DNA from: Rhodobacteraceae bacterium MED-G08
GTDB taxonomy: Bacteria; Pseudomonadota; Alphaproteobacteria; Rhodobacterales; Rhodobacteraceae
NCBI GenBank assembly: GCA_002457055.1
Contig: NTKT01000001.1
Coordinates: 62,001 to 126,000 of the forward strand
DNA: 64,000 nt
Direction of reading: 5' to 3'
Part shown: in pieces, positions 1-64,000 of the stretch
Position numbering within the stretch: the stretch's first letter is position 1
Layout of the letters: each line of letters starts with the position of its first letter
Notes under the pieces: generated by a model
What the model saw: only the letters and a program-made list of their open reading frames with translations
Databases searched by the model: none
Told to the model about the DNA's origin: nothing
Program-made: the position numbers and the translations under genes

Positions 1-932
1 GATTAGAGGCAGTCAACCTCGCAGCCAATCAAATTCGAGGAGGAGCTGGAAATTGTTACATTGCTGGTGGTGTAGAAAGCATGAGCCGAGTTCCAATGAG
101 TAGTGATGGCGGCGCTGTTGCTGTTGACCCAAGCTTTACCATGAATAATTATTTTGTACCGCAAGGGATTAGTGCTGATTTGATTGCCACAAAGCATGGT
201 TTTTCTCGCGATCAAGCAGATGAATTAGCAGTAGAAAGTCAAAAAAGAGCAAGTATTGCCTGGAATGAAGATAGATTTTCTAAGTCAATTGTACCGGTAA
301 CTGACATCAATGGATTAACAATTCTTGAGCACGATGAATATATAAGAGCTGATACCGATATGCAAAAGCTCGGTGCATTAAAATCAGCATTTCAGGATAT
401 GGGAGAGACGATGCCCGGTTTCGACAAAGTGGCTTTAATGAAATATCCAGAGATAGATAAAATTAATCACATTCATCATGCCGGTAATAGTTCAGGCATA
501 GTCGATGGAGCTGCAGGAATATTAATTGGTGATCAGGATTTTGGTACAGCTCGAGGATTGAAGCCAAGAGCTAAAATTCGGGCAACATGTAAAGTAGGTA
601 CTGAACCAACTATCATGCTAACTGGACCGGTCCCAGCCACGAACAAAATTCTCTCAGATAGCGGACTTAAAATCAGTGACATTGATCTTTTTGAAGTAAA
701 CGAAGCATTTGCCTCAATAGTTCTCATGTTTGAGCAGGCGTTTGACGTAAATCATGATAAAGTGAATGTGAACGGTGGATCAATCGCGATGGGACACCCA
801 CTCGGCGCCACTGGGGCAATGATTTTAGGAACACTATTAGACGAATTGGAACGTCAAGATAAAACAATAGGTCTCGCTACTCTATGCGTAGCATCCGGGA
901 TGGGTGCCGCAACAATTATTGAGCGAGTTTAA
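1..932 (+). CDS. fadA: 3-ketoacyl-CoA thiolase (acetyl-CoA acyltransferase), 5' end cut off by window
   Basis: Thiolase that cleaves 3-ketoacyl-CoA with CoA in the last step of beta-oxidation. The reading frame is open from base 3, so the gene starts upstream of the window; the ATG at 81 is internal, lying in the conserved GGVESMSRVP stretch. About 310 residues are visible. They hold the NEAFA motif, the GGSIAMGHPLGATGA segment with the catalytic His, and the C-terminal CVASGMGAA with the second catalytic Cys. The acyl-accepting Cys of the N-terminal half lies outside the window. Only 8 bases separate it from the FadB-type gene downstream, a normal fadA/fadB pairing and surely one transcript. 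Confidence 0.93.
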   Translation, partial: LEAVNLAANQIRGGAGNCYIAGGVESMSRVPMSSDGGAVAVDPSFTMNNYFVPQGISADLIATKHGFSRDQADELAVESQKRASIAWNEDRFSKSIVPVTDINGLTILEHDEYIRADTDMQKLGALKSAFQDMGETMPGFDKVALMKYPEIDKINHIHHAGNSSGIVDGAAGILIGDQDFGTARGLKPRAKIRATCKVGTEPTIMLTGPVPATNKILSDSGLKISDIDLFEVNEAFASIVLMFEQAFDVNHDKVNVNGGSIAMGHPLGATGAMILGTLLDELERQDKTIGLATLCVASGMGAATIIERV

Positions 933-940
933 GGTATAAA

Positions 941-3136
941 ATGGCAGATTTTACAATAAAGATAGACACAGATCAGATAGCTACCATTTTGTGGGATTGC
1001 CCCGAAAAGCCTTTTAATATCTTAAATTTCGAAGCTATTAAACTTTTGGATAGCCTAGTCGATGAAGTCCTATTAAATGATAATATAAGTGGCGCTATAA
1101 TCACGAGTGCAAAACCTGATTTTGCTGCTGGAATGGACCTCAAAGTTTTAGCAGATTTAAAAAATTCAAATGGTGCCAATCCTACCCAAGGTTTGTTCGA
1201 CGGGTTCATGCAAATGCATACAATTATGCGTAAAATCGAACGCGCAGGAATGGATCCCAAAACAAACAAAGGTGGAAAACCTATTGTAACAGTTCTTCCG
1301 GGAACCGCGCTCGGAATAGGCTTAGAAATTCCACTCTGCACTCATCGCATTTTTGCTGCAAATAATAATAAAGCGAAAATTGGGTTACCTGAAATTAAAG
1401 TGGGTATTTTCCCGGGAGCTGGAGGAACAACAAGGTTAGTTAGAAAATTAGGCATATTTGGAGCATCAGAGTTTCTGCTTGAAGGGAAAACTGTAGACCC
1501 AATCAAGGCAAAATCATCAGGAATTATCGATGAGGTTAGCGATACTCCCATGTCAGATGCAAAAGCTTGGGTTCTGTCGGCAAGTGATGCGGATATAGTT
1601 AAGCCATGGGATCAAAAAGGTTATAAACTACCTGGCGGCGCACCCTATTCCCCATCTGGCTTCATGACTTTTGTCGGCGCTTCTGCTATGGTTACTGGTA
1701 AAACCATGGGCGCTTATCCTGCACCGAAAGCCTTAATGAGTGCCGTTTATGAGGGCTCACTGGTTGCTTTTGATACTGCACTGAAGATTGAGGCGCGTTG
1801 GTTCACAAATATTGTTATGAACCCTTCTTCATCTGCTATGATTAGAAGCCTATTCATTAGTAAAGGAGCGCTAGAAAAGGGAGCTGTTCGACCAAAAGAA
1901 GTACCAGATCAGCGTGCAAAGACGGTTGGAGTGTTGGGCGCGGGAATGATGGGGGCCGGCATTGCCTTGGTAGCCGCTCAAGCCGGCATCGAAGTCGTGT
2001 TAGTTGATCGAAGCCAGGATGTTGCAGATAAGGGTAAGGCTTATTCCGAACAATATCTAAATGCCGGTATAAAACGTGGAAAAGTATCTGACAAAATTAA
2101 AGACGATATCCTCAACCGTATTTTAGCAACAGATGACTACACAAGACTTTCTAAGGCAGATTTAATTATCGAAGCAGTTTTTGAGGATACAAAGGTTAAA
2201 TCTGATGTCACGAAGGCAGTTTTAGAAATAGTCCGGGAAGACTGTATATTTGCATCTAATACCTCAACACTTCCAATAAGCGAATTGGCGAAGGCGAGCA
2301 AATATCCTGAGAATTATATTGGGATACACTTTTTTAGCCCCGTCGAGAAAATGCTGCTCGTTGAAATCATCAAAGGGGAAAAAACTGGAAATAGAGCAGT
2401 TGCAAAAGCGTTGGACTTTGTTCGCCAGATCAAAAAGACTCCCATTGTTGTCAACGACTCCAGGTTTTTTTACGCTAATCGATGCATCATTCCTTACCTT
2501 AATGAAGGGCTCAGAATGATTACTGAAGGGATACCTCCGAGTATAATTGAAAGCGCGGCAAAGCAATTAGGATTTCCTCTAGGACCAATACAACTCGTGG
2601 ATGAAACTTCCATTGAACTGGGTGCAAAAATTGCACGTGCTACTCGAGCGGCTATGGGAAAATCATATCCGAACGATCAAATTGACGAAATTTTGTTTTG
2701 GATGGAAGATAAGGGCCGTCTAGGAAGAAAAGCCAACGCTGGGTTTTTTAACTATAACGAAAATGGCAAAAGAGAAGGGTTTTGGACTGGTTTACAAGAA
2801 AAGTATCCTCTGTCAAAAACTACACCCAACCTCACAGAAGTGCAGCATAGACTTATGTTTATCCAAGCGCTAGAGGCCGTACGTGCATTGGAGGAAGGCG
2901 TTCTGATGGATATTCGAGAGGGAGATGTAGGTGCTGTTTTGGGATGGGGCTTTGCTCCTTGGTCAGGCGGGCCGTTAAGTTGGCTAGATATCCTAGGAAC
3001 CCCATACGCTGCAGAACGCAGTCAGGAATTATGCAAAACTTATGGACCAAGGTTTGACTGCCCGCCTCTTCTAGCTGATATGGGAAAAAATAATGAGGCC
3101 TTCTATGAGCGATTTTCGCCTGAAAAATTAGACTAG
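941..3136 (+). CDS. fadB: Multifunctional fatty-acid oxidation protein (enoyl-CoA hydratase / 3-hydroxyacyl-CoA dehydrogenase)
   Basis: 731 residues, the usual length of FadB/FadJ alpha subunits. Residues ~1-300 are a crotonase (enoyl-CoA hydratase/isomerase) domain with an oxyanion-hole region near TALGIGLE and the GLPEIKVGIFPGAGGT signature. From ~325 comes the NAD-binding Rossmann fold (GAGMMGAGIA), then SNTSTLPISELA and GIHFFSPVEKM typical of 3-hydroxyacyl-CoA dehydrogenases, then the C-terminal helical domain. It hydrates enoyl-CoA and oxidises the 3-hydroxyacyl-CoA for the thiolase encoded just upstream. FadB versus FadJ cannot be settled by eye. Confidence 0.93.
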   Translation: MADFTIKIDTDQIATILWDCPEKPFNILNFEAIKLLDSLVDEVLLNDNISGAIITSAKPDFAAGMDLKVLADLKNSNGANPTQGLFDGFMQMHTIMRKIERAGMDPKTNKGGKPIVTVLPGTALGIGLEIPLCTHRIFAANNNKAKIGLPEIKVGIFPGAGGTTRLVRKLGIFGASEFLLEGKTVDPIKAKSSGIIDEVSDTPMSDAKAWVLSASDADIVKPWDQKGYKLPGGAPYSPSGFMTFVGASAMVTGKTMGAYPAPKALMSAVYEGSLVAFDTALKIEARWFTNIVMNPSSSAMIRSLFISKGALEKGAVRPKEVPDQRAKTVGVLGAGMMGAGIALVAAQAGIEVVLVDRSQDVADKGKAYSEQYLNAGIKRGKVSDKIKDDILNRILATDDYTRLSKADLIIEAVFEDTKVKSDVTKAVLEIVREDCIFASNTSTLPISELAKASKYPENYIGIHFFSPVEKMLLVEIIKGEKTGNRAVAKALDFVRQIKKTPIVVNDSRFFYANRCIIPYLNEGLRMITEGIPPSIIESAAKQLGFPLGPIQLVDETSIELGAKIARATRAAMGKSYPNDQIDEILFWMEDKGRLGRKANAGFFNYNENGKREGFWTGLQEKYPLSKTTPNLTEVQHRLMFIQALEAVRALEEGVLMDIREGDVGAVLGWGFAPWSGGPLSWLDILGTPYAAERSQELCKTYGPRFDCPPLLADMGKNNEAFYERFSPEKLD

Positions 3137-3271
3137 ACTTTTTAAAAGTCAAAAAGCCAATTCTAAAAATAAAAAATGTTACCCACTAATCTTAGTTGAG
3201 TTGCAAAAGCTATTAAATTTAGCTTTATTATGGTACGAGCGTGTGAACAAACAATTAGAGGCTGAACCGAT

Positions 3272-4903
3272 ATGGGCTGGATGAAAGACGAAACAGGACT
3301 AGAGAAAACTCAAGCGAATTTTGTTCCGTTAACTCCACTTTCTCACTTACAAAGAGCAGCAAAAGTATTCCCGACTAGCACAGCAGTTGTATACAATAAT
3401 CATCGAGTAAATTATGCTGAATATTATGCTCGCTGTAGCCAACTAGCGTCGGCACTAATCGACGTTGGTGTAAAACCTGGCAGCGTTGTAGCGACTATTT
3501 TGCCAAATGTTCCTGCACAAGCTGAGGCTCATTTTGGTGTACCAGCATGTGGCGCTGTTTTAAACACGATAAACACTCGTTTAGACGTGGATACTGTTTC
3601 CTACATTTTTAACCATGGAGAAGCTAAAGTTGTTTTGGTTGACACCCAATTTTTACCACTAGCAGAGAGTGCATGTGCTAAAGTAGACGGAAAACCTCCT
3701 TTAATTATAGAGGTTCCAGACCCTAGTGCAGGATTTCAAAGCAGTGGGAAATACGTAACCTATGAGCAATTTTTGTCATCTGGAGATAAACAATTTAAAT
3801 GGTTGATGCCACAGGATGAGTGGGAAAGCCTGGCATTAAATTATACATCAGGAACGACGGGACGACCAAAGGGAGTGGTCTACCATCATCGCGGTGCCTA
3901 TTTGATGACCATGGGAACTGTTGTTTCATGGAGAATGCAAATATTCCCAGTCTTTTTGACAATAGTGCCACTTTTTCATTGTAACGGTTGGAACCATACA
4001 TGGCTCATGCCAATGGTTGGAGGTAAACTAGTATGCTGCAGGGAAATCTCAGCAGCAGCAATTTATAGTGCTATTTCGCAGGAAAAAGTCGCATTTTTTG
4101 GTGGAGCTCCTATTGTCCTTAATTTGATTGTGAATGCAGACCAAAAAGAAAGAAAGCATTTTGACCACAAAGTTGAAGTTTTCACAGCGGGTGCTCCACC
4201 CGCACCTGCGACATTGGACAAGATGGAGAAATTAGGATTCAATGTTACTCAGGTCTACGGCCTAACTGAAACATATGGGCACGTTACAGAATGTTTATGG
4301 CAAGATAATGACTGGGCCACTGTTACAGATGAGGAACGGGCAACTATAAAGGCTCGGCAAGGCATTGCTATGCCGATGATGGAAGATATCACCGTTATGG
4401 ATGATGAAATGAAACAAATTCCGATGGACAGCACCACACAGGGCGAAATAATGATCCGAGGTAACTCAGTTATGAAAGGGTACTACAAGAATGAGGAGGC
4501 GACGAATGTAGCTTTTTCAGGAGGCTATTTTCACTCAGGAGACATAGCGATCCAGCACCCAAATACATATATCCAAATAGCCGATCGTGCGAAAGATATA
4601 ATTATTTCTGGTGGCGAAAATATTAGTTCGGTTGAGGTTGAAGGCGTGCTTATGGCACATGAGACCGTATCGCTGTGTGCAGTTGTCGCAATGCCGGACG
4701 ATAAGTGGGGAGAAGTACCGTGTGCTTTTGTGGAGCTACTGCCTAATGCTGTAACAAACGAACGTGAATTGATTGATTTCTCACGCACGAAAATAGCTGG
4801 ATTTAAATGTCCTAAGAAAATTGTTTTTCAAGAATTACCGAAGACATCGACCGGCAAGATACAAAAATTTGAACTCCGAAAAGTCGCTAAGGATTTAACG
4901 TAG
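3272..4903 (+). CDS. Acyl-CoA synthetase (AMP-dependent), medium-chain or DmdB-like
   Basis: 543-residue adenylate-forming enzyme that activates a carboxylic acid with ATP and CoA. The P-loop-like motif YTSGTTGRPKGV sits near residue 193, the YGLTE motif near 330, the GYFHSGD motif near 412 and the catalytic lysine region PKTSTGKIQK at the C-terminus. Length and N-terminus resemble the AlkK/FadK-type medium-chain ligases, a family that also contains the methylmercaptopropionate-CoA ligases (DmdB) of marine alphaproteobacteria; the substrate cannot be read from sequence. It lies 135 bases after fadB, same strand, consistent with feeding beta-oxidation. An AGAGG ribosome site precedes the ATG. 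Confidence 0.85.
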   Translation: MGWMKDETGLEKTQANFVPLTPLSHLQRAAKVFPTSTAVVYNNHRVNYAEYYARCSQLASALIDVGVKPGSVVATILPNVPAQAEAHFGVPACGAVLNTINTRLDVDTVSYIFNHGEAKVVLVDTQFLPLAESACAKVDGKPPLIIEVPDPSAGFQSSGKYVTYEQFLSSGDKQFKWLMPQDEWESLALNYTSGTTGRPKGVVYHHRGAYLMTMGTVVSWRMQIFPVFLTIVPLFHCNGWNHTWLMPMVGGKLVCCREISAAAIYSAISQEKVAFFGGAPIVLNLIVNADQKERKHFDHKVEVFTAGAPPAPATLDKMEKLGFNVTQVYGLTETYGHVTECLWQDNDWATVTDEERATIKARQGIAMPMMEDITVMDDEMKQIPMDSTTQGEIMIRGNSVMKGYYKNEEATNVAFSGGYFHSGDIAIQHPNTYIQIADRAKDIIISGGENISSVEVEGVLMAHETVSLCAVVAMPDDKWGEVPCAFVELLPNAVTNERELIDFSRTKIAGFKCPKKIVFQELPKTSTGKIQKFELRKVAKDLT

Positions 4904-4952
4904 CGATTAGTTTAGATAATTGCGCTAACCCAAGTCTAAAAAGTAGATAAAG

Positions 4953-5972
4953 ATGACTGCCTTAACCCAGTATCAAAGATTGGAAGCAACGGGGATTTGG
5001 CGCAAGAGTGCTGAGGCTCAAAGGATTGATGTAATAATATCAATTGGTGAGTCATCGTTAGTCATCACTGATATAAATGAAAAACCACTCACTCACTGGT
5101 CCCTTGCCGCACTGGCTGTAAAACAGTCTAAAGATGGGCATAAGCTATATCATCCAGATGGGGATCCCAGTGAAACACTTGAGTTGGGGAATAATGAAAA
5201 TGAAATGGCAGAAGCGATCGAAAAATTAATGAAAGTGGTGAGTCGTAGGCGACCAAAGCCAGGTCGGCTGCGTATCTATAGCTTAGCATCAATTTTACTT
5301 ATAATTTCGGGGTTAAGTATTTTTTGGCTTCCCACTGCTCTGCGCGATTATACCCAAAAAATAATTCCAGAGGTTAGAGAACAGGAAATTGGCGAAGCTG
5401 TGTTGAATGAATTTATTTCATTTGTTGGAGCACCGTGCTCAAGAGAACTTGGGAAAATGGCATTAGATAAATTTGTCTCAAACTTAGGCTTTTTAGAATA
5501 CACCTTTTACATAGTGCCGAGTGAAACTATTGATGTACTACACCTTCCAGGAAAAATAATTGTAGTTTCAAAAGCTCTTGTAGAAGACTTTGATGACCCT
5601 GATGTGTTGGCAGGTTATGTGTTGGCCCAGATACAAAGGGAAGCAAAAAGTAATGCTTTGGACGAGCTCATGAAGCAAATGAGCAATATGGAAATAATTC
5701 AGTTTCTGTTCGGGAAAAGTCCCGATGCCAAGACCCTTAGAGGCTTTTCGAAAGATTGGATCACAAAAAAGAAAGAGAGTTTAGACTTAGAGAGCCTAAT
5801 GAAGGAGTTCAATAATAGAGAAATTTCTTCCCTGCCATACTCATACGCCAAAGATGTTACAGGCCAAACCACGCAATTTTTGATAAATAGTGAGAAAACA
5901 TCGGAAAAAGCTAGAAAACCAAGTTTGGACGATAGTTCTTGGCTTGCTTTACAAACTATTTGCGGTGGCTAA
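4953..5972 (+). CDS. Membrane-anchored M48-like protein lacking the HExxH zinc motif
   Basis: 339 residues. One clear transmembrane helix at about 108-126 (IYSLASILLIISGLSIFWL) follows a basic RRRPKPGR stretch, leaving a soluble C-terminal domain outside. That domain recalls M48 metallopeptidases of Rhodobacteraceae: a Cys followed by an ALDKF segment, then the LPGKIIVVSKALVE strand-turn that in real M48 enzymes precedes LAAVLAHEIGH. Here the metal motif position reads LAGYVLAQIQREA, so both His and the Glu are absent. The family call is by eye and the protein may simply be a divergent hypothetical; if M48-like, it is probably non-catalytic. Convergent with upp. Confidence 0.6.
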   Translation: MTALTQYQRLEATGIWRKSAEAQRIDVIISIGESSLVITDINEKPLTHWSLAALAVKQSKDGHKLYHPDGDPSETLELGNNENEMAEAIEKLMKVVSRRRPKPGRLRIYSLASILLIISGLSIFWLPTALRDYTQKIIPEVREQEIGEAVLNEFISFVGAPCSRELGKMALDKFVSNLGFLEYTFYIVPSETIDVLHLPGKIIVVSKALVEDFDDPDVLAGYVLAQIQREAKSNALDELMKQMSNMEIIQFLFGKSPDAKTLRGFSKDWITKKKESLDLESLMKEFNNREISSLPYSYAKDVTGQTTQFLINSEKTSEKARKPSLDDSSWLALQTICGG

Positions 5973-5978
5973 CCACCG
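5963..5978. other. Small perfect hairpin at the stop of the M48-like gene
   Basis: CGGTGG-CTAA-CCACCG is a 6-bp perfect stem spanning the TAA stop codon between two convergent genes. No T-run follows on either strand, so it is not a classical intrinsic terminator; it could help end or protect the transcripts. Confidence 0.3.
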
Positions 5979-6002
5979 ACACTCATGGCAAAGAAATAAT
6001 AT

Positions 6003-6635
6003 TTACTTCGTCCCGAACATACGGTCCCCAGCATCACCCAGTCCAGGCACAATGTAACCATTTTCATTTAATTTTTCATCTACCGCGGCCGTTACAATCG
6101 GAACATCAGGATGCGCCTCTCTCATTCGCTCAACACCCTCAGGTGCAGCAAGCAAGCATAAAAACCTTATATCCCTAGCTCCCGCGTCTTTCAAACGCTG
6201 AATTGCAGCTGCAGATGAATTTCCAGTTGCAAGCATTGGATCTACCGCAATGACTACTCGGTCCTCTATGCCATCTGGAACCTTAAAATAGTACTCGACC
6301 GGCTGCAATGTTTTCTCATCTCTGTAGAGACCAACAAAACCAACGCGGGCAGACGGGATCAATTCCAACACACCATCCAAAAGGCCATTTCCTGCCCTAA
6401 GAATTGATACTAGAGCCAGCTTTTTACCTGCCATCACAGGTGCATCCATCGGAACAAGTGGTGTGTCAATCTTTTTTAAACGTGTGGGTAGTTCGCGAGT
6501 CACCTCATAGGCCAAAAACTGGCTTATTTCGCGTAATAACTGTCTGAATAATGCAGTCGGAGTCTCTTTTTCTCGCATCAAAGTAAGCTTATGCTGGACT
6601 AATGGATGATCAACAATAATTAGGTTTTGGTCCAT
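6003..6635 (-). CDS. upp: Uracil phosphoribosyltransferase
   Basis: 210 residues, the normal Upp length. Converts uracil plus PRPP to UMP in the cytosol. The PRPP-binding motif [14 protein letters not shown] lies near residues 132-145, the HPLVQHKL start and the C-terminal [10 protein letters not shown] uracil-binding segment are canonical. Last gene of the minus-strand salvage operon; its start overlaps the adenosine deaminase end by 16 bases, indicating translational coupling. It recovers uracil released upstream in the pathway. Confidence 0.96.
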
Positions 6636-7618
6636 TCAGAATTTATCCTCTCGAGTAATATTAATTTTTGCTTCTCATCACAAAAAGCGGCGTGAATTGC
6701 ATTTTGATTTATAACTTTAAAGATGTCTTCATCCCAATCAAAAACATCTTTAAGATTATTATATTCTGTTGTCATGGTTGTATTAAAGAAGGGTGGGTCA
6801 TCAGTAGATACTGTCACTGAGACACCGCTTTTTAATAGTGAATCAATGGGATGCAGTGAGAGCTTTTCAAATATACCAAGAAATACATTTGAACCAGGGC
6901 AAACTTCCAATGTTATTTCTTTATCGATAGCTTCCCTTATTAAATTCTTATCATTAATTATTTGAACGCCATGGCCCAAACGGGTAACGCTGAGATCCTG
7001 GATCGCCTGTCTCACGCTCTCAGCTCCTCCCCATTCACCTGCGTGTGTCGTTAATCCTAGCCCAGCCTCCTCAGCCATATCAAAAGAGAATTTAAAATCT
7101 GCTTGGCTACCGACTAGTTCATCACCCCCCATGCCAAAACCTACAACAAAGATGGAAGCTGTCTCTGCTGCACAAATCGCAGCTTTTTTGGCTAGGGCTG
7201 GACCATTATGTCTAATGCAAGTTACAATACCTCGCATTTCTATCCCTTGATCTTTTTTTGCAATATCCGCAGCACTCTCTATCGCCGCTAAATATTCCTT
7301 CCATGCAGTTAAATCTCCTCCACCACAAAAATCTGGTGAAATAAAAACTTCTGTATAAATTACACCATTTTCTGCCGACTTTTCTAATATTGACAAAGTA
7401 AGACGATGAAAATCTTCTGGTTCTTTTAATACCTGACACGCAGCTTCATAAGTAGATAAGAATTCATTAAAATTTGAAAAACTATAATCGCCGTCAGCAT
7501 TGAAAATACCAGATAGATCAACGTTCTTTTCCGCCGCAAGTTGCTGGATGAAACTAGGCGGCGCTGCACCCTCATGATGCAAATGGAGCTCGATTTTCGG
7601 CAATTTTCTCATATTCAT
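6620..7618 (-). CDS. add: Adenosine deaminase
   Basis: 332 residues. Metal-dependent deaminase that turns adenosine (and deoxyadenosine) into inosine. The HLH zinc motif is at residues 12-14 (ELHLHHEGA), the catalytic region has [14 protein letters not shown], and the STDDPPFF segment supplies the metal Asp. An adenine-deaminase specificity within the same fold cannot be excluded by eye. An alternative start is the second ATG two codons in. Its start overlaps the end of deoB by 4 bases. Confidence 0.9.
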
Positions 7619-8829
7619 AAGAGACTCTTTCCGGGACCAATTGTAGGTAAACTCATATAATTAGCAACTGTTGCAGCAACATCCACGAAATTCACTTTTT
7701 TATTTTTATTGGGAGAAGCGCCTACCATGAGAATAGGAACATTTTCCCTAGTGTGTTCAGAACCGCTCCAGGTTGGATCATTTCCATGGTCAGCAGTTAG
7801 AACTAAAAAATCATCTTTCCTTAATTTACTAATTATTTTTGAAATTTCGGTATCAAACCACTCTAAAGCTTTTGCATAACCGGAGATATCACGTCTGTGG
7901 CCGTACAAGGTATCAAACTCTACAAAATTACCAAAAATAAAACTATCATCAGATCCAGTTTCAATTTCTGATTCCAGCGCTTGCATTAATTGAACATCCT
8001 CACCCTTTATAAGGCGATCGAAACCACGCATTGAAAAAATATCCCCTATTTTTCCCAAGGCTAATGTCGCAATCCCATCTTCTTGCATCCATTCACTTAG
8101 TATTTTTTTTGGAGGCGCCATAGCAAAATCACGCCGGTTGATGGTTCGTGACCATCCAGACTTATTGTTGCCAATAAAAGGACGAGCAATCACTCTGCCC
8201 ACGTTCATTTTATGAAGATATGGTGCCAGTAAGTGACATAAATCATATAAGCGAGATAAACCAAAATACTCTTCATGGGCTGCAATCTGAAAAACACTGT
8301 CAGCCGACGTATAACAAATTGGGTTACCAGACTGGCAGTGCTCCTCACCAAGTTCATTCAGTATTTCTGTTCCAGATGCATGACAATTGCCCAGAATGCC
8401 TTCAAGTTTCCCAAGGTCACAAATGAGGTTCACTAATTCTGTGTCAAACGCCTTATCAGTATCTGGAAAATAGTGCCAATCACAATCCAGTGGTACACCA
8501 GCTAACTCCCAATGACCTGTTATAGTATCTTTTCCCATCGATACCGGGGCCGCGACCGCATATGCTGCTCCTTTTTCAACGATTGGAATGTTTGGGGCTG
8601 TATCTCCAGTTGATAAAGAAATCGCATTTCCCAGACCTAAAGATTGTAAAGTTGGAACCCTCAAGGGACCAGTTCGACCTTCACTTGCAATGCCAGACTC
8701 GCATGCTTTTGCAATATTGAGAATAGTATTTGAGCCTGAGTCACTTATAGAGCCATTAAAATATTTATCCGAGTCGATGGCCCCTCCAACCCCCACAGAA
8801 TCCATTACAAGAAGTATAGCTCTGGGCAT
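7615..8829 (-). CDS. deoB: Phosphopentomutase
   Basis: 404 residues, typical for DeoB. Interconverts (deoxy)ribose 1-phosphate and 5-phosphate, linking nucleoside cleavage to central carbon. Alkaline-phosphatase-superfamily metal sites are seen at the N-terminus (LLVMDSVGVGG) and near the C-terminus (TADHGNDPTWSGSEHTRE). The start ATG overlaps the deoA stop as TAATG, and its own end overlaps add. Confidence 0.96.
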   Translation of the reverse strand: MPRAILLVMDSVGVGGAIDSDKYFNGSISDSGSNTILNIAKACESGIASEGRTGPLRVPTLQSLGLGNAISLSTGDTAPNIPIVEKGAAYAVAAPVSMGKDTITGHWELAGVPLDCDWHYFPDTDKAFDTELVNLICDLGKLEGILGNCHASGTEILNELGEEHCQSGNPICYTSADSVFQIAAHEEYFGLSRLYDLCHLLAPYLHKMNVGRVIARPFIGNNKSGWSRTINRRDFAMAPPKKILSEWMQEDGIATLALGKIGDIFSMRGFDRLIKGEDVQLMQALESEIETGSDDSFIFGNFVEFDTLYGHRRDISGYAKALEWFDTEISKIISKLRKDDFLVLTADHGNDPTWSGSEHTRENVPILMVGASPNKNKKVNFVDVAATVANYMSLPTIGPGKSLL

Positions 8830-10145
8830 TAAATTACTCGCTTCAAAACTAACTCTGCTTCTTTCGGAGGGGTATCGCTCACTTTCATTGCTCCTAAAAC
8901 TTGTATTTTTGCTGACTCCGCATGATCAATACGCGCGGCGTGAATTTTAAGAATTGGCGTTCCCTTTGACAATTTCGTCCCAACACTAACGATATCACTA
9001 AATCCAACGGCATGATCAACTTTGTCCGTTTCGACGAGTCGCCCACCACCAAGTTTAACAACGATATTTCCCAAGAATTGCCCATCCCATCCTACTAAAT
9101 ATCCTGACGCAGAGGCACAAACTTCAATAACCGCAGTGGATTCGGGAAGGTACCTGCCAAAATCATTACCAAAATTGCTGGGACCGCCCATTAATGCAAT
9201 CATTTCACTAAATTTTTCCATAGCAGCGCCATTATTGATTTGTCTCTCTAATTCGACCGACGCTTCTTCTGTATTTTTAAATATTTTTTGAGCTGTGAGG
9301 ATCTCGGCGCCAAGCGACACCGTTATAGACCGCAATCTTCCTCCCTTATCTCCAGACATAACGCGGACTGCTTCAACAATTTCAAGGGCATTGCCCATTG
9401 CAGGAGCTAGAGGTTGGTTCATGTCAGTTATAAGTCCAGTTGTCGGACAGCCCGCCTCATTCGCCGTTTTAACCAAAGCCTGCGCAAGTTTAGTAGCCTG
9501 GTTTAAGTCTGTCATAAATGCTCCAGACCCACATTTAATATCCAAAACTAAACCATCTAATCCCGAAGCAAGTTTCTTTGATAAAATAGAGGCTGTAATA
9601 AGGTCTAAGCTATCAACAGTTGATGTAACGTCTCTTACTGCATAAAGCCGCTTATCCGCTGGGGCAATGTCTTGACTGGCTCCTGCGATTACACAACCAC
9701 AATTCTCGATAATTTGGACGAGTCTTTTGTCGGAGAGCATAACCTTCACACCTGGGATTGACTCAAGCTTATCTAAAGTACCACCTGTATGTCCTAAACC
9801 TCTTCCAGAAATCATTGGAACACAAACACCGACTGATGCAAGAAGTGGAGCTAGAACAAGTGAAACACAGTCGCCAATCCCTCCAGTTGAATGCTTGTCC
9901 AAAACCGGTAATCCAACGTCCCAAGATAAAGTTTTACCGCTATCCCGCATTGCTAAAGTCCAGTGAGTTCGAGATTTCTGGCTACCCAAACTGTTTAATG
10001 CAACAGACATTGCAAAGGCTCCTGCCTGTGCATCAGTAACCGTACCATTTGCTAACCCTCTCGCAAACCAGACTAATTCATCCTTCGTTAACGAGACCTT
10101 ATTTCTTACTTTTGATAGTAATGATTGAGCAGTGAAGTTTTTCAT
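8829..10145 (-). CDS. deoA: Thymidine phosphorylase
   Basis: 438 residues. Phosphorolysis of thymidine/deoxyuridine to base and deoxyribose 1-phosphate, the substrate for DeoB encoded next. The family signature lies in the KHSTGGIGD to GRGLGHTGGTLDKLE region (residues ~82-130), with phosphate-binding KHSTGG. Overlaps cdd by 4 bases (ATGA type) and deoB by 1 base, so the operon is tightly coupled. Confidence 0.96.
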   Translation of the reverse strand: MKNFTAQSLLSKVRNKVSLTKDELVWFARGLANGTVTDAQAGAFAMSVALNSLGSQKSRTHWTLAMRDSGKTLSWDVGLPVLDKHSTGGIGDCVSLVLAPLLASVGVCVPMISGRGLGHTGGTLDKLESIPGVKVMLSDKRLVQIIENCGCVIAGASQDIAPADKRLYAVRDVTSTVDSLDLITASILSKKLASGLDGLVLDIKCGSGAFMTDLNQATKLAQALVKTANEAGCPTTGLITDMNQPLAPAMGNALEIVEAVRVMSGDKGGRLRSITVSLGAEILTAQKIFKNTEEASVELERQINNGAAMEKFSEMIALMGGPSNFGNDFGRYLPESTAVIEVCASASGYLVGWDGQFLGNIVVKLGGGRLVETDKVDHAVGFSDIVSVGTKLSKGTPILKIHAARIDHAESAKIQVLGAMKVSDTPPKEAELVLKRVI

Positions 10146-10531
10146 ATCTCAGTAAAAAAGTCATTGCTGAATGAACCGGGTAAAAGGTCCCTTACCGAAG
10201 TGGTCTTTTCCTTTCCACTTATTGTGGCCATTGTTACGGGAACATCTGGCTTAGAAAATTCTGCCAGTTTTTGGCGACAGCCACCACATGGGGGAACGGG
10301 TTCTTTGCAATCAGCTATTACATAAACCTCTGCTATTTCCCTTTGACCAGTAGCACACATCGCTGCAATAGCTGCTGCTTCCGCACATGTCCCTTCCGGA
10401 TATGCAGCATTTTCGACATTAACTCCTGAAAATATTGATCCATCAATAGTTTTAATTGCCACTCCAACCTTAAACTTCGAATATGGAGCGTAAGCATTTG
10501 ACCAAACACTCCTTGCTATATCTTTCAGCAT
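10142..10531 (-). CDS. cdd: Cytidine deaminase
   Basis: Tetramer-type small cytidine deaminase (129 residues from the chosen start). Zinc-binding motifs are visible: N-V-E-N-A-A-Y then CAEAAAI (catalytic Cys/Glu) and PCGGCRQKLAEF (two Cys). I chose the ATG at 10531 because GGGGGTAG sits about 7 bases upstream; a GTG at 10555 would add eight residues covering that ribosome site. First gene of the salvage operon, feeding uridine/deoxyuridine to DeoA. Confidence 0.94.
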   Translation of the reverse strand: MLKDIARSVWSNAYAPYSKFKVGVAIKTIDGSIFSGVNVENAAYPEGTCAEAAAIAAMCATGQREIAEVYVIADCKEPVPPCGGCRQKLAEFSKPDVPVTMATISGKEKTTSVRDLLPGSFSNDFFTEI

Positions 10532-10835
10532 AAAACTACCCCCATAAGCCGGCACGTATAACCTTTATCGACTTTATAAGATTTGACAAGAAAGCTTTGT
10601 GGAAACAGCATATATACGAAAGTAATAAAATTAGTTTAATATTAAACTATATTTATAGAAATTAATTCCCACGGCTTATTTTCTTTGCAAAATAAAATAT
10701 TATGGGGTGTGGCTTCATCAAAAGTTGTTTCTCCGATTAATTACGTCGCGTGGTAGTTTGATTGGACATATTGAGGGTTTTAAATAACTTTTATAGTGTC
10801 TGTTATCGTCTTGTTGCAAAAGATTGCGTTTAAAA
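10532..10835. promoter_or_regulatory. Divergent intergenic region upstream of the cdd-deo operon and NUDIX gene
   Basis: About 300 bases with no gene. It holds a perfect 18-bp palindrome at 10632-10649 (listed separately) and a possible rightward promoter, TTGAGG (10771-10776) and TATAGT (10793-10798) with a 16-base spacer. Otherwise very AT-rich with nothing I recognise. Confidence 0.35.
10632..10649. promoter_or_regulatory. Perfect 18-bp palindrome, candidate operator of the nucleoside operon
   Basis: TAGTTTAAT-ATTAAACTA with no spacer, about 100 bases upstream of the cdd start. The position and symmetry fit a repressor site for the salvage operon, but no regulator gene is adjacent and the low complexity of the sequence makes chance possible. 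Confidence 0.4.
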
Positions 10836-11516
10836 ATGGTTAAAAATTTAAAAATTAAAGACGCGGCCTCTGTAATATTAATCCGCAATAGTAAATCAAG
10901 TCCATCTGTTCTTATGGGACAGAGGGGCAAAAATGCTAGCTTTATGCCTAACAAATTTGTCTTTCCAGGAGGAGCCGTTGAAAAAAATGACTTTCAGGTA
11001 AATTCTTTCAAACAACTAAACCCTAAATGTAGTGCCAGGATGGCTTATCAGTGTAACGAGGGTTTAGTTTTTGCACTTAGTGTTGCAGCAATTCGAGAGC
11101 TTTTTGAGGAAACAGGAATTATAGTAGGTCATAAAAAAGAATGGACTGGGGTAGTTCCGCCAGAATGGAAGCCGTTTGCAAACTTAGGGTTTGTCCCCGA
11201 TGCATCTAACTTCAAATTTGTATTCCGAGCAATTACTCCACCTGGACGCCCACGACGCTTCGACGCTCGATTTTTGTATCTTGATGCAGATACCCTTTCC
11301 GAAGAAACCAATCTAGATGATTTTTCGAGCGCTTCCAACGAACTGACTCATTTACAGTGGATACCCATTAAAGAAGTAAGGAAATTTGATTTGCCGTTTA
11401 TTACAGAAGTTGTATTTGCCGAGGTAATTTCAAATTTAAGTAAGAATATGGATATCGAAAGAGTACCATTTTTTCAAAATTGTGACGGTATGAGTGAATT
11501 TTCTTACATTAGCTAA
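10836..11516 (+). CDS. NUDIX hydrolase (NUDT19-like)
   Basis: 226 residues from the ATG at 10836; a TTG at 10824 would add four residues. Hydrolyses a nucleoside diphosphate linked to another moiety. The split NUDIX box is visible: VFPGGAVE near residue 45, then AAIRELFEETGI near 90, with a long insert between GG and REL as in NUDT19/CoA-diphosphatase-like members. FMPNKFVFPGG upstream is characteristic of this alphaproteobacterial subfamily. Substrate unknown, possibly CoA or ADP-ribose derivatives. Confidence 0.85.
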   Translation: MVKNLKIKDAASVILIRNSKSSPSVLMGQRGKNASFMPNKFVFPGGAVEKNDFQVNSFKQLNPKCSARMAYQCNEGLVFALSVAAIRELFEETGIIVGHKKEWTGVVPPEWKPFANLGFVPDASNFKFVFRAITPPGRPRRFDARFLYLDADTLSEETNLDDFSSASNELTHLQWIPIKEVRKFDLPFITEVVFAEVISNLSKNMDIERVPFFQNCDGMSEFSYIS

Positions 11517-11517
11517 C

Positions 11518-12414
11518 TTAAGATAATGCAATCACTGCTAGAACGCTTAGCATAATTGTAAAAATACCAACTAGTTCCCTAAAGGTTATCTTCTCTTTGA
11601 ATAAAACGGTACTGGCTAGAATTGAAAATAGTAATTCTATTTGACCTACGGCTTTTACCAAAGCTGCATTTACTAGCGAAAACGCCCAGAACCAAAAGAA
11701 CGAACCTACTAAAGAGGTAAGCCCAACCCAAACTGCAATATTGCGTGCTTTCCAAACAACAATCAGCTCACGGCGATTAAAAATTAGCAGCCATCCGCCC
11801 ATAATAATTACTTGAAACACTAAGACACATGTTAAGGTCAAAATTGCTCTATTAATTGAATTTTCATCTAATACAGAAAGGGTAGAAGCACGATAATATA
11901 CACCAGAAATTGCAAATAAAAAACCTGACAGAAGACCCAGCAGAACGGACCGGTTGAATATCCCATACTTAAAAAAGCTTGTTTGATAGGCCTCTTTTGA
12001 CAGAAGAATTAATCCTACAAATCCAACACAAATCGCATAAAACGCAGTAGTTGATACTTTTTCGCCCAGCACGATAAATGAAACCAGGGCAATTTGCAGA
12101 GTTTCTGTTTTTTTGAAAGCCATGCCAACTGCAAAGTTGCGTTGCTTAAAAAGTGCTATTACGCAAAGTGTGGCAAATATTTGAGAAATTCCCCCAATCA
12201 CACAAAAAATAAAAAAATTCTTATTTACGGTTGGATAGCCAAAATAACCAAACCATATTGGGGCGATAACCAAGAGGACTGGAGCAGAATATATAAATCT
12301 TGAAAAGGTTGCTCCATCGACACCCAGCCCTGTATCACTTAAAAATTTTTGGAGAACAAACCGTAGCGTTTGGAAAATCGCGGCACCAAGTGAGAGAAGG
12401 ACCCATATTTCCAT
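11518..12414 (-). CDS. DMT superfamily (EamA) transporter
   Basis: 298 residues, almost entirely hydrophobic, with two EamA repeats of about five helices each (repeat one to ~140, repeat two from ~150). The conserved end of the second repeat reads LVKAVGQIELLFSILASTVLFKE. Inner-membrane exporter of metabolites or amino acids; substrate not deducible. Its stop lies one base past the end of the NUDIX gene, in convergent orientation. Confidence 0.85.
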   Translation of the reverse strand: MEIWVLLSLGAAIFQTLRFVLQKFLSDTGLGVDGATFSRFIYSAPVLLVIAPIWFGYFGYPTVNKNFFIFCVIGGISQIFATLCVIALFKQRNFAVGMAFKKTETLQIALVSFIVLGEKVSTTAFYAICVGFVGLILLSKEAYQTSFFKYGIFNRSVLLGLLSGFLFAISGVYYRASTLSVLDENSINRAILTLTCVLVFQVIIMGGWLLIFNRRELIVVWKARNIAVWVGLTSLVGSFFWFWAFSLVNAALVKAVGQIELLFSILASTVLFKEKITFRELVGIFTIMLSVLAVIALS

Positions 12415-12457
12415 TATCTACAATTACCAATATTCAATTTTTCAGAATACCAAATAT

Positions 12458-13504
12458 CTAGTACGGCATTGGATTAAGTTTGTGAGTTTCATTTATCAGA
12501 TCTAAACATTCATCATTTAAATCAATGTCTAATGATTCTAAAATGACTGGCAACTGATCGACTGACGTTGCTCCAAAAATGGAAGAGCACATAAATGGTC
12601 TCGTCCTGCACCAAGCTAATGCAAGATGTATAGGTTGAATTCCAAACTTTTCTGCTATGCTCAAGTATGACCTAACTGCGACTTCTGATCTAGTATTGTC
12701 TCTTCCACTTAAATCATTATTTATTAACTTCCGTGAATTTTTTGGTACGTTGCCGTCCAAATATTTACCTGTTAACAGACCAGCTGCTAAGGGCGAAAAA
12801 GCCATTAGACCAACTCCCTCGTTAACGCTTAATTCAGCTAAATCAGTATCGTATAATCTGCATAATAACGAGTATTCATTTTGGATAGTCGCGACTCTGG
12901 GTAAATTATGTTGCTCTGACAGTTTTAACCAATTAGCAGTTCCCCAGGCGCTTTCATTTGACAAGCCAAAATGTCTGATATTTCCTTTTTTTACTTGATC
13001 TTGAAGGGTAACGAGGCATTCATACATATTTTCTAATGTGCTTTTTTTGTCTTGCTTAGATGGATCATATTTCCAGTTTTGGCGAAACATATATGAGCCT
13101 CGATTTGGCCAGTGGAACTGATATAAATCAATATAGTCAGTTTTAAGCCTTTTGAGACTACCTTCTACGGCATCCTGAATGGTGTCTTTGGTGATTGGCG
13201 CACCATTTCTAACATGCGAGAGACCTTTTCCCGAATGTTTAGTGGCTAATATAAAATTTGACCTCTGGCTCTTGTTTGCGGATATCCATCGACCAATTAT
13301 TTCTTCAGAGCGCCCAACGGTTTCAGCCGAAATTGGATTTACTGGATACATTTCAGCCGTATCGATGAAATTTATATTATTTGATAAGCATAAATCAATT
13401 TGCTGGTGAGCATCAGCTTCAGATGTTTGTGTGCCATAAGTCATGGTACCTAAACATAATTCAGAAACTTTTAACCCCGTTTGCCCTAAATCAAACATCC
13501 TCAT
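12458..13504 (-). CDS. Aldo/keto reductase (Tas-like)
   Basis: 348 residues, NADPH-dependent (alpha/beta)8 oxidoreductase. The LGLGT-equivalent is LCLGTMTYG; the catalytic tetrad shows as D-T-A-E-M-Y (Asp, Tyr), the Lys in ATKHSG and His in YQFHWP. The early TYGTQTSEADAHQQID stretch and overall length match the Tas subgroup. Divergent from the ImuA-like gene; the physiological substrate is unknown. Confidence 0.87.
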   Translation of the reverse strand: MRMFDLGQTGLKVSELCLGTMTYGTQTSEADAHQQIDLCLSNNINFIDTAEMYPVNPISAETVGRSEEIIGRWISANKSQRSNFILATKHSGKGLSHVRNGAPITKDTIQDAVEGSLKRLKTDYIDLYQFHWPNRGSYMFRQNWKYDPSKQDKKSTLENMYECLVTLQDQVKKGNIRHFGLSNESAWGTANWLKLSEQHNLPRVATIQNEYSLLCRLYDTDLAELSVNEGVGLMAFSPLAAGLLTGKYLDGNVPKNSRKLINNDLSGRDNTRSEVAVRSYLSIAEKFGIQPIHLALAWCRTRPFMCSSIFGATSVDQLPVILESLDIDLNDECLDLINETHKLNPMPY

Positions 13505-13571
13505 AATGATTTCTCCCGGTAAGTATCAAATTTAAGTCCTAGACAAAATATTGTTAAACACAAGAAACTAT

Positions 13572-13600
13572 TTGAGAACAAAACAAGAACATGATATTTT
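13572..13600 (+). promoter_or_regulatory. Promoter with alphaproteobacterial LexA (SOS) box
   Basis: GAAC-AAAACAA-GAAC at 13576-13590 is, on the other strand, GTTC-N7-GTTC, the direct-repeat LexA site known from alphaproteobacteria such as Rhodobacter. It fills the spacer of a plausible promoter, TTGAGA (13572-13577) N17 TATTTT (13595-13600). This is the expected layout for SOS repression of the ImuA-like gene that follows. Confidence 0.6.
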
Positions 13601-14202
13601 TGCTTATGAACCTGAGTCTTTTGATAAACGGCAGCACAACAAGCCAACCTAAAATTCCATTTTATGAAAATATAGGACTGGAACATGGACGCGTACATGA
13701 ATGCTATGGGCCAGCTAAATTATTTTTTCCATTCCTCTTAGCTCAAAGGTGCAAAGGCCCGATATTATGGATTTGTCCTTCATACTCTAAGCATACGATT
13801 AACCCAAATGGAGTCTCAAAGTGGGTTAACCCACATCGATTTATATTTATTAATTCACCATCTTTTAAGAACACACTGTGGTGCATAGAAGAAAGTCTCA
13901 GAATTGGCACACCACCACTAATCATAGCAGAGCTAGAACAGATCCCCACCCTCACACAAATTAGGCGTATGCACTTGGCAGCTAAAAGTTGTAAATCAAC
14001 AAAGGTTGCCCCATTGCCATTGATACTAACACCAAAGGATGGAGGTGCATTAGGTGTTGAAACACGCTGGTGTATTAGATCTAATCATACAAACACACCA
14101 TATCAATGGAAAATAGATTTGACGCGCGCACGCTTAGTGCCAGAGAAAAAATTCTTACTAACAGAAATTAAAAACCAACTTGAAATATCATTAGCTCCAT
14201 GA
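13591..14202 (+). CDS. ImuA-like SOS mutagenesis protein (RecA-related)
   Basis: Up to 203 residues. Resembles the short ImuA-family proteins of Rhodobacteraceae, recognised from HECYGPAK, GPILWICPSYS, LWCIEESLRIG, RRMHLAAK and the C-terminal TPKDGGALGVETRW segment. ImuA proteins assist ImuB/DnaE2 translesion synthesis. No imuB or dnaE2 lies next to it. The overlapping LexA-type promoter suggests transcription starts near 13607, so the ATG at 13591 is probably too early; 13606 (leaderless) or a later codon is more likely. The family is assigned from memory of homologues, not a search. Confidence 0.68.
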   Translation: MIFLLMNLSLLINGSTTSQPKIPFYENIGLEHGRVHECYGPAKLFFPFLLAQRCKGPILWICPSYSKHTINPNGVSKWVNPHRFIFINSPSFKNTLWCIEESLRIGTPPLIIAELEQIPTLTQIRRMHLAAKSCKSTKVAPLPLILTPKDGGALGVETRWCIRSNHTNTPYQWKIDLTRARLVPEKKFLLTEIKNQLEISLAP

Positions 14203-14264
14203 AAAGAACGGATATATAACGTTCTGCATCGCCCTCACAAAAGAAGACAACGAAAAATGAGTTA

Positions 14265-15491
14265 ATGAGACTAATTATTTCTTTTGCCGCTCTTTATCTC
14301 TCTGTTGTTCTGCTACAGCTTTCAAACGGTGGCGTTGGTCCGTTGGATGCACTTTCCGGACTAAAGTTGAACTTTACCACCGACCAAATTGGCTTGTTAG
14401 GTTCTGCTCATTTTATTGGCTTTTTCATAGGATGCTGGTGGGCGCCCCGTCTAATGGGTAATGTTGGCCACTCGAGAGCATTTGCGGCCTTCACTGCGAC
14501 CGGCGCAATCGCACTGTTAGCACACATGATAATAATAGATCCCTATGCATGGGCTATAATGCGGATAGGGTCTGGGTTCTGTGTTGCAGGTTGTTACACA
14601 ATAATAGAATCGTGGCTTCAATCAAAAGTAACAAACGAAACTCGCGGAAGAACTATGGGTAGCTACAGGGTTGTAGACATGGGAGCATCCTTAATGTCTC
14701 AGTTGATAATAGGAATTTTAGAACCCGCTAGCTACGTATCTTATAACCTTCTCGCATTATTATGTTGCGCGACATTAATACCTTTGACCCTAACTAGGGT
14801 AGCCCAGCCAGAAACACCTCAGGCTCCAAGACTTAGGCCCATGCTGGCAATTAGCCGATCACCGCTCGCTGCAGTTGGTGTGGTAGTCGCTGCCCTGTCT
14901 GGAGCCTCCTTTCGAATGACAGGTCCTATTTTTGGTCAACAGGTAGGACTTGAGATTACTGCTATTGCCTACTTTTTAGCGTCCTTTGTTCTCGGCGGAG
15001 CAATTGCTCAATACCCGATTGGATATATCGCAGACAAAATAGACCGCCGTTGGGTACTTATTTGGCTATCATTTGCTGCGATAATAAGTTGCGCCGTAAC
15101 TGCCAATATTACGACAACTAATATTTACACTCTTATGATTACAGCTGGCCTATTCGGGTTTACCACGTTTCCTATCTTTTCGGTGGCGGCTGCTCATGCT
15201 CATGACTTTGCTAATGATTATGAGCGAGTTGAGCTTTCGGCAGCCCTAATGTTCTTTTACGCGGTAGGCGCAATTGCAGCACCCTACACAGCCTCCGTCC
15301 TGATGGGTACATTTGGACCTGCAGCTTTATTTTACTTAATAGCTGTAGGACATTTAGGTTTAGTTATTTTTGGGTTTTACAGAATGCTCTCAAGACCATC
15401 TGTGGAGGAAAAAACGGACTATATTTATTCACCGCGGACATCATTTTTAATCGGCAGACTCTTGAAATCGACTAATAAAGATAAAAAATAG
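14265..15491 (+). CDS. MFS transporter (YcaD-like)
   Basis: 408 residues, about twelve hydrophobic helices. Typical major facilitator features: the N-terminal GLLGSAHFIGFFIGCWWAPRLM segment, loop motif in GHSRAF, and the mid-protein YIADKIDRRWVL (motif A of the second half). The N-terminal pattern fits the YcaD/CynX-type branch. Substrate unknown. A start-stop ATGAGTTAA precedes and overlaps the ATG (TAATG), probably by chance. Confidence 0.83.
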   Translation: MRLIISFAALYLSVVLLQLSNGGVGPLDALSGLKLNFTTDQIGLLGSAHFIGFFIGCWWAPRLMGNVGHSRAFAAFTATGAIALLAHMIIIDPYAWAIMRIGSGFCVAGCYTIIESWLQSKVTNETRGRTMGSYRVVDMGASLMSQLIIGILEPASYVSYNLLALLCCATLIPLTLTRVAQPETPQAPRLRPMLAISRSPLAAVGVVVAALSGASFRMTGPIFGQQVGLEITAIAYFLASFVLGGAIAQYPIGYIADKIDRRWVLIWLSFAAIISCAVTANITTTNIYTLMITAGLFGFTTFPIFSVAAAHAHDFANDYERVELSAALMFFYAVGAIAAPYTASVLMGTFGPAALFYLIAVGHLGLVIFGFYRMLSRPSVEEKTDYIYSPRTSFLIGRLLKSTNKDKK

Positions 15492-15605
15492 TGTTCCATT
15501 AACCCAAAAAATTGATGCAAGGTCATTTACGATAAAGTTAATTAGCTATGTCCCTTCCAAATTTCATCGACATAAGCTAAACGGTTGTAAAACAACAGGC
15601 TTACT

Positions 15606-17315
15606 ATGCAGCGGCACCTTATAACTTCAGCAATACCCTATATTAATGGCGTAAAGCATCTTGGAAATCTAATTGGCAGCCAGCTTCCCGCTGATTTATA
15701 TGCTAGGTATCAGCGAGGACGCGGTAATGAAGTCTTATTTCTATGTGCAACAGATGAACATGGAACCCCTGCAGAGCTGGCAGCAGCTAAGGCTAACCAA
15801 GACATATCAGAATATTGTGAGGAAATGCACGCAGTTCAAGCGCAATTAGCAGATGGATTCCGCCTTTCTTTCGATCACTTCGGAAGGTCTTCAAGCCTAG
15901 AAAACCATAAGTTAACTCAGCACTTCGCGGGTCAATTAGAAGCAGCAGGTTTAATTAAAGAAGTTATAGAAACGCAAATTTATTCTCATGTTGACAGAAG
16001 ATACTTACCAGACCGTTATATCGAGGGAACCTGCCCTGCGTGTGGATTTGAAGATGCTAGAGGCGATCAATGTGACAGTTGCACGAAGCAGTTAGATCCT
16101 ACAGATCTTATAAACCCGCGCTCCTCAATCTCGGGGGCAACAGAACTGGAGCAACGAGAAACTAAGCATTTGTATCTTTGCCAATCCAATATGAAAGATA
16201 ACTTGGAAAACTGGATTGACAGTAAGACGGATTGGCCCGTTCTCACAACATCTATTGCGAAGAAATGGCTAAATGATGGTGATGGGTTGCAGGATCGTGG
16301 AATTACAAGAGACCTAGACTGGGGCATTCCCGTTAAAAAAGGTAACAGTCCTTGGCCTGGAATGGAAGACAAGGTATTTTATGTCTGGTTTGATGCTCCA
16401 ATTGAGTACATCGCATGTGCGCAGGAATGGGTGAATGCGGGTAAAGGGAACAACTGGGAAAAGTGGTGGCGCACTGATAAAGGTGCTGATGACGTTGTCT
16501 ATACCCAATTCATGGGAAAAGATAACGTACCTTTTCATACTCTTTCTTTCCCTGCCACTATTTTGGGCTCAGGAGAACCTTGGAAGCTAGTAGACTATAT
16601 AAAATCCTTTAACTATTTAAATTATGACGGCGGTCAATTTTCCACTTCGAGAGGGCGAGGTGTTTTCATGGACGATGCTCTCCACATTCTTCCAGCGGAT
16701 TATTGGCGCTGGTGGCTGCTGAGCCATGCTCCTGAAAGTTCTGACTCTGAATTTACATGGGATAATTTTCAAAGTAGCGTAAACAAAGATCTGGCAGATG
16801 TTCTAGGCAATTTTGTAAGCAGAGTAACCAAATTTTGCCGGTCTAAATTTGGTGAAGAAATACCAGCCGGTGGAGACTATGGTCAGGCCGAAAATAGTCT
16901 GATTGATAGCTTAGCAAGCCAAGTAAAAAGTTACGAAAAATATATGGAAAAAATAGAAATTCGCAAAGCTGCATCTGAGCTTCGCGCAATCTGGGCTTTA
17001 GGAAACGAATATTTGCAATCATCGGCACCATGGTCTGTATATAAAGAGGATGAAGGCAAAGCCGCTGCGCAAATTAGACTAGCGCTTAACTTAATTCGAA
17101 TTTATGCGATTTTATCTCAACCGTTTATTCCGACTACATCAGAAAAACTTATGTTGGCAATGGACTGTAATGACTGGAGCTGGCCCGAAAAAGTACTTGA
17201 GGCCGCCAATACTTTGATCGCAGGTTCTAAATTTACAGTTCCAGAGGTGTTATTCCAAAAAATAAGTGATGAGGAGTGTGAAAACTGGCGCTCTCAATTT
17301 TCGGGGACTCGCTGA
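15606..17315 (+). CDS. metG: Methionyl-tRNA synthetase
   Basis: 569 residues; charges tRNA-Met with methionine. The HIGH motif is HLGN at residues ~18-21 and a four-Cys zinc knuckle ([17 protein letters not shown]) is at ~143-159, placing it in the E. coli/archaeal zinc-containing class. The KMSKS loop reads [12 protein letters not shown], so both usual lysines are replaced; a KFSTS variant is known to me in related alphaproteobacteria. There is no C-terminal tRNA-binding EMAP-like domain. Anticodon-binding helices follow ~400. Confidence 0.95.
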
Positions 17316-17384
17316 GAAGGAGATTAAATTATCTTATTTTGTGCCCTCGGCAGGTATAATTCTATTATTAGGGTCTTCAGCTTT

Positions 17385-17750
17385 ATGATCTTAATATTAC
17401 TGATAATTTCTACTTTTATTCCGCAAGCAAAAGCTCTCGAATATTCCGTGCTTACCGGCATAATCTCCCACGTCAGAGACGGCGATACGATTGAGGTGGG
17501 GAATATCCCTGTCCGTATAGCGGCATTAGACTGCCCCGAAAATGATACAGCAGAAGGCCAGCGTGCTTCTAAATTTGCCTCGCAATTTAAGAATTCAAAG
17601 GTGATCTGTGAGTTAACTGGTGCAATGAGCTACAAAAGATTGGTGGGGTATTGTCGGATCAAGGAAACAGATTTTGCGACTACTATGATAAACAATACTA
17701 GCTGCAAAATATGGCCAAAATATGATGTATGGGGAAGGTATAGTGAATAG
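17385..17750 (+). CDS. Secreted thermonuclease-family (SNase-like) protein
   Basis: 121 residues with an N-terminal signal peptide (hydrophobic MILILLIISTFIP, likely cut after AKA at ~17). The mature part is a small staphylococcal-nuclease fold: HVRDGDTIEV, IPVRIAALDCPE (catalytic-loop Arg and Asp), EGQRASKFA and a terminal YDVWGRYS. Cys pairs suggest periplasmic disulfides. It is compact but matches short Rhodobacteraceae homologues, so probably intact. Role in extracellular DNA use is inference. Confidence 0.78.
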   Translation: MILILLIISTFIPQAKALEYSVLTGIISHVRDGDTIEVGNIPVRIAALDCPENDTAEGQRASKFASQFKNSKVICELTGAMSYKRLVGYCRIKETDFATTMINNTSCKIWPKYDVWGRYSE

Positions 17751-17776
17751 CCTACAACCAAAAAACTAATATGCTT

Positions 17777-19174
17777 TTAAGCGAGTGATGGAAGCCAAAG
17801 AACAATCGGAGGGAAAGCTATCAAAATAGCTATAGTAAAAGCATCAGCTATGAAAAAAGGTGTAACGCCTTTAAATACATCTTGAACACTTAAATCATCA
17901 CGCACTCCAGCAACAACAAAGCAATTCAATCCAATTGGTGGGGTGATCAAACAAAATTCGGCCATTTTCACCACCAGAATTCCAAACCATATTGCACACA
18001 TCGGCCCAGACATTCCAAAAGCACTATCAGTTGCGGAAACGTACTCGCCACCATTTAAGGCCATTACCGCAGGATAAACTACAGGCAAGGTTAGTAGCAA
18101 CATTCCAATAGCATCCATAAACATGCCAAGGATGGCGTAGCCGAGCAATATAAAGATTAGTATTAAAATTGGTGACATTTCCAAAGACGTAATCCACGTA
18201 GAAAATGCATCGGGCAACTCCGCAAAACCCAGAAATCTTACATATATCAATACACCCCATATTATGGTAAAAATCATTATGGTTAATTTTGCCGTTTCTA
18301 GCAAAGCCTCTTTAAGTTGCTTCAACCGCATTCCTCTGTACAAAGCCATTATAAAGACAATGAACGCTCCTATCGCCCCACCCTCCGTCGGTGTCCCCCA
18401 GGCGTCTCCAAATGGATTATAAACAAAGAAAATAATGATGATGACGACAGCTACAATTGGGAAGGCCGGAGGTAAACTTTCAATTCGTTCTTTCCAAGTA
18501 AAACCACTGACAGGAGGTCCAATATTTTTAAAAAAAACAGCCATCGACACAATTAAAGCACCATAGACAACAGCTGAAAATGCACCTGGAATAAACCCGG
18601 CTAGTAATAATTTTCCCACATCTTGTTCAACAATTATTGCATAAATAACAAGAATTGCAGACGGTGGAATTAATGAGGCCAGCGTACCGCCCGCAGCCAC
18701 TACACCAGCCGCGAACTGCTTATTGTAACCTATTTTGAGCATTTCAGGGATGGCAATTCTAGCGAATACAGCAGCCGTTGCAACTGATGCTCCCGAAACA
18801 GCCGCGAAACCTGCAGTCGCAAAAACCGTTGATACCGCTAAGCCTCCCGGCACCCAGGCAATCCAACGCTTAGCCGCCTCAAACAGGGCAGTTGTCAATT
18901 TTGCATAGTAAGCCAAATAGCCAATCAGAATAAATACAGGGATCAAACTAAGTACTTGTGCACTTACTTTGGAGTGTGGGGTCAGCCCAGCAATTTTGAC
19001 GCTGATTTGCAGTGCCTTCGCGAACCTATCTGGGTCATAATCAAACCCGTTCCAACGCAGCCAAACAAGTCCCAAAAAGCCTGCTAGACCAGCAGCAAAA
19101 GCTACTCGCATCCCTGCGAATACGAGAACCAGCATTCCGCCGCTCACCCATAGACCTATTGTAATATTTTCCAT
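17777..19174 (-). CDS. TRAP transporter large permease (DctM)
   Basis: 465 residues, highly hydrophobic, with the DctM pattern of repeated gating helices: AGFAAVSGASVATAA, GTLASLIPPSAILVIYA, PTEGGAIGAF and the C-terminal MAEFCLITPPIGLNCFVVAG. Sodium-driven import channel working with the DctP and DctQ proteins encoded upstream on the same strand. Its GTP/ATG-region start abuts the dctQ stop (one-base overlap). Confidence 0.93.
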   Translation of the reverse strand: MENITIGLWVSGGMLVLVFAGMRVAFAAGLAGFLGLVWLRWNGFDYDPDRFAKALQISVKIAGLTPHSKVSAQVLSLIPVFILIGYLAYYAKLTTALFEAAKRWIAWVPGGLAVSTVFATAGFAAVSGASVATAAVFARIAIPEMLKIGYNKQFAAGVVAAGGTLASLIPPSAILVIYAIIVEQDVGKLLLAGFIPGAFSAVVYGALIVSMAVFFKNIGPPVSGFTWKERIESLPPAFPIVAVVIIIIFFVYNPFGDAWGTPTEGGAIGAFIVFIMALYRGMRLKQLKEALLETAKLTIMIFTIIWGVLIYVRFLGFAELPDAFSTWITSLEMSPILILIFILLGYAILGMFMDAIGMLLLTLPVVYPAVMALNGGEYVSATDSAFGMSGPMCAIWFGILVVKMAEFCLITPPIGLNCFVVAGVRDDLSVQDVFKGVTPFFIADAFTIAILIAFPPIVLWLPSLA

Positions 19175-19803
19175 TACTTCGCTCTATCAATAGCGTCTGT
19201 TTCCAGCCTTGCCTGTTCCGTGGCGTTCAGCACAAGTGGTACAGCCGCCGGCTTCTCTAAACCTAAGAAAAGAGCGCGTGAATATCCAATTCCTTGCAAT
19301 ATAAGACGTAAAGCTAATACTGAAAAAGCAAACGGAACAACCAGTTTTGATGGCCAAATTGGTATCCCAATATCAATTGAGCTATCCCGACTGCAAAACG
19401 GGCGTGCGCAATCAAAAGATCGATCGAAGTGTAACCAAGCACCCCATGTAAGAGACGTAATCAATATAAATATTAATATCACCGATATCAGTTCAAACAT
19501 CCATAACGAACGTCCCTTTAACAATGATACGAAAAGATCCATTCGGATATGGCTACCGTCTCTTTGAACATAGGAAACACCCATGATTGCAATTATAGGC
19601 ATAGCAGCTTCTATATAGTCGACATAACCCGCCAGCGGTGAATTAAAAAATTTTCGTCCGGTAACAGAATATGCTGCTAGAAACATAAGAGAAAATATTG
19701 CCAAGCCGCTGATTAAAGCACAAGCTCTCTCTATTTTTAGAAGGCCTAAATCTAAGCGACTCAATAGACTTGAGTCTTCAATTACAGATACTTGGCCACC
19801 CAT
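19174..19803 (-). CDS. TRAP transporter small permease (DctQ)
   Basis: 209 residues with four hydrophobic helices; GVSYVQRDGSHIRMDLFV near residue 80 is the DctQ family signature. The insertion FDRSFDCARPFCSRDSSIDIGIPIWPSK before helix four is seen in some marine DctQ proteins. Lies between dctP and dctM in the same operon. Confidence 0.88.
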   Translation of the reverse strand: MGGQVSVIEDSSLLSRLDLGLLKIERACALISGLAIFSLMFLAAYSVTGRKFFNSPLAGYVDYIEAAMPIIAIMGVSYVQRDGSHIRMDLFVSLLKGRSLWMFELISVILIFILITSLTWGAWLHFDRSFDCARPFCSRDSSIDIGIPIWPSKLVVPFAFSVLALRLILQGIGYSRALFLGLEKPAAVPLVLNATEQARLETDAIDRAK

Positions 19804-19825
19804 AAATTGCTCCCAGAGCTAATCG

Positions 19826-19851
19826 GTTGGGCCGGTGTGAGCCAGCCCAAC
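19826..19851 (-). other. Stem-loop between dctP and dctQ
   Basis: GTTGGGC and GCCCAAC pair perfectly around a 12-base loop in the 61-base gap. No T-run follows, so it looks like a transcript-stabilising or attenuating hairpin. Such a structure would leave more dctP than permease message, the usual need for a binding protein. Confidence 0.45.
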
Positions 19852-19864
19852 TTTAAGTTTGGAA

Positions 19865-20878
19865 TTAATTTGAAGCTTTAGCTTTTGCTAAGGTGCTCAT
19901 AACTAAATCGTAAAGCTCCTGTCCAGGAATACCTTGGGCCTCCATATCAGCGATCCAAGCATCCCGAATAGGGTCTGCCGCTTTTGCCCTGAACTCCTGT
20001 ATAACAGAGTCACTTATCTCAACTTTTTTCACACCCTTTTCACTAAGAACAGTATCCCACTTAGCCAATAACTTGCCGTAGTTATCAAGGTAGTGATCAA
20101 GCGCTTCCTCAATAGATCCGTCAAGCGCTTCCCGATGATCAGCAGAAAGTCCTTCATACGCATCAATGTTAACTACAACCGGACAATTCACAGTTCCAGG
20201 ATTTAGGTTTGCAGTCCACCAATCCGCTTGATTTATTGTTCCAAAAGACAGGTGTGCATGCTGAGCAAACGCAACTGTATCAACGACACCCGACTCCATA
20301 GCTTGATATGCTTCTGTAGCCGTAACCGATGTTGGAACTGCACCTACAGACTTAAATGCTTGGCCCAATCCACCAGTAGCGCGCACTCGCATGCCATTAA
20401 AATCCTCCAGCGTATCTCTCGGCTCACCAGTGCCAACGAGATTATACTGAGGCATGGGTGATGTCATAAGTAGTTTTGCATTCCACTGCGACATTTCTTC
20501 CGTCGCGGCAGGATGAGCGTAAACAGCGCTCGACACCGCAACTTCCTGTTCAAGCGTTTCAACACCCAAAAATGGAAGTTCTAACACCGTTACAACCCTA
20601 TTTTTATCTCTGTGATAACCCGCACAAAATTGTGCCATTTCGAATGCGCCAATACTTATTCCATCCAAATTTTCTTTATTTTTTGACAACCCACCATAAG
20701 AAATATTCATAGTGAATTCCCCGCCAGTCTTTGCACTCACTAGCTCAGCTAACTTTTCAACATGCTCGGTAAAAGCTCTACGTTTACCCCAAACGGATAC
20801 ATTCCATTCTTCTGCAAAAGTTTCAGTAGCGAAACCAACAGATACTGCAATAAGGCTGACTTTCGTTAAAAGTTTCAT
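19865..20878 (-). CDS. TRAP transporter solute-binding protein (DctP)
   Basis: 337 residues with a signal peptide (cut likely after TFAEE start, residue ~22). DctP fold seen from FTMNISYGGLSKNKENLDGISIGAFEM, ELPFLGV, the RVRATGG arginine motif (carboxylate-binding Arg, ~165) and SVTATEAYQAMESGVVDTV. The binding Arg implies an organic-acid ligand. First gene of the dctPQM operon; no regulator is adjacent. Confidence 0.92.
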   Translation of the reverse strand: MKLLTKVSLIAVSVGFATETFAEEWNVSVWGKRRAFTEHVEKLAELVSAKTGGEFTMNISYGGLSKNKENLDGISIGAFEMAQFCAGYHRDKNRVVTVLELPFLGVETLEQEVAVSSAVYAHPAATEEMSQWNAKLLMTSPMPQYNLVGTGEPRDTLEDFNGMRVRATGGLGQAFKSVGAVPTSVTATEAYQAMESGVVDTVAFAQHAHLSFGTINQADWWTANLNPGTVNCPVVVNIDAYEGLSADHREALDGSIEEALDHYLDNYGKLLAKWDTVLSEKGVKKVEISDSVIQEFRAKAADPIRDAWIADMEAQGIPGQELYDLVMSTLAKAKASN

Positions 20879-21114
20879 TAGATACTCCCAATTTTCTCTA
20901 TTTTATATAATTTCCTGTATCCGCCCTCAAAGCTAAAAATCTTGGACAACCTCAAAAATAAACGAGAGCTATAAAATTAGCCAAGAAAGCAAGTAACAAA
21001 AATTTCTATGATCATGTATAAATATTCTTTTTAAGCGCTCAGACAAGTATTTATAACATAAAGCATGATAATTGTTATCTAGAAATTTATTACTGATGTA
21101 TTTTGCAGCAACTG

Positions 21115-21921
21115 CTAATTAAGGCGACCGTAAAAGGTTTTTCTTGCGCTTTCTGAAAGTGCTATCCCCGGCTGTGAATTATAAGCAAGGACAACAAGAA
21201 TTCTGCCTTGCTCACCAATTGAAGGTGTCACTCGATGTATTGAATTACGACCACGAAAAAGTACTAATGTTCCAGGCTCCATAATTAAGGTCTCGGGTTT
21301 TACTGAACCGTTTAGCAACTCTGCTACACCCTCAAAGTTCATTTCGTTTTTTTCAGCATTGCGGAAATTTTTTATGTATTCAAATTTTCCACCCTCAAGA
21401 GGACTTTGTAATAGCAAAGTAATGGCAAACTCTGAGTTATCAAAGTGCCAATTTAACTCCTGACCTTCGCCCGCATAATGCACGTTGATCGATGAAAGTG
21501 GATCTTCGTATGGGTATAATTTTTTTTCACCGACTATTTTTGCTACAAAATTTTTAAACCCTGAGTAGTTGTATAGTTTTTTGAGTTTTGAATTGGATGG
21601 GATTTGATCCATACAAATACAACCCTTCGAAGACACCAATTGCTTATTAAACACATGGTCTGGTGGAAAACGAGTGTCTACGGGGGTTAAGTAAACATTG
21701 TGAGTTGAATTAGTGAAAAAAGCCTCAGATGCCGCAAGCTCAGCCTCAATAATCAATTCTTTCAGTGCTTTATTTTCCAGGAAATTTGGAAGAGCAAGTA
21801 CGCCATTTATATCAAGTTTCCTTTTGTATTCTTTTATTAATTCTAAATCTAATAAATCGTATATCTTAGCATTTATAATGTTACTTAAGGTAGGTTTCGC
21901 GGCCATTTTGGCAGACCTCAA
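21115..21921 (-). CDS. 2-oxoglutarate/Fe(II)-dependent oxygenase
   Basis: 268 residues. Cupin-fold dioxygenase with the iron facial triad visible: HFDNSEF (H-x-D near residue 153) and HRVTPSIGEQGRILVV (distal His and the 2-oxoglutarate Arg). ELNWHFD and LLLQSPLEGGKFEY match a marine/actinobacterial HxD oxygenase group of unknown substrate. It needs iron and sits divergent from an Fe3+-binding protein gene. A second ATG at 21906 is a possible start. Confidence 0.75.
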   Translation of the reverse strand: MRSAKMAAKPTLSNIINAKIYDLLDLELIKEYKRKLDINGVLALPNFLENKALKELIIEAELAASEAFFTNSTHNVYLTPVDTRFPPDHVFNKQLVSSKGCICMDQIPSNSKLKKLYNYSGFKNFVAKIVGEKKLYPYEDPLSSINVHYAGEGQELNWHFDNSEFAITLLLQSPLEGGKFEYIKNFRNAEKNEMNFEGVAELLNGSVKPETLIMEPGTLVLFRGRNSIHRVTPSIGEQGRILVVLAYNSQPGIALSESARKTFYGRLN

Positions 21922-22099
21922 TAGTTTTCATAAATATTATATCTTCGGCAAGAGCACATTGGAAAGCACTCATATTCTCTCTTTCGCGGACCAAACAATC
22001 ATCCTCGTTTAACAAAGCACTTTAACGGCAAACTTATTCCAACGCACTACAAATATTTTAACTCACAAGGTCACAAATAATGAAGTCATAAATTTATTC

Positions 22100-22127
22100 T
22101 TGACTAATTTACTCAGATATATATAAA
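22100..22127 (+). promoter_or_regulatory. Promoter with iron-box-like TGA-N9-TCA site (Fe3+-binding protein gene)
   Basis: TGACTAATTTACTCA at 22101-22115 fits TGA-N9-TCA, the RirA/'iron-Rhodo-box' pattern of Rhodobacteraceae. It lies inside a promoter: TTGACT (22100-22105), 16-base spacer, TATAAA (22122-22127), about 55 bases before the start codon. A close copy occurs in front of hemP. Confidence 0.55.
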
Positions 22128-22169
22128 TCCTGACAAATATTGTAAGTTAATTTTAAAAGGATACTCATT

Positions 22170-23177
22170 ATGAAATATTTCCTCTCTCTTAAAATCCTAA
22201 TGGCAATGCTTCTTGGCAGTAGTGTTTCTGCTTCAGAACTAAATATTTACTCATACCGCCAGCCATTTTTAATCGAACCACTTACAAGCGCATTTTCAGA
22301 TCAAACAGGAATTAAAGTTAATATCGTTCACTTAAAGAAAGGAATGATTGAACGAATGAAGGCAGAAGGTAAACGGAGCCCTGCAGATATCGTTCTAACA
22401 GTAGATATTTCACGGCTTTCAGCCCTTGTAGATGCTGAACTAACGCAAAGCGTCGACAGCACGATACTTGATAGCAACATACCTGAAAAATACAGAGATC
22501 CAAATGGCCTTTGGTTTGGCTTAACCACACGCGCAAGAATAATATATGCAAGTAAAGAAAGAATAAAAAATGGTGAGGTCGAAACTTATGAACAATTAGC
22601 AGATCCTAAATTGAGAGGTAAGATCTGCACTCGCTCAGGCCTAAACGCCTACAACCTGGCCTTGACTTCAGCAATTCTCCATCATCATGGTGAAGAATTC
22701 GCTATAAATTGGTTGAACGGTTTGAAAGGTAATCTTGCCAGAAAACCTCAGGGGAATGATCGGGCTCAGGTTAAAGCCATATGGGCGGGTGAATGCGATA
22801 TATCAATTGGGAACACTTACTATATGGGCAAAATGCTTGAAGATTCAGAACAAGCAGAATGGGCGAATAGCGTTAGAATAATATTCCCAAAATTCGAAAA
22901 TGGAGGCACCCATGTCAATGTATCAGGCATAGGGATGGCAAAATTTTCTCCTAACCCAGAAAATGCTTTAAAGTTTATGGAGTTCTTGAGTTCTGAAAAT
23001 GCACAGGAAATTTATGCGACTGCTAACTTTGAATACCCAATAGCTCCAGGTACGCAGGCTGATAAATTAGTCAAGAGTTGGGGCAGTTTCGAAGCAGATG
23101 ACGTGAATCTAATGACAATTGCCAAATTACGTAAAAGAGCATTAGAGCTCACTGAAATTGTCGACTTTGACGGATAA
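22170..23177 (+). CDS. Fe3+ ABC transporter substrate-binding protein (FutA/FbpA-like)
   Basis: 335 residues with a signal peptide (cut near ASA, residue ~22). Type II periplasmic binding protein for ferric iron: NIYSYRQPFL start, ADIVLTVDISRLSALVDAEL, GLWFGLTTRARIIY, KICTRSGLNAYN, GECDISIGNTYYMGKML (the paired Tyr ligands) and THVNVSGIGMAK. AAAAGGAT precedes the ATG. No permease or ATPase gene follows, so the rest of the importer must be elsewhere. The iron-box-like promoter supports iron control. Confidence 0.88.
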   Translation: MKYFLSLKILMAMLLGSSVSASELNIYSYRQPFLIEPLTSAFSDQTGIKVNIVHLKKGMIERMKAEGKRSPADIVLTVDISRLSALVDAELTQSVDSTILDSNIPEKYRDPNGLWFGLTTRARIIYASKERIKNGEVETYEQLADPKLRGKICTRSGLNAYNLALTSAILHHHGEEFAINWLNGLKGNLARKPQGNDRAQVKAIWAGECDISIGNTYYMGKMLEDSEQAEWANSVRIIFPKFENGGTHVNVSGIGMAKFSPNPENALKFMEFLSSENAQEIYATANFEYPIAPGTQADKLVKSWGSFEADDVNLMTIAKLRKRALELTEIVDFDG

Positions 23178-23189
23178 TTACAAAAATTT

Positions 23190-23220
23190 AATGACTTAGA
23201 CATTACTCGTCTAAGTCATT
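23190..23220 (-). terminator. Intrinsic terminator between the Fe-binding protein gene and cobS
   Basis: Perfect 12-bp stem AATGACTTAGAC / GTCTAAGTCATT with a 7-base loop; read on the minus strand it is followed by AAATTTTTG, giving a T-rich tail for cobS. It overlaps the cobS stop and may serve the convergent gene too. Confidence 0.7.
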
Positions 23221-23984
23221 AACAGTACCGCCAACAGAAAACAAAGTTCTGTTAAAAATGCGGTGGCCCCTAAAATGTCACCTGAAATACCACCAAGGTA
23301 GAATTTTGAACGAAAGCCACACCAAAGCGCAACAATAAAACTAAGAAATATAGCAATTACAATTTGTGATAGTGAGAAAATAAGGAAACACGGGAAAACC
23401 CAAATCAAAAGGCAGAAAAGTTGGCGAGCATCATTTCCAAGGAAAGAAACCGTTTCGGGACCAGCAAATTCTGATACTGGAAAAATTCTTCGGTTTATCA
23501 TGATAAAACCTTTGCCAGCCGCCAAGCCTGCCCCCATCACCAGAAATAGCGAAAAGCCTTCTTCGACGAGGCTGTAAAGAACTAAAATCCTAATAATTAT
23601 CGCTAAGCATAATGCAGATACGCCATATGTACCCAAGCGGCTATCGTGAATTATCGAACTTATTCTTTCACCATTACCGCCGGCTCCAAAACCATCAGCC
23701 ATATCTGCCAGCCCATCTTCGTGATACGCGCCACTCAGGTAAACACATAAAGCGGTAGCAATCGTGCAACTAAGGAGTGCCGGTAGGTCTAAAAAAATCA
23801 AAATTTGCCCAATCCCACCGGACACGAAACCTAGTAACCACCCCGCTAGTGGGAAGGCCCAGCTAGCCCTCTTTAAGTCAGGCGGCTCATCTGAAAAATA
23901 CGGCCAATAAATTTTAATTCTTGTAAATTGCATCAATACAGCAAAGAAATCCGCAATTATTTTATGTCGATAAAAACGTCTCAA
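23211..23984 (-). CDS. cobS: Adenosylcobinamide-GDP ribazoletransferase (cobalamin synthase)
   Basis: 257 residues, integral membrane enzyme joining adenosylcobinamide-GDP and alpha-ribazole in the last part of B12 assembly. The signature AYHEDGLADMADGFGAGG at ~88-105 carries the metal-binding acidic motif, and SSIIHDSRLGTYGV follows. Several hydrophobic helices. Downstream of the histidine-phosphatase gene on the same strand. Confidence 0.93.
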   Translation of the reverse strand: MRRFYRHKIIADFFAVLMQFTRIKIYWPYFSDEPPDLKRASWAFPLAGWLLGFVSGGIGQILIFLDLPALLSCTIATALCVYLSGAYHEDGLADMADGFGAGGNGERISSIIHDSRLGTYGVSALCLAIIIRILVLYSLVEEGFSLFLVMGAGLAAGKGFIMINRRIFPVSEFAGPETVSFLGNDARQLFCLLIWVFPCFLIFSLSQIVIAIFLSFIVALWCGFRSKFYLGGISGDILGATAFLTELCFLLAVLLMT

Positions 23985-24026
23985 AATAACTCTCAGAATT
24001 ATATTCGTAACTCTTTCATTTCTATA

Positions 24027-24605
24027 TTAGTTACAGTTCCTATTTAGGTAATTTATAACGAGACTATCAATCAAAAAAACAATTTCGGTTGCCGACAAAT
24101 TGTCTACCTGAAAACTAAGTGCAGAGTTACCCACCAACCTAGAAATAACAGCTCGGATAGTTCCTGAATGGGCAACGACTACATTACAATCTTGCGTCGA
24201 TGTTTGAGCCAATATCTTATCGATAGCAAAATTGACACGAACGGCCATGTCTGCAAAACTTTCGCCGTTGGGCGGATAAAAATCAAATAATTGATCTGTG
24301 CTCAACTTTCCGATATCCGGTATTTCTGAAAATATAGTACCCTCCCAATCACCAAAATCTTGCTCTCGAAATTCATCAATCTGATTGCAATTAATACCGG
24401 GAAACAAGCTCTCGCAAGTAGTCAAACACCTTTTTGCTGGACTCGTGTAGAGATTAAATTTTGGCGGCAAAAGGTTCAGGGTCGCTGCAATTTGCGCTTC
24501 ATTCGGTGGATGAGCCTCAATATCTCTTGAACCATAAAAACGACCATCCAAAATTACTTCAGCATGCCGAACAAAAATAAATTTTTTCCCAATTATATTT
24601 GTCAT
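24027..24605 (-). CDS. cobC: Histidine phosphatase, probable alpha-ribazole phosphatase
   Basis: 192 residues. Phosphoglycerate-mutase-like fold with catalytic FVRHAE near residue 11, FREQDFGDWEG near 90 and VVAHSGTIRAV near 145. Context between cobS and cobU argues for the CobC role, removing phosphate from alpha-ribazole 5'-phosphate. Other small phosphatase roles remain possible since the family is promiscuous. Divergent from cobU with a 47-base shared upstream region; no cobalamin riboswitch is visible there. Confidence 0.8.
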   Translation of the reverse strand: MTNIIGKKFIFVRHAEVILDGRFYGSRDIEAHPPNEAQIAATLNLLPPKFNLYTSPAKRCLTTCESLFPGINCNQIDEFREQDFGDWEGTIFSEIPDIGKLSTDQLFDFYPPNGESFADMAVRVNFAIDKILAQTSTQDCNVVVAHSGTIRAVISRLVGNSALSFQVDNLSATEIVFLIDSLVINYLNRNCN

Positions 24606-24652
24606 GCCGTTTTCTGTTAAATCTTTTTATTTTTTATGCTTATTTAATTTTT

Positions 24653-25156
24653 ATGACTATTTCATTTTATACAGGCGGCGCAAGGTCAGGCAAATCCTTA
24701 TCAGCTGAAAAGCGAACATTATGCTATGGTTCCCAAGCTGTATATATTGCTACTAGCGAAATACTAGACGATGAGATGGCTCAAAGAATTGAGAACCATA
24801 TCGAGAGACGGGGCAGCAATTGGCAAACCTTGGAAATCCCATTAGACTTGACGGGAGCAATTCATAGCTTAGATGGCGCCAAACCAGTTTTAATCGATTG
24901 CTTAACACTATGGCTTTCAAACCATCTACTTGCAAAAAGCGACTTAAACAAAGAGATTTGTAATTTTGCAGACGCGTTGGAAATTTCCAAGACAAATATT
25001 GTTATTGTAAGTAATGAAGTTGGATCCGGAATAGTTCCAGATAACAAACTTGCGAGGCAATTCCAAGATGCAGCAGGATTTATGAACCAAAAAGTTGCAT
25101 CAGTATCCGATGAAGTATATTTTGTGGTAGCCGGAATCGAAACGAGAATTAAGTGA
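24653..25156 (+). CDS. cobU: Adenosylcobinamide kinase / guanylyltransferase
   Basis: 167 residues from ATG 24653; an in-frame TTG at 24599 would add a non-homologous 18-residue leader, so it was rejected. Phosphorylates adenosylcobinamide and attaches GMP. P-loop TGGARSGKS is at residues ~6-14, followed by AVYIATSE, the IENHIERRG guanylylation His region, LIDCLTLWLSN and NEVGSGIVPDNKLARQFQD. A complete CobP/CobU. Confidence 0.93.
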   Translation: MTISFYTGGARSGKSLSAEKRTLCYGSQAVYIATSEILDDEMAQRIENHIERRGSNWQTLEIPLDLTGAIHSLDGAKPVLIDCLTLWLSNHLLAKSDLNKEICNFADALEISKTNIVIVSNEVGSGIVPDNKLARQFQDAAGFMNQKVASVSDEVYFVVAGIETRIK

Positions 25157-25236
25157 AGGCTATTTTGGATTTACTTGATAATGCTCAATTTGGAGCAAAA
25201 GACTTTTTAGGTACTGATAAAACATCCAAAACAAAT

Positions 25237-25410
25237 TCACTTCGTAAGTATCAATTTGGCTGATTTGGTTATTCGTAAGGTGTAATGTTTATCAGCGAGA
25301 GTGATTGTAGCCAATTTTCCGCCCTTTGTTAAATCTAATGCAACGTGCTTCGGAATACCTTCTTTTTTTTCTCTGTCAGACTTAAGTTCTTGCACAACCT
25401 TAATATCCAT
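25237..25410 (-). CDS. hemP: Hemin uptake protein HemP
   Basis: 57 residues from the ATG at 25410, chosen because GAGGGA sits four bases upstream; the ATG at 25422 would put that ribosome site inside the gene. The C-terminus (ADKHYTLRITKSAKLILTK) is the HemP family hallmark YxLRxTxxxKLILTK. HemP is a small iron/haem-related regulator or uptake factor found near haem transporter genes; here it stands alone beside cobU and a ferric-binding protein region. The promoter has an iron-box-like site. Confidence 0.85.
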   Translation of the reverse strand: MDIKVVQELKSDREKKEGIPKHVALDLTKGGKLATITLADKHYTLRITKSAKLILTK

Positions 25411-25462
25411 AATTTCCCTCATTCTCTATCCAAAATTTGGTTTATTATTCACTTCAAGCAAA

Positions 25463-25490
25463 ATTATATGATGAGACAATTAATCAGCAA
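25463..25490 (-). promoter_or_regulatory. hemP promoter with TGA-N9-TCA iron-box-like site
   Basis: Read on the minus strand, TTGCTG (25490-25485), a 16-base spacer and a perfect TATAAT (25468-25463). The site TGATTAATTGTCTCA (25486-25472) lies in the spacer. It matches the site before the Fe3+-binding protein gene at 12 of 15 positions (TGAnTAATTnnCTCA). Confidence 0.6.
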
Positions 25491-25778
25491 TTTTGTAATT
25501 AGCCTGGACTAAATGTAATTTTTTAACTTCTGCCATCTCACTAGTTCACTTCACCAAATTTTTCATTCAATACGTAAACTAGCTTGCAAAGTCTCATGCT
25601 GGCTGCCTGAATTGTGATCTAATTTGAGCGCAACGTCAATCCTGATTATTTTTGTCGGGATTTATAAGCTTATTTTCAATTTGTAATTGATTAAATTTAA
25701 AAACATAATAAGTCTTTGTTAAATAGGGCGATTACGATATGCCACTCCCGCCCTTACTAAATTTAATTGGATATTTAA
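25491..25778. promoter_or_regulatory. Intergenic region between hemP and the GcvT/DmdA-like gene
   Basis: About 290 bases without a gene beyond the hemP promoter. Contains TCAATT-TGT-AATTGA (about 25676-25690) and an AGGGCG...CGCCCT pair enclosing about 20 bases (roughly 25725-25757), ending some 22 bases before the next ATG. The latter could be a leader structure; I do not recognise a riboswitch class. Confidence 0.25.
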
Positions 25779-26921
25779 ATGAAGAAACTTGATGACTTCG
25801 GATTTGGTACTCAAATCCGCAAATCCCCTTTTTTTGATGCTACAATAGAATGGGGTGCTACGGGCTTTTCTGTATATAATCACATGTATATACCACGAGA
25901 CTTTGGAGATCCTGAACAAAATTTCTGGAACCTAGTTAATGAAGCGATACTCTGCGATGTATCTGTAGAGCGGCAGGTAGAAATTTCTGGGCCTGACGCC
26001 GGAAGATTTGTGCAATTTTTGACACCAAGGGATCTATCCCAAATGAAAGTTGGTCAGTGCAAATATATACTGATAACAAATCAAGACGGTGGACTTCTTA
26101 ACGATCCAGTTCTTCTGAAATTGGCGGATGATCGTTTTTGGATTTCTTTAGCGGATAGTGACATTTTGTTATGGGCACAGGGTGTAGCTGTAAACACAGA
26201 CTATGATGTAAATATTTTTGAGCCAGATGCTTCACCACTACAATTGCAGGGCCCAAAGTCTCGGGATATTATGGTTAAGTTGTTCGGGGAGAGCATCTTA
26301 GATCTCAAATACTATTGGCATCGAGAATATAAATGGAACGGTATTTCTTTGATTGTATCTCGCACAGGCTGGTCTAGCGAACTTGGGTATGAGATCTTTC
26401 TCACAGATCACACAATGGGGAATGAACTTTGGAACCATATAATGTTAATTGGAGAACCCTTGGGGCTTAAACCAGGTCATACATCATCAATCAGGCGTAT
26501 CGAAGGCGCCATGTTGTCTTATCATGCCGATGCTGACATTAGCACCAACCCTTTCGAGCTAGGACTCGATCGGCTTGTAAATATAGATTCATCTCAAGAT
26601 TTTATTGGGAAAAAGGCACTTGTTAAAATCAGAACTGAAGGCGTGGACAAAACTCAGGTTGGTTTAGTAATTGAGTGCGATCCTCTTGGTGGCCCCAATA
26701 CTAAGTTTTGGCCGGTTAAAAAAGGGGAACAAAAGGTGGGGAAAGTAACATCAGCAGTCTACTCCCCAAGGCTTAAAAAAAATATAGCACTTGCGATGCT
26801 TTCCGTTAAATCCCTCGATAAAAGTACAAAGTTCCAGGTCGATACATCACAGGGATCATTTCCAGCTCATATCGTTGATTTGCCATTCTATGATCCAAAT
26901 AAAAGGATTACCAAAAGCTAA
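25779..26921 (+). CDS. GcvT/DmdA-family tetrahydrofolate-dependent demethylase
   Basis: 380 residues. Folate-binding T-protein fold plus C-terminal barrel. Similar to DMSP demethylase DmdA in ICDVSVERQVEISGPDAGRF, LTPRDLSQMKVGQC, LLNDPVLLKLADDRFWISLADSD and PLQLQGPKSRDIM. It differs where DmdA proteins read SGWSKQGG and CPNLIERIE: here TGWSSELGYEIF and HTSSIRRIEGAMLSY. That places it in a DmdA-related branch of aminomethyltransferase/demethylase-like proteins, so the substrate may be DMSP, a betaine or another N-, O- or S-methyl compound. No dmdB/C/D follow directly. Confidence 0.75.
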   Translation: MKKLDDFGFGTQIRKSPFFDATIEWGATGFSVYNHMYIPRDFGDPEQNFWNLVNEAILCDVSVERQVEISGPDAGRFVQFLTPRDLSQMKVGQCKYILITNQDGGLLNDPVLLKLADDRFWISLADSDILLWAQGVAVNTDYDVNIFEPDASPLQLQGPKSRDIMVKLFGESILDLKYYWHREYKWNGISLIVSRTGWSSELGYEIFLTDHTMGNELWNHIMLIGEPLGLKPGHTSSIRRIEGAMLSYHADADISTNPFELGLDRLVNIDSSQDFIGKKALVKIRTEGVDKTQVGLVIECDPLGGPNTKFWPVKKGEQKVGKVTSAVYSPRLKKNIALAMLSVKSLDKSTKFQVDTSQGSFPAHIVDLPFYDPNKRITKS

Positions 26922-26954
26922 GGTGCCTGATTTATAGTAATAAAGTTTAATGGA

Positions 26955-28298
26955 TTACATTGTTTCTTCTGACGATTGAAGAGCTTCTTCTAAACTATCT
27001 GCGAGCAAGTCTGTTAGCTCATTTATCTCTGCTTCATTAATAATATACGGGGGCGCTAATAATATATGATCTCCTATTTTCCCATCAATCGTACCCGACA
27101 TGGGATAGCATAATAGTCCCCTCTGCTTTGCAATAGCCTTAATCTTTCTTGCTATAAAATAGGAGGAAGAAAACGGCTCTTTAGTTTCCCTATCTTCCAC
27201 AATTTCTATACCATAAAATAATCCTCTACCGCGAATATCTCCAACATGGGTATGTTGACCAAATTTAGTATCCAAAGCATATTTAAATTGATGTCCCATA
27301 ACATTTACGTTTTCTAAAATATTATCGTCTAGCAGAACATCCAAAACGGCATTTGCCGCCGCGGCTGCCATGGGGTGACCCAAGTAAGTATGACCGTGTT
27401 GAAAAAACCCAGAACCATTTTTAATAGCTGCATAAATTTTGTCGGTACAAATAGTGGCACCTATTGGCTGATATCCAGCCCCAAGACCCTTAGCGATACA
27501 TACAATATCAGGAGCGATAGCCTCTTGCTCATAAGCAAAAAGAGTACCAGTGCGTCCCATACCACACATAACTTCGTCTAAAATCAAAAGTATCCCATGG
27601 TGATCACAAATTTCTCGGATCGTTTTAAAATATCCATCGACTGCAGGAACTGCCCCGAGGGTTGCACCAACAACAGGTTCAGCAACAAATGCCATTACAT
27701 TTTGTGAACCAAGTTTCTCAATAGTTATTTCTAATTCGCCGGCAACACGTTGGCCAAATTCATAGTCCGTTTCGTAATCATGCTTCTCTCGGTATGCATA
27801 GCAGGGAGCTATGTGATGCGTGTCAATCAACAGTGGAGCAAATTGTGAGCGTCTCCATTCGTTGCCACCAACCGCCAATGCTCCCAGTGTATTACCATGG
27901 TAGCTTTGCCGACGGGCAATTACTTCTTTCCTACCAGGCTGGCCAGTCTCAAGAAAATATTGTCTTGCTAATTTCAAACCTGCTTCAATCGCCTCTGAAC
28001 CCCCTGAGACAAGGTAGACTTGGCTTAGATCACCAGGTGCGTTAGTTATGAGTTTTGTAGCTAATTTCTCGGCAGGTTCAGAAGAAAAAAAAGACGTATG
28101 AGCATATGCCAAGACATCTAACTGTTCATGAAGTGCATTGATTATTTTGGGATGCGAATGGCCTAAGCATGAAACTGCCGCTCCACCCGAAGCATCTAAA
28201 TATTTCTTACCAGACTCATCAAAAAGAAAACACCCATCACCTCCAGAAGCTATCGGCAATTCATCATGTGTATGCCTGGGAAAGATGTGGCTGACCAA
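26955..28298 (-). CDS. Class III PLP aminotransferase
   Basis: 447 residues with a TTG start preceded by AGGAA. Ornithine/GABA-type fold-type I enzyme: SGGSEAIEAGLKLARQ, RRQSYHGNTLGALAVGG, LILDEVMCGMGRTG (PLP Asp), CIAKGLGAGYQPIG with the Schiff-base Lys near 275, and QHGHTYLGHPMAAAAA. It follows phnY at 96 bases on the same strand, so it may belong to the phosphonate operon, perhaps as a second amine-phosphonate or product transaminase. Substrate not deducible. Confidence 0.82.
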   Translation of the reverse strand: MVSHIFPRHTHDELPIASGGDGCFLFDESGKKYLDASGGAAVSCLGHSHPKIINALHEQLDVLAYAHTSFFSSEPAEKLATKLITNAPGDLSQVYLVSGGSEAIEAGLKLARQYFLETGQPGRKEVIARRQSYHGNTLGALAVGGNEWRRSQFAPLLIDTHHIAPCYAYREKHDYETDYEFGQRVAGELEITIEKLGSQNVMAFVAEPVVGATLGAVPAVDGYFKTIREICDHHGILLILDEVMCGMGRTGTLFAYEQEAIAPDIVCIAKGLGAGYQPIGATICTDKIYAAIKNGSGFFQHGHTYLGHPMAAAAANAVLDVLLDDNILENVNVMGHQFKYALDTKFGQHTHVGDIRGRGLFYGIEIVEDRETKEPFSSSYFIARKIKAIAKQRGLLCYPMSGTIDGKIGDHILLAPPYIINEAEINELTDLLADSLEEALQSSEETM

Positions 28299-28394
28299 AT
28301 TACGTTCCTACGATTTCTAATTTTAACTTTCTCAGATTAGCTAGGTACTAATCACAAAATTTTTTGCCTAGAATAAGGTTGAGGAACATAATAG

Positions 28395-29843
28395 TTATTC
28401 TGGCCATGGCAATGAGTATGTTTTTAAGTTTGTAAAGAAACGCATCGCCTCAATCACACCCTCTTTCACAGCATTTCCACTATCTTTTATTCCGCCAAAA
28501 GGTGACATTTCAATTCTGTAACCTGGCTGTTCCCAAATATTACACGTACCCACATCCAAACTGTTTATGTATTTTATTGCTCTATTTAAATCATTGGTAC
28601 AGACACCTGAAGACAAGCCAAATTGAGTGCTATTGGAAATTCTTATTACCTCTTCATCTGAGTCTGGAACTCTCACCATAGGTATGATCGGGCCAAAGGT
28701 TTCTTCCATTACCAACTCACTATTATGGGGAACTTTATCAACAACTATTGGAGGGAGAAGAGCGCCTTGCCTACCAGGATGATATAATATTTCAGCACCT
28801 TCTTGCTCAGCCTGTAGCACTCTATTTTCAAATAGTTCAGCCGCTTGATCGTGTATCACGCAACCAAGCTGAGTTTCTGGATCTTGTGGATCTCCAAACT
28901 TGATTTTTTTGGCTTTTTCTAACACAAGTGGAACAAAAGCATCAGCTACACTTTCTTGTACTAAAATGCGTTTTATTGCAGTGCAGCGCTGACCAGAGTT
29001 TCCAGTAGCTCCCGCTACTGCAATAGTAGCAGCCTTATCCAAATCGCTGCCTGAAAGATCATTACAAACAATTAACGGATCATTACCACCTAGCTCAAGC
29101 GCCTGCCGTTTGTACCCAGCCTTTGATGCTATCAACTTACCTACGGGGACACCACCAGTAAAAGTTATAATGTCGATGTGCTCGTTTAGCATCATTTCTT
29201 CACCAATATCTTCAGGTAGGCCAGTAACAATCTGAAACATCTCTGGAGGCAAACCAGCCTCATATAAAATATCAGCCAAAGTTATAGCAGTGAGCGGTGT
29301 AAGTTCAGTCGGCTTGCATACCATACAGTTATTTGTAGCAATGGAAGGGGCTATCTTGTGACTTACCATATTAAGTGGGTGATTAAAGGGTGTAATGGCA
29401 CTAATTGCTCGGACAGGTTCTCGCTTAGTGAAGATTTTTCTTTCTTTTCCATTATGAGTTAAATCACACGAAAATATTTGCCCATCATCGTTCATTGCTT
29501 GAGCTGCGGCGAATTGGTAAACGTCTTGTGCTCGTTTAGTCTCATATATTGCATGCTGATGGCATATCCCCAATTCTAGAGTAAGCCATTTGGCTAAGTA
29601 ATCCTGTCTTTCTGCAATTATTTCACCAGTTCTTTGAAGAATCTGGCTCCGCTCATATCTACTAAGTGACGGCTTATAGTCAGACGCAATTTTAAAGGCT
29701 TTTGCTGCGTGTTGAGCAGCACCAGCTGGTACAGTACCGACAACTTCATTTGTGTAAGGGTATTTTACTTCAATGACTTTTTCTGTAAGGACCTTTTCTC
29801 CACCGATCCGCATTCCCTCATGACGTATATCGTTTTTTTTCAT
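28395..29843 (-). CDS. phnY: Phosphonoacetaldehyde dehydrogenase
   Basis: 482-residue aldehyde dehydrogenase. Catalytic Cys in [12 protein letters not shown] (~290), general base Glu in LELGGND (~256), NAD-binding FTGGVPVGK. The C-terminal [16 protein letters not shown]...KEGVIEAM and TYSLPW are what I know from PhnY. Oxidises phosphonoacetaldehyde to phosphonoacetate, which PhnA (13 bases upstream in the operon) hydrolyses. Neighbours make the assignment firm. Confidence 0.9.
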
Positions 29844-29856
29844 TATTTAATTTCCT

Positions 29857-31101
29857 CTATGATGCTGCTGCTTGTGTTGCGTAGAAAAACGCATCAAAAT
29901 TTCTTAGTTTAGGTGCATTTGGCAAATCCATAACCTTATTAACAATGAATGGTACGTCCTGTTCTGTTAAACCACCGTGTGATCTAAGTGGCTCTTTTAG
30001 CGCTGCAAGATCATGCCGGTCTTCACTTGTCCCAATGGTAAGATTTTCCGTTGAAATCATAACTATGTCACCAATGCGATCACCTGGCAGATCGTAATTA
30101 TTAATTGCTTCATCTTTGCCCATAACTTTTAAAATTTCCGGACACGCTGCAATTCTGCTAATTATGTCATCGACGTCACATTTATCTGGCAAATAAGCTG
30201 TTGCAAAAGAACCTAACGCGCCATGATGAACAACGTAAGGATCAGTTATTGGTAAAATGACCCTTGCTTGTCCTGCGCCTAGCCACTCATCCATCTTATC
30301 TTGCATATATATAACCGCAGGCATTTTATTATCATCATGTTTAGGTTTCATTCCGTGATCTGCAGTAACTACGATTGCAACATCAAACTTTTGCAACTCG
30401 CCTAAATATCGATCGAACATTGCATAAAAATCTTTAGCGCCCTGCTCCTGTGGGGAAAATTTATGCTGGACATAATCTGTTGTTGATAGGTACATAATAT
30501 CTGGCTTCATTTCCTTTAATAATTTGATACCGGCAGCAAAAACAAACTCCGATAATTCTGCCGAATAAACCTCAGGAACAGGCATATCCAACCAATCACT
30601 AGCATTTTCAACACCATTATTCGCTATCGATGTTTCACCGGCTCGCTCCGCTGAAAAAGCTATTGCCCGTCCCTCATCATATTCAAGGCCAGCACTCAAC
30701 AGCGCGCGCAACTTATCTTTCGCCGTAACCATAGCAACGCGAGCTCCTGCCTCATAAAATTTAGAAAAAATCGTCGGTGCTCGAAGGAAGCGCACATCAT
30801 TCATCATCACTTCTTCACCCGTATCAGGATCAAAAAGATAGTTTCCACAAATCCCATGTATTGCAGGTGGACGCCCAGTAGCAATTGACAAGTTGTTCGG
30901 ATTTGTAAAGCTGGGAATTACAGAATGGGCAATTCGATCTGTGCCAGTTTCACGCATAAGTTTTAAATTTGGCATCAATCCTTCAGCTATCGCTACATCC
31001 AAATATTCAGGCTCACAACCGTCAAGGCAGATGGCGACAGCGCATCTTTTTGGCATTGAATAGGTTCTTTCGTTGGCAATTACATTGGGTACAAGTGTCA
31101 T
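29857..31101 (-). CDS. phnA: Phosphonoacetate hydrolase
   Basis: 414 residues, alkaline-phosphatase superfamily, zinc-dependent. Cleaves the C-P bond of phosphonoacetate to acetate and phosphate. Metal/nucleophile motifs: ICLDGCEPEY near residue 24, the Thr nucleophile region SFTNPNNLSIATGRPP near 65, YLSTTDYVQHKFSP near 207 and TADHGMKPKHDD near 250. Between phnW and phnY in one operon, with 29- and 13-base gaps. Not the unrelated alkylphosphonate 'PhnA' of E. coli. Confidence 0.92.
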   Translation of the reverse strand: MTLVPNVIANERTYSMPKRCAVAICLDGCEPEYLDVAIAEGLMPNLKLMRETGTDRIAHSVIPSFTNPNNLSIATGRPPAIHGICGNYLFDPDTGEEVMMNDVRFLRAPTIFSKFYEAGARVAMVTAKDKLRALLSAGLEYDEGRAIAFSAERAGETSIANNGVENASDWLDMPVPEVYSAELSEFVFAAGIKLLKEMKPDIMYLSTTDYVQHKFSPQEQGAKDFYAMFDRYLGELQKFDVAIVVTADHGMKPKHDDNKMPAVIYMQDKMDEWLGAGQARVILPITDPYVVHHGALGSFATAYLPDKCDVDDIISRIAACPEILKVMGKDEAINNYDLPGDRIGDIVMISTENLTIGTSEDRHDLAALKEPLRSHGGLTEQDVPFIVNKVMDLPNAPKLRNFDAFFYATQAAAS

Positions 31102-31130
31102 TAAATTTACCTTTTAAACGTTATTTAATA

Positions 31131-32318
31131 TTAGGACTGAAGCCGTTTTCTTTCTTCCAAAGCTTTTGACGGAGGTGAAGCATCAGTCACGCCCATCTCG
31201 CAAAGGCTCGCTCGTGCTGCATCAACTACTTTAAGCATTATTTGATCATCCATTTGTCCAATACAACCAATTCTAAAACTCTCCACGACGGTTAACTTTC
31301 CCGGATAGATAATGAAACCTTTTGATTTCATTAAATCATAAAACCTCGTAAATTCGAAACTTGGATCTGCTGGACAAAAAAATGTCACAATTATTGGTGA
31401 TAACCAGCGTTCACTCAAAAGGGTTTCAAAACCTATAGATCTCATCCCTGACACTAGAGCATTTTGATTTTTAGTATATCTGGCACCACGTGCAATTACT
31501 CCACCCTCTTTACGATGAGACTCAAGTGCTACTAAAAAAGCGGCAAGGACATGAGTTGGTGGTGTATAACGCCATTGTCCAGTTTTATTCATATGGGACC
31601 ACTGATCATGAAGGTCTAAACAAAGCGAATGGCTATTCCCTTCTGCCGCTTCCAAAGCAGACTTTCGAGCCAGAATAAAACCAAACCCAGGCACACCCTC
31701 AATACATTTGTTCGCCGATGAAACTATGGCTTCAAATTTTATTTTATTTGGCTCAACTAAAATAGCCCCAAATGCCGACATACTATCTATAAGAAGTTTC
31801 CGCCCTGCATTATATGTTGCTGCAGATATTTCCTCTATTGGATTAAGTATACCAGAACTCGTCTCACAGTGAACTGCAACAACATGTGTTATATCATTAT
31901 CTGCTTCCAGAATTTCAGCGACTTCTTCCCCACGAGGAGGAAGATAATCGCCTTTATCAAGGACAATATGATCACGTTTTAAATACTGTAGAGTTTTTGC
32001 AGCTCGTTGACCATATGCGCCATTAGAAAGTACTAACAACTTTCCATCCCTTGGTACAAGTGAACCTAACATGGCTTCAACCGAAAAAGATCCACTACCT
32101 TGCATTGGAACACAATCAAAACTTTCGTTACCGCTGCCCAACATTTCTATAAGTGTATCTCTCATTAGTTGAGTCATTTGCCGAAAATCGCCATCCCAAC
32201 TGCCCCAGTCTTTAAGCATAGCTGACTTAGTATCATACGACGTTGTAAGCGGACCTGGTGTGAGTAAAAAAGGTTCACCCAATCGCGGCGCCTCAATTTC
32301 TGATTCTTCCAATCGCAT
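31131..32318 (-). CDS. phnW: 2-aminoethylphosphonate-pyruvate transaminase
   Basis: 395 residues, class V aminotransferase. Converts 2-aminoethylphosphonate and pyruvate to phosphonoacetaldehyde and alanine. Characteristic LLTPGPLTTSYDTKSAML start, DWGSWDGDF, QGSGSFSVEAM, AVHCETSSGILNP, IDSMSAFGA and the PLP Lys in SSANKCIEGVPGFGF near 205. First gene of the minus-strand operon phnW-phnA-phnY, divergent from the Hyi-like/PbfA-like pair. Confidence 0.92.
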   Translation of the reverse strand: MRLEESEIEAPRLGEPFLLTPGPLTTSYDTKSAMLKDWGSWDGDFRQMTQLMRDTLIEMLGSGNESFDCVPMQGSGSFSVEAMLGSLVPRDGKLLVLSNGAYGQRAAKTLQYLKRDHIVLDKGDYLPPRGEEVAEILEADNDITHVVAVHCETSSGILNPIEEISAATYNAGRKLLIDSMSAFGAILVEPNKIKFEAIVSSANKCIEGVPGFGFILARKSALEAAEGNSHSLCLDLHDQWSHMNKTGQWRYTPPTHVLAAFLVALESHRKEGGVIARGARYTKNQNALVSGMRSIGFETLLSERWLSPIIVTFFCPADPSFEFTRFYDLMKSKGFIIYPGKLTVVESFRIGCIGQMDDQIMLKVVDAARASLCEMGVTDASPPSKALEERKRLQS

Positions 32319-32360
32319 AAAAGATCTCCACTTTAAGACTGTACTAATTATTACTTTTAA

Positions 32361-32376
32361 TCATACAACAGTATGA
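32361..32376. promoter_or_regulatory. Inverted repeat in the phnW / hyi-like divergent promoter region
   Basis: TCATAC-AACA-GTATGA, a perfect 6+6 bp repeat in the 88-base gap between two divergent phosphonate units. A natural place for one regulator to control both; no regulator gene is adjacent in the window. Confidence 0.45.
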
Positions 32377-32406
32377 GAAGTTTTGATACCATGACACTAC
32401 GGGCCC

Positions 32407-33177
32407 ATGATGAACTTTGCACATAATTTTTCAGCTAATACTGGCTATCTTTGGAAGGAGCTGTCTTTTCTAGACAGATTGGCTATTGCAAAAAAATATG
32501 GTTTTGAAAGTTTAGAATTTCACGACGAACCACATTACGAAAACTTAACAGAATTACAGTTAATTCTCTCCAAACATGAGCTGCCGGTTAACGGCATGAA
32601 TGTCAGAATGGGTGAAACTTTTGGCTGCGCATCGCTTAGTCAATACAACGAGAAATATGTAAATGACATAAATGATGCTGTTGAAATCGCAACGGCATTA
32701 AATATTCCTGCAATTCATGTAATGTCAGGTATAACAAATGCTGATGATGCAAATGAAACTTTTATATCCTCACTAAACTATGCATTGGAAAACTCAACTC
32801 AAATAATTCTAATCGAACCGGTATGTAATGAACAGCTACCTGGTTATTTTCTCAAAACAATTGAGCAGGCTGCCGGAATACTGAAAACTATAAATCATCC
32901 ACGTTTGAAAATCTTATTTGATTGTTACCATGTATACAAAGAGAGTGAAAATCTCATGGATGCCTTTGCTAAGCATGTAAGTAACATTGGTCATATTCAA
33001 ATTTCTGCTGCTGAAAACAGAGCAGAACCTCATCCGGGCATATTGAATTACTCCAAGATTTTACCACAGATGGAAGCACTCGGATATAAAGGGGCATTTG
33101 GTTGTGAATACAGGCCACAAGCTGCTACGGAGGATGGTCTGGCATGGAGAGATAACTTCAGAAGAGATACAAGATGA
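32407..33177 (+). CDS. Hydroxypyruvate-isomerase-like TIM-barrel protein
   Basis: 256 residues, xylose-isomerase-like TIM barrel of the Hyi family. Metal-ligand Glu/Asp/His positions look kept: LIEPVCNEQLPGYFL (Glu), LFDCYHVYK (Asp, His), GHIQIS (His) and FGCEYRP (Glu). Hyi proteins isomerise hydroxypyruvate and tartronate semialdehyde, but this subfamily is broad. The stop overlaps the PbfA-like start by 4 bases (ATGA), so the two are translationally coupled, tying it to phosphonate use. A role on a C2-C3 oxo-phosphonate or downstream product is only inference. Confidence 0.75.
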   Translation: MMNFAHNFSANTGYLWKELSFLDRLAIAKKYGFESLEFHDEPHYENLTELQLILSKHELPVNGMNVRMGETFGCASLSQYNEKYVNDINDAVEIATALNIPAIHVMSGITNADDANETFISSLNYALENSTQIILIEPVCNEQLPGYFLKTIEQAAGILKTINHPRLKILFDCYHVYKESENLMDAFAKHVSNIGHIQISAAENRAEPHPGILNYSKILPQMEALGYKGAFGCEYRPQAATEDGLAWRDNFRRDTR

Positions 33178-34529
33178 GAAAAAAAAAGAATGTAAATGAA
33201 CCAATTGACACAGAGGGTGATATCAACCTCTCTCCAAGACGGTTGGAATGGTCGAAAAACAATATCAACACAAATTCGCAGAAATTGTTATCAGAAGACT
33301 CAAAGTACTTCTTACATCAATCACTCTCAACACCTTGTTTAAATGTTCTAGAAGCAAGTGACGGTATATATCTGGAGGATCTCCAAGGTCGTAAAATTAT
33401 GGACTTTCATGGGAATAGTGTTCATCAAGTTGGTCATGGAAATAAGCGAGTTATAGCTGCAATTAAAGAGCAGCTCGACATTCTCCCATTTTGTCCTCGG
33501 CGTTACACGAATAAGGTTGCAATTGAACTTGCAGAACGCCTTACCTCTCTCGCACCTGGAAATTTGAATAAAGTTCTTTTTGCACCCGGTGGTACCAATG
33601 CAATCGGCATGGCGTTAAAGCTGGCTCGATATGCAACTGGTAGACATAAAACAATTTCCATGTGGGATAGTTTTCATGGTGCTTCTTTAGATGCTATCTC
33701 AATCGGTGGAGAAAAATTGTTTCGAAAAGATGTAGGTCCGCTCATGCCTGGCACGGAACATATCCCTCCTCCCACAAGAGGAAAATGTCATTTCAATTGC
33801 TCAGATGAGAGCCATGACGGATGTATCAACTATTTAGAGTATGTTATCGAAATGGAGGGAGATATTGGAGCCCTTGTTGCCGAACCCATGAGGTGGACAA
33901 CCGTAGAATTACCACCGCCAAACTATTGGACAAGAGTACGGGATATTTGCACAAAGAATGATGTTCTGTTGATTTTTGATGAAATACCCTCTGCCTTAGG
34001 TCGAACAGGCAAAATGTTTGTGTGTGAACACTTTGACGTTGAGCCCGACATGTTAGTCATAGGTAAAGGCTTAGGTGGAGGAGTTTTCCCGATGGCAGCA
34101 TTACTTGCCAACGATGCTTTAAATGTCGTCGAAGATAAAGCCTTAGGGCATTACACTCATGAAAAAAGTTCTGTTGGTTGTGCAGCAGCGCTAGCGACAA
34201 TTGATTGTCTAATGGAAGACGGATTACTTGATAATGCAGTAACTCTGGGCAATTCAGGTTTACAGGAATTGGAAGCTCTTAAACTAAAGCATTCAATAAT
34301 TCATGAAGTAAGAGGTCTTGGTTTATTCTATGGAATAGACTTACGAGTAGATGGCAAACCGGCCTCGAACGAAGCGGATGCTATCCTTTATCACTCACTA
34401 TCAAATGGATTGAGCTATAAAGTAGGGGGTGGCTCAATATTAACGCTTTGTCCTCCGCTTACAATTAACAAAGATGAGTTAACGCAAGCTTTCAATATAA
34501 TTGAAAATGGAATTAATAGCTTAAACTAG
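33174..34529 (+). CDS. PbfA-like (R)-1-hydroxy-2-aminoethylphosphonate ammonia-lyase
   Basis: 451 residues, class III aminotransferase fold with PLP. I recall the segments DSKYFLHQSLSTPCLNVL, MDFHGNSVHQVGHGN, MWDSFHGASLDAISIGGE and GHYTHEKSSVGCAAALATI as hallmarks of PbfA, which turns (R)-1-hydroxy-2-aminoethylphosphonate into phosphonoacetaldehyde and ammonia. The Schiff-base Lys is in VIGKGLGGGVFPM near 300 and the PLP Asp in LIFDEIPSALGRTG. Next to phnWAY, whose PhnY would consume the product. A plain aminotransferase is the alternative. Its ATG overlaps the Hyi-like stop. Confidence 0.7.
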   Translation: MRKKKNVNEPIDTEGDINLSPRRLEWSKNNINTNSQKLLSEDSKYFLHQSLSTPCLNVLEASDGIYLEDLQGRKIMDFHGNSVHQVGHGNKRVIAAIKEQLDILPFCPRRYTNKVAIELAERLTSLAPGNLNKVLFAPGGTNAIGMALKLARYATGRHKTISMWDSFHGASLDAISIGGEKLFRKDVGPLMPGTEHIPPPTRGKCHFNCSDESHDGCINYLEYVIEMEGDIGALVAEPMRWTTVELPPPNYWTRVRDICTKNDVLLIFDEIPSALGRTGKMFVCEHFDVEPDMLVIGKGLGGGVFPMAALLANDALNVVEDKALGHYTHEKSSVGCAAALATIDCLMEDGLLDNAVTLGNSGLQELEALKLKHSIIHEVRGLGLFYGIDLRVDGKPASNEADAILYHSLSNGLSYKVGGGSILTLCPPLTINKDELTQAFNIIENGINSLN

Positions 34530-34626
34530 GCTAATTACTCAAAAAATTAATATTGTGTATATAATTGTTTACATAAGCAATAATTTAACTCATTAACTTT
34601 TGGCCGTGGTTTAGAAAATTATTAAT

Positions 34627-35820
34627 ATGAAAAAACCCTTAAATGGTATACGAGTACTAGATTTAACAAATGTTCTAGCGGGACCCTACTGCTGTCACCA
34701 ATTAGTACATTTAGGCGCAGAGGTCATCAAAGTTGAAGCTCCTAAAACAGGCGATTTAGCACGTCAACTAGGTGCAGACGAAAGACTCAATAAAAAATTA
34801 ATGGGTATTTCTTTTCTAGCGCAAAATGCTGGTAAAAAATCGATAACATTAAATCTCAAGTCTCCAAGAGGTAAGAAACTTTTTTTACAGCTTACAGAAA
34901 CTGCAGACGTGCTTGTAGAAAATTTCCGACCAGGTGTGATGAAGCGTCTTGGATTAGATTTTGAAGAACTAAAAAAGATAAACTCAGATTTAATTTATTG
35001 TGCAATTTCTGGTTTTGGACAATCTGGCAAATCAAGTGACCAACCTGCCTATGACCAAATTATTCAAGGTGCGTCCGGCTTAATGTCTATTACCGGAAAC
35101 CAAAGTAGTTCTCCGTTGCGCGTTGGCTTTCCAGTGGCTGATACTGTTGGCGGCATAACCGCTGCATTCGCTATTTCCTCAGCACTTAATGCTAATCCTC
35201 GCGGAGCATTTATTGACGTAAGTATGTTGGAGGCTTTAATGTCTTCAATGGGTTGGGCGGTGTCTAATTATCTTAACACGGGTGTTGAACCACTTGCTTG
35301 CGGAAATGAAAACCCCACTTCTGCACCTTCCGGAACCTTTAAAACAAGCGATGGACTATTAAATATCGCTGCAAATAAAAATGAACATTGGATAGCTTTG
35401 ACGGATCATCTTGATCTGCCTTATTTACGTGATAACCCTCAATATGCAACCCGCGAGGCTCGAAAAATTAATCGTAAAAAATTAAAAAAGGAACTTGAAG
35501 AAAAATTAAAGAAGCAGTCCGCAGAAAAATGGGCTCAAGAGCTGAATTGCCTTGGAATTCCAGCTGGAAAAGTTCTAACGGTTGCCCAAGCCCTGCAATC
35601 TAAAGAAATTTCAGAAAGTAACTTTTTGACTGAATATACAGATGTACCGGGAGTTCAAAGAAATTTAAAATTAGTGACTACCGGGATTAAACTAAATGGT
35701 GAGCATCCTACTGCAGCTAACCCTCCCCCAGCTCTTGGTGCTCATAATGAAGAAATATTTAATGGTGTTGGAGTGAGCTCAGTCGAGTTAAAGGAGCTCA
35801 AAAGGCAGGGCATCGTTTAA
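34627..35820 (+). CDS. Class III CoA-transferase (CaiB/BaiF family)
   Basis: 397 residues. Transfers CoA between a thioester and a free acid. Conserved start GIRVLDLTNVLAGPYCCHQLVHLGAEVIKVE, NLKSPRGK, ENFRPGVMKRLGLD, ISGFGQSG, YDQIIQGASGLMS with the catalytic Asp near residue 169, and SMLEALMS. Substrate unknown. It follows the PbfA-like gene by 97 bases, but may be independent. Confidence 0.87.
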   Translation: MKKPLNGIRVLDLTNVLAGPYCCHQLVHLGAEVIKVEAPKTGDLARQLGADERLNKKLMGISFLAQNAGKKSITLNLKSPRGKKLFLQLTETADVLVENFRPGVMKRLGLDFEELKKINSDLIYCAISGFGQSGKSSDQPAYDQIIQGASGLMSITGNQSSSPLRVGFPVADTVGGITAAFAISSALNANPRGAFIDVSMLEALMSSMGWAVSNYLNTGVEPLACGNENPTSAPSGTFKTSDGLLNIAANKNEHWIALTDHLDLPYLRDNPQYATREARKINRKKLKKELEEKLKKQSAEKWAQELNCLGIPAGKVLTVAQALQSKEISESNFLTEYTDVPGVQRNLKLVTTGIKLNGEHPTAANPPPALGAHNEEIFNGVGVSSVELKELKRQGIV

Positions 35821-35965
35821 AGCATTCGATGTTGATCTAATCCTTTAATTTTTAGATTCAAAAGAAAGTATTAGACACCTTTAATTTTATTTTTATGGGT
35901 ATAAAGTATAAAGAATAATTAGGTATTTTACATTGCCTAGTTATGGCTTCAACACGAGGAACAAT

Positions 35966-36733
35966 ATGAATAAGACCGTGCTTTGCATGAAATGGGGCAA
36001 CCTTTACTCGTCCGATTATGTAAATGTTTTGTATAACGCCGCTAAAAGAAACATAACTGGCGATTTTCGTTTTATTTGCCTTACCGATAAAAATGATGGA
36101 ATAAATATTAACGTCGAAACATACCCAATTCCTGATATAGGACTTGAACCAGACCATTGGCATCATGGAGCATGGCCTAAAATATCTATTTTTAAGGAAA
36201 ACCTTTACGACTTAACTGGGCATGCGCTTTTTATTGATTTGGACACTTTTATAATGGGCTCAATAGATGAGTTTTTTAACTTTGCGCCGAATGCCATCTC
36301 AGTAATTGATGTTGGGCCTTGGGGAAAAGATACTCTGGCACATGAACGAGTAGTTGGCACAGGTATATTTTGCTTTGAGATTGGGAAGTATTCACATTTT
36401 GTGTCTAATTTACAAAACAACTTAAATACTCTTGTAAACCAGCATGAACTTGAACAAGTTTACGTACAAGAAATTTGTGAAAATATTGAATTTTGGCCTG
36501 AGCCTTGGGTTATTAGCTATAAGCGATCTCTTAGACAGCCAATAGGAAAAGATCTTATATTTTCACCTACTAAACCAGGACCTCAAACTAAAGTGATTGC
36601 ATTTCATGGAAAACCAAGACCAATCGATTTGGTAACTAAGGGGTTCTATAATCGAGATCGTTTTCCACACTTTCTTTTGAGATCTGTCGATTGGGCCAGA
36701 GATTACTGGTTACAAAATGGTGGTAGTCTCTAA
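35966..36733 (+). CDS. Glycosyltransferase-like protein
   Basis: 255 residues from the ATG at 35966, which has GAGGA five bases upstream; an ATG at 35933 is in frame but lacks this. Starts MNKTVLCMKWGNLYSSDYVN, a pattern I know from a conserved alphaproteobacterial family annotated as glycosyltransferase. A DxD-like FIDLDTFIMG near residue 90 and HGKPRP near the C-terminus (His) fit a GT8-type GT-A fold. No polysaccharide genes adjoin it, so the acceptor is unknown. Confidence 0.7.
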   Translation: MNKTVLCMKWGNLYSSDYVNVLYNAAKRNITGDFRFICLTDKNDGININVETYPIPDIGLEPDHWHHGAWPKISIFKENLYDLTGHALFIDLDTFIMGSIDEFFNFAPNAISVIDVGPWGKDTLAHERVVGTGIFCFEIGKYSHFVSNLQNNLNTLVNQHELEQVYVQEICENIEFWPEPWVISYKRSLRQPIGKDLIFSPTKPGPQTKVIAFHGKPRPIDLVTKGFYNRDRFPHFLLRSVDWARDYWLQNGGSL

Positions 36734-36796
36734 AAGAGTATTAAAATAGCATTGAAATGCAAATATATGGGTTCAAGTAAGCAGTTTTTGAATATC

Positions 36797-36827
36797 AAAG
36801 GCTGGATAAAGGATTTATCCAGCCTTT
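36797..36827. terminator. Bidirectional terminator hairpin between convergent genes
   Basis: Perfect 14-bp stem AAAGGCTGGATAAA / TTTATCCAGCCTTT with a 3-base loop, lying between the glycosyltransferase-like gene and the ABC binding protein gene. Both sides are AT-rich; T-runs are short. It would end the minus-strand transporter operon. Confidence 0.72.
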
Positions 36828-36836
36828 AATTATAAT

Positions 36837-37883
36837 TTATCGCGGCGGTAGTGGCATCCAGCTTGGCACTGAAACATCAGCATGCGCAAACTGAGGCATT
36901 TTTGCAGACAAGTCTTCCATATTTTTTATGTCATTTTCATTTAAAAATGCTTGTGTGATTAGTGTCGGAGGCACCACAACGTTACTACCTGGATTTTCAC
37001 CAGCAAGCATCATTGCAAGCGATCTCACTGAAACTTCTCCAACCACTGCAGGATTTGTTGCAACCGTAGCAGCCCATGCAGAATTTGGCTCTCTCATAGC
37101 TGAAATATCAGCGGTAGAGACATCAGCTGAATATATGTCGATTTGATCTGTTAAACCTGCTTCGTCAACTGCGATTTTAACACCCTTGGCAAACTCGTCG
37201 TAAGGAGCAAACATGACAGTTATATCTGAATTTGCTTGCAAAACTGATCTCGCCTGGTTCGCATTAGAGTTAGCTATTGGATTATCGAGAGTGCCGAATT
37301 GAGCAACTTCCTCGATTCCTGGATTTGCTGCTTTAATGTCTTCCCATGCAGCATGGCGACGATCTAGCGGAGCAATACCCGGCACATAAACATAGCCGGC
37401 TTTCCAACTTGTGCCATTATCTATTATTGCCTGCTCCAAAGCCAATTTACCCAGTAGGTAGTCTGATTGTTCTATCTGAGGTATTGCTGGATTTTCTACA
37501 TTAACGTCAAAGGCGACAACTTTAATACCAGCATCGACTGCTCTTTGAGCTGCATCTCGCATACTCTCGGTCAGACCATGTTGAATTACAATACCATCAA
37601 CACCAAGTGCAATGGCTTGATCTACCATATCAGATTGGAGAGCCGCATCCTGTCTGCTATCAAAAACTCTCAAGTCGACGCCTAGAGCTGCAGCTTGGGT
37701 TTCTACTCCCGAAAGATAGGCCTGAAAAAAATCACCCGTAGATAGATATCTAACGAGCGCAATTTTTACGTCACCCGGATTGTCAAACGGTGCTGGCATA
37801 TCACCAGCTGTCACCGCGGTTGAAAAAAGCGCAGGTAGAACAACGCTTCCTCCTAGTATTTTTAGTATTGATCTTCTAAACAT
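36837..37883 (-). CDS. Ribose-type ABC transporter substrate-binding protein
   Basis: 348 residues, periplasmic binding protein type I (RbsB-like): KIALVRYLSTGDFFQAYLSGVETQAAALG, DSRQDAALQSDMVDQAIALGVDGIVIQ, VVAFDVNVENPAIPQIEQSDYLLGKLA. The N-terminus RRSILKILGGSVVLPALFSTAVTAG reads as a twin-arginine-like signal peptide (RRxxLK). Third gene of ATPase-permease-binding protein operon, divergent from mtnK-mtnA-aldolase. Context suggests a methylthioribose, 5-deoxyribose or similar pentose ligand; this is inference. Confidence 0.88.
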   Translation of the reverse strand: MFRRSILKILGGSVVLPALFSTAVTAGDMPAPFDNPGDVKIALVRYLSTGDFFQAYLSGVETQAAALGVDLRVFDSRQDAALQSDMVDQAIALGVDGIVIQHGLTESMRDAAQRAVDAGIKVVAFDVNVENPAIPQIEQSDYLLGKLALEQAIIDNGTSWKAGYVYVPGIAPLDRRHAAWEDIKAANPGIEEVAQFGTLDNPIANSNANQARSVLQANSDITVMFAPYDEFAKGVKIAVDEAGLTDQIDIYSADVSTADISAMREPNSAWAATVATNPAVVGEVSVRSLAMMLAGENPGSNVVVPPTLITQAFLNENDIKNMEDLSAKMPQFAHADVSVPSWMPLPPR

Positions 37884-37917
37884 AATTACCTCCCATGGTA
37901 TTTTAAAAGCCTGTTAT

Positions 37918-38922
37918 TCAGTGGCTAGTTTTTCGCCCCTTCGATGAAAGAGCAAATGTAAAAATGAGTGCAATAACTAGTACACTCCCCTTTACAAAAT
38001 CTTGAGTATAATACGGCGCGTTCATCATCGTCAAACCTTGAAGAAGCACTCCAACAAAGAGAGCACCTATTGCAGTGCCAAATGCATTAGGCTTCGCCGC
38101 TCCTAACACGGCAAAACCTATCAATGCCGCAGCAACAGAATCCAGTAACAAGTTATTTCCTGAAGCTATATCACCACGACCTAATCTGGCAGAAAGTAGA
38201 ATTCCGCCTATCGAAGCAGTAATCCCTGAAATGACATAAGCAAGAATTTTATATTTATTAACATTCGCTCCAGCCAAAGCAGTGGCAGTCTCGTTTGAAC
38301 CTATTGCATACATAAGCCTACCATGTCTGGTAAGCTCCAAAAAAAGCCAAATAAATACCCCAACCAATAAAAATATAATTACTGGAATTGGTATAAGGTT
38401 TTCTAAGAAAAAATCTAAACGATGTCGACCAAGCCATAAAAAGCTTTGTGAGTAAACACCCTCTGCTGTCTCACCACTAGGAAGCTTCATACCAGTAGAG
38501 ATAGATCTACCTTCCGTAGGTATGCGCTGCAGTCCGATAAGTAAAAACATCATGCCCAGCGTGGCTAATAAGTCTGGAACCCTGGCCTTCACGATTAGAA
38601 GCCCATTTACCAAACCTACAAATGCTCCCATAATAAGACAAGCAATTATGGCCGTGAAGGCTGACATCTCAAGTACGACCATCACATACGCTGAGAGCAT
38701 AAGTGCAGTGGTAGCCACAGAACCTATAGATAAATCAAATCCATCTACCACCAAAGTTGCAGTAACACCGAGCGCCAAAATACCCGTAATAGAAACGGAT
38801 TGAAAAATAAAAACAGCTGAGCGTGGACCGGCAAAACCCTCTGCAACTATAGAGAAGAACAACACCAAACCCAAAAGTAACAATAGAAAACCATAGCGGA
38901 TTGCAAAACTTCTCATATTCAT
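37918..38922 (-). CDS. Ribose-type ABC transporter permease
   Basis: 334 residues, RbsC-like inner-membrane permease with about eight to ten helices. ALGVTATLVVDGFDLSIGSVA, PDLLATLGMMFLLIGLQRI and AVLGAAKPNAFGTAIGALFVGVLLQGL match the family. Follows the ATPase gene by 9 bases and precedes the binding protein gene by 34. Confidence 0.9.
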   Translation of the reverse strand: MNMRSFAIRYGFLLLLLGLVLFFSIVAEGFAGPRSAVFIFQSVSITGILALGVTATLVVDGFDLSIGSVATTALMLSAYVMVVLEMSAFTAIIACLIMGAFVGLVNGLLIVKARVPDLLATLGMMFLLIGLQRIPTEGRSISTGMKLPSGETAEGVYSQSFLWLGRHRLDFFLENLIPIPVIIFLLVGVFIWLFLELTRHGRLMYAIGSNETATALAGANVNKYKILAYVISGITASIGGILLSARLGRGDIASGNNLLLDSVAAALIGFAVLGAAKPNAFGTAIGALFVGVLLQGLTMMNAPYYTQDFVKGSVLVIALIFTFALSSKGRKTSH

Positions 38923-38931
38923 AATACTTTT

Positions 38932-40461
38932 TCACCCATTTAAACTTCCTCTTGCTTCAGCTAAAGTTTCAGACGGTTTTCCACTATAGAGAGAAAGAAT
39001 ATCTGCAATATTGTTCTCTTTATTCTCGAAGATACCAGAATAAGAACCTTCATGTAACACAACGATTTTATCAGCAATTTCTACTGCTTCGTCGAGCTCG
39101 GCGACGAAGACTAATGTTGCTCTATCTTTAGATGACTGCCTTATCTGGCTTCCAATGTCCCTACGCGCTTTTATATCAACTCCTTGAAAGGGCTCATCAA
39201 GTAACAAAACTTCTGATTTTTCTGAAAGCCAACGACCAATCATTACCTTTTGCTGATTGCCTCCTGACAGTGTAGTAACTAAATCAAGCTCTGACTGACA
39301 CACTATCCCTAATTCTGAGATCGACACAGTTGCTTTTCTTTCTAAATTTTTTGGCTTCAGAAATGAAAACCAACTGTGCCGATCCAAGAACGGGAGAACC
39401 ATATTATTTGTAATGTCGAAGTCAGAAACCACAGCATTTGTAGACCTATCCTTCGGACACATAAAAATACCTTTTGATATGGCATCGGCAGGACTTTTAG
39501 GATTATAAGGCTCGCCGTGTAAAAGCATGTCTCCCTCTAATAGAGGGTTCAAACCAAAAATAGCAGAGGCTATTGCCGTTTTTCCGCTGCCTAATAAGCC
39601 AGTTATTGCAATGATTTCATTTTTATAAAATACCAAATCAAAGGGACTACTATATTTTGAAAGTTTTGCGTCACGCAATTCAAATATGGGCGTCCCCTTT
39701 TCTTGCAACTGCAATTTACCATGAACCATTTTTTGACCAAGCATTGCAGTAACTGCGCCCTCGTAATCTAGAGAAGGACCATCAAAAATACCAGAAATCT
39801 TACCATCTCTCATGGTAACTATACGGTCGGCAATAGCTCTAATGTCTGACATGCGATGTGAGATATAAAGTATAGCGACACCTTGCTCTTTTAAATTGGC
39901 AAGAAGTTTAAATAGGCGTTTAGCTTCGTTAGCAGAAAGAGACGAAGTTGGCTCATCAAGTATGAGTAGTTTTGGTTTGCGAGTCATTGCTCTTGCGATT
40001 GCAATCATTTGCCTGTCCGCTAGTCCCAAATCTTTAACTTCAGCTGTGATATCTAAATCTAAGTCCATTGTTGCTGCTACTTTTCTGGCTTCAGCTCGTA
40101 ATTTTTCTGTTCGTAGAAAAAAACCTGCACTACTGTCAGCTAATCGATCAATCATGAGATTTGACGCTACATCAAGGTCCGGGATTACTCCATTATTAAT
40201 AGTTTGATGAACCGTAACTACGCCGGACTGAAACGCATCTGAAGGTGAAGCTGGGGAGAAATTTTCTCCAAAAAGAGTTACGGTTCCTGCATCTGCATTA
40301 TGGACACCACACAATATTTTCACCAGAGTAGATTTACCTGCACCATTTGCTCCCATCAGCACAGTAATTGTGGCTGAAGGCAATTCTAGGTCAACCTCTT
40401 TGAGCACTCGGTTAGGCCCAAAAGATTTTACAATACCTGAAATCTGGCAAGCTAGCTCCAA
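38932..40461 (-). CDS. Ribose-type ABC transporter ATP-binding protein (two ATPase domains)
   Basis: 509 residues, RbsA/MglA-type fused ATPase. First domain: Walker A GANGAGKSTLVKIL near 36, signature-like LADRQMIAIARA, Walker B LLILDEPTSS. Second: GLLGSGKTAIASAI near 290, signature LSGGNQQKVMIGRW, Walker B VLLLDEPFQGVD. The start is TTG with a strong TAGGAGGA ribosome site eight bases upstream. First gene of the importer operon. Confidence 0.92.
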   Translation of the reverse strand: MELACQISGIVKSFGPNRVLKEVDLELPSATITVLMGANGAGKSTLVKILCGVHNADAGTVTLFGENFSPASPSDAFQSGVVTVHQTINNGVIPDLDVASNLMIDRLADSSAGFFLRTEKLRAEARKVAATMDLDLDITAEVKDLGLADRQMIAIARAMTRKPKLLILDEPTSSLSANEAKRLFKLLANLKEQGVAILYISHRMSDIRAIADRIVTMRDGKISGIFDGPSLDYEGAVTAMLGQKMVHGKLQLQEKGTPIFELRDAKLSKYSSPFDLVFYKNEIIAITGLLGSGKTAIASAIFGLNPLLEGDMLLHGEPYNPKSPADAISKGIFMCPKDRSTNAVVSDFDITNNMVLPFLDRHSWFSFLKPKNLERKATVSISELGIVCQSELDLVTTLSGGNQQKVMIGRWLSEKSEVLLLDEPFQGVDIKARRDIGSQIRQSSKDRATLVFVAELDEAVEIADKIVVLHEGSYSGIFENKENNIADILSLYSGKPSETLAEARGSLNG

Positions 40462-40504
40462 CGTGTTGTCCTCCTAAAACTTATGCTTACAAGAGGCTTT
40501 TCAA

Positions 40505-40523
40505 TTGTCAACACTCTTGACAA
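40505..40523. promoter_or_regulatory. Palindrome in the divergent promoter of importer and mtn operons
   Basis: TTGTCAA-CACTC-TTGACAA, perfect 7+7 bp, in the 117-base gap between the ABC operon and mtnK. Each arm also offers a TTGACA -35 element, one for each direction. A further GTCAA half-site follows at 40526-40530. It may be the operator of the SorC-type regulator encoded at the end of the mtn operon, or simply paired -35 boxes. Confidence 0.5.
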
Positions 40524-40578
40524 AAGTCAAAATTTGCCAATGCTTGAAATATCAGTGTTTTTTGTTAAGAGGCTCCAA

Positions 40579-41841
40579 ATGAAAGATGATTTAGAGTATG
40601 AACCTCTGAATTCCAAAACCCTTCCAGAACGATTAAAAAATTTAGAAAGTATAACGTCGTTAATTGGTAATAAATCTGAAGAATGGAAAGTCACAGAAGT
40701 CGGCGATGGAAACCTAAATCTCGTATTTGTTGTTGAGGGGAAACAAGCAAGTCTCATTGTTAAACAAGCTTTACCATATGTACGCTTAGTTGGTGACAGT
40801 TGGCCCCTTCCATTGAGCCGTTCATTCTTTGAACATGAGATACTTTGCAGGCAGGGAGAAAGAGATCCAGGCAGCGTCCCTCAAATCTATTATTTTAATA
40901 AAAAACAAGCAATTATTGTAATGGAAATGCTCTCTCCTCACGTAATTCTACGAAAAAAATTAATCGCTGGAGAATACGTAAATGGGCTTGGGAAAACTCT
41001 AGGTAATTTTTGTGCACGAACTGCGTTTAGAGGATCTGATCTTTCATTGTCAACAAAGGAGAAAAAGAAAGATACTGCACTGTTCCAAGGCAATGACGAA
41101 CTCATGGCAATCACCGAAAACCTTATCTTTACTGATCCTTACTTTGAAGCAGAGATGAACCACCACACAGAAGGACTTGAGCCAGTCATCAAGACGCTAA
41201 GATCCGATGTTTCTTTAAAACAGGAGGTTCAGCATATGCTTCTAAAATTCACCTCAAATACGGAAACATTACTTCACGGCGACCTTCACTCCGGATCAGT
41301 TATGTGTACTGACAGCGAAACGAAAATTATAGATCCGGAATTTGGGTTTTACGGGCCTATGGGTTTCGATATTGGTATGCTGATATCTAACTTTTTAATG
41401 GCTTATTTCAGCCAACCAGGTCATAGAACTGAAAATACATTAGAAGAGTACCAAAATTGGATACTATCAACTATTGAAGAGATATATTCAACGTTCATAA
41501 GTGAATTCAGCAATCTTTGGCGCAATGAAAGGCAGGGGATTTTATTTCCAAAAAGTCTTTTCGAAAATCAAGGACATAGCTCAGAAGGTGCACTGAACGG
41601 AGTGCTTAACCATATTTGGTCAGATGCATTGGGTGTATGTGGGATTGAAATGCATAGACGTATTCTTTCCCTTGCTCACAATGCAGACTTTGAAGAAATA
41701 GCTGACTTAAAAACACGGGCAGAACTGGAAGCTAGAAACCTCATTATGGGTCGCCAACTCATTCTTGAAAGAAACCAAATCAAAGATATTCAGGCAATTC
41801 AAAGTCTTGCAAGAAAATATAATTCGGAGAAACACCTATGA
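40579..41841 (+). CDS. mtnK: S-methyl-5-thioribose kinase
   Basis: 420 residues from the ATG at 40579 (AAGAGG six bases before); an ATG at 40483 would run through the putative operator and add 32 residues with no family likeness. Phosphorylates methylthioribose to methylthioribose 1-phosphate. MtnK signatures: [24 protein letters not shown], catalytic [12 protein letters not shown] and [15 protein letters not shown]. First of four genes on the strand; its end overlaps mtnA by 4 bases. 5-Deoxyribose could also be a substrate. Confidence 0.92.
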
Positions 41842-42947
41842 AGGTAAACGGTACTCATTACCGCTCAATTTGGTATGATCATGAACTTTCAAAAGTTAAA
41901 ATAATAGACCAGCGCTGGTTACCGCATGATTTCAAGGTCGTTGAACTAGAGACATTACAAAGTTTTGCAACTGCGATAAAAGATATGTGGGTTAGAGGGG
42001 CACCATTAATTGGGGCAACGGCGGCTTATGGAGTAGCTATAGCTTTGGAACATGATGCATCTGACAACGGATTAAAAAATGCATACGATACTCTAATCCA
42101 AACCCGCCCAACAGCAATTAACTTACGTTGGTCACTTGACCGAATGCAAACTGAGTTAGCAAACGTTGGAGAAAGTCAACGTCCAGCAGTTGCTATGGAA
42201 ATTGCACATAGAATTGCCGAAGAAGATGTGGAAATAAATAAAAACATCGGCGAATTTGGATTAAAGATAATCAAAAAATTAGCTGAAACAAAAAAACCAG
42301 GAGAGCCTGTACGTTTGCTGACCCATTGTAATGCTGGTTGGCCTGCTACCGTCGATTGGGGGACTGCAACCTCTCCTATGTATCATGCGCACAATGAAAA
42401 CATTCCAATACATGTATGGGTTGATGAAACAAGACCCAGAAACCAAGGAGGAATGACGGCTTGGGAATTACAGAGCCACGGCATCAGCAATACTTATATA
42501 ACAGACAATGCGGGCGGTCATCTTATGCAAAAAGGCTTAGTTGACATGGTTATTGTTGGTACCGATAGAACAACCGCTCAAGGAGATGTGTGTAACAAGA
42601 TTGGAACTTACCTAAAAGCTCTTGCCGCTCATGACAATAAAGTACCTTTCTATGTTGCATTACCTTCTCCAACCATAGATTGGCGAATAAATGATGGTCT
42701 TACGGATATTCCGATTGAAGAGCGACCAGAGAGGGAAGTTACTCATATTTTAGGTAGAAACTCACACAATGATATAGCAGAAGTTCAAGTCACCTCCGAG
42801 GGTGTTCCTGGTGGCAATCCGGCGTTCGATGTAACACCCAATCGACTAATAACTGGCTTGATAACTGAGCGAGGTGTTTCGGAAGCGTCTAAAGATGCAT
42901 TAGCAGAAATGTTCCCAGAAATGGCTGGAGCCACAAAGAATGATTAA
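41838..42947 (+). CDS. mtnA: Methylthioribose-1-phosphate isomerase
   Basis: 369 residues. Isomerises methylthioribose 1-phosphate to methylthioribulose 1-phosphate. Motifs: [13 protein letters not shown], catalytic Cys in [18 protein letters not shown] near 165, [11 protein letters not shown] and the catalytic Asp in [19 protein letters not shown] near 243. THCNAGW in place of the more common THCNTGA places it in a branch I associate with mtnK-linked operons. Overlaps the aldolase-dehydrogenase start by 8 bases. Confidence 0.92.
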
Positions 42948-44973
42948 AAATAATTATAAGGAAAAAGACGCTCAAACCTGGACGTCTGAAGCGTCCAAAG
43001 ACGATGCTGATCAACATTTAGCACTACGGGTTTATACCTCTCGATTAATTGGTCAGAATCCTGATCTTGTAATGCATGGAGGCGGGAACACTTCGGTTAA
43101 AGTGGAAAGAAAAAATCTTTTTGGGGAAACCTGCAAAGTTATGCACGTCAAGGGTTCTGGGTGGGATTTGGACACAATACTTGCGCCAGGGCTTCCAGGC
43201 CTTTGGTTGGATCCGCTCAAGAAATTGCGAGAACTTGAGCAGCTTTCCGATGAGAATATGGTAAATATACAACGCGCTAATTTGCTAGATAGTAGCTCAC
43301 CCAACCCATCTGTAGAGACTTTGTTGCACGCATTTCTTCCGCATAAGTATATTGATCATACACACGCAACTCCATTTCTAATTCTGGCAAATTTACCCAA
43401 CGCCACTGAGGTGTGCAAAGATATATTTGGTGAAAAGCTAGGTATTGTTCCATATATCATGCCTGGATTTGCTTTAGCAAAAAAAGCGGCAGAAGTTTTT
43501 GAGCAAAATCCAAGCGTAGAAGGCCTAATGCTCTTGGGACATGGTCATTTTGCCTTTGGAGAGACTGCAAAAGAAAGTTATGATCAAATCATCGTGCATA
43601 CTCAAGCAGTAGCCGACTATCTAAAAATGGAGAATCCAACAAACCTTTTCACTCGCAAACCCCATAAGGCAAGCGGTGTATTTCCAATCATACGAGGCCT
43701 GATAGGTGATATGATTGGACCAAATTCACCTATGCCGATAATGGATCTCAGGAACGGAAAAGACGAACTTCAATTCCTGAAACGCAATGATCTTGAAGAA
43801 CTCTCAACTAGAGGGACAGCCTCTCCAGATCACGTGATCCGCATAAAAGGTAGACCTTTAATCTTAAAGGAGTCTGTTTGGTCTAGGGGCAGAGAGGCAA
43901 TTAAAGAAGAATTGGATAAATATGCAAAAGAATATAAAGCGATGTTTGAGCGCCAGGCGCCAAAAGCCGACCAGCCCAAAACAATGTTGCCTACTGATCC
44001 GAAAAATATTTGGATGGAAGGTATCGGCCTAATTGGATTGGGCGCAAATGCAAAGGCAGCCAGCATAGCAGGAGATCTTGTAGTTCAAAACGCACGAGTG
44101 AGAGCTATTGGCGAAGATGCCGGAGGATTTAGGCCGATCTCCGAAAAAGACTTATTCGATTGCGAGTATTGGTCACTTGAACAGGCAAAGCTAGGAAAGG
44201 GTGCACCACCCAAATTTCAAGGTAAAATTGTGATGATAACTGGCGGCTCTGGAACAATCGGCTTTGCACTAGCTAAGGCCTTTTCTAAGCTTGGGGCACA
44301 AACCATTCTTGTAGACAAAGACGAGATAGCTTTGGAAGAATCCGTAGCTAAACTTGGCGTTGGACACAAATATTTTCCAATTGACGTAACTCATTCCGAT
44401 GCAGCCAACCAAGCCATGTTGGCTGCTATAAATAATTTTGGTGGTTTAGATATATTAATTTCCAATGCCGGAGCCGCGCATGCAGGTCCAATGCTGGGCA
44501 TTTCAAATGAAGAATTGCGGAATGCCTTTGAATTGAACTTTTTCTCTCATTACAGTTTTTCGACGGAAGCGGCAAAAATTCTGAAAGATCAAAATCGCGG
44601 CGGCCAAATTCTGTTCAACATATCAAAGCAAGCAGTGAACCCCGGCAAGAACTTTGGTGCCTATGGGCTTCCAAAGGCCACAACTTTTTTCTTAATGCGA
44701 CAGTTAGCACTTGAACTGGGGTCTGATGGAATTCGTGTGAATGGTATAAATGCGGATAGAATTCGTTCCGGTCTTCTTACCGATGACTTTATATCATCCC
44801 GAGCTAAATCCCGTGGAGTTTCAGAGTCTGAGTACATGGCAGGGAACCTACTAAATAAGGAAGTTACAGCTGAACATGTTGCAGATGCATTCACAGCGTT
44901 GGCTTGTGCTGAAAGCACAACTGGACATGTTATGACCGTGGATGGTGGTAATATAGAAGCAAGTTTACGGTAA
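42940..44973 (+). CDS. Bifunctional class II aldolase / short-chain dehydrogenase (RhaEW-like)
   Basis: 677 residues. N-terminal ~400 residues: class II aldolase/adducin fold with [16 protein letters not shown], zinc-site HTHATPF near 145 and [11 protein letters not shown] near 195. From ~425: Rossmann [17 protein letters not shown], and catalytic YGLPK (YxxxK) near 565. The same architecture is known in RhaEW, the rhamnulose-1-phosphate aldolase/lactaldehyde dehydrogenase. Coupled to mtnA, it should split methylthioribulose 1-phosphate (or 5-deoxyribulose 1-phosphate) to DHAP plus an aldehyde and oxidise or reduce the aldehyde; the substrate is inferred from context. Confidence 0.85.
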
Positions 44974-45009
44974 ATCAAAGTAACTCTGATAAAGGTATAA
45001 TAAAAACTA

Positions 45010-45990
45010 TTGAAGCAACTCAAACAGAAATTTACTCACTCGCCAAACTATATTCTAAGAGATGATGGCTATCTCGCAAATATTGCGTTGCTGTATTACC
45101 AAGAGGGCCTCAATCAAAGTGAGATTGCAAAACGTCTTGGTTTATCTCGTACGACTATTTTGAATTATCTCAAGGAAGGAAGAGAGCGGGGCATAGTTGA
45201 TATACGAGTAAATGGCGAGACCCTTAATTCTTCAAAGATGGCCCGGGATTTAGCACAGAAATATAAACTTGAAGGTGTCTATGTTGCATATGTTGGAAGA
45301 AAAGCTAAATCAGACTTTTCACTCAGGCATACAGCTCGAGTGGCTGCTCTTGCACTTCATGACATAATCAATCCAGGGGACTTACTGGGAATTGCATGGG
45401 GGGAGACAATAAAGCTAATTGGAGAGCAACTCCCGAACAGGGGGATACCCAATACGGAAGTATGTCAAGTAATTGGCTCGATGGAATCCGATAGATTATT
45501 AAGCGCAGAAGATTGCGCAATCCAAATTGCAAACAAAATTGGCGCTCAATGCCATACCCTCCACGCTCCCGCCATTTTATCATCTTCAAGTTTGGCCACA
45601 GCTCTAAGAGATGAGCCAGCAATAAAAAAACAATTAAAAAAATTTGAAAATCTGAGTGCGATACTGACATCAGTTGGGGATTTAACAGAAACTACTCACG
45701 TTCTATCATCCGGCCTAATTAAAAGAAAACACTTAGATGAAATTATCTCGAATGGAGGCGTTGGTTTTCTTTGTGGCAATTTCATAAAGTCCAATGGCGA
45801 TGATCTTCCATCACCGTTAAAAGATTGTATGATTTCAATAACTCCATCTGAAATAAGAAAAACTCCAAAACGCATCATGGTTGCATCAGGAGAGAAAAAA
45901 ATACATGCTGTTAAAGCAGCACTGACTGGTGGGCACGCAACACATGTGATCTTAGATGAAAATCTAATTTTAGAAATTCTTAAAAGTTAA
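45010..45990 (+). CDS. SorC-family transcriptional regulator
   Basis: 326 residues, TTG start. Helix-turn-helix at ~22-50 (YYQEGLNQSEIAKRLGLSRTTILNYLKEGR), then the SorC sugar-phosphate-sensing domain: DLLGIAWGETIKLIGEQL, VCQVIGSM and a C-terminal GGHATHVILDENLILEIL. SorC proteins respond to phosphorylated sugars. As last gene of the mtn operon it probably senses methylthioribose- or deoxyribose-phosphate and controls both divergent units. The start could be misplaced since AAAGGT lies 12 or so bases away, but no better codon exists. Confidence 0.85.
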   Translation: MKQLKQKFTHSPNYILRDDGYLANIALLYYQEGLNQSEIAKRLGLSRTTILNYLKEGRERGIVDIRVNGETLNSSKMARDLAQKYKLEGVYVAYVGRKAKSDFSLRHTARVAALALHDIINPGDLLGIAWGETIKLIGEQLPNRGIPNTEVCQVIGSMESDRLLSAEDCAIQIANKIGAQCHTLHAPAILSSSSLATALRDEPAIKKQLKKFENLSAILTSVGDLTETTHVLSSGLIKRKHLDEIISNGGVGFLCGNFIKSNGDDLPSPLKDCMISITPSEIRKTPKRIMVASGEKKIHAVKAALTGGHATHVILDENLILEILKS

Positions 45991-46026
45991 ACTATATATT
46001 GGACAGAATGATCTTAGGGTATTAAG

Positions 46027-46638
46027 CTATAAACCGCCAATTTCACGAATTTTTTCAAAAATTTTATCTGAATTATGACCTGCTTTAAGCGACGCAAAAA
46101 TAGTTGGCAGGCCGCCTCGCATTTTTAAAGCATCACGCTCCATCACCTCTAAACTGGCGCCTACATGCGGTGCAAGATCTGTCTTATTTATGACAAGTAT
46201 ATCAGAGCGTGTGATGGCTGGGCCACCCTTACGAGGGATTTCTTCTCCCGCAGCTACATCAATAACATAAATAGTTAAATCCGCTAATTCAGGACTAAAG
46301 GTGGCAGACAAGTTATCACCTCCAGACTCAATTAAAATGACTTCAAGATCAGGTAAACGCTCATTCATTTTCGCTACCGCAGCAAGATTAATGGATGCGT
46401 CCTCTCGGATCGCAGTATGAGGGCACCCGCCCGTTTCGACCCCAAGAATTCTATCAGAGCTCAAAACTTGCATACGTGTCAAAGCTTCCGCATCCTCTTG
46501 AGTATAGATATCGTTAGTTATGGCGGCAATTGAATATGAGTCTTTCATCAACTTACACAATCGTGCAGTCAATGTTGTTTTCCCGGCCCCAACTGGGCCA
46601 CCTATGCCTATCCTAAGTGGACCATTTTGATTCATCAT
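46027..46638 (-). CDS. ureG: Urease accessory GTPase UreG
   Basis: 203 residues. SIMIBI GTPase delivering nickel to urease. P-loop [11 protein letters not shown] near 14, metal-binding [15 protein letters not shown] near 67, [15 protein letters not shown] and [10 protein letters not shown]. Last gene of the urease operon; start overlaps ureF by 4 bases. Confidence 0.96.
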
Positions 46639-47282
46639 GTTTTAAATATCCTCGACACCTGTGTTTCATGTTTCATTGCGGCAATATCCGAAATAAAGAC
46701 AGATGAATAAATATTATCTAAATTGCCATCTCTCGTTTCATCTGCAACTTGGAGACAAATTGGTGATAATGTTTTTATAATTTTTTGGGCCTCAGTTTGA
46801 CCAAGTGGCATCAATCGCTGTGCCGCAGAAACTAGATTTGATACGTAGGCTTGCAAATATAAACTGGTTGTCAAATTTAATTCTATTCCCTCGACATTTG
46901 CACAAAAACCAATTGCAATTGGGTATACCAACTCATCAATTTCAATTGGCCATACTGCTTCCGTAACACTTTTAAATGCTTTACCAAGTTCGTCCATCTC
47001 TAAAAGGCGCTCCTGGGAACTTGCAAGTGCACGAGCTTTCCTATTTATTTCTATAAGAGCTTCATCTGAGTTGCATTTATAAGCTGCAGCCAAAAATAAT
47101 GCATCTGTACGAGCAGCACCATGCTGCAAAATATTGAATAGCCACTCGCAAAGACTGTCTGCATTACCCAGCCACTGTAAATTCACAAGAGCCTCAAGAC
47201 CGTGACTATATGTGAAGGATCCAACAGGATACGATGGGGAGATCCACTGGCTGAGAGTTAAGATACTTTGCTCAGTGGGCAT
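46635..47282 (-). CDS. ureF: Urease accessory protein UreF
   Basis: 215 residues from the ATG at 47282, which overlaps the ureE stop by 11 bases; the ATG at 47312 would only add a UreE-frame shadow. All-helical partner that forms the UreDFG maturation complex. Motifs [19 protein letters not shown] at the N-terminus and [18 protein letters not shown] near 160 are typical. Confidence 0.94.
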
Positions 47283-47709
47283 GGCTGTGCGTGCGTCCGT
47301 GACCATAGGCACCTCCCTCTGGATTGAATGGCTCTTTTACAGTTCCCACCTCAGCGCCTAGCTTGATTAGCATTTCCTTGATGACATGATCTTTTTTAAT
47401 AAGTAGTCGTGCTCCTTCTATTTGACATGGCACGTGACGATTGCCGATGTGCCATGCAAACCTTAGAAGATCACCTTTTATCTGTAATAGTTCTTCATCA
47501 GCAAACACTACACCAACTAGCCTCCCATCCTCGAGTAGAAAAGCTTCATTTTTAGAAATTGAACGAGTTTTGGGAAGGTCTACTAAAAACTTTAGACCGC
47601 GCTTAGTTTCCAAAACCTTACGACGCAAAAACCTTGCATGGTAATCTAAAATGACAAATTCGTCAGATTTATGACTATGTATAACGTCAACGCACCGAGG
47701 GAAATCCAT
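47272..47709 (-). CDS. ureE: Urease accessory nickel chaperone UreE
   Basis: 145 residues. Nickel-binding metallochaperone. WHIGNRHVPCQIEG near 90 contains the conserved His of the dimer metal site, preceded by GDLLRFA. The C-terminus [10 protein letters not shown] is a short His-rich tail, less extended than in Klebsiella-type UreE. Between ureC and ureF. Confidence 0.93.
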   Translation of the reverse strand: MDFPRCVDVIHSHKSDEFVILDYHARFLRRKVLETKRGLKFLVDLPKTRSISKNEAFLLEDGRLVGVVFADEELLQIKGDLLRFAWHIGNRHVPCQIEGARLLIKKDHVIKEMLIKLGAEVGTVKEPFNPEGGAYGHGRTHSHAH

Positions 47710-47718
47710 ATCGCCTCC

Positions 47719-49428
47719 TTAAAACATAAAATAGCGTTGCGCCATTGGAAGAACTTCAGCAGGTTCGCACGTCAATAGTTCTCCATCTGCCCTGACTTCA
47801 TATGTCTCTGGATTCACCTCCATAACCGGAGTCGCATTATTGAGCAACAAATCTGCCTTGCCAATATCTCTTGTGTTGATAACTGGTAAAAGTTCCTTCG
47901 CCAGTCCAAGTGTATTCTTTATCCCTTCGTCGAAAGCTGCCTTACTAACAAATGTAGCAGCTGATTTTTCTACTGAACGCCCGTAAGCACCAAACATTGG
48001 GCGAGAGTAAACGGGTTGAGGCGTTGGAATAGATGCATTAGGATCACCCATCTGAGCCATGGCGATTGTTCCTCCCAGTAGAACCATTTCTGGCTTCACA
48101 CCAAAAAAAGCAGGATCCCACAACACAAGATCAGCTCGTTTTCCTATCTCAACACTACCAATTTCACTCGACATTCCATGTGCAATCGCAGGATTAATAG
48201 TATATTTCGCAATATACCTTCGGACACGAAAATTATCATTGTTACCATTTTCGTCTGTTAATTGCCCTCTTTGCTTTTTCATTTTGTCAGCCGTTTGCCA
48301 TGTCCTAATGAGCACTTCACCTACTCGGCCCATTGCTTGACTATCAGAAGCTATGATACTGAATGCACCCATATCATGTAGAATATCTTCTGCTGCAATA
48401 GTCTCGCGGCGTATACGACTTTCCGCAAAAGCGACGTCCTCAGGAATAGATTTATCGAGATGATGACATACCATGAGCATGTCAAGATGTTCCTCGATTG
48501 TGTTCTTTGTAAAAGGTCTAGTTGGGTTTGTTGAAGATGGTAAAACATGCGATTCACCACAAATTTTTATAATATCAGGAGCATGTCCTCCTCCAGCACC
48601 CTCAGTATGAAATGCATGTATTGTGCGCCCTTTTAAAGAATCAATTGTATTTTCTACAAAACCAGACTCATTCAGAGTGTCGGTATGTATCATAACCTGT
48701 ACATCCATGGCATCTGCTACACCCAAACAACAATCTATTGCGCCCGGCGTAGTACCCCAATCTTCATGTAATTTTAACGCACATGCACCACCTCTAATTT
48801 GCTCTTCTAATGCCTGGGGAAGGGAAGCATTTCCTTTTCCTGCAAATGCAAGATTCATAGGAAATGCATCTGCTGCCTGAAGCATTCGAGCTATATGCCA
48901 GGGCCCAGGAGTGCAAGTAGTTGCAAGCGTCCCGTGTGCCGGCCCTGTTCCGCCTCCCAACATGGTTGTAATTCCAGAGTGCAGGGCATCCTCGATTTGC
49001 TGCGGACATATAAAATGAATATGGCTATCAAATCCACCCGCCGTTAAGATTTTACCTTCTGCTGCGATTATTTCCGTGCCTGGGCCAATAACAATATCAA
49101 CATTTGGTTGGGTATCAGGATTTCCTGCTTTGCCGATCTTCAAAATGCGACCATCCATTAAACCAACATCTGCCTTGTATATACCGCTGTAATCTACAAC
49201 CAGCGCGTTGGTTAGCACCGTATCTACGGCGCCTTGCGAGCGTGTGGCTTGTGATTGCCCCATACCATCCCGGATGACCTTTCCACCGCCGAACTTAACT
49301 TCTTCACCATAGGTTGTGAAATCCCGCTCTACCTCGATAATAAGGTCGGTATCAGCAAGCCGTATTTTGTCGCCAGTTGTTGGACCGTACATTGCCGAAT
49401 AATCATATCTCGATATCGTGGAAGCCAT
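47719..49428 (-). CDS. ureC: Urease alpha subunit
   Basis: 569 residues, the normal catalytic-subunit length. Nickel ligands: HIHF near 136, carbamylated Lys in [10 protein letters not shown] near 219, [11 protein letters not shown] near 248 and [14 protein letters not shown] near 275. The mobile flap shows [22 protein letters not shown] with the catalytic His. Hydrolyses urea to ammonia and carbamate in the cytosol. Start overlaps the ureB stop by one base (TAATG). Confidence 0.97.
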
Positions 49429-49733
49429 TATATTTCTCCCATAACTTTCTGATTAAATCCAAAAATTCTTCGACCACCTGAGATTTCAATAAGTTCGACC
49501 TCCCTTTGCTGTCCTGGCTCAAACCGTATTGCAGTACCTGCGGCTATATCAAGGCGCATGCCTAGTGCAATCTCACGATCAAATTCAAGAGCACTATTCG
49601 CTTCACCAAAATGGTAGTGTGAGCCAACCTGGATGGGACGATCACCAGTATTAGCAACCATCAAGGTAGTACTTTTTCTATCTTCATTCAGTGCTATTGC
49701 GCCTGCTAATGGAATTACTTCGCCGGGTATCAT
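49428..49733 (-). CDS. ureB: Urease beta subunit
   Basis: 101 residues. Structural beta chain: [11 protein letters not shown] start, [45 protein letters not shown] and GGRRIFGF, all standard. 82 AT-rich bases separate it from ureA, a longer gap than elsewhere in the operon. Confidence 0.97.
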
Positions 49734-49815
49734 TTTTTGGCCTTTCTCAAAAGTATTTGGTTTTTAACTTCACTCAAAATCTGATTTTTTAAAATTTTTA
49801 TATATTCGATAAATC

Positions 49816-50118
49816 TTACCTAATAGGGTTGTGAACTGTTACAAGCTTGGTTCCATCCGGAAATGTAGCCTCAACTTGAATTTCAGCTATCATATCAGCA
49901 ATACCATCCATACATTGATCCCGGGTAATTACGTGTGCTCCGGCTTCCATCATATCTGCAACACTTCGACCGTCTCTCGCTCCTTCAACCACTGCGTCAG
50001 TAATTATGGCAATAGCCTCCGGATGATTTAGTTTAACACCTCTTGCCAAACGTTTTCTGGCTACTTCTGCGGCCATTGCTATTAATAATTTATCTTTTTC
50101 TCTTGGAGTAAGTTTCAT
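49816..50118 (-). CDS. ureA: Urease gamma subunit
   Basis: 100 residues, standard gamma chain: [27 protein letters not shown] start, [31 protein letters not shown] and the C-terminal [16 protein letters not shown]. Follows ureD by one base. Confidence 0.97.
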
Positions 50119-50119
50119 T

Positions 50120-50956
50120 TCAAATCATCCATGGTTTAGGTAATAGATTTCCACTGAGTCGCTTTAAGACGGGAATTAAAAAATGTCTCATTTCGTAACT
50201 GTTGGGAGCCAAAGCTCGCATAACAAGGGTATCTTTATGCACCAAGGAAGCACCCGCAGTCTCGGGCAACAAAGATCGCACCACTGGAAGTAACTTGCCA
50301 GCATCAGAACCGATGTAAACAACAAGAACCGTAACGTTTGCGCCATTGGCAATTGTAGCGCTGCTAAGGTGTTCAGTAATATTATTCGATAAGAAGAGCT
50401 TCTCTAAGAAATGTATAGAACCATTTTTTCTTATCTCAATATGGTCTTTTATTTTTGCAGAATTTAATCTTTCGCCACTTGCAATTCTCCCAAATACTAA
50501 GGGCTCAACCAGCAAACAGTTACTAGTTTCATGCATATCTATGATGAGCGACCGGGAAAGATTGGAATTCTCAAAAAGTATAGTTTCCTGCGGCATCCAA
50601 TGAAGCTGTGCATTTTTTTCAACTGTTACTTTATTATGGACGGAAGCCGCCGTGAACTTCGGAGCCATATACGCGCGTTCTGCTGCTTGAGTTGTTAAAG
50701 TTAGACGCGCGTTTTTTTTCACAGTAGCATCTATTTTGAATTGATCACCCCCAGTCGCTCCACCTGCGGTATTGACAGTAACTGCTTGTAAAAAGCTGGT
50801 CTGATTTCTTGGAAACAATACCTTCAAAGATCCAGATTGATGTAGCTGATCAATCCGACTTTGTCCCTCCACATATTTTGCAGAAAGCTTTACAAAACCC
50901 CTTGCCCTAGGTTGAACCGCGGGCTTAGCATCTAAATATGTTTCTTTAATATTAAT
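50120..50956 (-). CDS. ureD: Urease accessory protein UreD, probable ATT start
   Basis: UreD scaffold for nickel insertion: [56 protein letters not shown]. The first standard start (GTG at 50872) would remove the conserved N-terminal [15 protein letters not shown], which is encoded in frame just upstream. No ATG, GTG or TTG occurs between it and the stop codon at 50987-50989. An ATT at 50956 has GGGAG six bases before it and gives 278 residues, the usual UreD length. CTG at 50986 or a disrupted start are alternatives. Confidence 0.85.
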
Positions 50957-51162
50957 TCGCGTCTCCCAGCAGAATTGATGGTACAGCTAATGCCAGAAAG
51001 ATTTGGCTTGTAGTAGAGATTTTAAAGGAGCCAAACAACAATATTCACATATCGCCTATTTTTTAAGCATTTTAAATAAATTTGCACTACAATCTAACAA
51101 CACTTCAGTTGCACTCCGATTAAACTCTTCTCCAGACAACTAATGCATAATCATTCAACGCC
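50957..51162. promoter_or_regulatory. Intergenic region upstream of ureD
   Basis: About 200 AT-rich bases between the DDAH-like gene and ureD. Contains the ureD ribosome site (GGGAG, minus strand) and room for a urease promoter; no palindrome or terminator recognised. Confidence 0.3.
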
Positions 51163-52032
51163 CTAAATACGAGATATAGGTCTCGTGAGACACGTAGGAC
51201 CTCCTTCGCATCCAATGCAGAGCGAAGGAGCTTGGAAAGTTGTCACTTTTAGCTTGGCATTTCTTAAGACTTTTTCAGTCTCAGGAAGATTATTTAGCAT
51301 CACACATTCTCCGGGAGCCAAAGCCAATACGTTAGTACTTAAGGTATCGCTTAAATAAAATTCCGGTTCCGGCGCAGAAATAATATTGATATTCTTTTTA
51401 ATCAAAAGTTTCCACAATCCTACAGGAAGTAATGGTTTGAAAACGAGGGCCGATTTAGTATCGACCATGCTTATAAGTGACATTAAATGTAAGCATGCAT
51501 TTCTACCTTGGTAAAAAGGTAAGTCGAAAATATAGCATTTAACACCTATAGAATTTAAAATGTCTTTAACCTGTTCTGCACCATTTGTATTTGTCCTAAA
51601 ACCTCTACCTATAAGCATAGTGTTTTCATCAAGCCAAAGTGTATCGCCTGCCTCTGCCGTTCCGGGAGTTTCAATCTGTCCGATAATTGGTATTCCGTTA
51701 CTTCGATAGAAAGTGGCGTGCAGATTTTCTTCTCCTCGCCTTTTTTCCTTTCCGGGTGACATTAAAATTGCACCATTGGGAGTCATCAAAGAAGCATCAT
51801 AGGCAAATACAGAATCAGCATTACCAAAATCATCGCCCTTGATCCAATGGATCTTTACACCAAAATTTTCGAGAGCCGAAACAAATCTGTCATATTCACT
51901 CTCAATTTTACTCGGATCAAAATGCTTGCCATAGTTCCAAGCGCTTGGTTCTGCTGTTATTATGGACTTTCCTGGACGTCTGAGTGCAACCTCTCTGAGC
52001 GGCGCAGTCATTGAAGCTACACCATAGGTCAT
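51163..52032 (-). CDS. Arginine-deiminase/DDAH-like hydrolase
   Basis: 289 residues, guanidino-group-modifying superfamily. Catalytic Cys in GCEGGPTCLTRP near the C-terminus, His in CLHLMSLISMV near 187, acidic substrate residues in ADSVFAYDASL near 80, Arg in KEKRRGEE. Layout matches dimethylarginine dimethylaminohydrolase (giving citrulline plus amine) and related deiminases; the exact guanidino substrate is open. Its start overlaps the isochorismatase-like gene by 4 bases. Upstream of urease on the same strand. Confidence 0.75.
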   Translation of the reverse strand: MTYGVASMTAPLREVALRRPGKSIITAEPSAWNYGKHFDPSKIESEYDRFVSALENFGVKIHWIKGDDFGNADSVFAYDASLMTPNGAILMSPGKEKRRGEENLHATFYRSNGIPIIGQIETPGTAEAGDTLWLDENTMLIGRGFRTNTNGAEQVKDILNSIGVKCYIFDLPFYQGRNACLHLMSLISMVDTKSALVFKPLLPVGLWKLLIKKNINIISAPEPEFYLSDTLSTNVLALAPGECVMLNNLPETEKVLRNAKLKVTTFQAPSLCIGCEGGPTCLTRPISRI

Positions 52033-52649
52033 TCGTTTCCTTGAACGCGCTCAAGTTCGAGGCAATCCTCCACACAAAGCTTCATAGCTACTTCTTTTGA
52101 TATGGCAGTACAAAATTCTCCATGCAAACTTGCAATGGACATATTATGAACCAGATCAGCTTCATAATATGTGCCGTCATGGCCCAATGTGTTAATAGCA
52201 GCACAGGCATCATGAACCAGATAGGTATCAAACCCTAAATTACCAGCCATTCTAACAGTAGTTTCAATGCAATAATTCGTATAAAAACCCATAACAACAA
52301 GTCGATCTATTCCACTTCGTCTGAGTTCGAGTTCTAGTGAAGTCCCGATAAACCCACTATTTACGTCCTTGTCGACAACTATATCAGGTTCATGGATATC
52401 AAGACCTTCAATCTGCTTTCCTGTCTCTAGGCTTAGTTTTAAAGGTGAGTGCAGCTCTCGGGAATTATGCCGTGTAAAGGCTACTTGCTTTCCAAGTCGC
52501 CGCCATTCGGTCAAGAGACACCGCATATTTTCTTCTGCACTATCATTATTTCTTTTTCCAGACGGCCCGCCGTAATATTTTACGTCGTTAACACCTTCCT
52601 GAACATCGACTAACAAGAGAGCTGTAGATTTATCAAATTTTTCTATCAT
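52029..52649 (-). CDS. Isochorismatase-like cysteine hydrolase
   Basis: 206 residues. Catalytic triad of the family is visible: Asp in LLVDVQEGV near 14, Lys in VVDKDVNSGF near 98 and Cys in FYTNYCIETT near 131. The family includes amidases, biuret hydrolase, ureidoacrylate hydrolase and N-carbamoyl hydrolases. Coupled to the DDAH-like gene and close to urease, so an amide or ureido substrate is attractive; not proven. Confidence 0.8.
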   Translation of the reverse strand: MIEKFDKSTALLLVDVQEGVNDVKYYGGPSGKRNNDSAEENMRCLLTEWRRLGKQVAFTRHNSRELHSPLKLSLETGKQIEGLDIHEPDIVVDKDVNSGFIGTSLELELRRSGIDRLVVMGFYTNYCIETTVRMAGNLGFDTYLVHDACAAINTLGHDGTYYEADLVHNMSIASLHGEFCTAISKEVAMKLCVEDCLELERVQGNE

Positions 52650-52689
52650 AAATTTTTATATCCATAGAAATTTAAGTAGTATCCTTGAG

Positions 52690-54549
52690 TTAAATACCCT
52701 GTCTTTGTTTCTTGCGAAACGCTTCTTGTCCCTCTCGAGCCTCTCTTATACTTTGCCGATCATTTATTTCTGGGACACCTACGTACCAGTCAGCACCACC
52801 AGGGGTCCATGAATAAGCATCCGAATTAATAGAAATTACAGTTGTTCTATCTGTCGTTTGAGCCCATTCCATGGCATTTTCCAGGTCAGAGAGGCTCTCG
52901 CAATGTTTAGCCAAAGCGCCCATTGCCTCGGCATGCTTAGCAAAATCAACATGTGGGGGGTTATCTTTATTTTTTATCCTCGCATCTTTTAGTAAATTGT
53001 TAAACCCAGGCACACCCATACCGGTTTGCAGCCTATTTATTACCGCAAATCCACCATTATCACACACAACAACAATCATCTTATGACCCGACAGAACTGA
53101 TGAATAAATATCAGAATTCATCATCATGTATGATCCATCACCCACCAAGACGATTGGAACGCCATCTCCATTCATGGCCATAGCGTGCCCCCAGGCTCCA
53201 GCTATTTCATATCCCATGCATGAAAATCCAAACTCACAGTCAAATGTATTTGATGCCTTCACGCGCCAATTTTTAATTGTTTCTCCCGGCAATCCACCAG
53301 CTGCTGTTACCATAGTATCCGTTGGTTTGGCATGCTTATTTACCACTGCAATAACTTGAGCATAACTTGGGAACGAGGCATTTGTGGGCGCCTGCCCTTT
53401 ATCGATCGCTTCATTCCAATCAGAATATAGTTTGCGTGCTTCATCTATACGACTGGCATCACAAACCCATCCTTCAAGTTTTGAATTAAGTTCCTCTAAA
53501 CATTCTAAAGCATCACCAACAATCGGATTTGAAAAATGCTTTTTTGCATCGAAGCGAGCAGTATTGATATTTATGAATTTAGCATCATACCGAAAAGTCG
53601 TCCAAGACCCTGTAGTAAAATCCTGAAGTCGAGTTCCTACTGCAATTACTACATCTGCACTTTCTGCTAATTCTTTAGCGGCGTCAGTTCCTTCGATACC
53701 TATGGCACCAACGTAAAATGGATGATCATGAACGAATGCTCCTTTCCCAGCGATCGTTTCCGCAACTGGTATCATCCTGTCTTCAGCAAATTTCATAAGC
53801 GCCTCTACAGCACCTGAATACCGTACACCACCACCGGAAATAATAAGTGGTTTCTTTGCCGCTTTTAAAATCTTTACAGCTTCATCAACTTGCTGAATAT
53901 CAGGTCTGCTTCGTGGTATTCTCCAAGTTGTTTCAGTGAAAAATTCGACTGGATAATCATAAGCTATTTCCTGTACGTCCTGTGGTAATCCAATAAAAGC
54001 AGGTCCACAATCTGCTGGATCCATCATCGTAGCCACTGCCTGTGGCAATGAAGAAAGTATTTGAGCTGGATGGGTAATCCGATCCCAATAACGCGAAACT
54101 GCTCGAAAGCTATCATTCACCGTCGTCGAAGGTTCACCAAAATGCTCTACTTGTTGTAAAACGGGATCTGGTAAACGGTTATTATAAGTATCCCCAGATA
54201 AAAGCAACACAGGCAATCTATTCGAGTGTGCCACTCCTGCGGCAGTCACCATGTTAGTTGCACCTGGCCCAACCGAAGTAGTCGCAATCATAATTTGACG
54301 GCGCAGTTTGGCCTTGGCATATCCAATTGCCGCTAAGGCCATGGATTGCTCATTCTGGCCACGCCATGTAGGCAACCGGTCTTGAACTTGTTCGAGGGCT
54401 TCCGATAGGCAAGTAACATTACCATGACCAAAAATACCGAATACTCCAGCAAATAATTGATGACGTTCACCGTCTATTATTGTGTATTGATTTATTAAAT
54501 ATCGTACAATTGCTTGACCAACTGTCAGCTTTACTGTTTTCCCAGTCAT
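52690..54549 (-). CDS. iolD: 3D-(3,5/4)-trihydroxycyclohexane-1,2-dione hydrolase, IolD-type ThDP enzyme
   Basis: 619 residues. ThDP-dependent hydrolase that opens the ring diketone in myo-inositol breakdown. Activating Glu in GQNEQSMALAAIGYAKA near 65, ThDP motif GDGSYMMMNSDIYSSV...CDNGGFAVINRLQ near 470. FGIFGHGNVTCLSEAL and LQQVEHFGEPS are IolD features. Other iol genes are missing nearby except a MocA-type dehydrogenase, so inositol use is not certain. Confidence 0.88.
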   Translation of the reverse strand: MTGKTVKLTVGQAIVRYLINQYTIIDGERHQLFAGVFGIFGHGNVTCLSEALEQVQDRLPTWRGQNEQSMALAAIGYAKAKLRRQIMIATTSVGPGATNMVTAAGVAHSNRLPVLLLSGDTYNNRLPDPVLQQVEHFGEPSTTVNDSFRAVSRYWDRITHPAQILSSLPQAVATMMDPADCGPAFIGLPQDVQEIAYDYPVEFFTETTWRIPRSRPDIQQVDEAVKILKAAKKPLIISGGGVRYSGAVEALMKFAEDRMIPVAETIAGKGAFVHDHPFYVGAIGIEGTDAAKELAESADVVIAVGTRLQDFTTGSWTTFRYDAKFININTARFDAKKHFSNPIVGDALECLEELNSKLEGWVCDASRIDEARKLYSDWNEAIDKGQAPTNASFPSYAQVIAVVNKHAKPTDTMVTAAGGLPGETIKNWRVKASNTFDCEFGFSCMGYEIAGAWGHAMAMNGDGVPIVLVGDGSYMMMNSDIYSSVLSGHKMIVVVCDNGGFAVINRLQTGMGVPGFNNLLKDARIKNKDNPPHVDFAKHAEAMGALAKHCESLSDLENAMEWAQTTDRTTVISINSDAYSWTPGGADWYVGVPEINDRQSIREAREGQEAFRKKQRQGI

Positions 54550-54663
54550 CTCACCCTCTAGAATTTAATTAATTAGCGTGCCAAGCTATGCATATTGACA
54601 AATTATTACTATTGCAATTGAAACATTAGGCGGCAATTTTGGCAGAAATCTGAGGGGTCACAG
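54550..54663. promoter_or_regulatory. Divergent promoter region of iolD and the HpcH-type aldolase
   Basis: 114 bases between divergent genes. On the minus strand TTGCAA, a 17-base spacer and TATGCA form a plausible iolD promoter. On the plus strand TTGACA is present near 54595 without a clear -10. No perfect operator seen. Confidence 0.3.
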
Positions 54664-55473
54664 ATGCAAAAAAATAAATTAAAAGCTTTATGGTCGAGCG
54701 GCCAACCAATTCTCAACGGATGGTGTTCGATTGGAAATTCCTTCACTGCCGAGATAATGGCCTCGCAGGGGTATGATAGTGTAACAGTAGATATACAACA
54801 TGGTGCATTAGATTATTCCGATGTTTTACCGATGTTCCAGGCGATGCAATCTTCAGGTGCAACGCTTATGGCACGTGTGCCTTGGCGCGATCCAGGTTAT
54901 ATAATGAAAGCGTTAGATGTTGGTGCAATGGGTATTATCTGCCCAATGATAAATAATTCTGAAGAAGCAGCAGAATTCATATCCTTCATGCGGTATCCAC
55001 CGCTAGGTCAACGCAGTTTTGGTCCAACTAGGGTTGCTGTTTCAGTTCCTGACTATGGGGTTGAGGCTAATGATGAAGTTTTGGCCTTTGCAATGATTGA
55101 AACAGCTGATGGTGTACAGAATTTGGAGGCCATCGCGGCCACAGCCGGTTTAGACGGGATATATGTTGGACCGGCTGATCTTACTCTCGGAACACAGTTA
55201 GGCCGTTTGGCTCCGGGGCTGGATCGAACCGAAGACGAAATGGTTACTCTAATTCAAAAGGTAGCCAGTGTTTGTAAAGAATACGGTCTAATTGCCGGCA
55301 TTCACTGCGGAACTGCTGAATATGCATCAAAAGCTATTGGATGGGGCTATAACTTAACCACTATTGGTGGAGATACCAGGCTGCTCGCAAGTGCAGCCGC
55401 TGCTTCAGTTTCTTCTTGGCGGAAACTTACTGGGCGTAAAGAAAAAGTTCAAGTTACCGGTGGAGTTTACTGA
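54664..55473 (+). CDS. HpcH/HpaI-family aldolase
   Basis: 269 residues, class II metal-dependent pyruvate aldolase. DIQHGALDYSDV near 45 (catalytic His), ARVPWRDPGYIMKALDVGAMGIICPM, AMIETADGVQNL near 152 (metal Glu) and GIYVGPADLTLG near 172 (metal Asp). Cleaves or forms 4-hydroxy-2-oxoacids. First of three coupled genes; its TGA overlaps the next ATG. Confidence 0.9.
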   Translation: MQKNKLKALWSSGQPILNGWCSIGNSFTAEIMASQGYDSVTVDIQHGALDYSDVLPMFQAMQSSGATLMARVPWRDPGYIMKALDVGAMGIICPMINNSEEAAEFISFMRYPPLGQRSFGPTRVAVSVPDYGVEANDEVLAFAMIETADGVQNLEAIAATAGLDGIYVGPADLTLGTQLGRLAPGLDRTEDEMVTLIQKVASVCKEYGLIAGIHCGTAEYASKAIGWGYNLTTIGGDTRLLASAAAASVSSWRKLTGRKEKVQVTGGVY

Positions 55474-56441
55474 TGTCCAAATTGCTTATTGCTGGTAAGT
55501 TGCATCCAGCAGGGGTGAGCCGAACTTTGGAGTTAGAACAAGAGGGATATTCAATAACCTACATAGAGGATATTACAGAAGAATCTTATGCTAGTTTAAT
55601 TTCAGACATTGATGCACTTATAATACGAACCCAACCACTTTCATCAAAAACTTTAGATAATGCATCCAAGCTAAAAGTCGTATCGCGTCATGGGGTTGGA
55701 TATGACGCCATCGATTTAAACGCACTTAATTCTCGTAAGATTGCCCTAACAATTGTTGGTGACGTGAATTCCGTTTCAGTAGCAGAGCATGCAATGATGC
55801 AGCTCCTTGCTTGTGCAAAACATGTCATCCGAGGGGATCGCTCAGTTCGTGATCCATCTAAATGGAACTGGCGAAATCAACTTGAACAACGGGAAATTTC
55901 AGGAAGTAACCTTTTGATAATTGGATTTGGTCGTGCTGGTCAGAAGTTGGCACAAATGGCTAAGGCTTTTAATATGAGTGTTAGAGCTTTTGATCCTTAC
56001 ATATCTCCAGAGCTATGGCCAGATAACGATGTGCTCAAAGTCATGGATTTAAAGCAAGGATTAGCCTGGGCAGATTGCTTATCGCTCCATGTACCCAAAA
56101 GTGAAAAACCACTTATAAACACTACTGAATTTGCTCAAATGAAACCTGGAATGATAATCGCAAATACATCAAGAGGAGGTGTTATTTGCGAAAAAGCCCT
56201 CTTAAAGGCGCTTAATTCAAGAAAGGTTCACGCTGTAGGTCTTGATGTTTTTGAGCAGGAACCACCCTCTTCTGAAGAAGCGCTTTGTAATAGAGATGAC
56301 ACTCTTTTGTCCCCGCATATTGCTGGACTTACAGATAAGGCTAGTGAACGCATGGCTTTAGCATGCATTGAAAATGCAATTAATTATCTCAATGGGACAA
56401 TAAACCCAAATTTAATTGTTAATAAAGAAGCTTTGCTATGA
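55473..56441 (+). CDS. D-isomer-specific 2-hydroxyacid dehydrogenase
   Basis: 322 residues, PGDH-like. Rossmann GFGRAGQKLA near 150, catalytic Arg in IANTSRGGVI near 230, Glu in DVFEQEPP and His in LSPHIAGLTDKA near 283. NAD(H)-dependent reduction of a 2-oxoacid or oxidation of its D-hydroxyacid. Overlaps both neighbours (1 and 4 bases), so it works in the same small pathway as the aldolase and the MocA-type dehydrogenase. Confidence 0.9.
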   Translation: MSKLLIAGKLHPAGVSRTLELEQEGYSITYIEDITEESYASLISDIDALIIRTQPLSSKTLDNASKLKVVSRHGVGYDAIDLNALNSRKIALTIVGDVNSVSVAEHAMMQLLACAKHVIRGDRSVRDPSKWNWRNQLEQREISGSNLLIIGFGRAGQKLAQMAKAFNMSVRAFDPYISPELWPDNDVLKVMDLKQGLAWADCLSLHVPKSEKPLINTTEFAQMKPGMIIANTSRGGVICEKALLKALNSRKVHAVGLDVFEQEPPSSEEALCNRDDTLLSPHIAGLTDKASERMALACIENAINYLNGTINPNLIVNKEALL

Positions 56442-57556
56442 TAAGAAAACCTACCCTTTCTATCGGCCTTATAGGCTCAGGCTTTATGGGAAAAGCACAT
56501 GTTTTTGGCTTCGCTACAGCGCAAAAAGTTTTTGATATCCCAGCAAAAGTAAATCTTCACACTTTAGCAGACATAGATCAACAGACAGCAAAATCCGCAG
56601 CAGATGAGTTTGGCTTCAAAAATTCAACAGATAACTGGCGTGATTTAGTGAACAACCCAGAAATTGATATAATCGACATTACGGCACCTAACGCACTTCA
56701 CAAAGAGATGGCTCTTGAGGCGATCTCCGCCAGCAAACATGTCTATTGTGAGAAACCATTAGCGCCCCTGTTTTCTGACGCTTTAGAAATGACAAATGCC
56801 GCTGAAAAAATGGGGGTAAAAACACAAGTTGGTTTTAACTACTTATGTAACCCAATGATAACTCTGGCGAAAGAAATGATTGCCAGCGGAGAACTAGGTG
56901 AAATTCGATCATATCGCGGAATTCACGCTGAAGATTATATGTCGAATGCTAGTGACCCGTTTACATTTCGCCACGATCAAGCGGGCGGCGGAGCGCTCGC
57001 TGATTTAGGCAGTCACGCATTAGCTACAGCAGAATTTCTTTTAGGAGAGATTAAAGAAGTAATGGGAGATTGCATTAATCTAATTTCTGAACGTCCAGAA
57101 ATTGGAGGTGGAAATAAAGCAGTTCAAGTAGACGATATAGGAAGGGCTTTTGTACGCTTTTCCAATGGAGCCTCGGGTTATGTAGAGGGAAATTGGGTGG
57201 CAACTGGCCGCAAGATGCAACATGATTTCGAAGTTCATGGATCAAAAGGCGCTCTTTTTTTTACTCAAGAGCGATTAAATGAACTGCACTTTTATTCTAC
57301 AAAAGATGCTGGAGGGCGGCGCGGGTTTAGAAAGATCGAGGCTGCTCCTGATCATTATCCATACGGTAATTTTTGTGTAGCACCAGGACACCAAATTGGC
57401 TTTAATGATCTGAAAGCAATAGAAATTGCTGGATACTTAAATGCAATCATGGGTAATGGTCCTGAGCCATTTTCTTTCAGGCAGGGAATGCGCATCCAGC
57501 ACCTTATTGAGAAAATACAAAAATCATCAACCACTAGAAGGTGGCTATCAGTTTAA
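56438..57556 (+). CDS. Gfo/Idh/MocA-family dehydrogenase
   Basis: 372 residues. N-terminal IGLIGSGFMGKAHVFGF (NAD-binding), HVYCEKPLAP near 105 with the catalytic Lys, and GGGALADLGSHALATAEFL near 195. The family oxidises sugars, cyclitols (IolG) or sugar acids. Nearness to iolD makes a cyclitol-type substrate plausible; divergence from true IolG cannot be judged by eye. Confidence 0.88.
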   Translation: MIRKPTLSIGLIGSGFMGKAHVFGFATAQKVFDIPAKVNLHTLADIDQQTAKSAADEFGFKNSTDNWRDLVNNPEIDIIDITAPNALHKEMALEAISASKHVYCEKPLAPLFSDALEMTNAAEKMGVKTQVGFNYLCNPMITLAKEMIASGELGEIRSYRGIHAEDYMSNASDPFTFRHDQAGGGALADLGSHALATAEFLLGEIKEVMGDCINLISERPEIGGGNKAVQVDDIGRAFVRFSNGASGYVEGNWVATGRKMQHDFEVHGSKGALFFTQERLNELHFYSTKDAGGRRGFRKIEAAPDHYPYGNFCVAPGHQIGFNDLKAIEIAGYLNAIMGNGPEPFSFRQGMRIQHLIEKIQKSSTTRRWLSV

Positions 57557-57674
57557 CAAAAGAGCTGAATTTTATTTACTAATTTTCTAAGTTTAGATAT
57601 CGATCTTAAAACACTGTTTTACTAATGCGAATTTCTCTTCTTAGTTTTTCCATCAGCAACTTAAGCGTATTGGT

Positions 57675-58154
57675 CTAACGCTCAGAAACGAGGCTTCCGT
57701 TTGCGTCAAATTGATCCTTTGCGTTAGCTACACAAACATTGGGTGCCGTGACTAGTCTCGGACCAAATGGCGTTAACCAAGCTCGAGTCATGAATTGTGC
57801 TGTTTCGTCTCCAGAACGACCAGCGGCCGCGCTTACTAATGCGACTGGTTTATCTTTCCATATACTTCCAGGAGTACGGCTCAACCAATCTAGTGCATTT
57901 TTTAGGACTCCTGAAATACCTTTGTTATATTCCGGACTTGCTATAATTATTGCATCTGCTTTTTCAATTACTTCCGCTACCTCTTTTACTTTTACCGGGA
58001 TACCAGTCGTCTCCATATCTTCATCAAATAATGGTAGTGAAATGTCTACTTCCTCATATTCATCCGGCCGATAAAGCCTAATAGCCTCATTTAACAATTT
58101 TCTATTCAGTGATGCATGGCGTAAAGATCCACAAAGCCCAACCAAATTTGTCAT
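57675..58154 (-). CDS. NADPH-dependent FMN reductase
   Basis: 159 residues from ATG 58154; a longer in-frame start at 58220 lies in the preceding gene and gives a Cys-rich leader unlike the family. Flavodoxin-like fold: LCGSLRHASLNRKLL (FMN phosphate loop), IIIASPEYNKGISGVLKNALDWL (signature) and VSAAAGRSG. Chromate/quinone reductase-type; oxidative-stress or flavin-supply role is likely. Confidence 0.85.
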   Translation of the reverse strand: MTNLVGLCGSLRHASLNRKLLNEAIRLYRPDEYEEVDISLPLFDEDMETTGIPVKVKEVAEVIEKADAIIIASPEYNKGISGVLKNALDWLSRTPGSIWKDKPVALVSAAAGRSGDETAQFMTRAWLTPFGPRLVTAPNVCVANAKDQFDANGSLVSER

Positions 58155-58194
58155 AAAGAAATCCAATTTATCAACAAGGACGCTCCGACAGCCG

Positions 58195-59280
58195 CTACAC
58201 GAGCAACCCACGAGCTTCAACCTTTATAGCATCTATTATTTTTTTATCACGAACCAAAACCAAGTCATTAAACATATTTACAACAACGCATACATGATTT
58301 GGTATTACTCGTACAATTTCTCCTACTTCAGGCTGAACAGCACAATCTTCAAGATTTAGAAAACCATGCTCTTCAGCTAATTTGCCAATAATTGCATCAG
58401 GGTATTCTAGAATTGAACCAAAACCATTTAACCCACCCAAATCTGATGTTAATGTTTTTGAACCAGCATCCAATATACCTCGGTCTTTACCAGCACGACT
58501 AACTACACTGGTATAAATGCAAAGGGCACAGTCATGGATAGTAGAAAACCCATCTTTTATCATCATCAAATCATTAAAAACACATGTTCCGGCCCTGTGC
58601 TCTGTAGACCCACTGAGCTTTCCTACATTTTGAAGATTTGGAGTGCCTCCAGTGGATATTATTTCGGGGACCAAATTTACTTCACTTAATAACTTTACCA
58701 GTTTCGAATTGAAAACCTCCGCTTCACTCCAGTTATCCTTTGTTGGATAATAAAGAAGTCCCTTAAAGTTAAGATAGCTGTCATCATCAATTAACTTGGC
58801 AAAACGGCACGCTTCTTCCGGATTTTCAACTCCCGCTCGTTTTTGACCTGTGTCACATTCAACTAAAACATCCAAAACACGCCCTGCATCCTTAGCAGCA
58901 GTCGAATACGCATTAATTGAATATGCGCTATCAGCGCATACTTTAAGCGAAATACGCCTCTGCAAAGCTGCTAATGCACCTGAAGCCGCTGCACCCAATA
59001 CGTTAGTTGCTATCAAAATATCCTTGATACCCGCGGCTGCCATAACTTCTGCTTCACCTACTTTCTGGCAGGTGACGCCAGATGCACCTGCATCAACTTG
59101 CATTCGCGCGATCTCACAAGACTTATGCGTTTTGATATGTGGTCTATTTAAAACCCCTGCTTTATCACAAATTTTCTGAACGCGAATGATATTCTCTTCA
59201 AGAATATTTAGATCCACAACCGCACAAGGTGTACCAAATTGATTTATTATATCTTTCTTTAGTGCCAGTAAATCACTCAT
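58195..59280 (-). CDS. D-threonine aldolase / D-serine dehydratase-like PLP enzyme
   Basis: 361 residues, fold-type III (alanine-racemase-like) barrel with C-terminal DSD1 domain. Schiff-base Lys in RPHIKTHKS near 48, GVTCQKVGEAEVMAAAG, and metal-binding His/Cys in IPNHVCVVVNMFN near 330. Acts on D-hydroxy amino acids, cleaving D-threonine-type substrates or dehydrating D-serine/3-hydroxyaspartate; choice not possible here. Divergent from aconitase X. Confidence 0.85.
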   Translation of the reverse strand: MSDLLALKKDIINQFGTPCAVVDLNILEENIIRVQKICDKAGVLNRPHIKTHKSCEIARMQVDAGASGVTCQKVGEAEVMAAAGIKDILIATNVLGAAASGALAALQRRISLKVCADSAYSINAYSTAAKDAGRVLDVLVECDTGQKRAGVENPEEACRFAKLIDDDSYLNFKGLLYYPTKDNWSEAEVFNSKLVKLLSEVNLVPEIISTGGTPNLQNVGKLSGSTEHRAGTCVFNDLMMIKDGFSTIHDCALCIYTSVVSRAGKDRGILDAGSKTLTSDLGGLNGFGSILEYPDAIIGKLAEEHGFLNLEDCAVQPEVGEIVRVIPNHVCVVVNMFNDLVLVRDKKIIDAIKVEARGLLV

Positions 59281-59472
59281 TAAATGACCCCTAATGAATT
59301 AGAAAGTTTCATGATTTCTTTTGATCATATCTAACTAATCTGATCTTTCATAGAGAGCACTTTGGGGATCTTACAGGGCGTTATTAATTATGGGGTCTAC
59401 TTTTCATTTTCCTGGCAATATAAGAAAAGATCACTCATATCTATTGGTCAAAAGATACAGGTTAATATATTT

Positions 59473-59486
59473 GTTATCGTGATAAC
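59473..59486. promoter_or_regulatory. Perfect palindrome upstream of aconitase X
   Basis: GTTATC-GT-GATAAC, 14 bases, 25 bases before the acnX ATG in the 230-base divergent region (59281-59510). Candidate operator; no regulator gene is adjacent. Otherwise this gap shows no gene. Confidence 0.4.
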
Positions 59487-59510
59487 TAGAAGTTTTTAGA
59501 ATTGCATGTC

Positions 59511-61211
59511 ATGTCAAATAATTTTCGTAGTAATGCCGAAATAATTGTAAAGGCCAACGTAAGCGGTGAAATATTTGAGTGCAAAGAAGGATTGAGCTTT
59601 TGGGGTGGCGTTGATCCTAGCACTGGATGCATTGTCGACGTACACCATATTAATCACGGAAACAGTCTAGTTGGAAAGCTAGTATTAATGCCAACTTCAA
59701 GAGGCTCGTGCAGCGGAAGCGGTGTCCTTTTGCAGTTGGTGCAAAACGGACTTGCTCCTAAGGCCCTAATTTTTCACGAAGAAGAAGAAATTTTGACTTT
59801 GGGTGCTATCGTTTCTGATCAATTATTTAATAAAAAAGTAGCAATCCTACGGGTATCTAAAGATATATATTCTGATCTAGCTATGGCAGATAAAGCAGAG
59901 ATTTTTGAAAATACTCTAGTTTGTGGATCAAAAACCATAAAGCTATGGGGATTGGACACAGAGACACTTAATTTAAAGTCAACTGACCGACGTATGCTTA
60001 ACGGTGATCAGGGTGCTGCTAACAAAATAGCAATGGAAGCAATATGTAAAATGGCAGCAGTACAAAGCGCTAATGAACTTATCGACGTTACAAAGGGACA
60101 TATTGATGGTTGTATTCTTGCACACGACGCAAATTTAATTTTTGCAGAAAAAATGTACAAGCTGGGAGCAAACGTAAGTATTCCCACAACAATAAACGCA
60201 ATCTCAGTCAATCGTAATAATTGGGAAAACCAAGGAGTAGAACCAGATTTTGGAAATAAGGCTAGCCGTCTTGCCGACGCCTATGAAAAGATGGGCGCGC
60301 ATCCTACATACACCTGTGCTCCCTATTTGTTGGAAGACAAGCCCCAACGGGATGAAGTAATTGGGTGGTCTGAGTCAAATGCCGTAATATATGCAAACTC
60401 AATTTTAGGTGCAAAAACACAAAAGCATCCTGATTATCTTGATTTATTCATTGCAATGACCGGCCGAGCACCAAAAGCTGGAGTGTATCTTACTGAAAAT
60501 AGAATACCCAAAATTGAAATTTCTGTTCATCTACCCACCGATTTTGACGACTCAATTTGGCCCATGCTTGGGTGGTTGATTGGAGATTTATCTCCTAACA
60601 AAATTCCACTGGTAACTGGGCTTGAGATGACTTCTCCATCAGATGACGATTTAAAAGCGCTTTGCGCAGCATTTGGTACGACATCTGCCGCTCCAATGCT
60701 TCATATCAATGGGCATACACCCGGAAAAGTATATTCTATTCCTTCAAATTTGAAAAATTTCAATATCACCAAACAGCATTTGGCAAAACTTTGGAACAAA
60801 TTTAATTATGCTGATTTAAGGGTTGATTTAGTAGCGATAGGTAGCCCTCACGCTTCTCTTAAAGAGTGCGAAAGTTTTGTTAAGTTTTTCGATGGGAAAA
60901 ACTGTAATCCAACCGTTAAAACAATAATTACAATTGGACGCGATATACTATCCAAGGCCAAAAATGAGGGTTTAGTTGAAAAATTAAATAGTTCTGGTGT
61001 TCAGATAATTTCAGATATCTGTTGGTGTTCAATTACTGAGCCAATTTTTCCCCCTGAAGCATCAGTGATTATGACTAATTCTGGTAAATATGCTCACTAC
61101 GCGCACGGTTTAACTGGGAGGAAAACACGCTTTGGAAGTTTGAAGGACTGCGCACTAGCTGCTCAAAGTGGCTGGGCAAAGTCTGAGGTGCCAGAATGGT
61201 TGTCAAATTAA
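59511..61211 (+). CDS. Aconitase X (type I, fused), probable cis-3-hydroxy-L-proline dehydratase
   Basis: 566 residues from ATG 59511; TTG 59502 would add three. N-terminal ~140 residues are the swivel (small) domain: FWGGVDPSTGCIVDVHHINHG and PTSRGSCSGSGVLLQLV. The large domain follows: DGCILAHDANLIFAEKM, PTTINAISVNR, CAPYLLEDKP, GWSESNAVIYANSILGA, and C-terminal SDICWCSI and TNSGKYAHYAHG. Single-chain AcnX proteins I know dehydrate cis-3-hydroxy-L-proline. No proline reductase or transporter specific to this is adjacent, so function is a family inference. Confidence 0.83.
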   Translation: MSNNFRSNAEIIVKANVSGEIFECKEGLSFWGGVDPSTGCIVDVHHINHGNSLVGKLVLMPTSRGSCSGSGVLLQLVQNGLAPKALIFHEEEEILTLGAIVSDQLFNKKVAILRVSKDIYSDLAMADKAEIFENTLVCGSKTIKLWGLDTETLNLKSTDRRMLNGDQGAANKIAMEAICKMAAVQSANELIDVTKGHIDGCILAHDANLIFAEKMYKLGANVSIPTTINAISVNRNNWENQGVEPDFGNKASRLADAYEKMGAHPTYTCAPYLLEDKPQRDEVIGWSESNAVIYANSILGAKTQKHPDYLDLFIAMTGRAPKAGVYLTENRIPKIEISVHLPTDFDDSIWPMLGWLIGDLSPNKIPLVTGLEMTSPSDDDLKALCAAFGTTSAAPMLHINGHTPGKVYSIPSNLKNFNITKQHLAKLWNKFNYADLRVDLVAIGSPHASLKECESFVKFFDGKNCNPTVKTIITIGRDILSKAKNEGLVEKLNSSGVQIISDICWCSITEPIFPPEASVIMTNSGKYAHYAHGLTGRKTRFGSLKDCALAAQSGWAKSEVPEWLSN

Positions 61212-61346
61212 AATAAATACTTAGGTCATTTAAGTTTGCCTATCCAACCCATTCTTTGGAAGAAAACATCTATCAAATCAAAATGTATACTTCCTAAAAA
61301 TATTGATCCATATTTGATCACAATTTCAAAATACTTTTAATGAACA

Positions 61347-62108
61347 GTGAGACTAAATTTGCTTGAAGACTATAGCCTTTTACAAGTGATAATAATCCTT
61401 GGGACATATTTTTTTGCATCCTCAGTTAAGGGTGTAACTGGCCTAGGTTTCTCTACGGTATGTTTACCGTTTATGGTGCTTACCGTTGGCCTCAAAGCGG
61501 CTCTCCCACTACTAATTATTCCATCATTGGCATCAAATTTGATCGTTATGCGACAGGCAGGTCATTTTCGGACCACTTTTAACAGATTTTGGCTTATGCT
61601 ACTTTCCACCGTAATAGGGGTTTTTTTGGGTTTGGCTCTACTTTCGAAAGTAGACGGCACGTTCGCTGGTGCAATTTTAGGTTTGGTTTTGATATTTTGG
61701 TGTATCTTCTCTTATATCACACCTAAATTTAAATTACCTGCACCAAAAGAACGACCCGCTGGTATTATAAGTGGCCTAGCAACAGGTATAATTAATGGTT
61801 TGACTGGATCACAAGTTGTACCCTGCGTCCCTTATTTAATGGCGCTTAATCTTGATAGAAGTGTATTTATTCAAGCAACCAATATATCATTTACATTATC
61901 AAGCCTGATTATGGCTATTGGTCTAACTCGCCTAGAACTCTTCACATTGGACGCAATAAAACTCTCTTTAGCTGGAGTAGTTCTGGTATATTTTGGCCTA
62001 AAGTTAGGGTCAAAAATAAGACCATTCTTATCCCCAGATAATTTTAGGCTGGCGGTATTAGTTGTTTTATTTATCACTGCTTTGGGACTTTTATTAAAAG
62101 CGTTTTAA
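61347..62108 (+). CDS. TauE/SafE-family membrane exporter
   Basis: 253 residues, GTG start, hydrophobic with about eight helices in two repeats: FASSVKGVTGLGFSTVCLPFMVL near 20 and GIISGLATGIINGLTGSQVVPCVPYLMAL near 140, each with the family's G-rich motif. Exports organosulfonates, sulfite or related anions in known members. A substrate link to neighbouring genes is not visible. Confidence 0.82.
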   Translation: MRLNLLEDYSLLQVIIILGTYFFASSVKGVTGLGFSTVCLPFMVLTVGLKAALPLLIIPSLASNLIVMRQAGHFRTTFNRFWLMLLSTVIGVFLGLALLSKVDGTFAGAILGLVLIFWCIFSYITPKFKLPAPKERPAGIISGLATGIINGLTGSQVVPCVPYLMALNLDRSVFIQATNISFTLSSLIMAIGLTRLELFTLDAIKLSLAGVVLVYFGLKLGSKIRPFLSPDNFRLAVLVVLFITALGLLLKAF

Positions 62109-62136
62109 AGTTTAATAGTACTATTTAATCATAACC

Positions 62137-63174
62137 CTATGTTTCTTTTTCTTTGAACCCCGTTAAAACATTAACAGTATTAATTCCGATTTCCTCCACG
62201 GCATATCCCCCTTCCATCACAAATAATGTAGGCAAGTTCAACGAAGCAATAGATGCGCCCATTTTAATGAAATCAGAACTGGTGAGTTTGAAAAAACTGA
62301 TAGGATCCCTTTCAAATGTATCTACACCGAGCGATATAATGACTGCATCAGCACCAAATTTTTCTATCTGATCCAGCGCAGACCCCAAAGAATTATTCCA
62401 TTCAGCAAAGGAGGTTCCAGCCGCCATTGGATAATTAAAATTGAAACCCTCGCCCTCACCATTGCCGATTTCGTCTGCGTGCCCAAGAAAATGGGGAAAT
62501 GCATGCATAGGATCTCCATGAAGAGACAGAAACAAAACATCTGACCTGTCATAAAAAATAGCCTGTGTTCCATTGCCATGATGAAAGTCTACATCAAGCA
62601 CTGCGACTTTTCCCAAGCCTCTGTCCCGCAAGTGCTGAGCTGCCACAGCAGCATTATTAATAAAACAATAACCACCAAATTGATCATGTGAAGCATGATG
62701 GCCTGGAGGACGGCAAAGAGAAAAGACCGAACGATCACCAGCCAAAATATACTCCGCACCACTGAGTGCAACATCAAGTGACGCCCAAGCAGCTTCCGCT
62801 GTCCCATTGCTAATGGAAGTTTCAGCAGCCAAGCAGTAATATCCCATTTTACCCTCAATAAAATCTGGGACATGAGACGAAGGCATGGAGCGTGACTGCC
62901 AAACGGTCGCAATTGCTTCACCTTTAAAGCCTTCCGCTTTCCAGTCGTCCCAAGCAGATTTTAAAAACGATAGATAGCCTGCATCATGGATCTTTGAGAG
63001 CGCTTTTGATTGAACTTCATGGGGGGACACCACTTCACCGAAGTCTGTTTCCCTTAGACGGTTGAGAATGTAATCCATCCTTTCTGGACATTCAAAAGGC
63101 CTTACTAACTCACCACCATAGAGCTCGGTCGCAGCGTTTCTCTTCCTATGAGTATCGGTATATACTATTTTCAT
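62137..63174 (-). CDS. Histone-deacetylase-like acetylpolyamine amidohydrolase
   Basis: 345 residues. Zinc hydrolase of the arginase/deacetylase superfamily: RPPGHHASHDQFGGYCFINNAAVAA near 157 (active-site His pair), VLDVDFHHGNGTQAIFY near 195 (zinc Asp, His), LGVDTFERDP near 283 (zinc Asp), and MEGGYAVEEIG near 320. The N-terminal YTDTHRKRNAATELYGGE is the acetylpolyamine amidohydrolase type, so it probably deacetylates acetylputrescine or similar. Confidence 0.87.
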   Translation of the reverse strand: MKIVYTDTHRKRNAATELYGGELVRPFECPERMDYILNRLRETDFGEVVSPHEVQSKALSKIHDAGYLSFLKSAWDDWKAEGFKGEAIATVWQSRSMPSSHVPDFIEGKMGYYCLAAETSISNGTAEAAWASLDVALSGAEYILAGDRSVFSLCRPPGHHASHDQFGGYCFINNAAVAAQHLRDRGLGKVAVLDVDFHHGNGTQAIFYDRSDVLFLSLHGDPMHAFPHFLGHADEIGNGEGEGFNFNYPMAAGTSFAEWNNSLGSALDQIEKFGADAVIISLGVDTFERDPISFFKLTSSDFIKMGASIASLNLPTLFVMEGGYAVEEIGINTVNVLTGFKEKET

Positions 63175-63392
63175 CTTTTGCTTTCTCCACCGCTTTTCTC
63201 ATGTTGAGTTGTTACATCTATATCGGCATGTCTGTAGGCCGTTCCACATGTATACGGACATTTTTGACACAAAGGATTTTCATTTTTGTACGTTGACACA
63301 ACTTCAGGTCAGTCATACCGATAATTCACTCAGGCTGTTTATTCCCTCAGACTGGAGGCTCTTTCTATATGTAATTAGAAAGGTGAATCACA

Positions 63393-63749
63393 TCAGCCGT
63401 GTTCACCCCAGAGGCCATGAAACTCATAGGCTACAGCAGGTGTGTCTCCATTTACCCATGCGTCATGACCAGGTTCAATTGAATAGGCACTCCCCGAATT
63501 GTATGTAATTTCTGTGCCATCATCGTGCCTGCAAGTTATTGAGCCTTCAACGATTACGCCGAGATGCTTAGCTTGACAACTATCTGTTCCAACAGAAGGC
63601 TTTATATCTTTCGACCATTTCCAGCCAGGTTGCGCAGTTAGTTTCATTACTCTCTGGCCGCCAACATTCACCATCTCGACTCTAGCATTGCTTGGTGTCA
63701 TCACTTCATCTGCTTGGGTGGAAAAGTCTTTTGTTTCTACAGATGCCAT
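63393..63749 (-). CDS. Small cupin-domain protein
   Basis: 118 residues, one cupin barrel: PGWKWSKDIKPSVGTDSCQAKHLGVIVEGSITCRHDDG with HLG then a PGHDAWVNGD second motif. The first motif carries only one clear His, so a metal role is uncertain. Family members include polyamine- and detoxification-related proteins. Same strand as, and 218 bases upstream of, the acetylpolyamine amidohydrolase gene; function unknown. Confidence 0.72.
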   Translation of the reverse strand: MASVETKDFSTQADEVMTPSNARVEMVNVGGQRVMKLTAQPGWKWSKDIKPSVGTDSCQAKHLGVIVEGSITCRHDDGTEITYNSGSAYSIEPGHDAWVNGDTPAVAYEFHGLWGEHG

Positions 63750-64000
63750 CTTTATACTCCCTTATTATAATATTTGTTATGCCGCTTATCTAGTGTATCG
63801 TTACATGAACAAATTTTTATGTCATTAAAATTCTGCAACAAGTCATTGCCGAACTTGCTAGCCTCTTCTCACGCAGTTTTAAAACAAAAGAATTCCTTTC
63901 TGACGTATTTTGAGTTCCCTTTTTTTAGAAAAAAAAACTATACCTCAATAAGTTCATAAAATTTAATTTTTAATTCATAAATTTGTAATCAAAATTTTGT
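63750..64000. other. Right-end non-coding stretch
   Basis: About 250 very AT-rich bases after the cupin start; includes the likely leftward cupin promoter but no convincing ORF or RNA. The window ends before the next gene. Confidence 0.3.

Follow-up and report, generated by a model that had tools for sequence, protein, structure and literature searches.

An isomerase-like gene and a predicted pbfA beside phnWAY at a deletion junction in a Rhodobacteraceae phosphonate island

Two gene groups of a predicted phosphonate-breakdown island lie head to head in a contig of Rhodobacteraceae bacterium MED-G08, which raises the questions of which pathway they encode, how they came to face each other and what the first gene of the plus-strand group contributes. 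We analysed a window of 64 000 nucleotides of this contig, and all coordinates below (Table 1) are those of the window. The nearest relatives of the source bacterium are marine Rhodobacterales draft genomes.

Table 1. Features of the phosphonate island and its junction
Feature	Coordinates	Strand	Basis
Class III aminotransferase (PRK07483 type), downstream of phnY	26955..28298	-	NF005685 747.9 bits, cut-off 485
PhnY, phosphonoacetaldehyde dehydrogenase	28395..29843	-	TIGR03250 743.9 bits, cut-off 635.65
PhnA, phosphonoacetate hydrolase	29857..31101	-	TIGR02335 487.5 bits, cut-off 407.55
PhnW, 2-aminoethylphosphonate:pyruvate aminotransferase	31131..32318	-	NF010006 548 bits, cut-off 296; TIGR02326 472.2, cut-off 400.8
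Deletion junction	32360..32394		Remnant 32368-32394 = last codons of alcohol dehydrogenase gene
OtnI/Hyi-like TIM-barrel isomerase, putative	32407..33177	+	PF01261 116 bits; NF043033 185.5, below cut-off 325
PbfA lyase, predicted	33174..34529	+	NF049939 665.8 bits, cut-off 525; inside PbfA clade

Enzymes of the island

PhnW, PhnA and PhnY each score above their NCBIfam equivalog cut-offs, which assigns them to the PhnWAY pathway, and the profile searches suggested by the initial annotation place PbfA above its curated NCBIfam cut-off as well. The four genes phnW, phnA, phnY and pbfA are all intact open reading frames. Judging by family, PhnW would convert 2-aminoethylphosphonate (AEP) to phosphonoacetaldehyde, PbfA would convert (R)-1-hydroxy-2-aminoethylphosphonate (R-HAEP) to phosphonoacetaldehyde and ammonia, PhnY would oxidize phosphonoacetaldehyde to phosphonoacetate and PhnA would release acetate and phosphate from the latter. 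The family scores agree with the minus-strand route from AEP to acetate and phosphate that had been proposed for this locus, although the interval given for it (29857–34529) left out PhnY. By its predicted enzymes the island is a hydrolytic amino-phosphonate pathway already known from bacteria. The class III aminotransferase encoded downstream of phnY reaches only 282.6 bits with the PbfA model, and a gene of this type also adjoins phnY in the near relatives G538, G539 and G540.

The combination of PhnWAY with PbfA is already published: in complete genomes, 17 of 75 phnWAY clusters include pbfA (Zangelmi 2021, PMC8154272), as do 50 of 145 phnA cases in Hyphomicrobiales and Rhodobacterales (Ruffolo 2025, PMC12366243). 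The island has the same four enzymes as these clusters, but its PbfA belongs to a separate lineage that is nearer to gammaproteobacterial PbfA (70–74% identity) than to Ruegeria PbfA (47%), an isomerase gene overlaps pbfA and an AEP importer was searched for in vain.

The PbfA-like ammonia-lyase proposed for the plus strand is confirmed, as a prediction, by its family score, tree position and residue patterns. All PbfA sequences form one clade (114 rows, support 100) with the eight class III aminotransferase-family rows outside it, so that the window protein does not group with ordinary aminotransferases, as would have counted against the proposal. The clade includes a Vibrio PbfA encoded between phnW and phnX; this row has a long branch, its place within the clade is unresolved and the assayed Vibrio splendidus sequence is not in the tree. 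Two patterns that we picked from a protein alignment, FHGA and GHYTHEK, are both present in the window protein, in 112 of the 113 fetched PbfA rows and in none of the eight aminotransferase-family rows. The pbfA gene is linked to phnWAY in the window and in relatives; phn genes occur in 9 of the 12 clade loci, and phnA in all 12 genomes with the isomerase–pbfA pair. The modest identity to the Vibrio parahaemolyticus (50%) and Ruegeria proteins and the match to the generic PRK06082 model (651.9 bits, cut-off 467) would also fit a protein that is an ordinary aminotransferase or acts as a lyase on some other amino alcohol, but this reading is made very unlikely by an equivalog score well above the cut-off, together with the clade placement, the residue patterns and the phn linkage.

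The earlier statement that the island has no phosphonate ABC transporter holds as far as tested. The ABC genes at 36837–40461 were rejected as a phosphonate importer, as they look sugar-like (Peripla_BP_4, a weak RbsB match and a BPD_transp_2 permease) and are followed by genes for APH-family, IF-2B-family and aldolase/SDR proteins. A search for PhnD-family proteins that gave hits in 12 of 14 control genomes found none in the entire draft (86.6% complete), and one PhnS2-type AEP-binding query had no match there in a search without a positive control. A paralogous UgpB-like importer protein (63%) is encoded about 3.3 kb beyond the window.

The isomerase-like gene

The divergent unit does carry pbfA on the plus strand, but its first gene had been missed. 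The stop codon of this gene overlaps the start of pbfA by 4 bp (ATGA). The predicted structure of its product (model pLDDT 81.8) has a TM score of 0.90 to 1k77, the fold being that of OtnI (2-oxo-tetronate isomerase) and Hyi (hydroxypyruvate isomerase). Residues Glu137, Asp172, Gln198 and Glu234 (E137, D172, Q198 and E234) align with E, D, Q and E of 1k77 and 3ngf, columns that we take to be metal-binding. In contrast to these enzymes, the window isomerase is linked to pbfA, carries RAEP in place of the RHEP of 1k77 and 3ngf, and stays below both equivalog cut-offs, scoring 185.5 bits with OtnI (Table 1) and 156.2 with Hyi (cut-off 353.45). RAEP is shared by the window clade and G399 and is also found in G020, G350 and G198. 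The OtnI cut-off is not decisive, because an isomerase encoded beside OtnK and LtnD likewise scores just 191.9. In the tree, the sister group includes members of tetronate operons (OtnK and LtnD score above cut-off in locus L177, and OtnC does so in L171), and by this placement the window isomerase is a descendant of the 2-oxo-tetronate isomerase lineage. Among the neighbours identified near it or its relatives, for which selected genes were scanned, otnK, otnC and ltnD are absent.

In 12 of 13 relatives of a supported clade, whose members are not independent, the isomerase gene sits immediately before pbfA, and the two genes overlap or are separated by a single base in these 12; L014, within the clade, has pbfA without an isomerase in its locus. 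A wide distribution in the class was ruled out, since at E 1e-75 only one of 385 sampled genomes was retrieved, namely that of the window. When plasmids were searched with the isomerase as query, the 30 matches listed, out of 145 records, were all at about 40% or below.

A junction between phnW and the isomerase gene

By sequence comparison, the head-to-head arrangement goes back to a deletion. In relatives, the operon extends upstream of the isomerase gene with genes for an alcohol dehydrogenase, an aminotransferase and an importer. In the ancestor, phnW would have stood opposite a regulator and a long operon in which importer, aminotransferase, alcohol dehydrogenase, isomerase and pbfA followed one another. 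Loss of the whole stretch from the phnW upstream region up to the last codons of the dehydrogenase gene, about 13.6 kb (the size being taken from the relative G540), would have brought the isomerase–pbfA pair to its present place, head to head with phnW. Homology to the relatives' phnW upstream region stops at 32358–32367, and that to their dehydrogenase–isomerase border begins at 32367; in G540 the two flanks sit 13.6 kb apart, with the importer and regulators between them. The dehydrogenase remnant matches L009, L011 and L010 at 26, 25 and 22 of 27 bases, respectively, versus 16–20 of 27 for eight more distant loci, and the next best place in the window for the L009 dehydrogenase tail has ten mismatches. 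One sense codon of the remnant is now a stop. On the same comparison, the absence of an importer and a regulator at the island goes with the deletion. The PhnW/PbfA/PhnY/PhnA route, the ancestral operon and the deletion are, as a joint explanation, very likely.

An assembly error, with the block still present in the organism, is suggested by the draft state of the genome and by the presence of the block genes in G538, G539 and G540 (split over contigs in G538 and G539), but is highly improbable: there is no N at the junction, the remnant has gained a stop, nothing elsewhere in the draft closely matches the lost aminotransferase or dehydrogenase, and the longest exact match between the parental flanks, 7 bases, is too short for an overlap-based misjoin. 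This match, found by comparing flanks taken from relatives (185 and 150 bases) rather than from the true parent, also makes a repeat-driven misjoin unlikely.

The two best full-length matches in the genome itself to the lost aminotransferase and to the dehydrogenase are at 33–34%, by which their retention elsewhere was rejected; as the draft is 86.6% complete in 39 contigs, the lost genes could lie in its missing parts. A UroD-like protein of the lost block had no match in the genome in a search without a positive control. When compared with G539 and G540, the dN/dS values of PbfA and the isomerase are about the same for the window as for G538, which has kept the block genes; compared with G538, dN/dS is higher for the isomerase (0.23) than for PbfA (0.075). 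Loss of the regulator and of part of the phnW upstream region makes continued expression of phnWAY and pbfA less certain. A promoter scan of 32250–32480 gave a single weak site; shuffled sequences gave 0.6 on average.

Possible roles of the isomerase

Judging from linkage, the probable substrate of the isomerase is a hydroxylated C2 phosphonate on the way to PbfA, but a function unrelated to phosphonates is about as likely; that the isomerase was recruited to feed PbfA is given somewhat less than an even chance. A pbfA-linked enzyme that brings another HAEP form to PbfA is known, namely PbfF (2-amino-1-hydroxyethylphosphonate racemase; PMC12366243). PbfF is an NAD-dependent pfam02826 protein, whereas the window gene matches the PF01261 TIM barrel only and a comparable function is proposed for it only.

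The isomerase may interconvert 1-hydroxy-phosphonoacetaldehyde, the phosphonate analogue of tartronate semialdehyde, and 2-hydroxy-1-oxoethylphosphonate, and hence also the enantiomers of the former, a tentative assignment. With an aminotransferase (that of the cassette or, in the window, PhnW) and the dehydrogenase, it would lead from 1,2-dihydroxyethylphosphonate or S-HAEP to R-HAEP for PbfA, a route independent of PbfF. The adjacency to pbfA kept in 12 relatives and the match of the putative metal-site columns to 1k77 and 3ngf are consistent with this activity, as is a like cassette in another genus (G399), about 4 kb from a different PbfA lineage. PhnW slowly yields an aldehyde from R-HAEP, tentatively 1-hydroxy-phosphonoacetaldehyde, the breakdown of which has been likened to that of tartronate semialdehyde (PMC8154272). 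Against it, the only paper found to name dihydroxyethylphosphonate mentions it briefly, as the substrate of a methyltransferase, and the aminotransferase and dehydrogenase are gone from the window.

Conceivably, the isomerase, dehydrogenase and aminotransferase instead act on a sugar acid or an amino alcohol and have no more than the locus in common with pbfA. The tetronate-operon members of the sister group point in this direction, as do the two sorts of importer that serve the cassette across loci (Ugp-type ABC or TRAP) and the cassette aminotransferase, which passes a GABA transaminase model. The lack of otn genes among the identified neighbours of pbfA-linked isomerases, the linkage of the cassette to two PbfA lineages and the retention of the isomerase beside pbfA when the rest of the cassette was lost from the window argue against this reading.

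In its full form the phosphonate role is doubtful: the OtnI-derived isomerase, alcohol dehydrogenase, GABA-type aminotransferase and dedicated importer would make up an undescribed peripheral pathway from a hydroxylated C2 phosphonate (1,2-dihydroxyethylphosphonate or S-HAEP) via 1-hydroxy-phosphonoacetaldehyde to R-HAEP for PbfA, and the window would hold this pathway cut back to the isomerase and PbfA beside PhnWAY, where PhnW could supply the transamination.

In the open-access part of the literature we found no description of the isomerase–dehydrogenase–aminotransferase set, while uncharacterized open reading frames beside AEP importer genes have been remarked on (PMC8316502). Both PbfA and PbfF were discovered by asking which unexplained genes travel with AEP genes (PMC8154272, PMC12366243), and the set, which occurs in marine bacteria and is tied to two PbfA lineages, is a further group of this kind. 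Should it produce R-HAEP from a different phosphonate, phosphonate use in the sea would be wider than the known enzymes suggest, and the deleted block would provide a natural comparison between genomes that have it and genomes that lack it.

Island genes and the lineage of PbfA

PhnW, PhnA, PhnY and PbfA each score above their curated NCBIfam cut-offs, which bears out the identities proposed in the initial annotation. The interval it assigned to the island holds PhnA, PhnW and PbfA; PhnY lies just outside, as the interval begins at PhnA, and an isomerase-like TIM-barrel gene preceding pbfA (hereafter the isomerase) went unmentioned.

Features of the island, its surroundings and the corresponding loci in relatives (L, loci; G, genomes of relatives)
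Feature	Location	Strand	Remarks
PhnY	28395-29843	minus	passes curated NCBIfam cut-off
PhnA	29857-31101	minus	passes curated NCBIfam cut-off
PhnW	31131-32318	minus	passes curated NCBIfam cut-off
TIM-barrel gene (isomerase)	32407-33177	plus	PF01261; divergent from phnWAY
PbfA	33174-34529	plus	passes curated NCBIfam cut-off; divergent from phnWAY
PRK07483-type class III aminotransferase	26955-28298		directly 3′ of phnY; kept in three near relatives
DmdA-like GcvT-family protein	25779-26921		380.5 bits, DMSP demethylase cut-off 410; adjoins phn genes also in G538, G539, G540
Sugar-type ABC transporter, then APH-family kinase, IF-2B-family protein, aldolase-short-chain-dehydrogenase fusion	36837-44970
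UroD-like protein	L195:9056-10375; L173:12059-13381		60% identical; in block of G540, G538, G539; adjoins isomerase in G399
PiT-type phosphate transporter and DUF47 gene	L195:10536-12244		between LysR regulator and importer in relatives
PehA-like sulfatase-superfamily hydrolase	L017:11389-12954; L018:1957; L173:5795-7312		beside pbfA

Pfam assigns PbfA no domain beyond the general class III aminotransferase one, an annotation that would mislead if taken alone. Grouping with ordinary aminotransferases was tested in a tree of 122 rows (quick method, midpoint root), comprising 80 relatives on genome contigs (the best of 481), three plasmid rows, 27 loci from a family survey (among the best 30 of 41 matches), loci L173, L181 and L182, the window and eight aminotransferase-family rows. 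No such grouping was found: all 114 PbfA rows, including the window, form one clade with a support of 100 that contains none of the eight. Long branches are carried by most aminotransferase rows and by a Vibrio row, a plasmid pbfA between phnW and phnX. The motifs FHGA and GHYTHEK, picked by us from an alignment whose rows are among the 113 scored, are both present in 112 of the 113 fetched PbfA rows (the exception is locus L078) and in 0/8 aminotransferase-family rows. The window PbfA clusters with gammaproteobacterial proteins (70–74% identity); it is 47% identical to Ruegeria PbfA, the type usual in the host family, which groups separately. Judged from sequence, the gene is likely to have been acquired horizontally, which would explain its gammaproteobacterial affinity.

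The reactions of PhnW, PhnY, PhnA and PbfA have been established by others, and as a pathway the island is ordinary, since PhnWAY–PbfA clusters and co-production are already published. The papers report pbfA in 17 of 75 phnWAY clusters (PMC8154272), 145 phnA homologues of which 121 cluster with phnY, 50 of these clusters including pbfA and 35 including pbfF (PMC12366243), and joint production of PhnWAY and PbfA by Stappia stellulata on 2-aminoethylphosphonate (PMC8316502).

Several further genes near the island are listed in the table. Those that begin with the sugar-type transporter resemble, we presume, a set for methylthioribose or 5-deoxyribose salvage.

A deletion beside phnW

On the phnW side, homology of the window to the relatives G538, G539 and G540 ends at 32367, 32358 and 32360, respectively, and homology to the dehydrogenase–isomerase side of their loci (L009, L010 and L011, respectively) starts at 32367. 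In G540 both flanks lie on one contig, with end points 13,644 bases apart (16199 and 29843, reversed stretch). The block between them carries a LysR-type regulator (best model phn_lysR, 263.4 bits against a cut-off of 341.1), a MocR-type regulator, DUF47 and PiT-type genes, a UroD-like gene (PF01208, 30.4 bits), a second LysR, a Ugp-type importer, an aminotransferase and a dehydrogenase. The PiT/DUF47 pair would fit export of surplus phosphate.

Window bases 32368-32394, which read T-V-stop-E-V-L-I-P-stop, differ from the ends of the dehydrogenase genes at one (L009), two (L011) and five (L010) of 27 bases; the next best place in the window to the L009 tail, on either strand, has ten mismatches. 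The flank homologies and this remnant of the dehydrogenase tail thus indicate that the block was once present and disappeared along the branch leading to the window. Exact matches shared by the two parental flanks reach at most seven bases. The window's own draft genome contains no good match to the lost aminotransferase or dehydrogenase and, in a search made without a positive control, no match to the UroD-like protein; beyond the window it encodes a 63% UgpB paralogue together with a 52% UgpC.

Pairwise dN/dS values from our own Nei–Gojobori script are 0.075, 0.064 and 0.053 for the window PbfA against G538, G539 and G540, and 0.228 (dS 0.14) for the isomerase against G538. Against G539 and G540, however, isomerase dN/dS is alike for the window (0.128 and 0.113) and for G538 (0.140 and 0.106). 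The remaining pair thus shows no sign of decay since the deletion, although that event may be recent.

The isomerase and its linkage to pbfA in relatives

The isomerase occurs in 12 of the 80 PbfA loci, every time directly 5′ of pbfA, and these loci and the window make up the whole of a supported 14-row PbfA clade but for L014, which has pbfA without the isomerase. With the pbfA start taken as the in-frame ATG closest to the isomerase end, the genes overlap by four bases in seven of the 12, by 17 in L012 and by 23 in L026, and are one base apart in L017, L018 and L034. A dehydrogenase lies upstream in 11 of the 12 and an aminotransferase in ten, the remainder being interrupted by contig ends. 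The L009 aminotransferase passes TIGR00700 (GABA transaminase, 552.2 bits, cut-off 506.65) and fails four other GABA transaminase models; the dehydrogenase passes none of the models scanned. Farther upstream, some loci have a Ugp-type ABC importer (L011 and L017, part of one in L009), and others (L012, L016, L021, L028 and L031) have a TRAP importer accompanied by more alcohol/aldehyde dehydrogenase genes; the contigs of L010, L018, L026 and L034 end before this position. phnA is found in the same locus in 9/12 relatives and in the genome in 12/12.

The best models for the isomerase, OtnI (185.5 bits, cut-off 325) and Hyi (156.2 bits, cut-off 353.45), both fall below cut-off. Its AlphaFold2 model (pLDDT 81.8) resembles E. 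coli YgbM (1k77, TM 0.90) and Brucella 3ngf (TM 0.88). Glu137, Asp172, Gln198 and Glu234, which we take to be the metal ligands of the family, are invariant in a 12-row alignment and line up with E, D, Q and E in both structures. 1k77 and 3ngf have RHEP where the window, its 12 relatives and G399, a further genome of the family, have RAEP; this motif is not exclusive to them, since it recurs in the isomerases of G020, G350 and G198.

A tree built from 44 rows, 40 of them different, places G399 with the window clade in a supported group (100/97) whose sister comprises G020, G276, G469 and G350 (joint support 100/99). A scan of neighbouring genes in G469 and G020 found OtnK (496.6 bits, cut-off 350) and LtnD (380.9 bits, cut-off 350) in the former and OtnC (310.4 bits, cut-off 250) in the latter. 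From this position and these neighbours, the isomerase is probably of OtnI lineage by descent. Little weight attaches to its score below the OtnI cut-off, since the isomerase beside OtnK and LtnD in G469 also falls short (191.9 bits).

Possible role and independent linkage

Hydroxypyruvate isomerase interconverts tartronate semialdehyde and hydroxypyruvate. According to PMC8154272, PhnW slowly converts (R)-1-hydroxy-2-aminoethylphosphonate (R-HAEP) to an aldehyde, tentatively 1-hydroxy-phosphonoacetaldehyde, whose breakdown is likened to that of tartronate semialdehyde. An isomerase of OtnI lineage might act on this phosphonate analogue and, placed between the dehydrogenase and the aminotransferase, could help to turn 1,2-dihydroxyethylphosphonate or S-HAEP into R-HAEP. 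We infer tentatively that it may feed PbfA in this way, a reading to which we give distinctly less than an even chance; a function unrelated to phosphonates is about equally probable. Titles and the beginnings of abstracts in mostly open-access literature on PbfA, isomerases and aminoethylphosphonate hold no description of the isomerase–pbfA linkage, and a term search of PMC10590968 did not return 'isomerase'.

Linkage was also surveyed in 394 genomes of the family, where the isomerase is matched in 134 (E 1e-50) and PbfA in 41 (E 1e-130). Comparing the two lists by reading gave 22 genomes with both. In 18 of these the genes either sit on separate contigs or are separated by more than 800 kb; in four the distance is below 5 kb: the window's own, G376, G399 and G496 (with a fragment). 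G376 and G496 are not extra cases, since they are apparently the genomes that contain L028 and L018. In G399 the isomerase (52% identity), dehydrogenase (72%), aminotransferase (81%) and UgpB (81%) make up the same cassette ~4 kb from a PbfA of another lineage, with no phnWAY within the 20 kb examined; this informative genome represents one independent case of linkage between the cassette and pbfA. A PehA-like sulfatase-type hydrolase (446.5 and 392 bits, cut-off 900) adjoins pbfA in L017 and G399, with a relative in L018, and perhaps releases phosphonates from esters.
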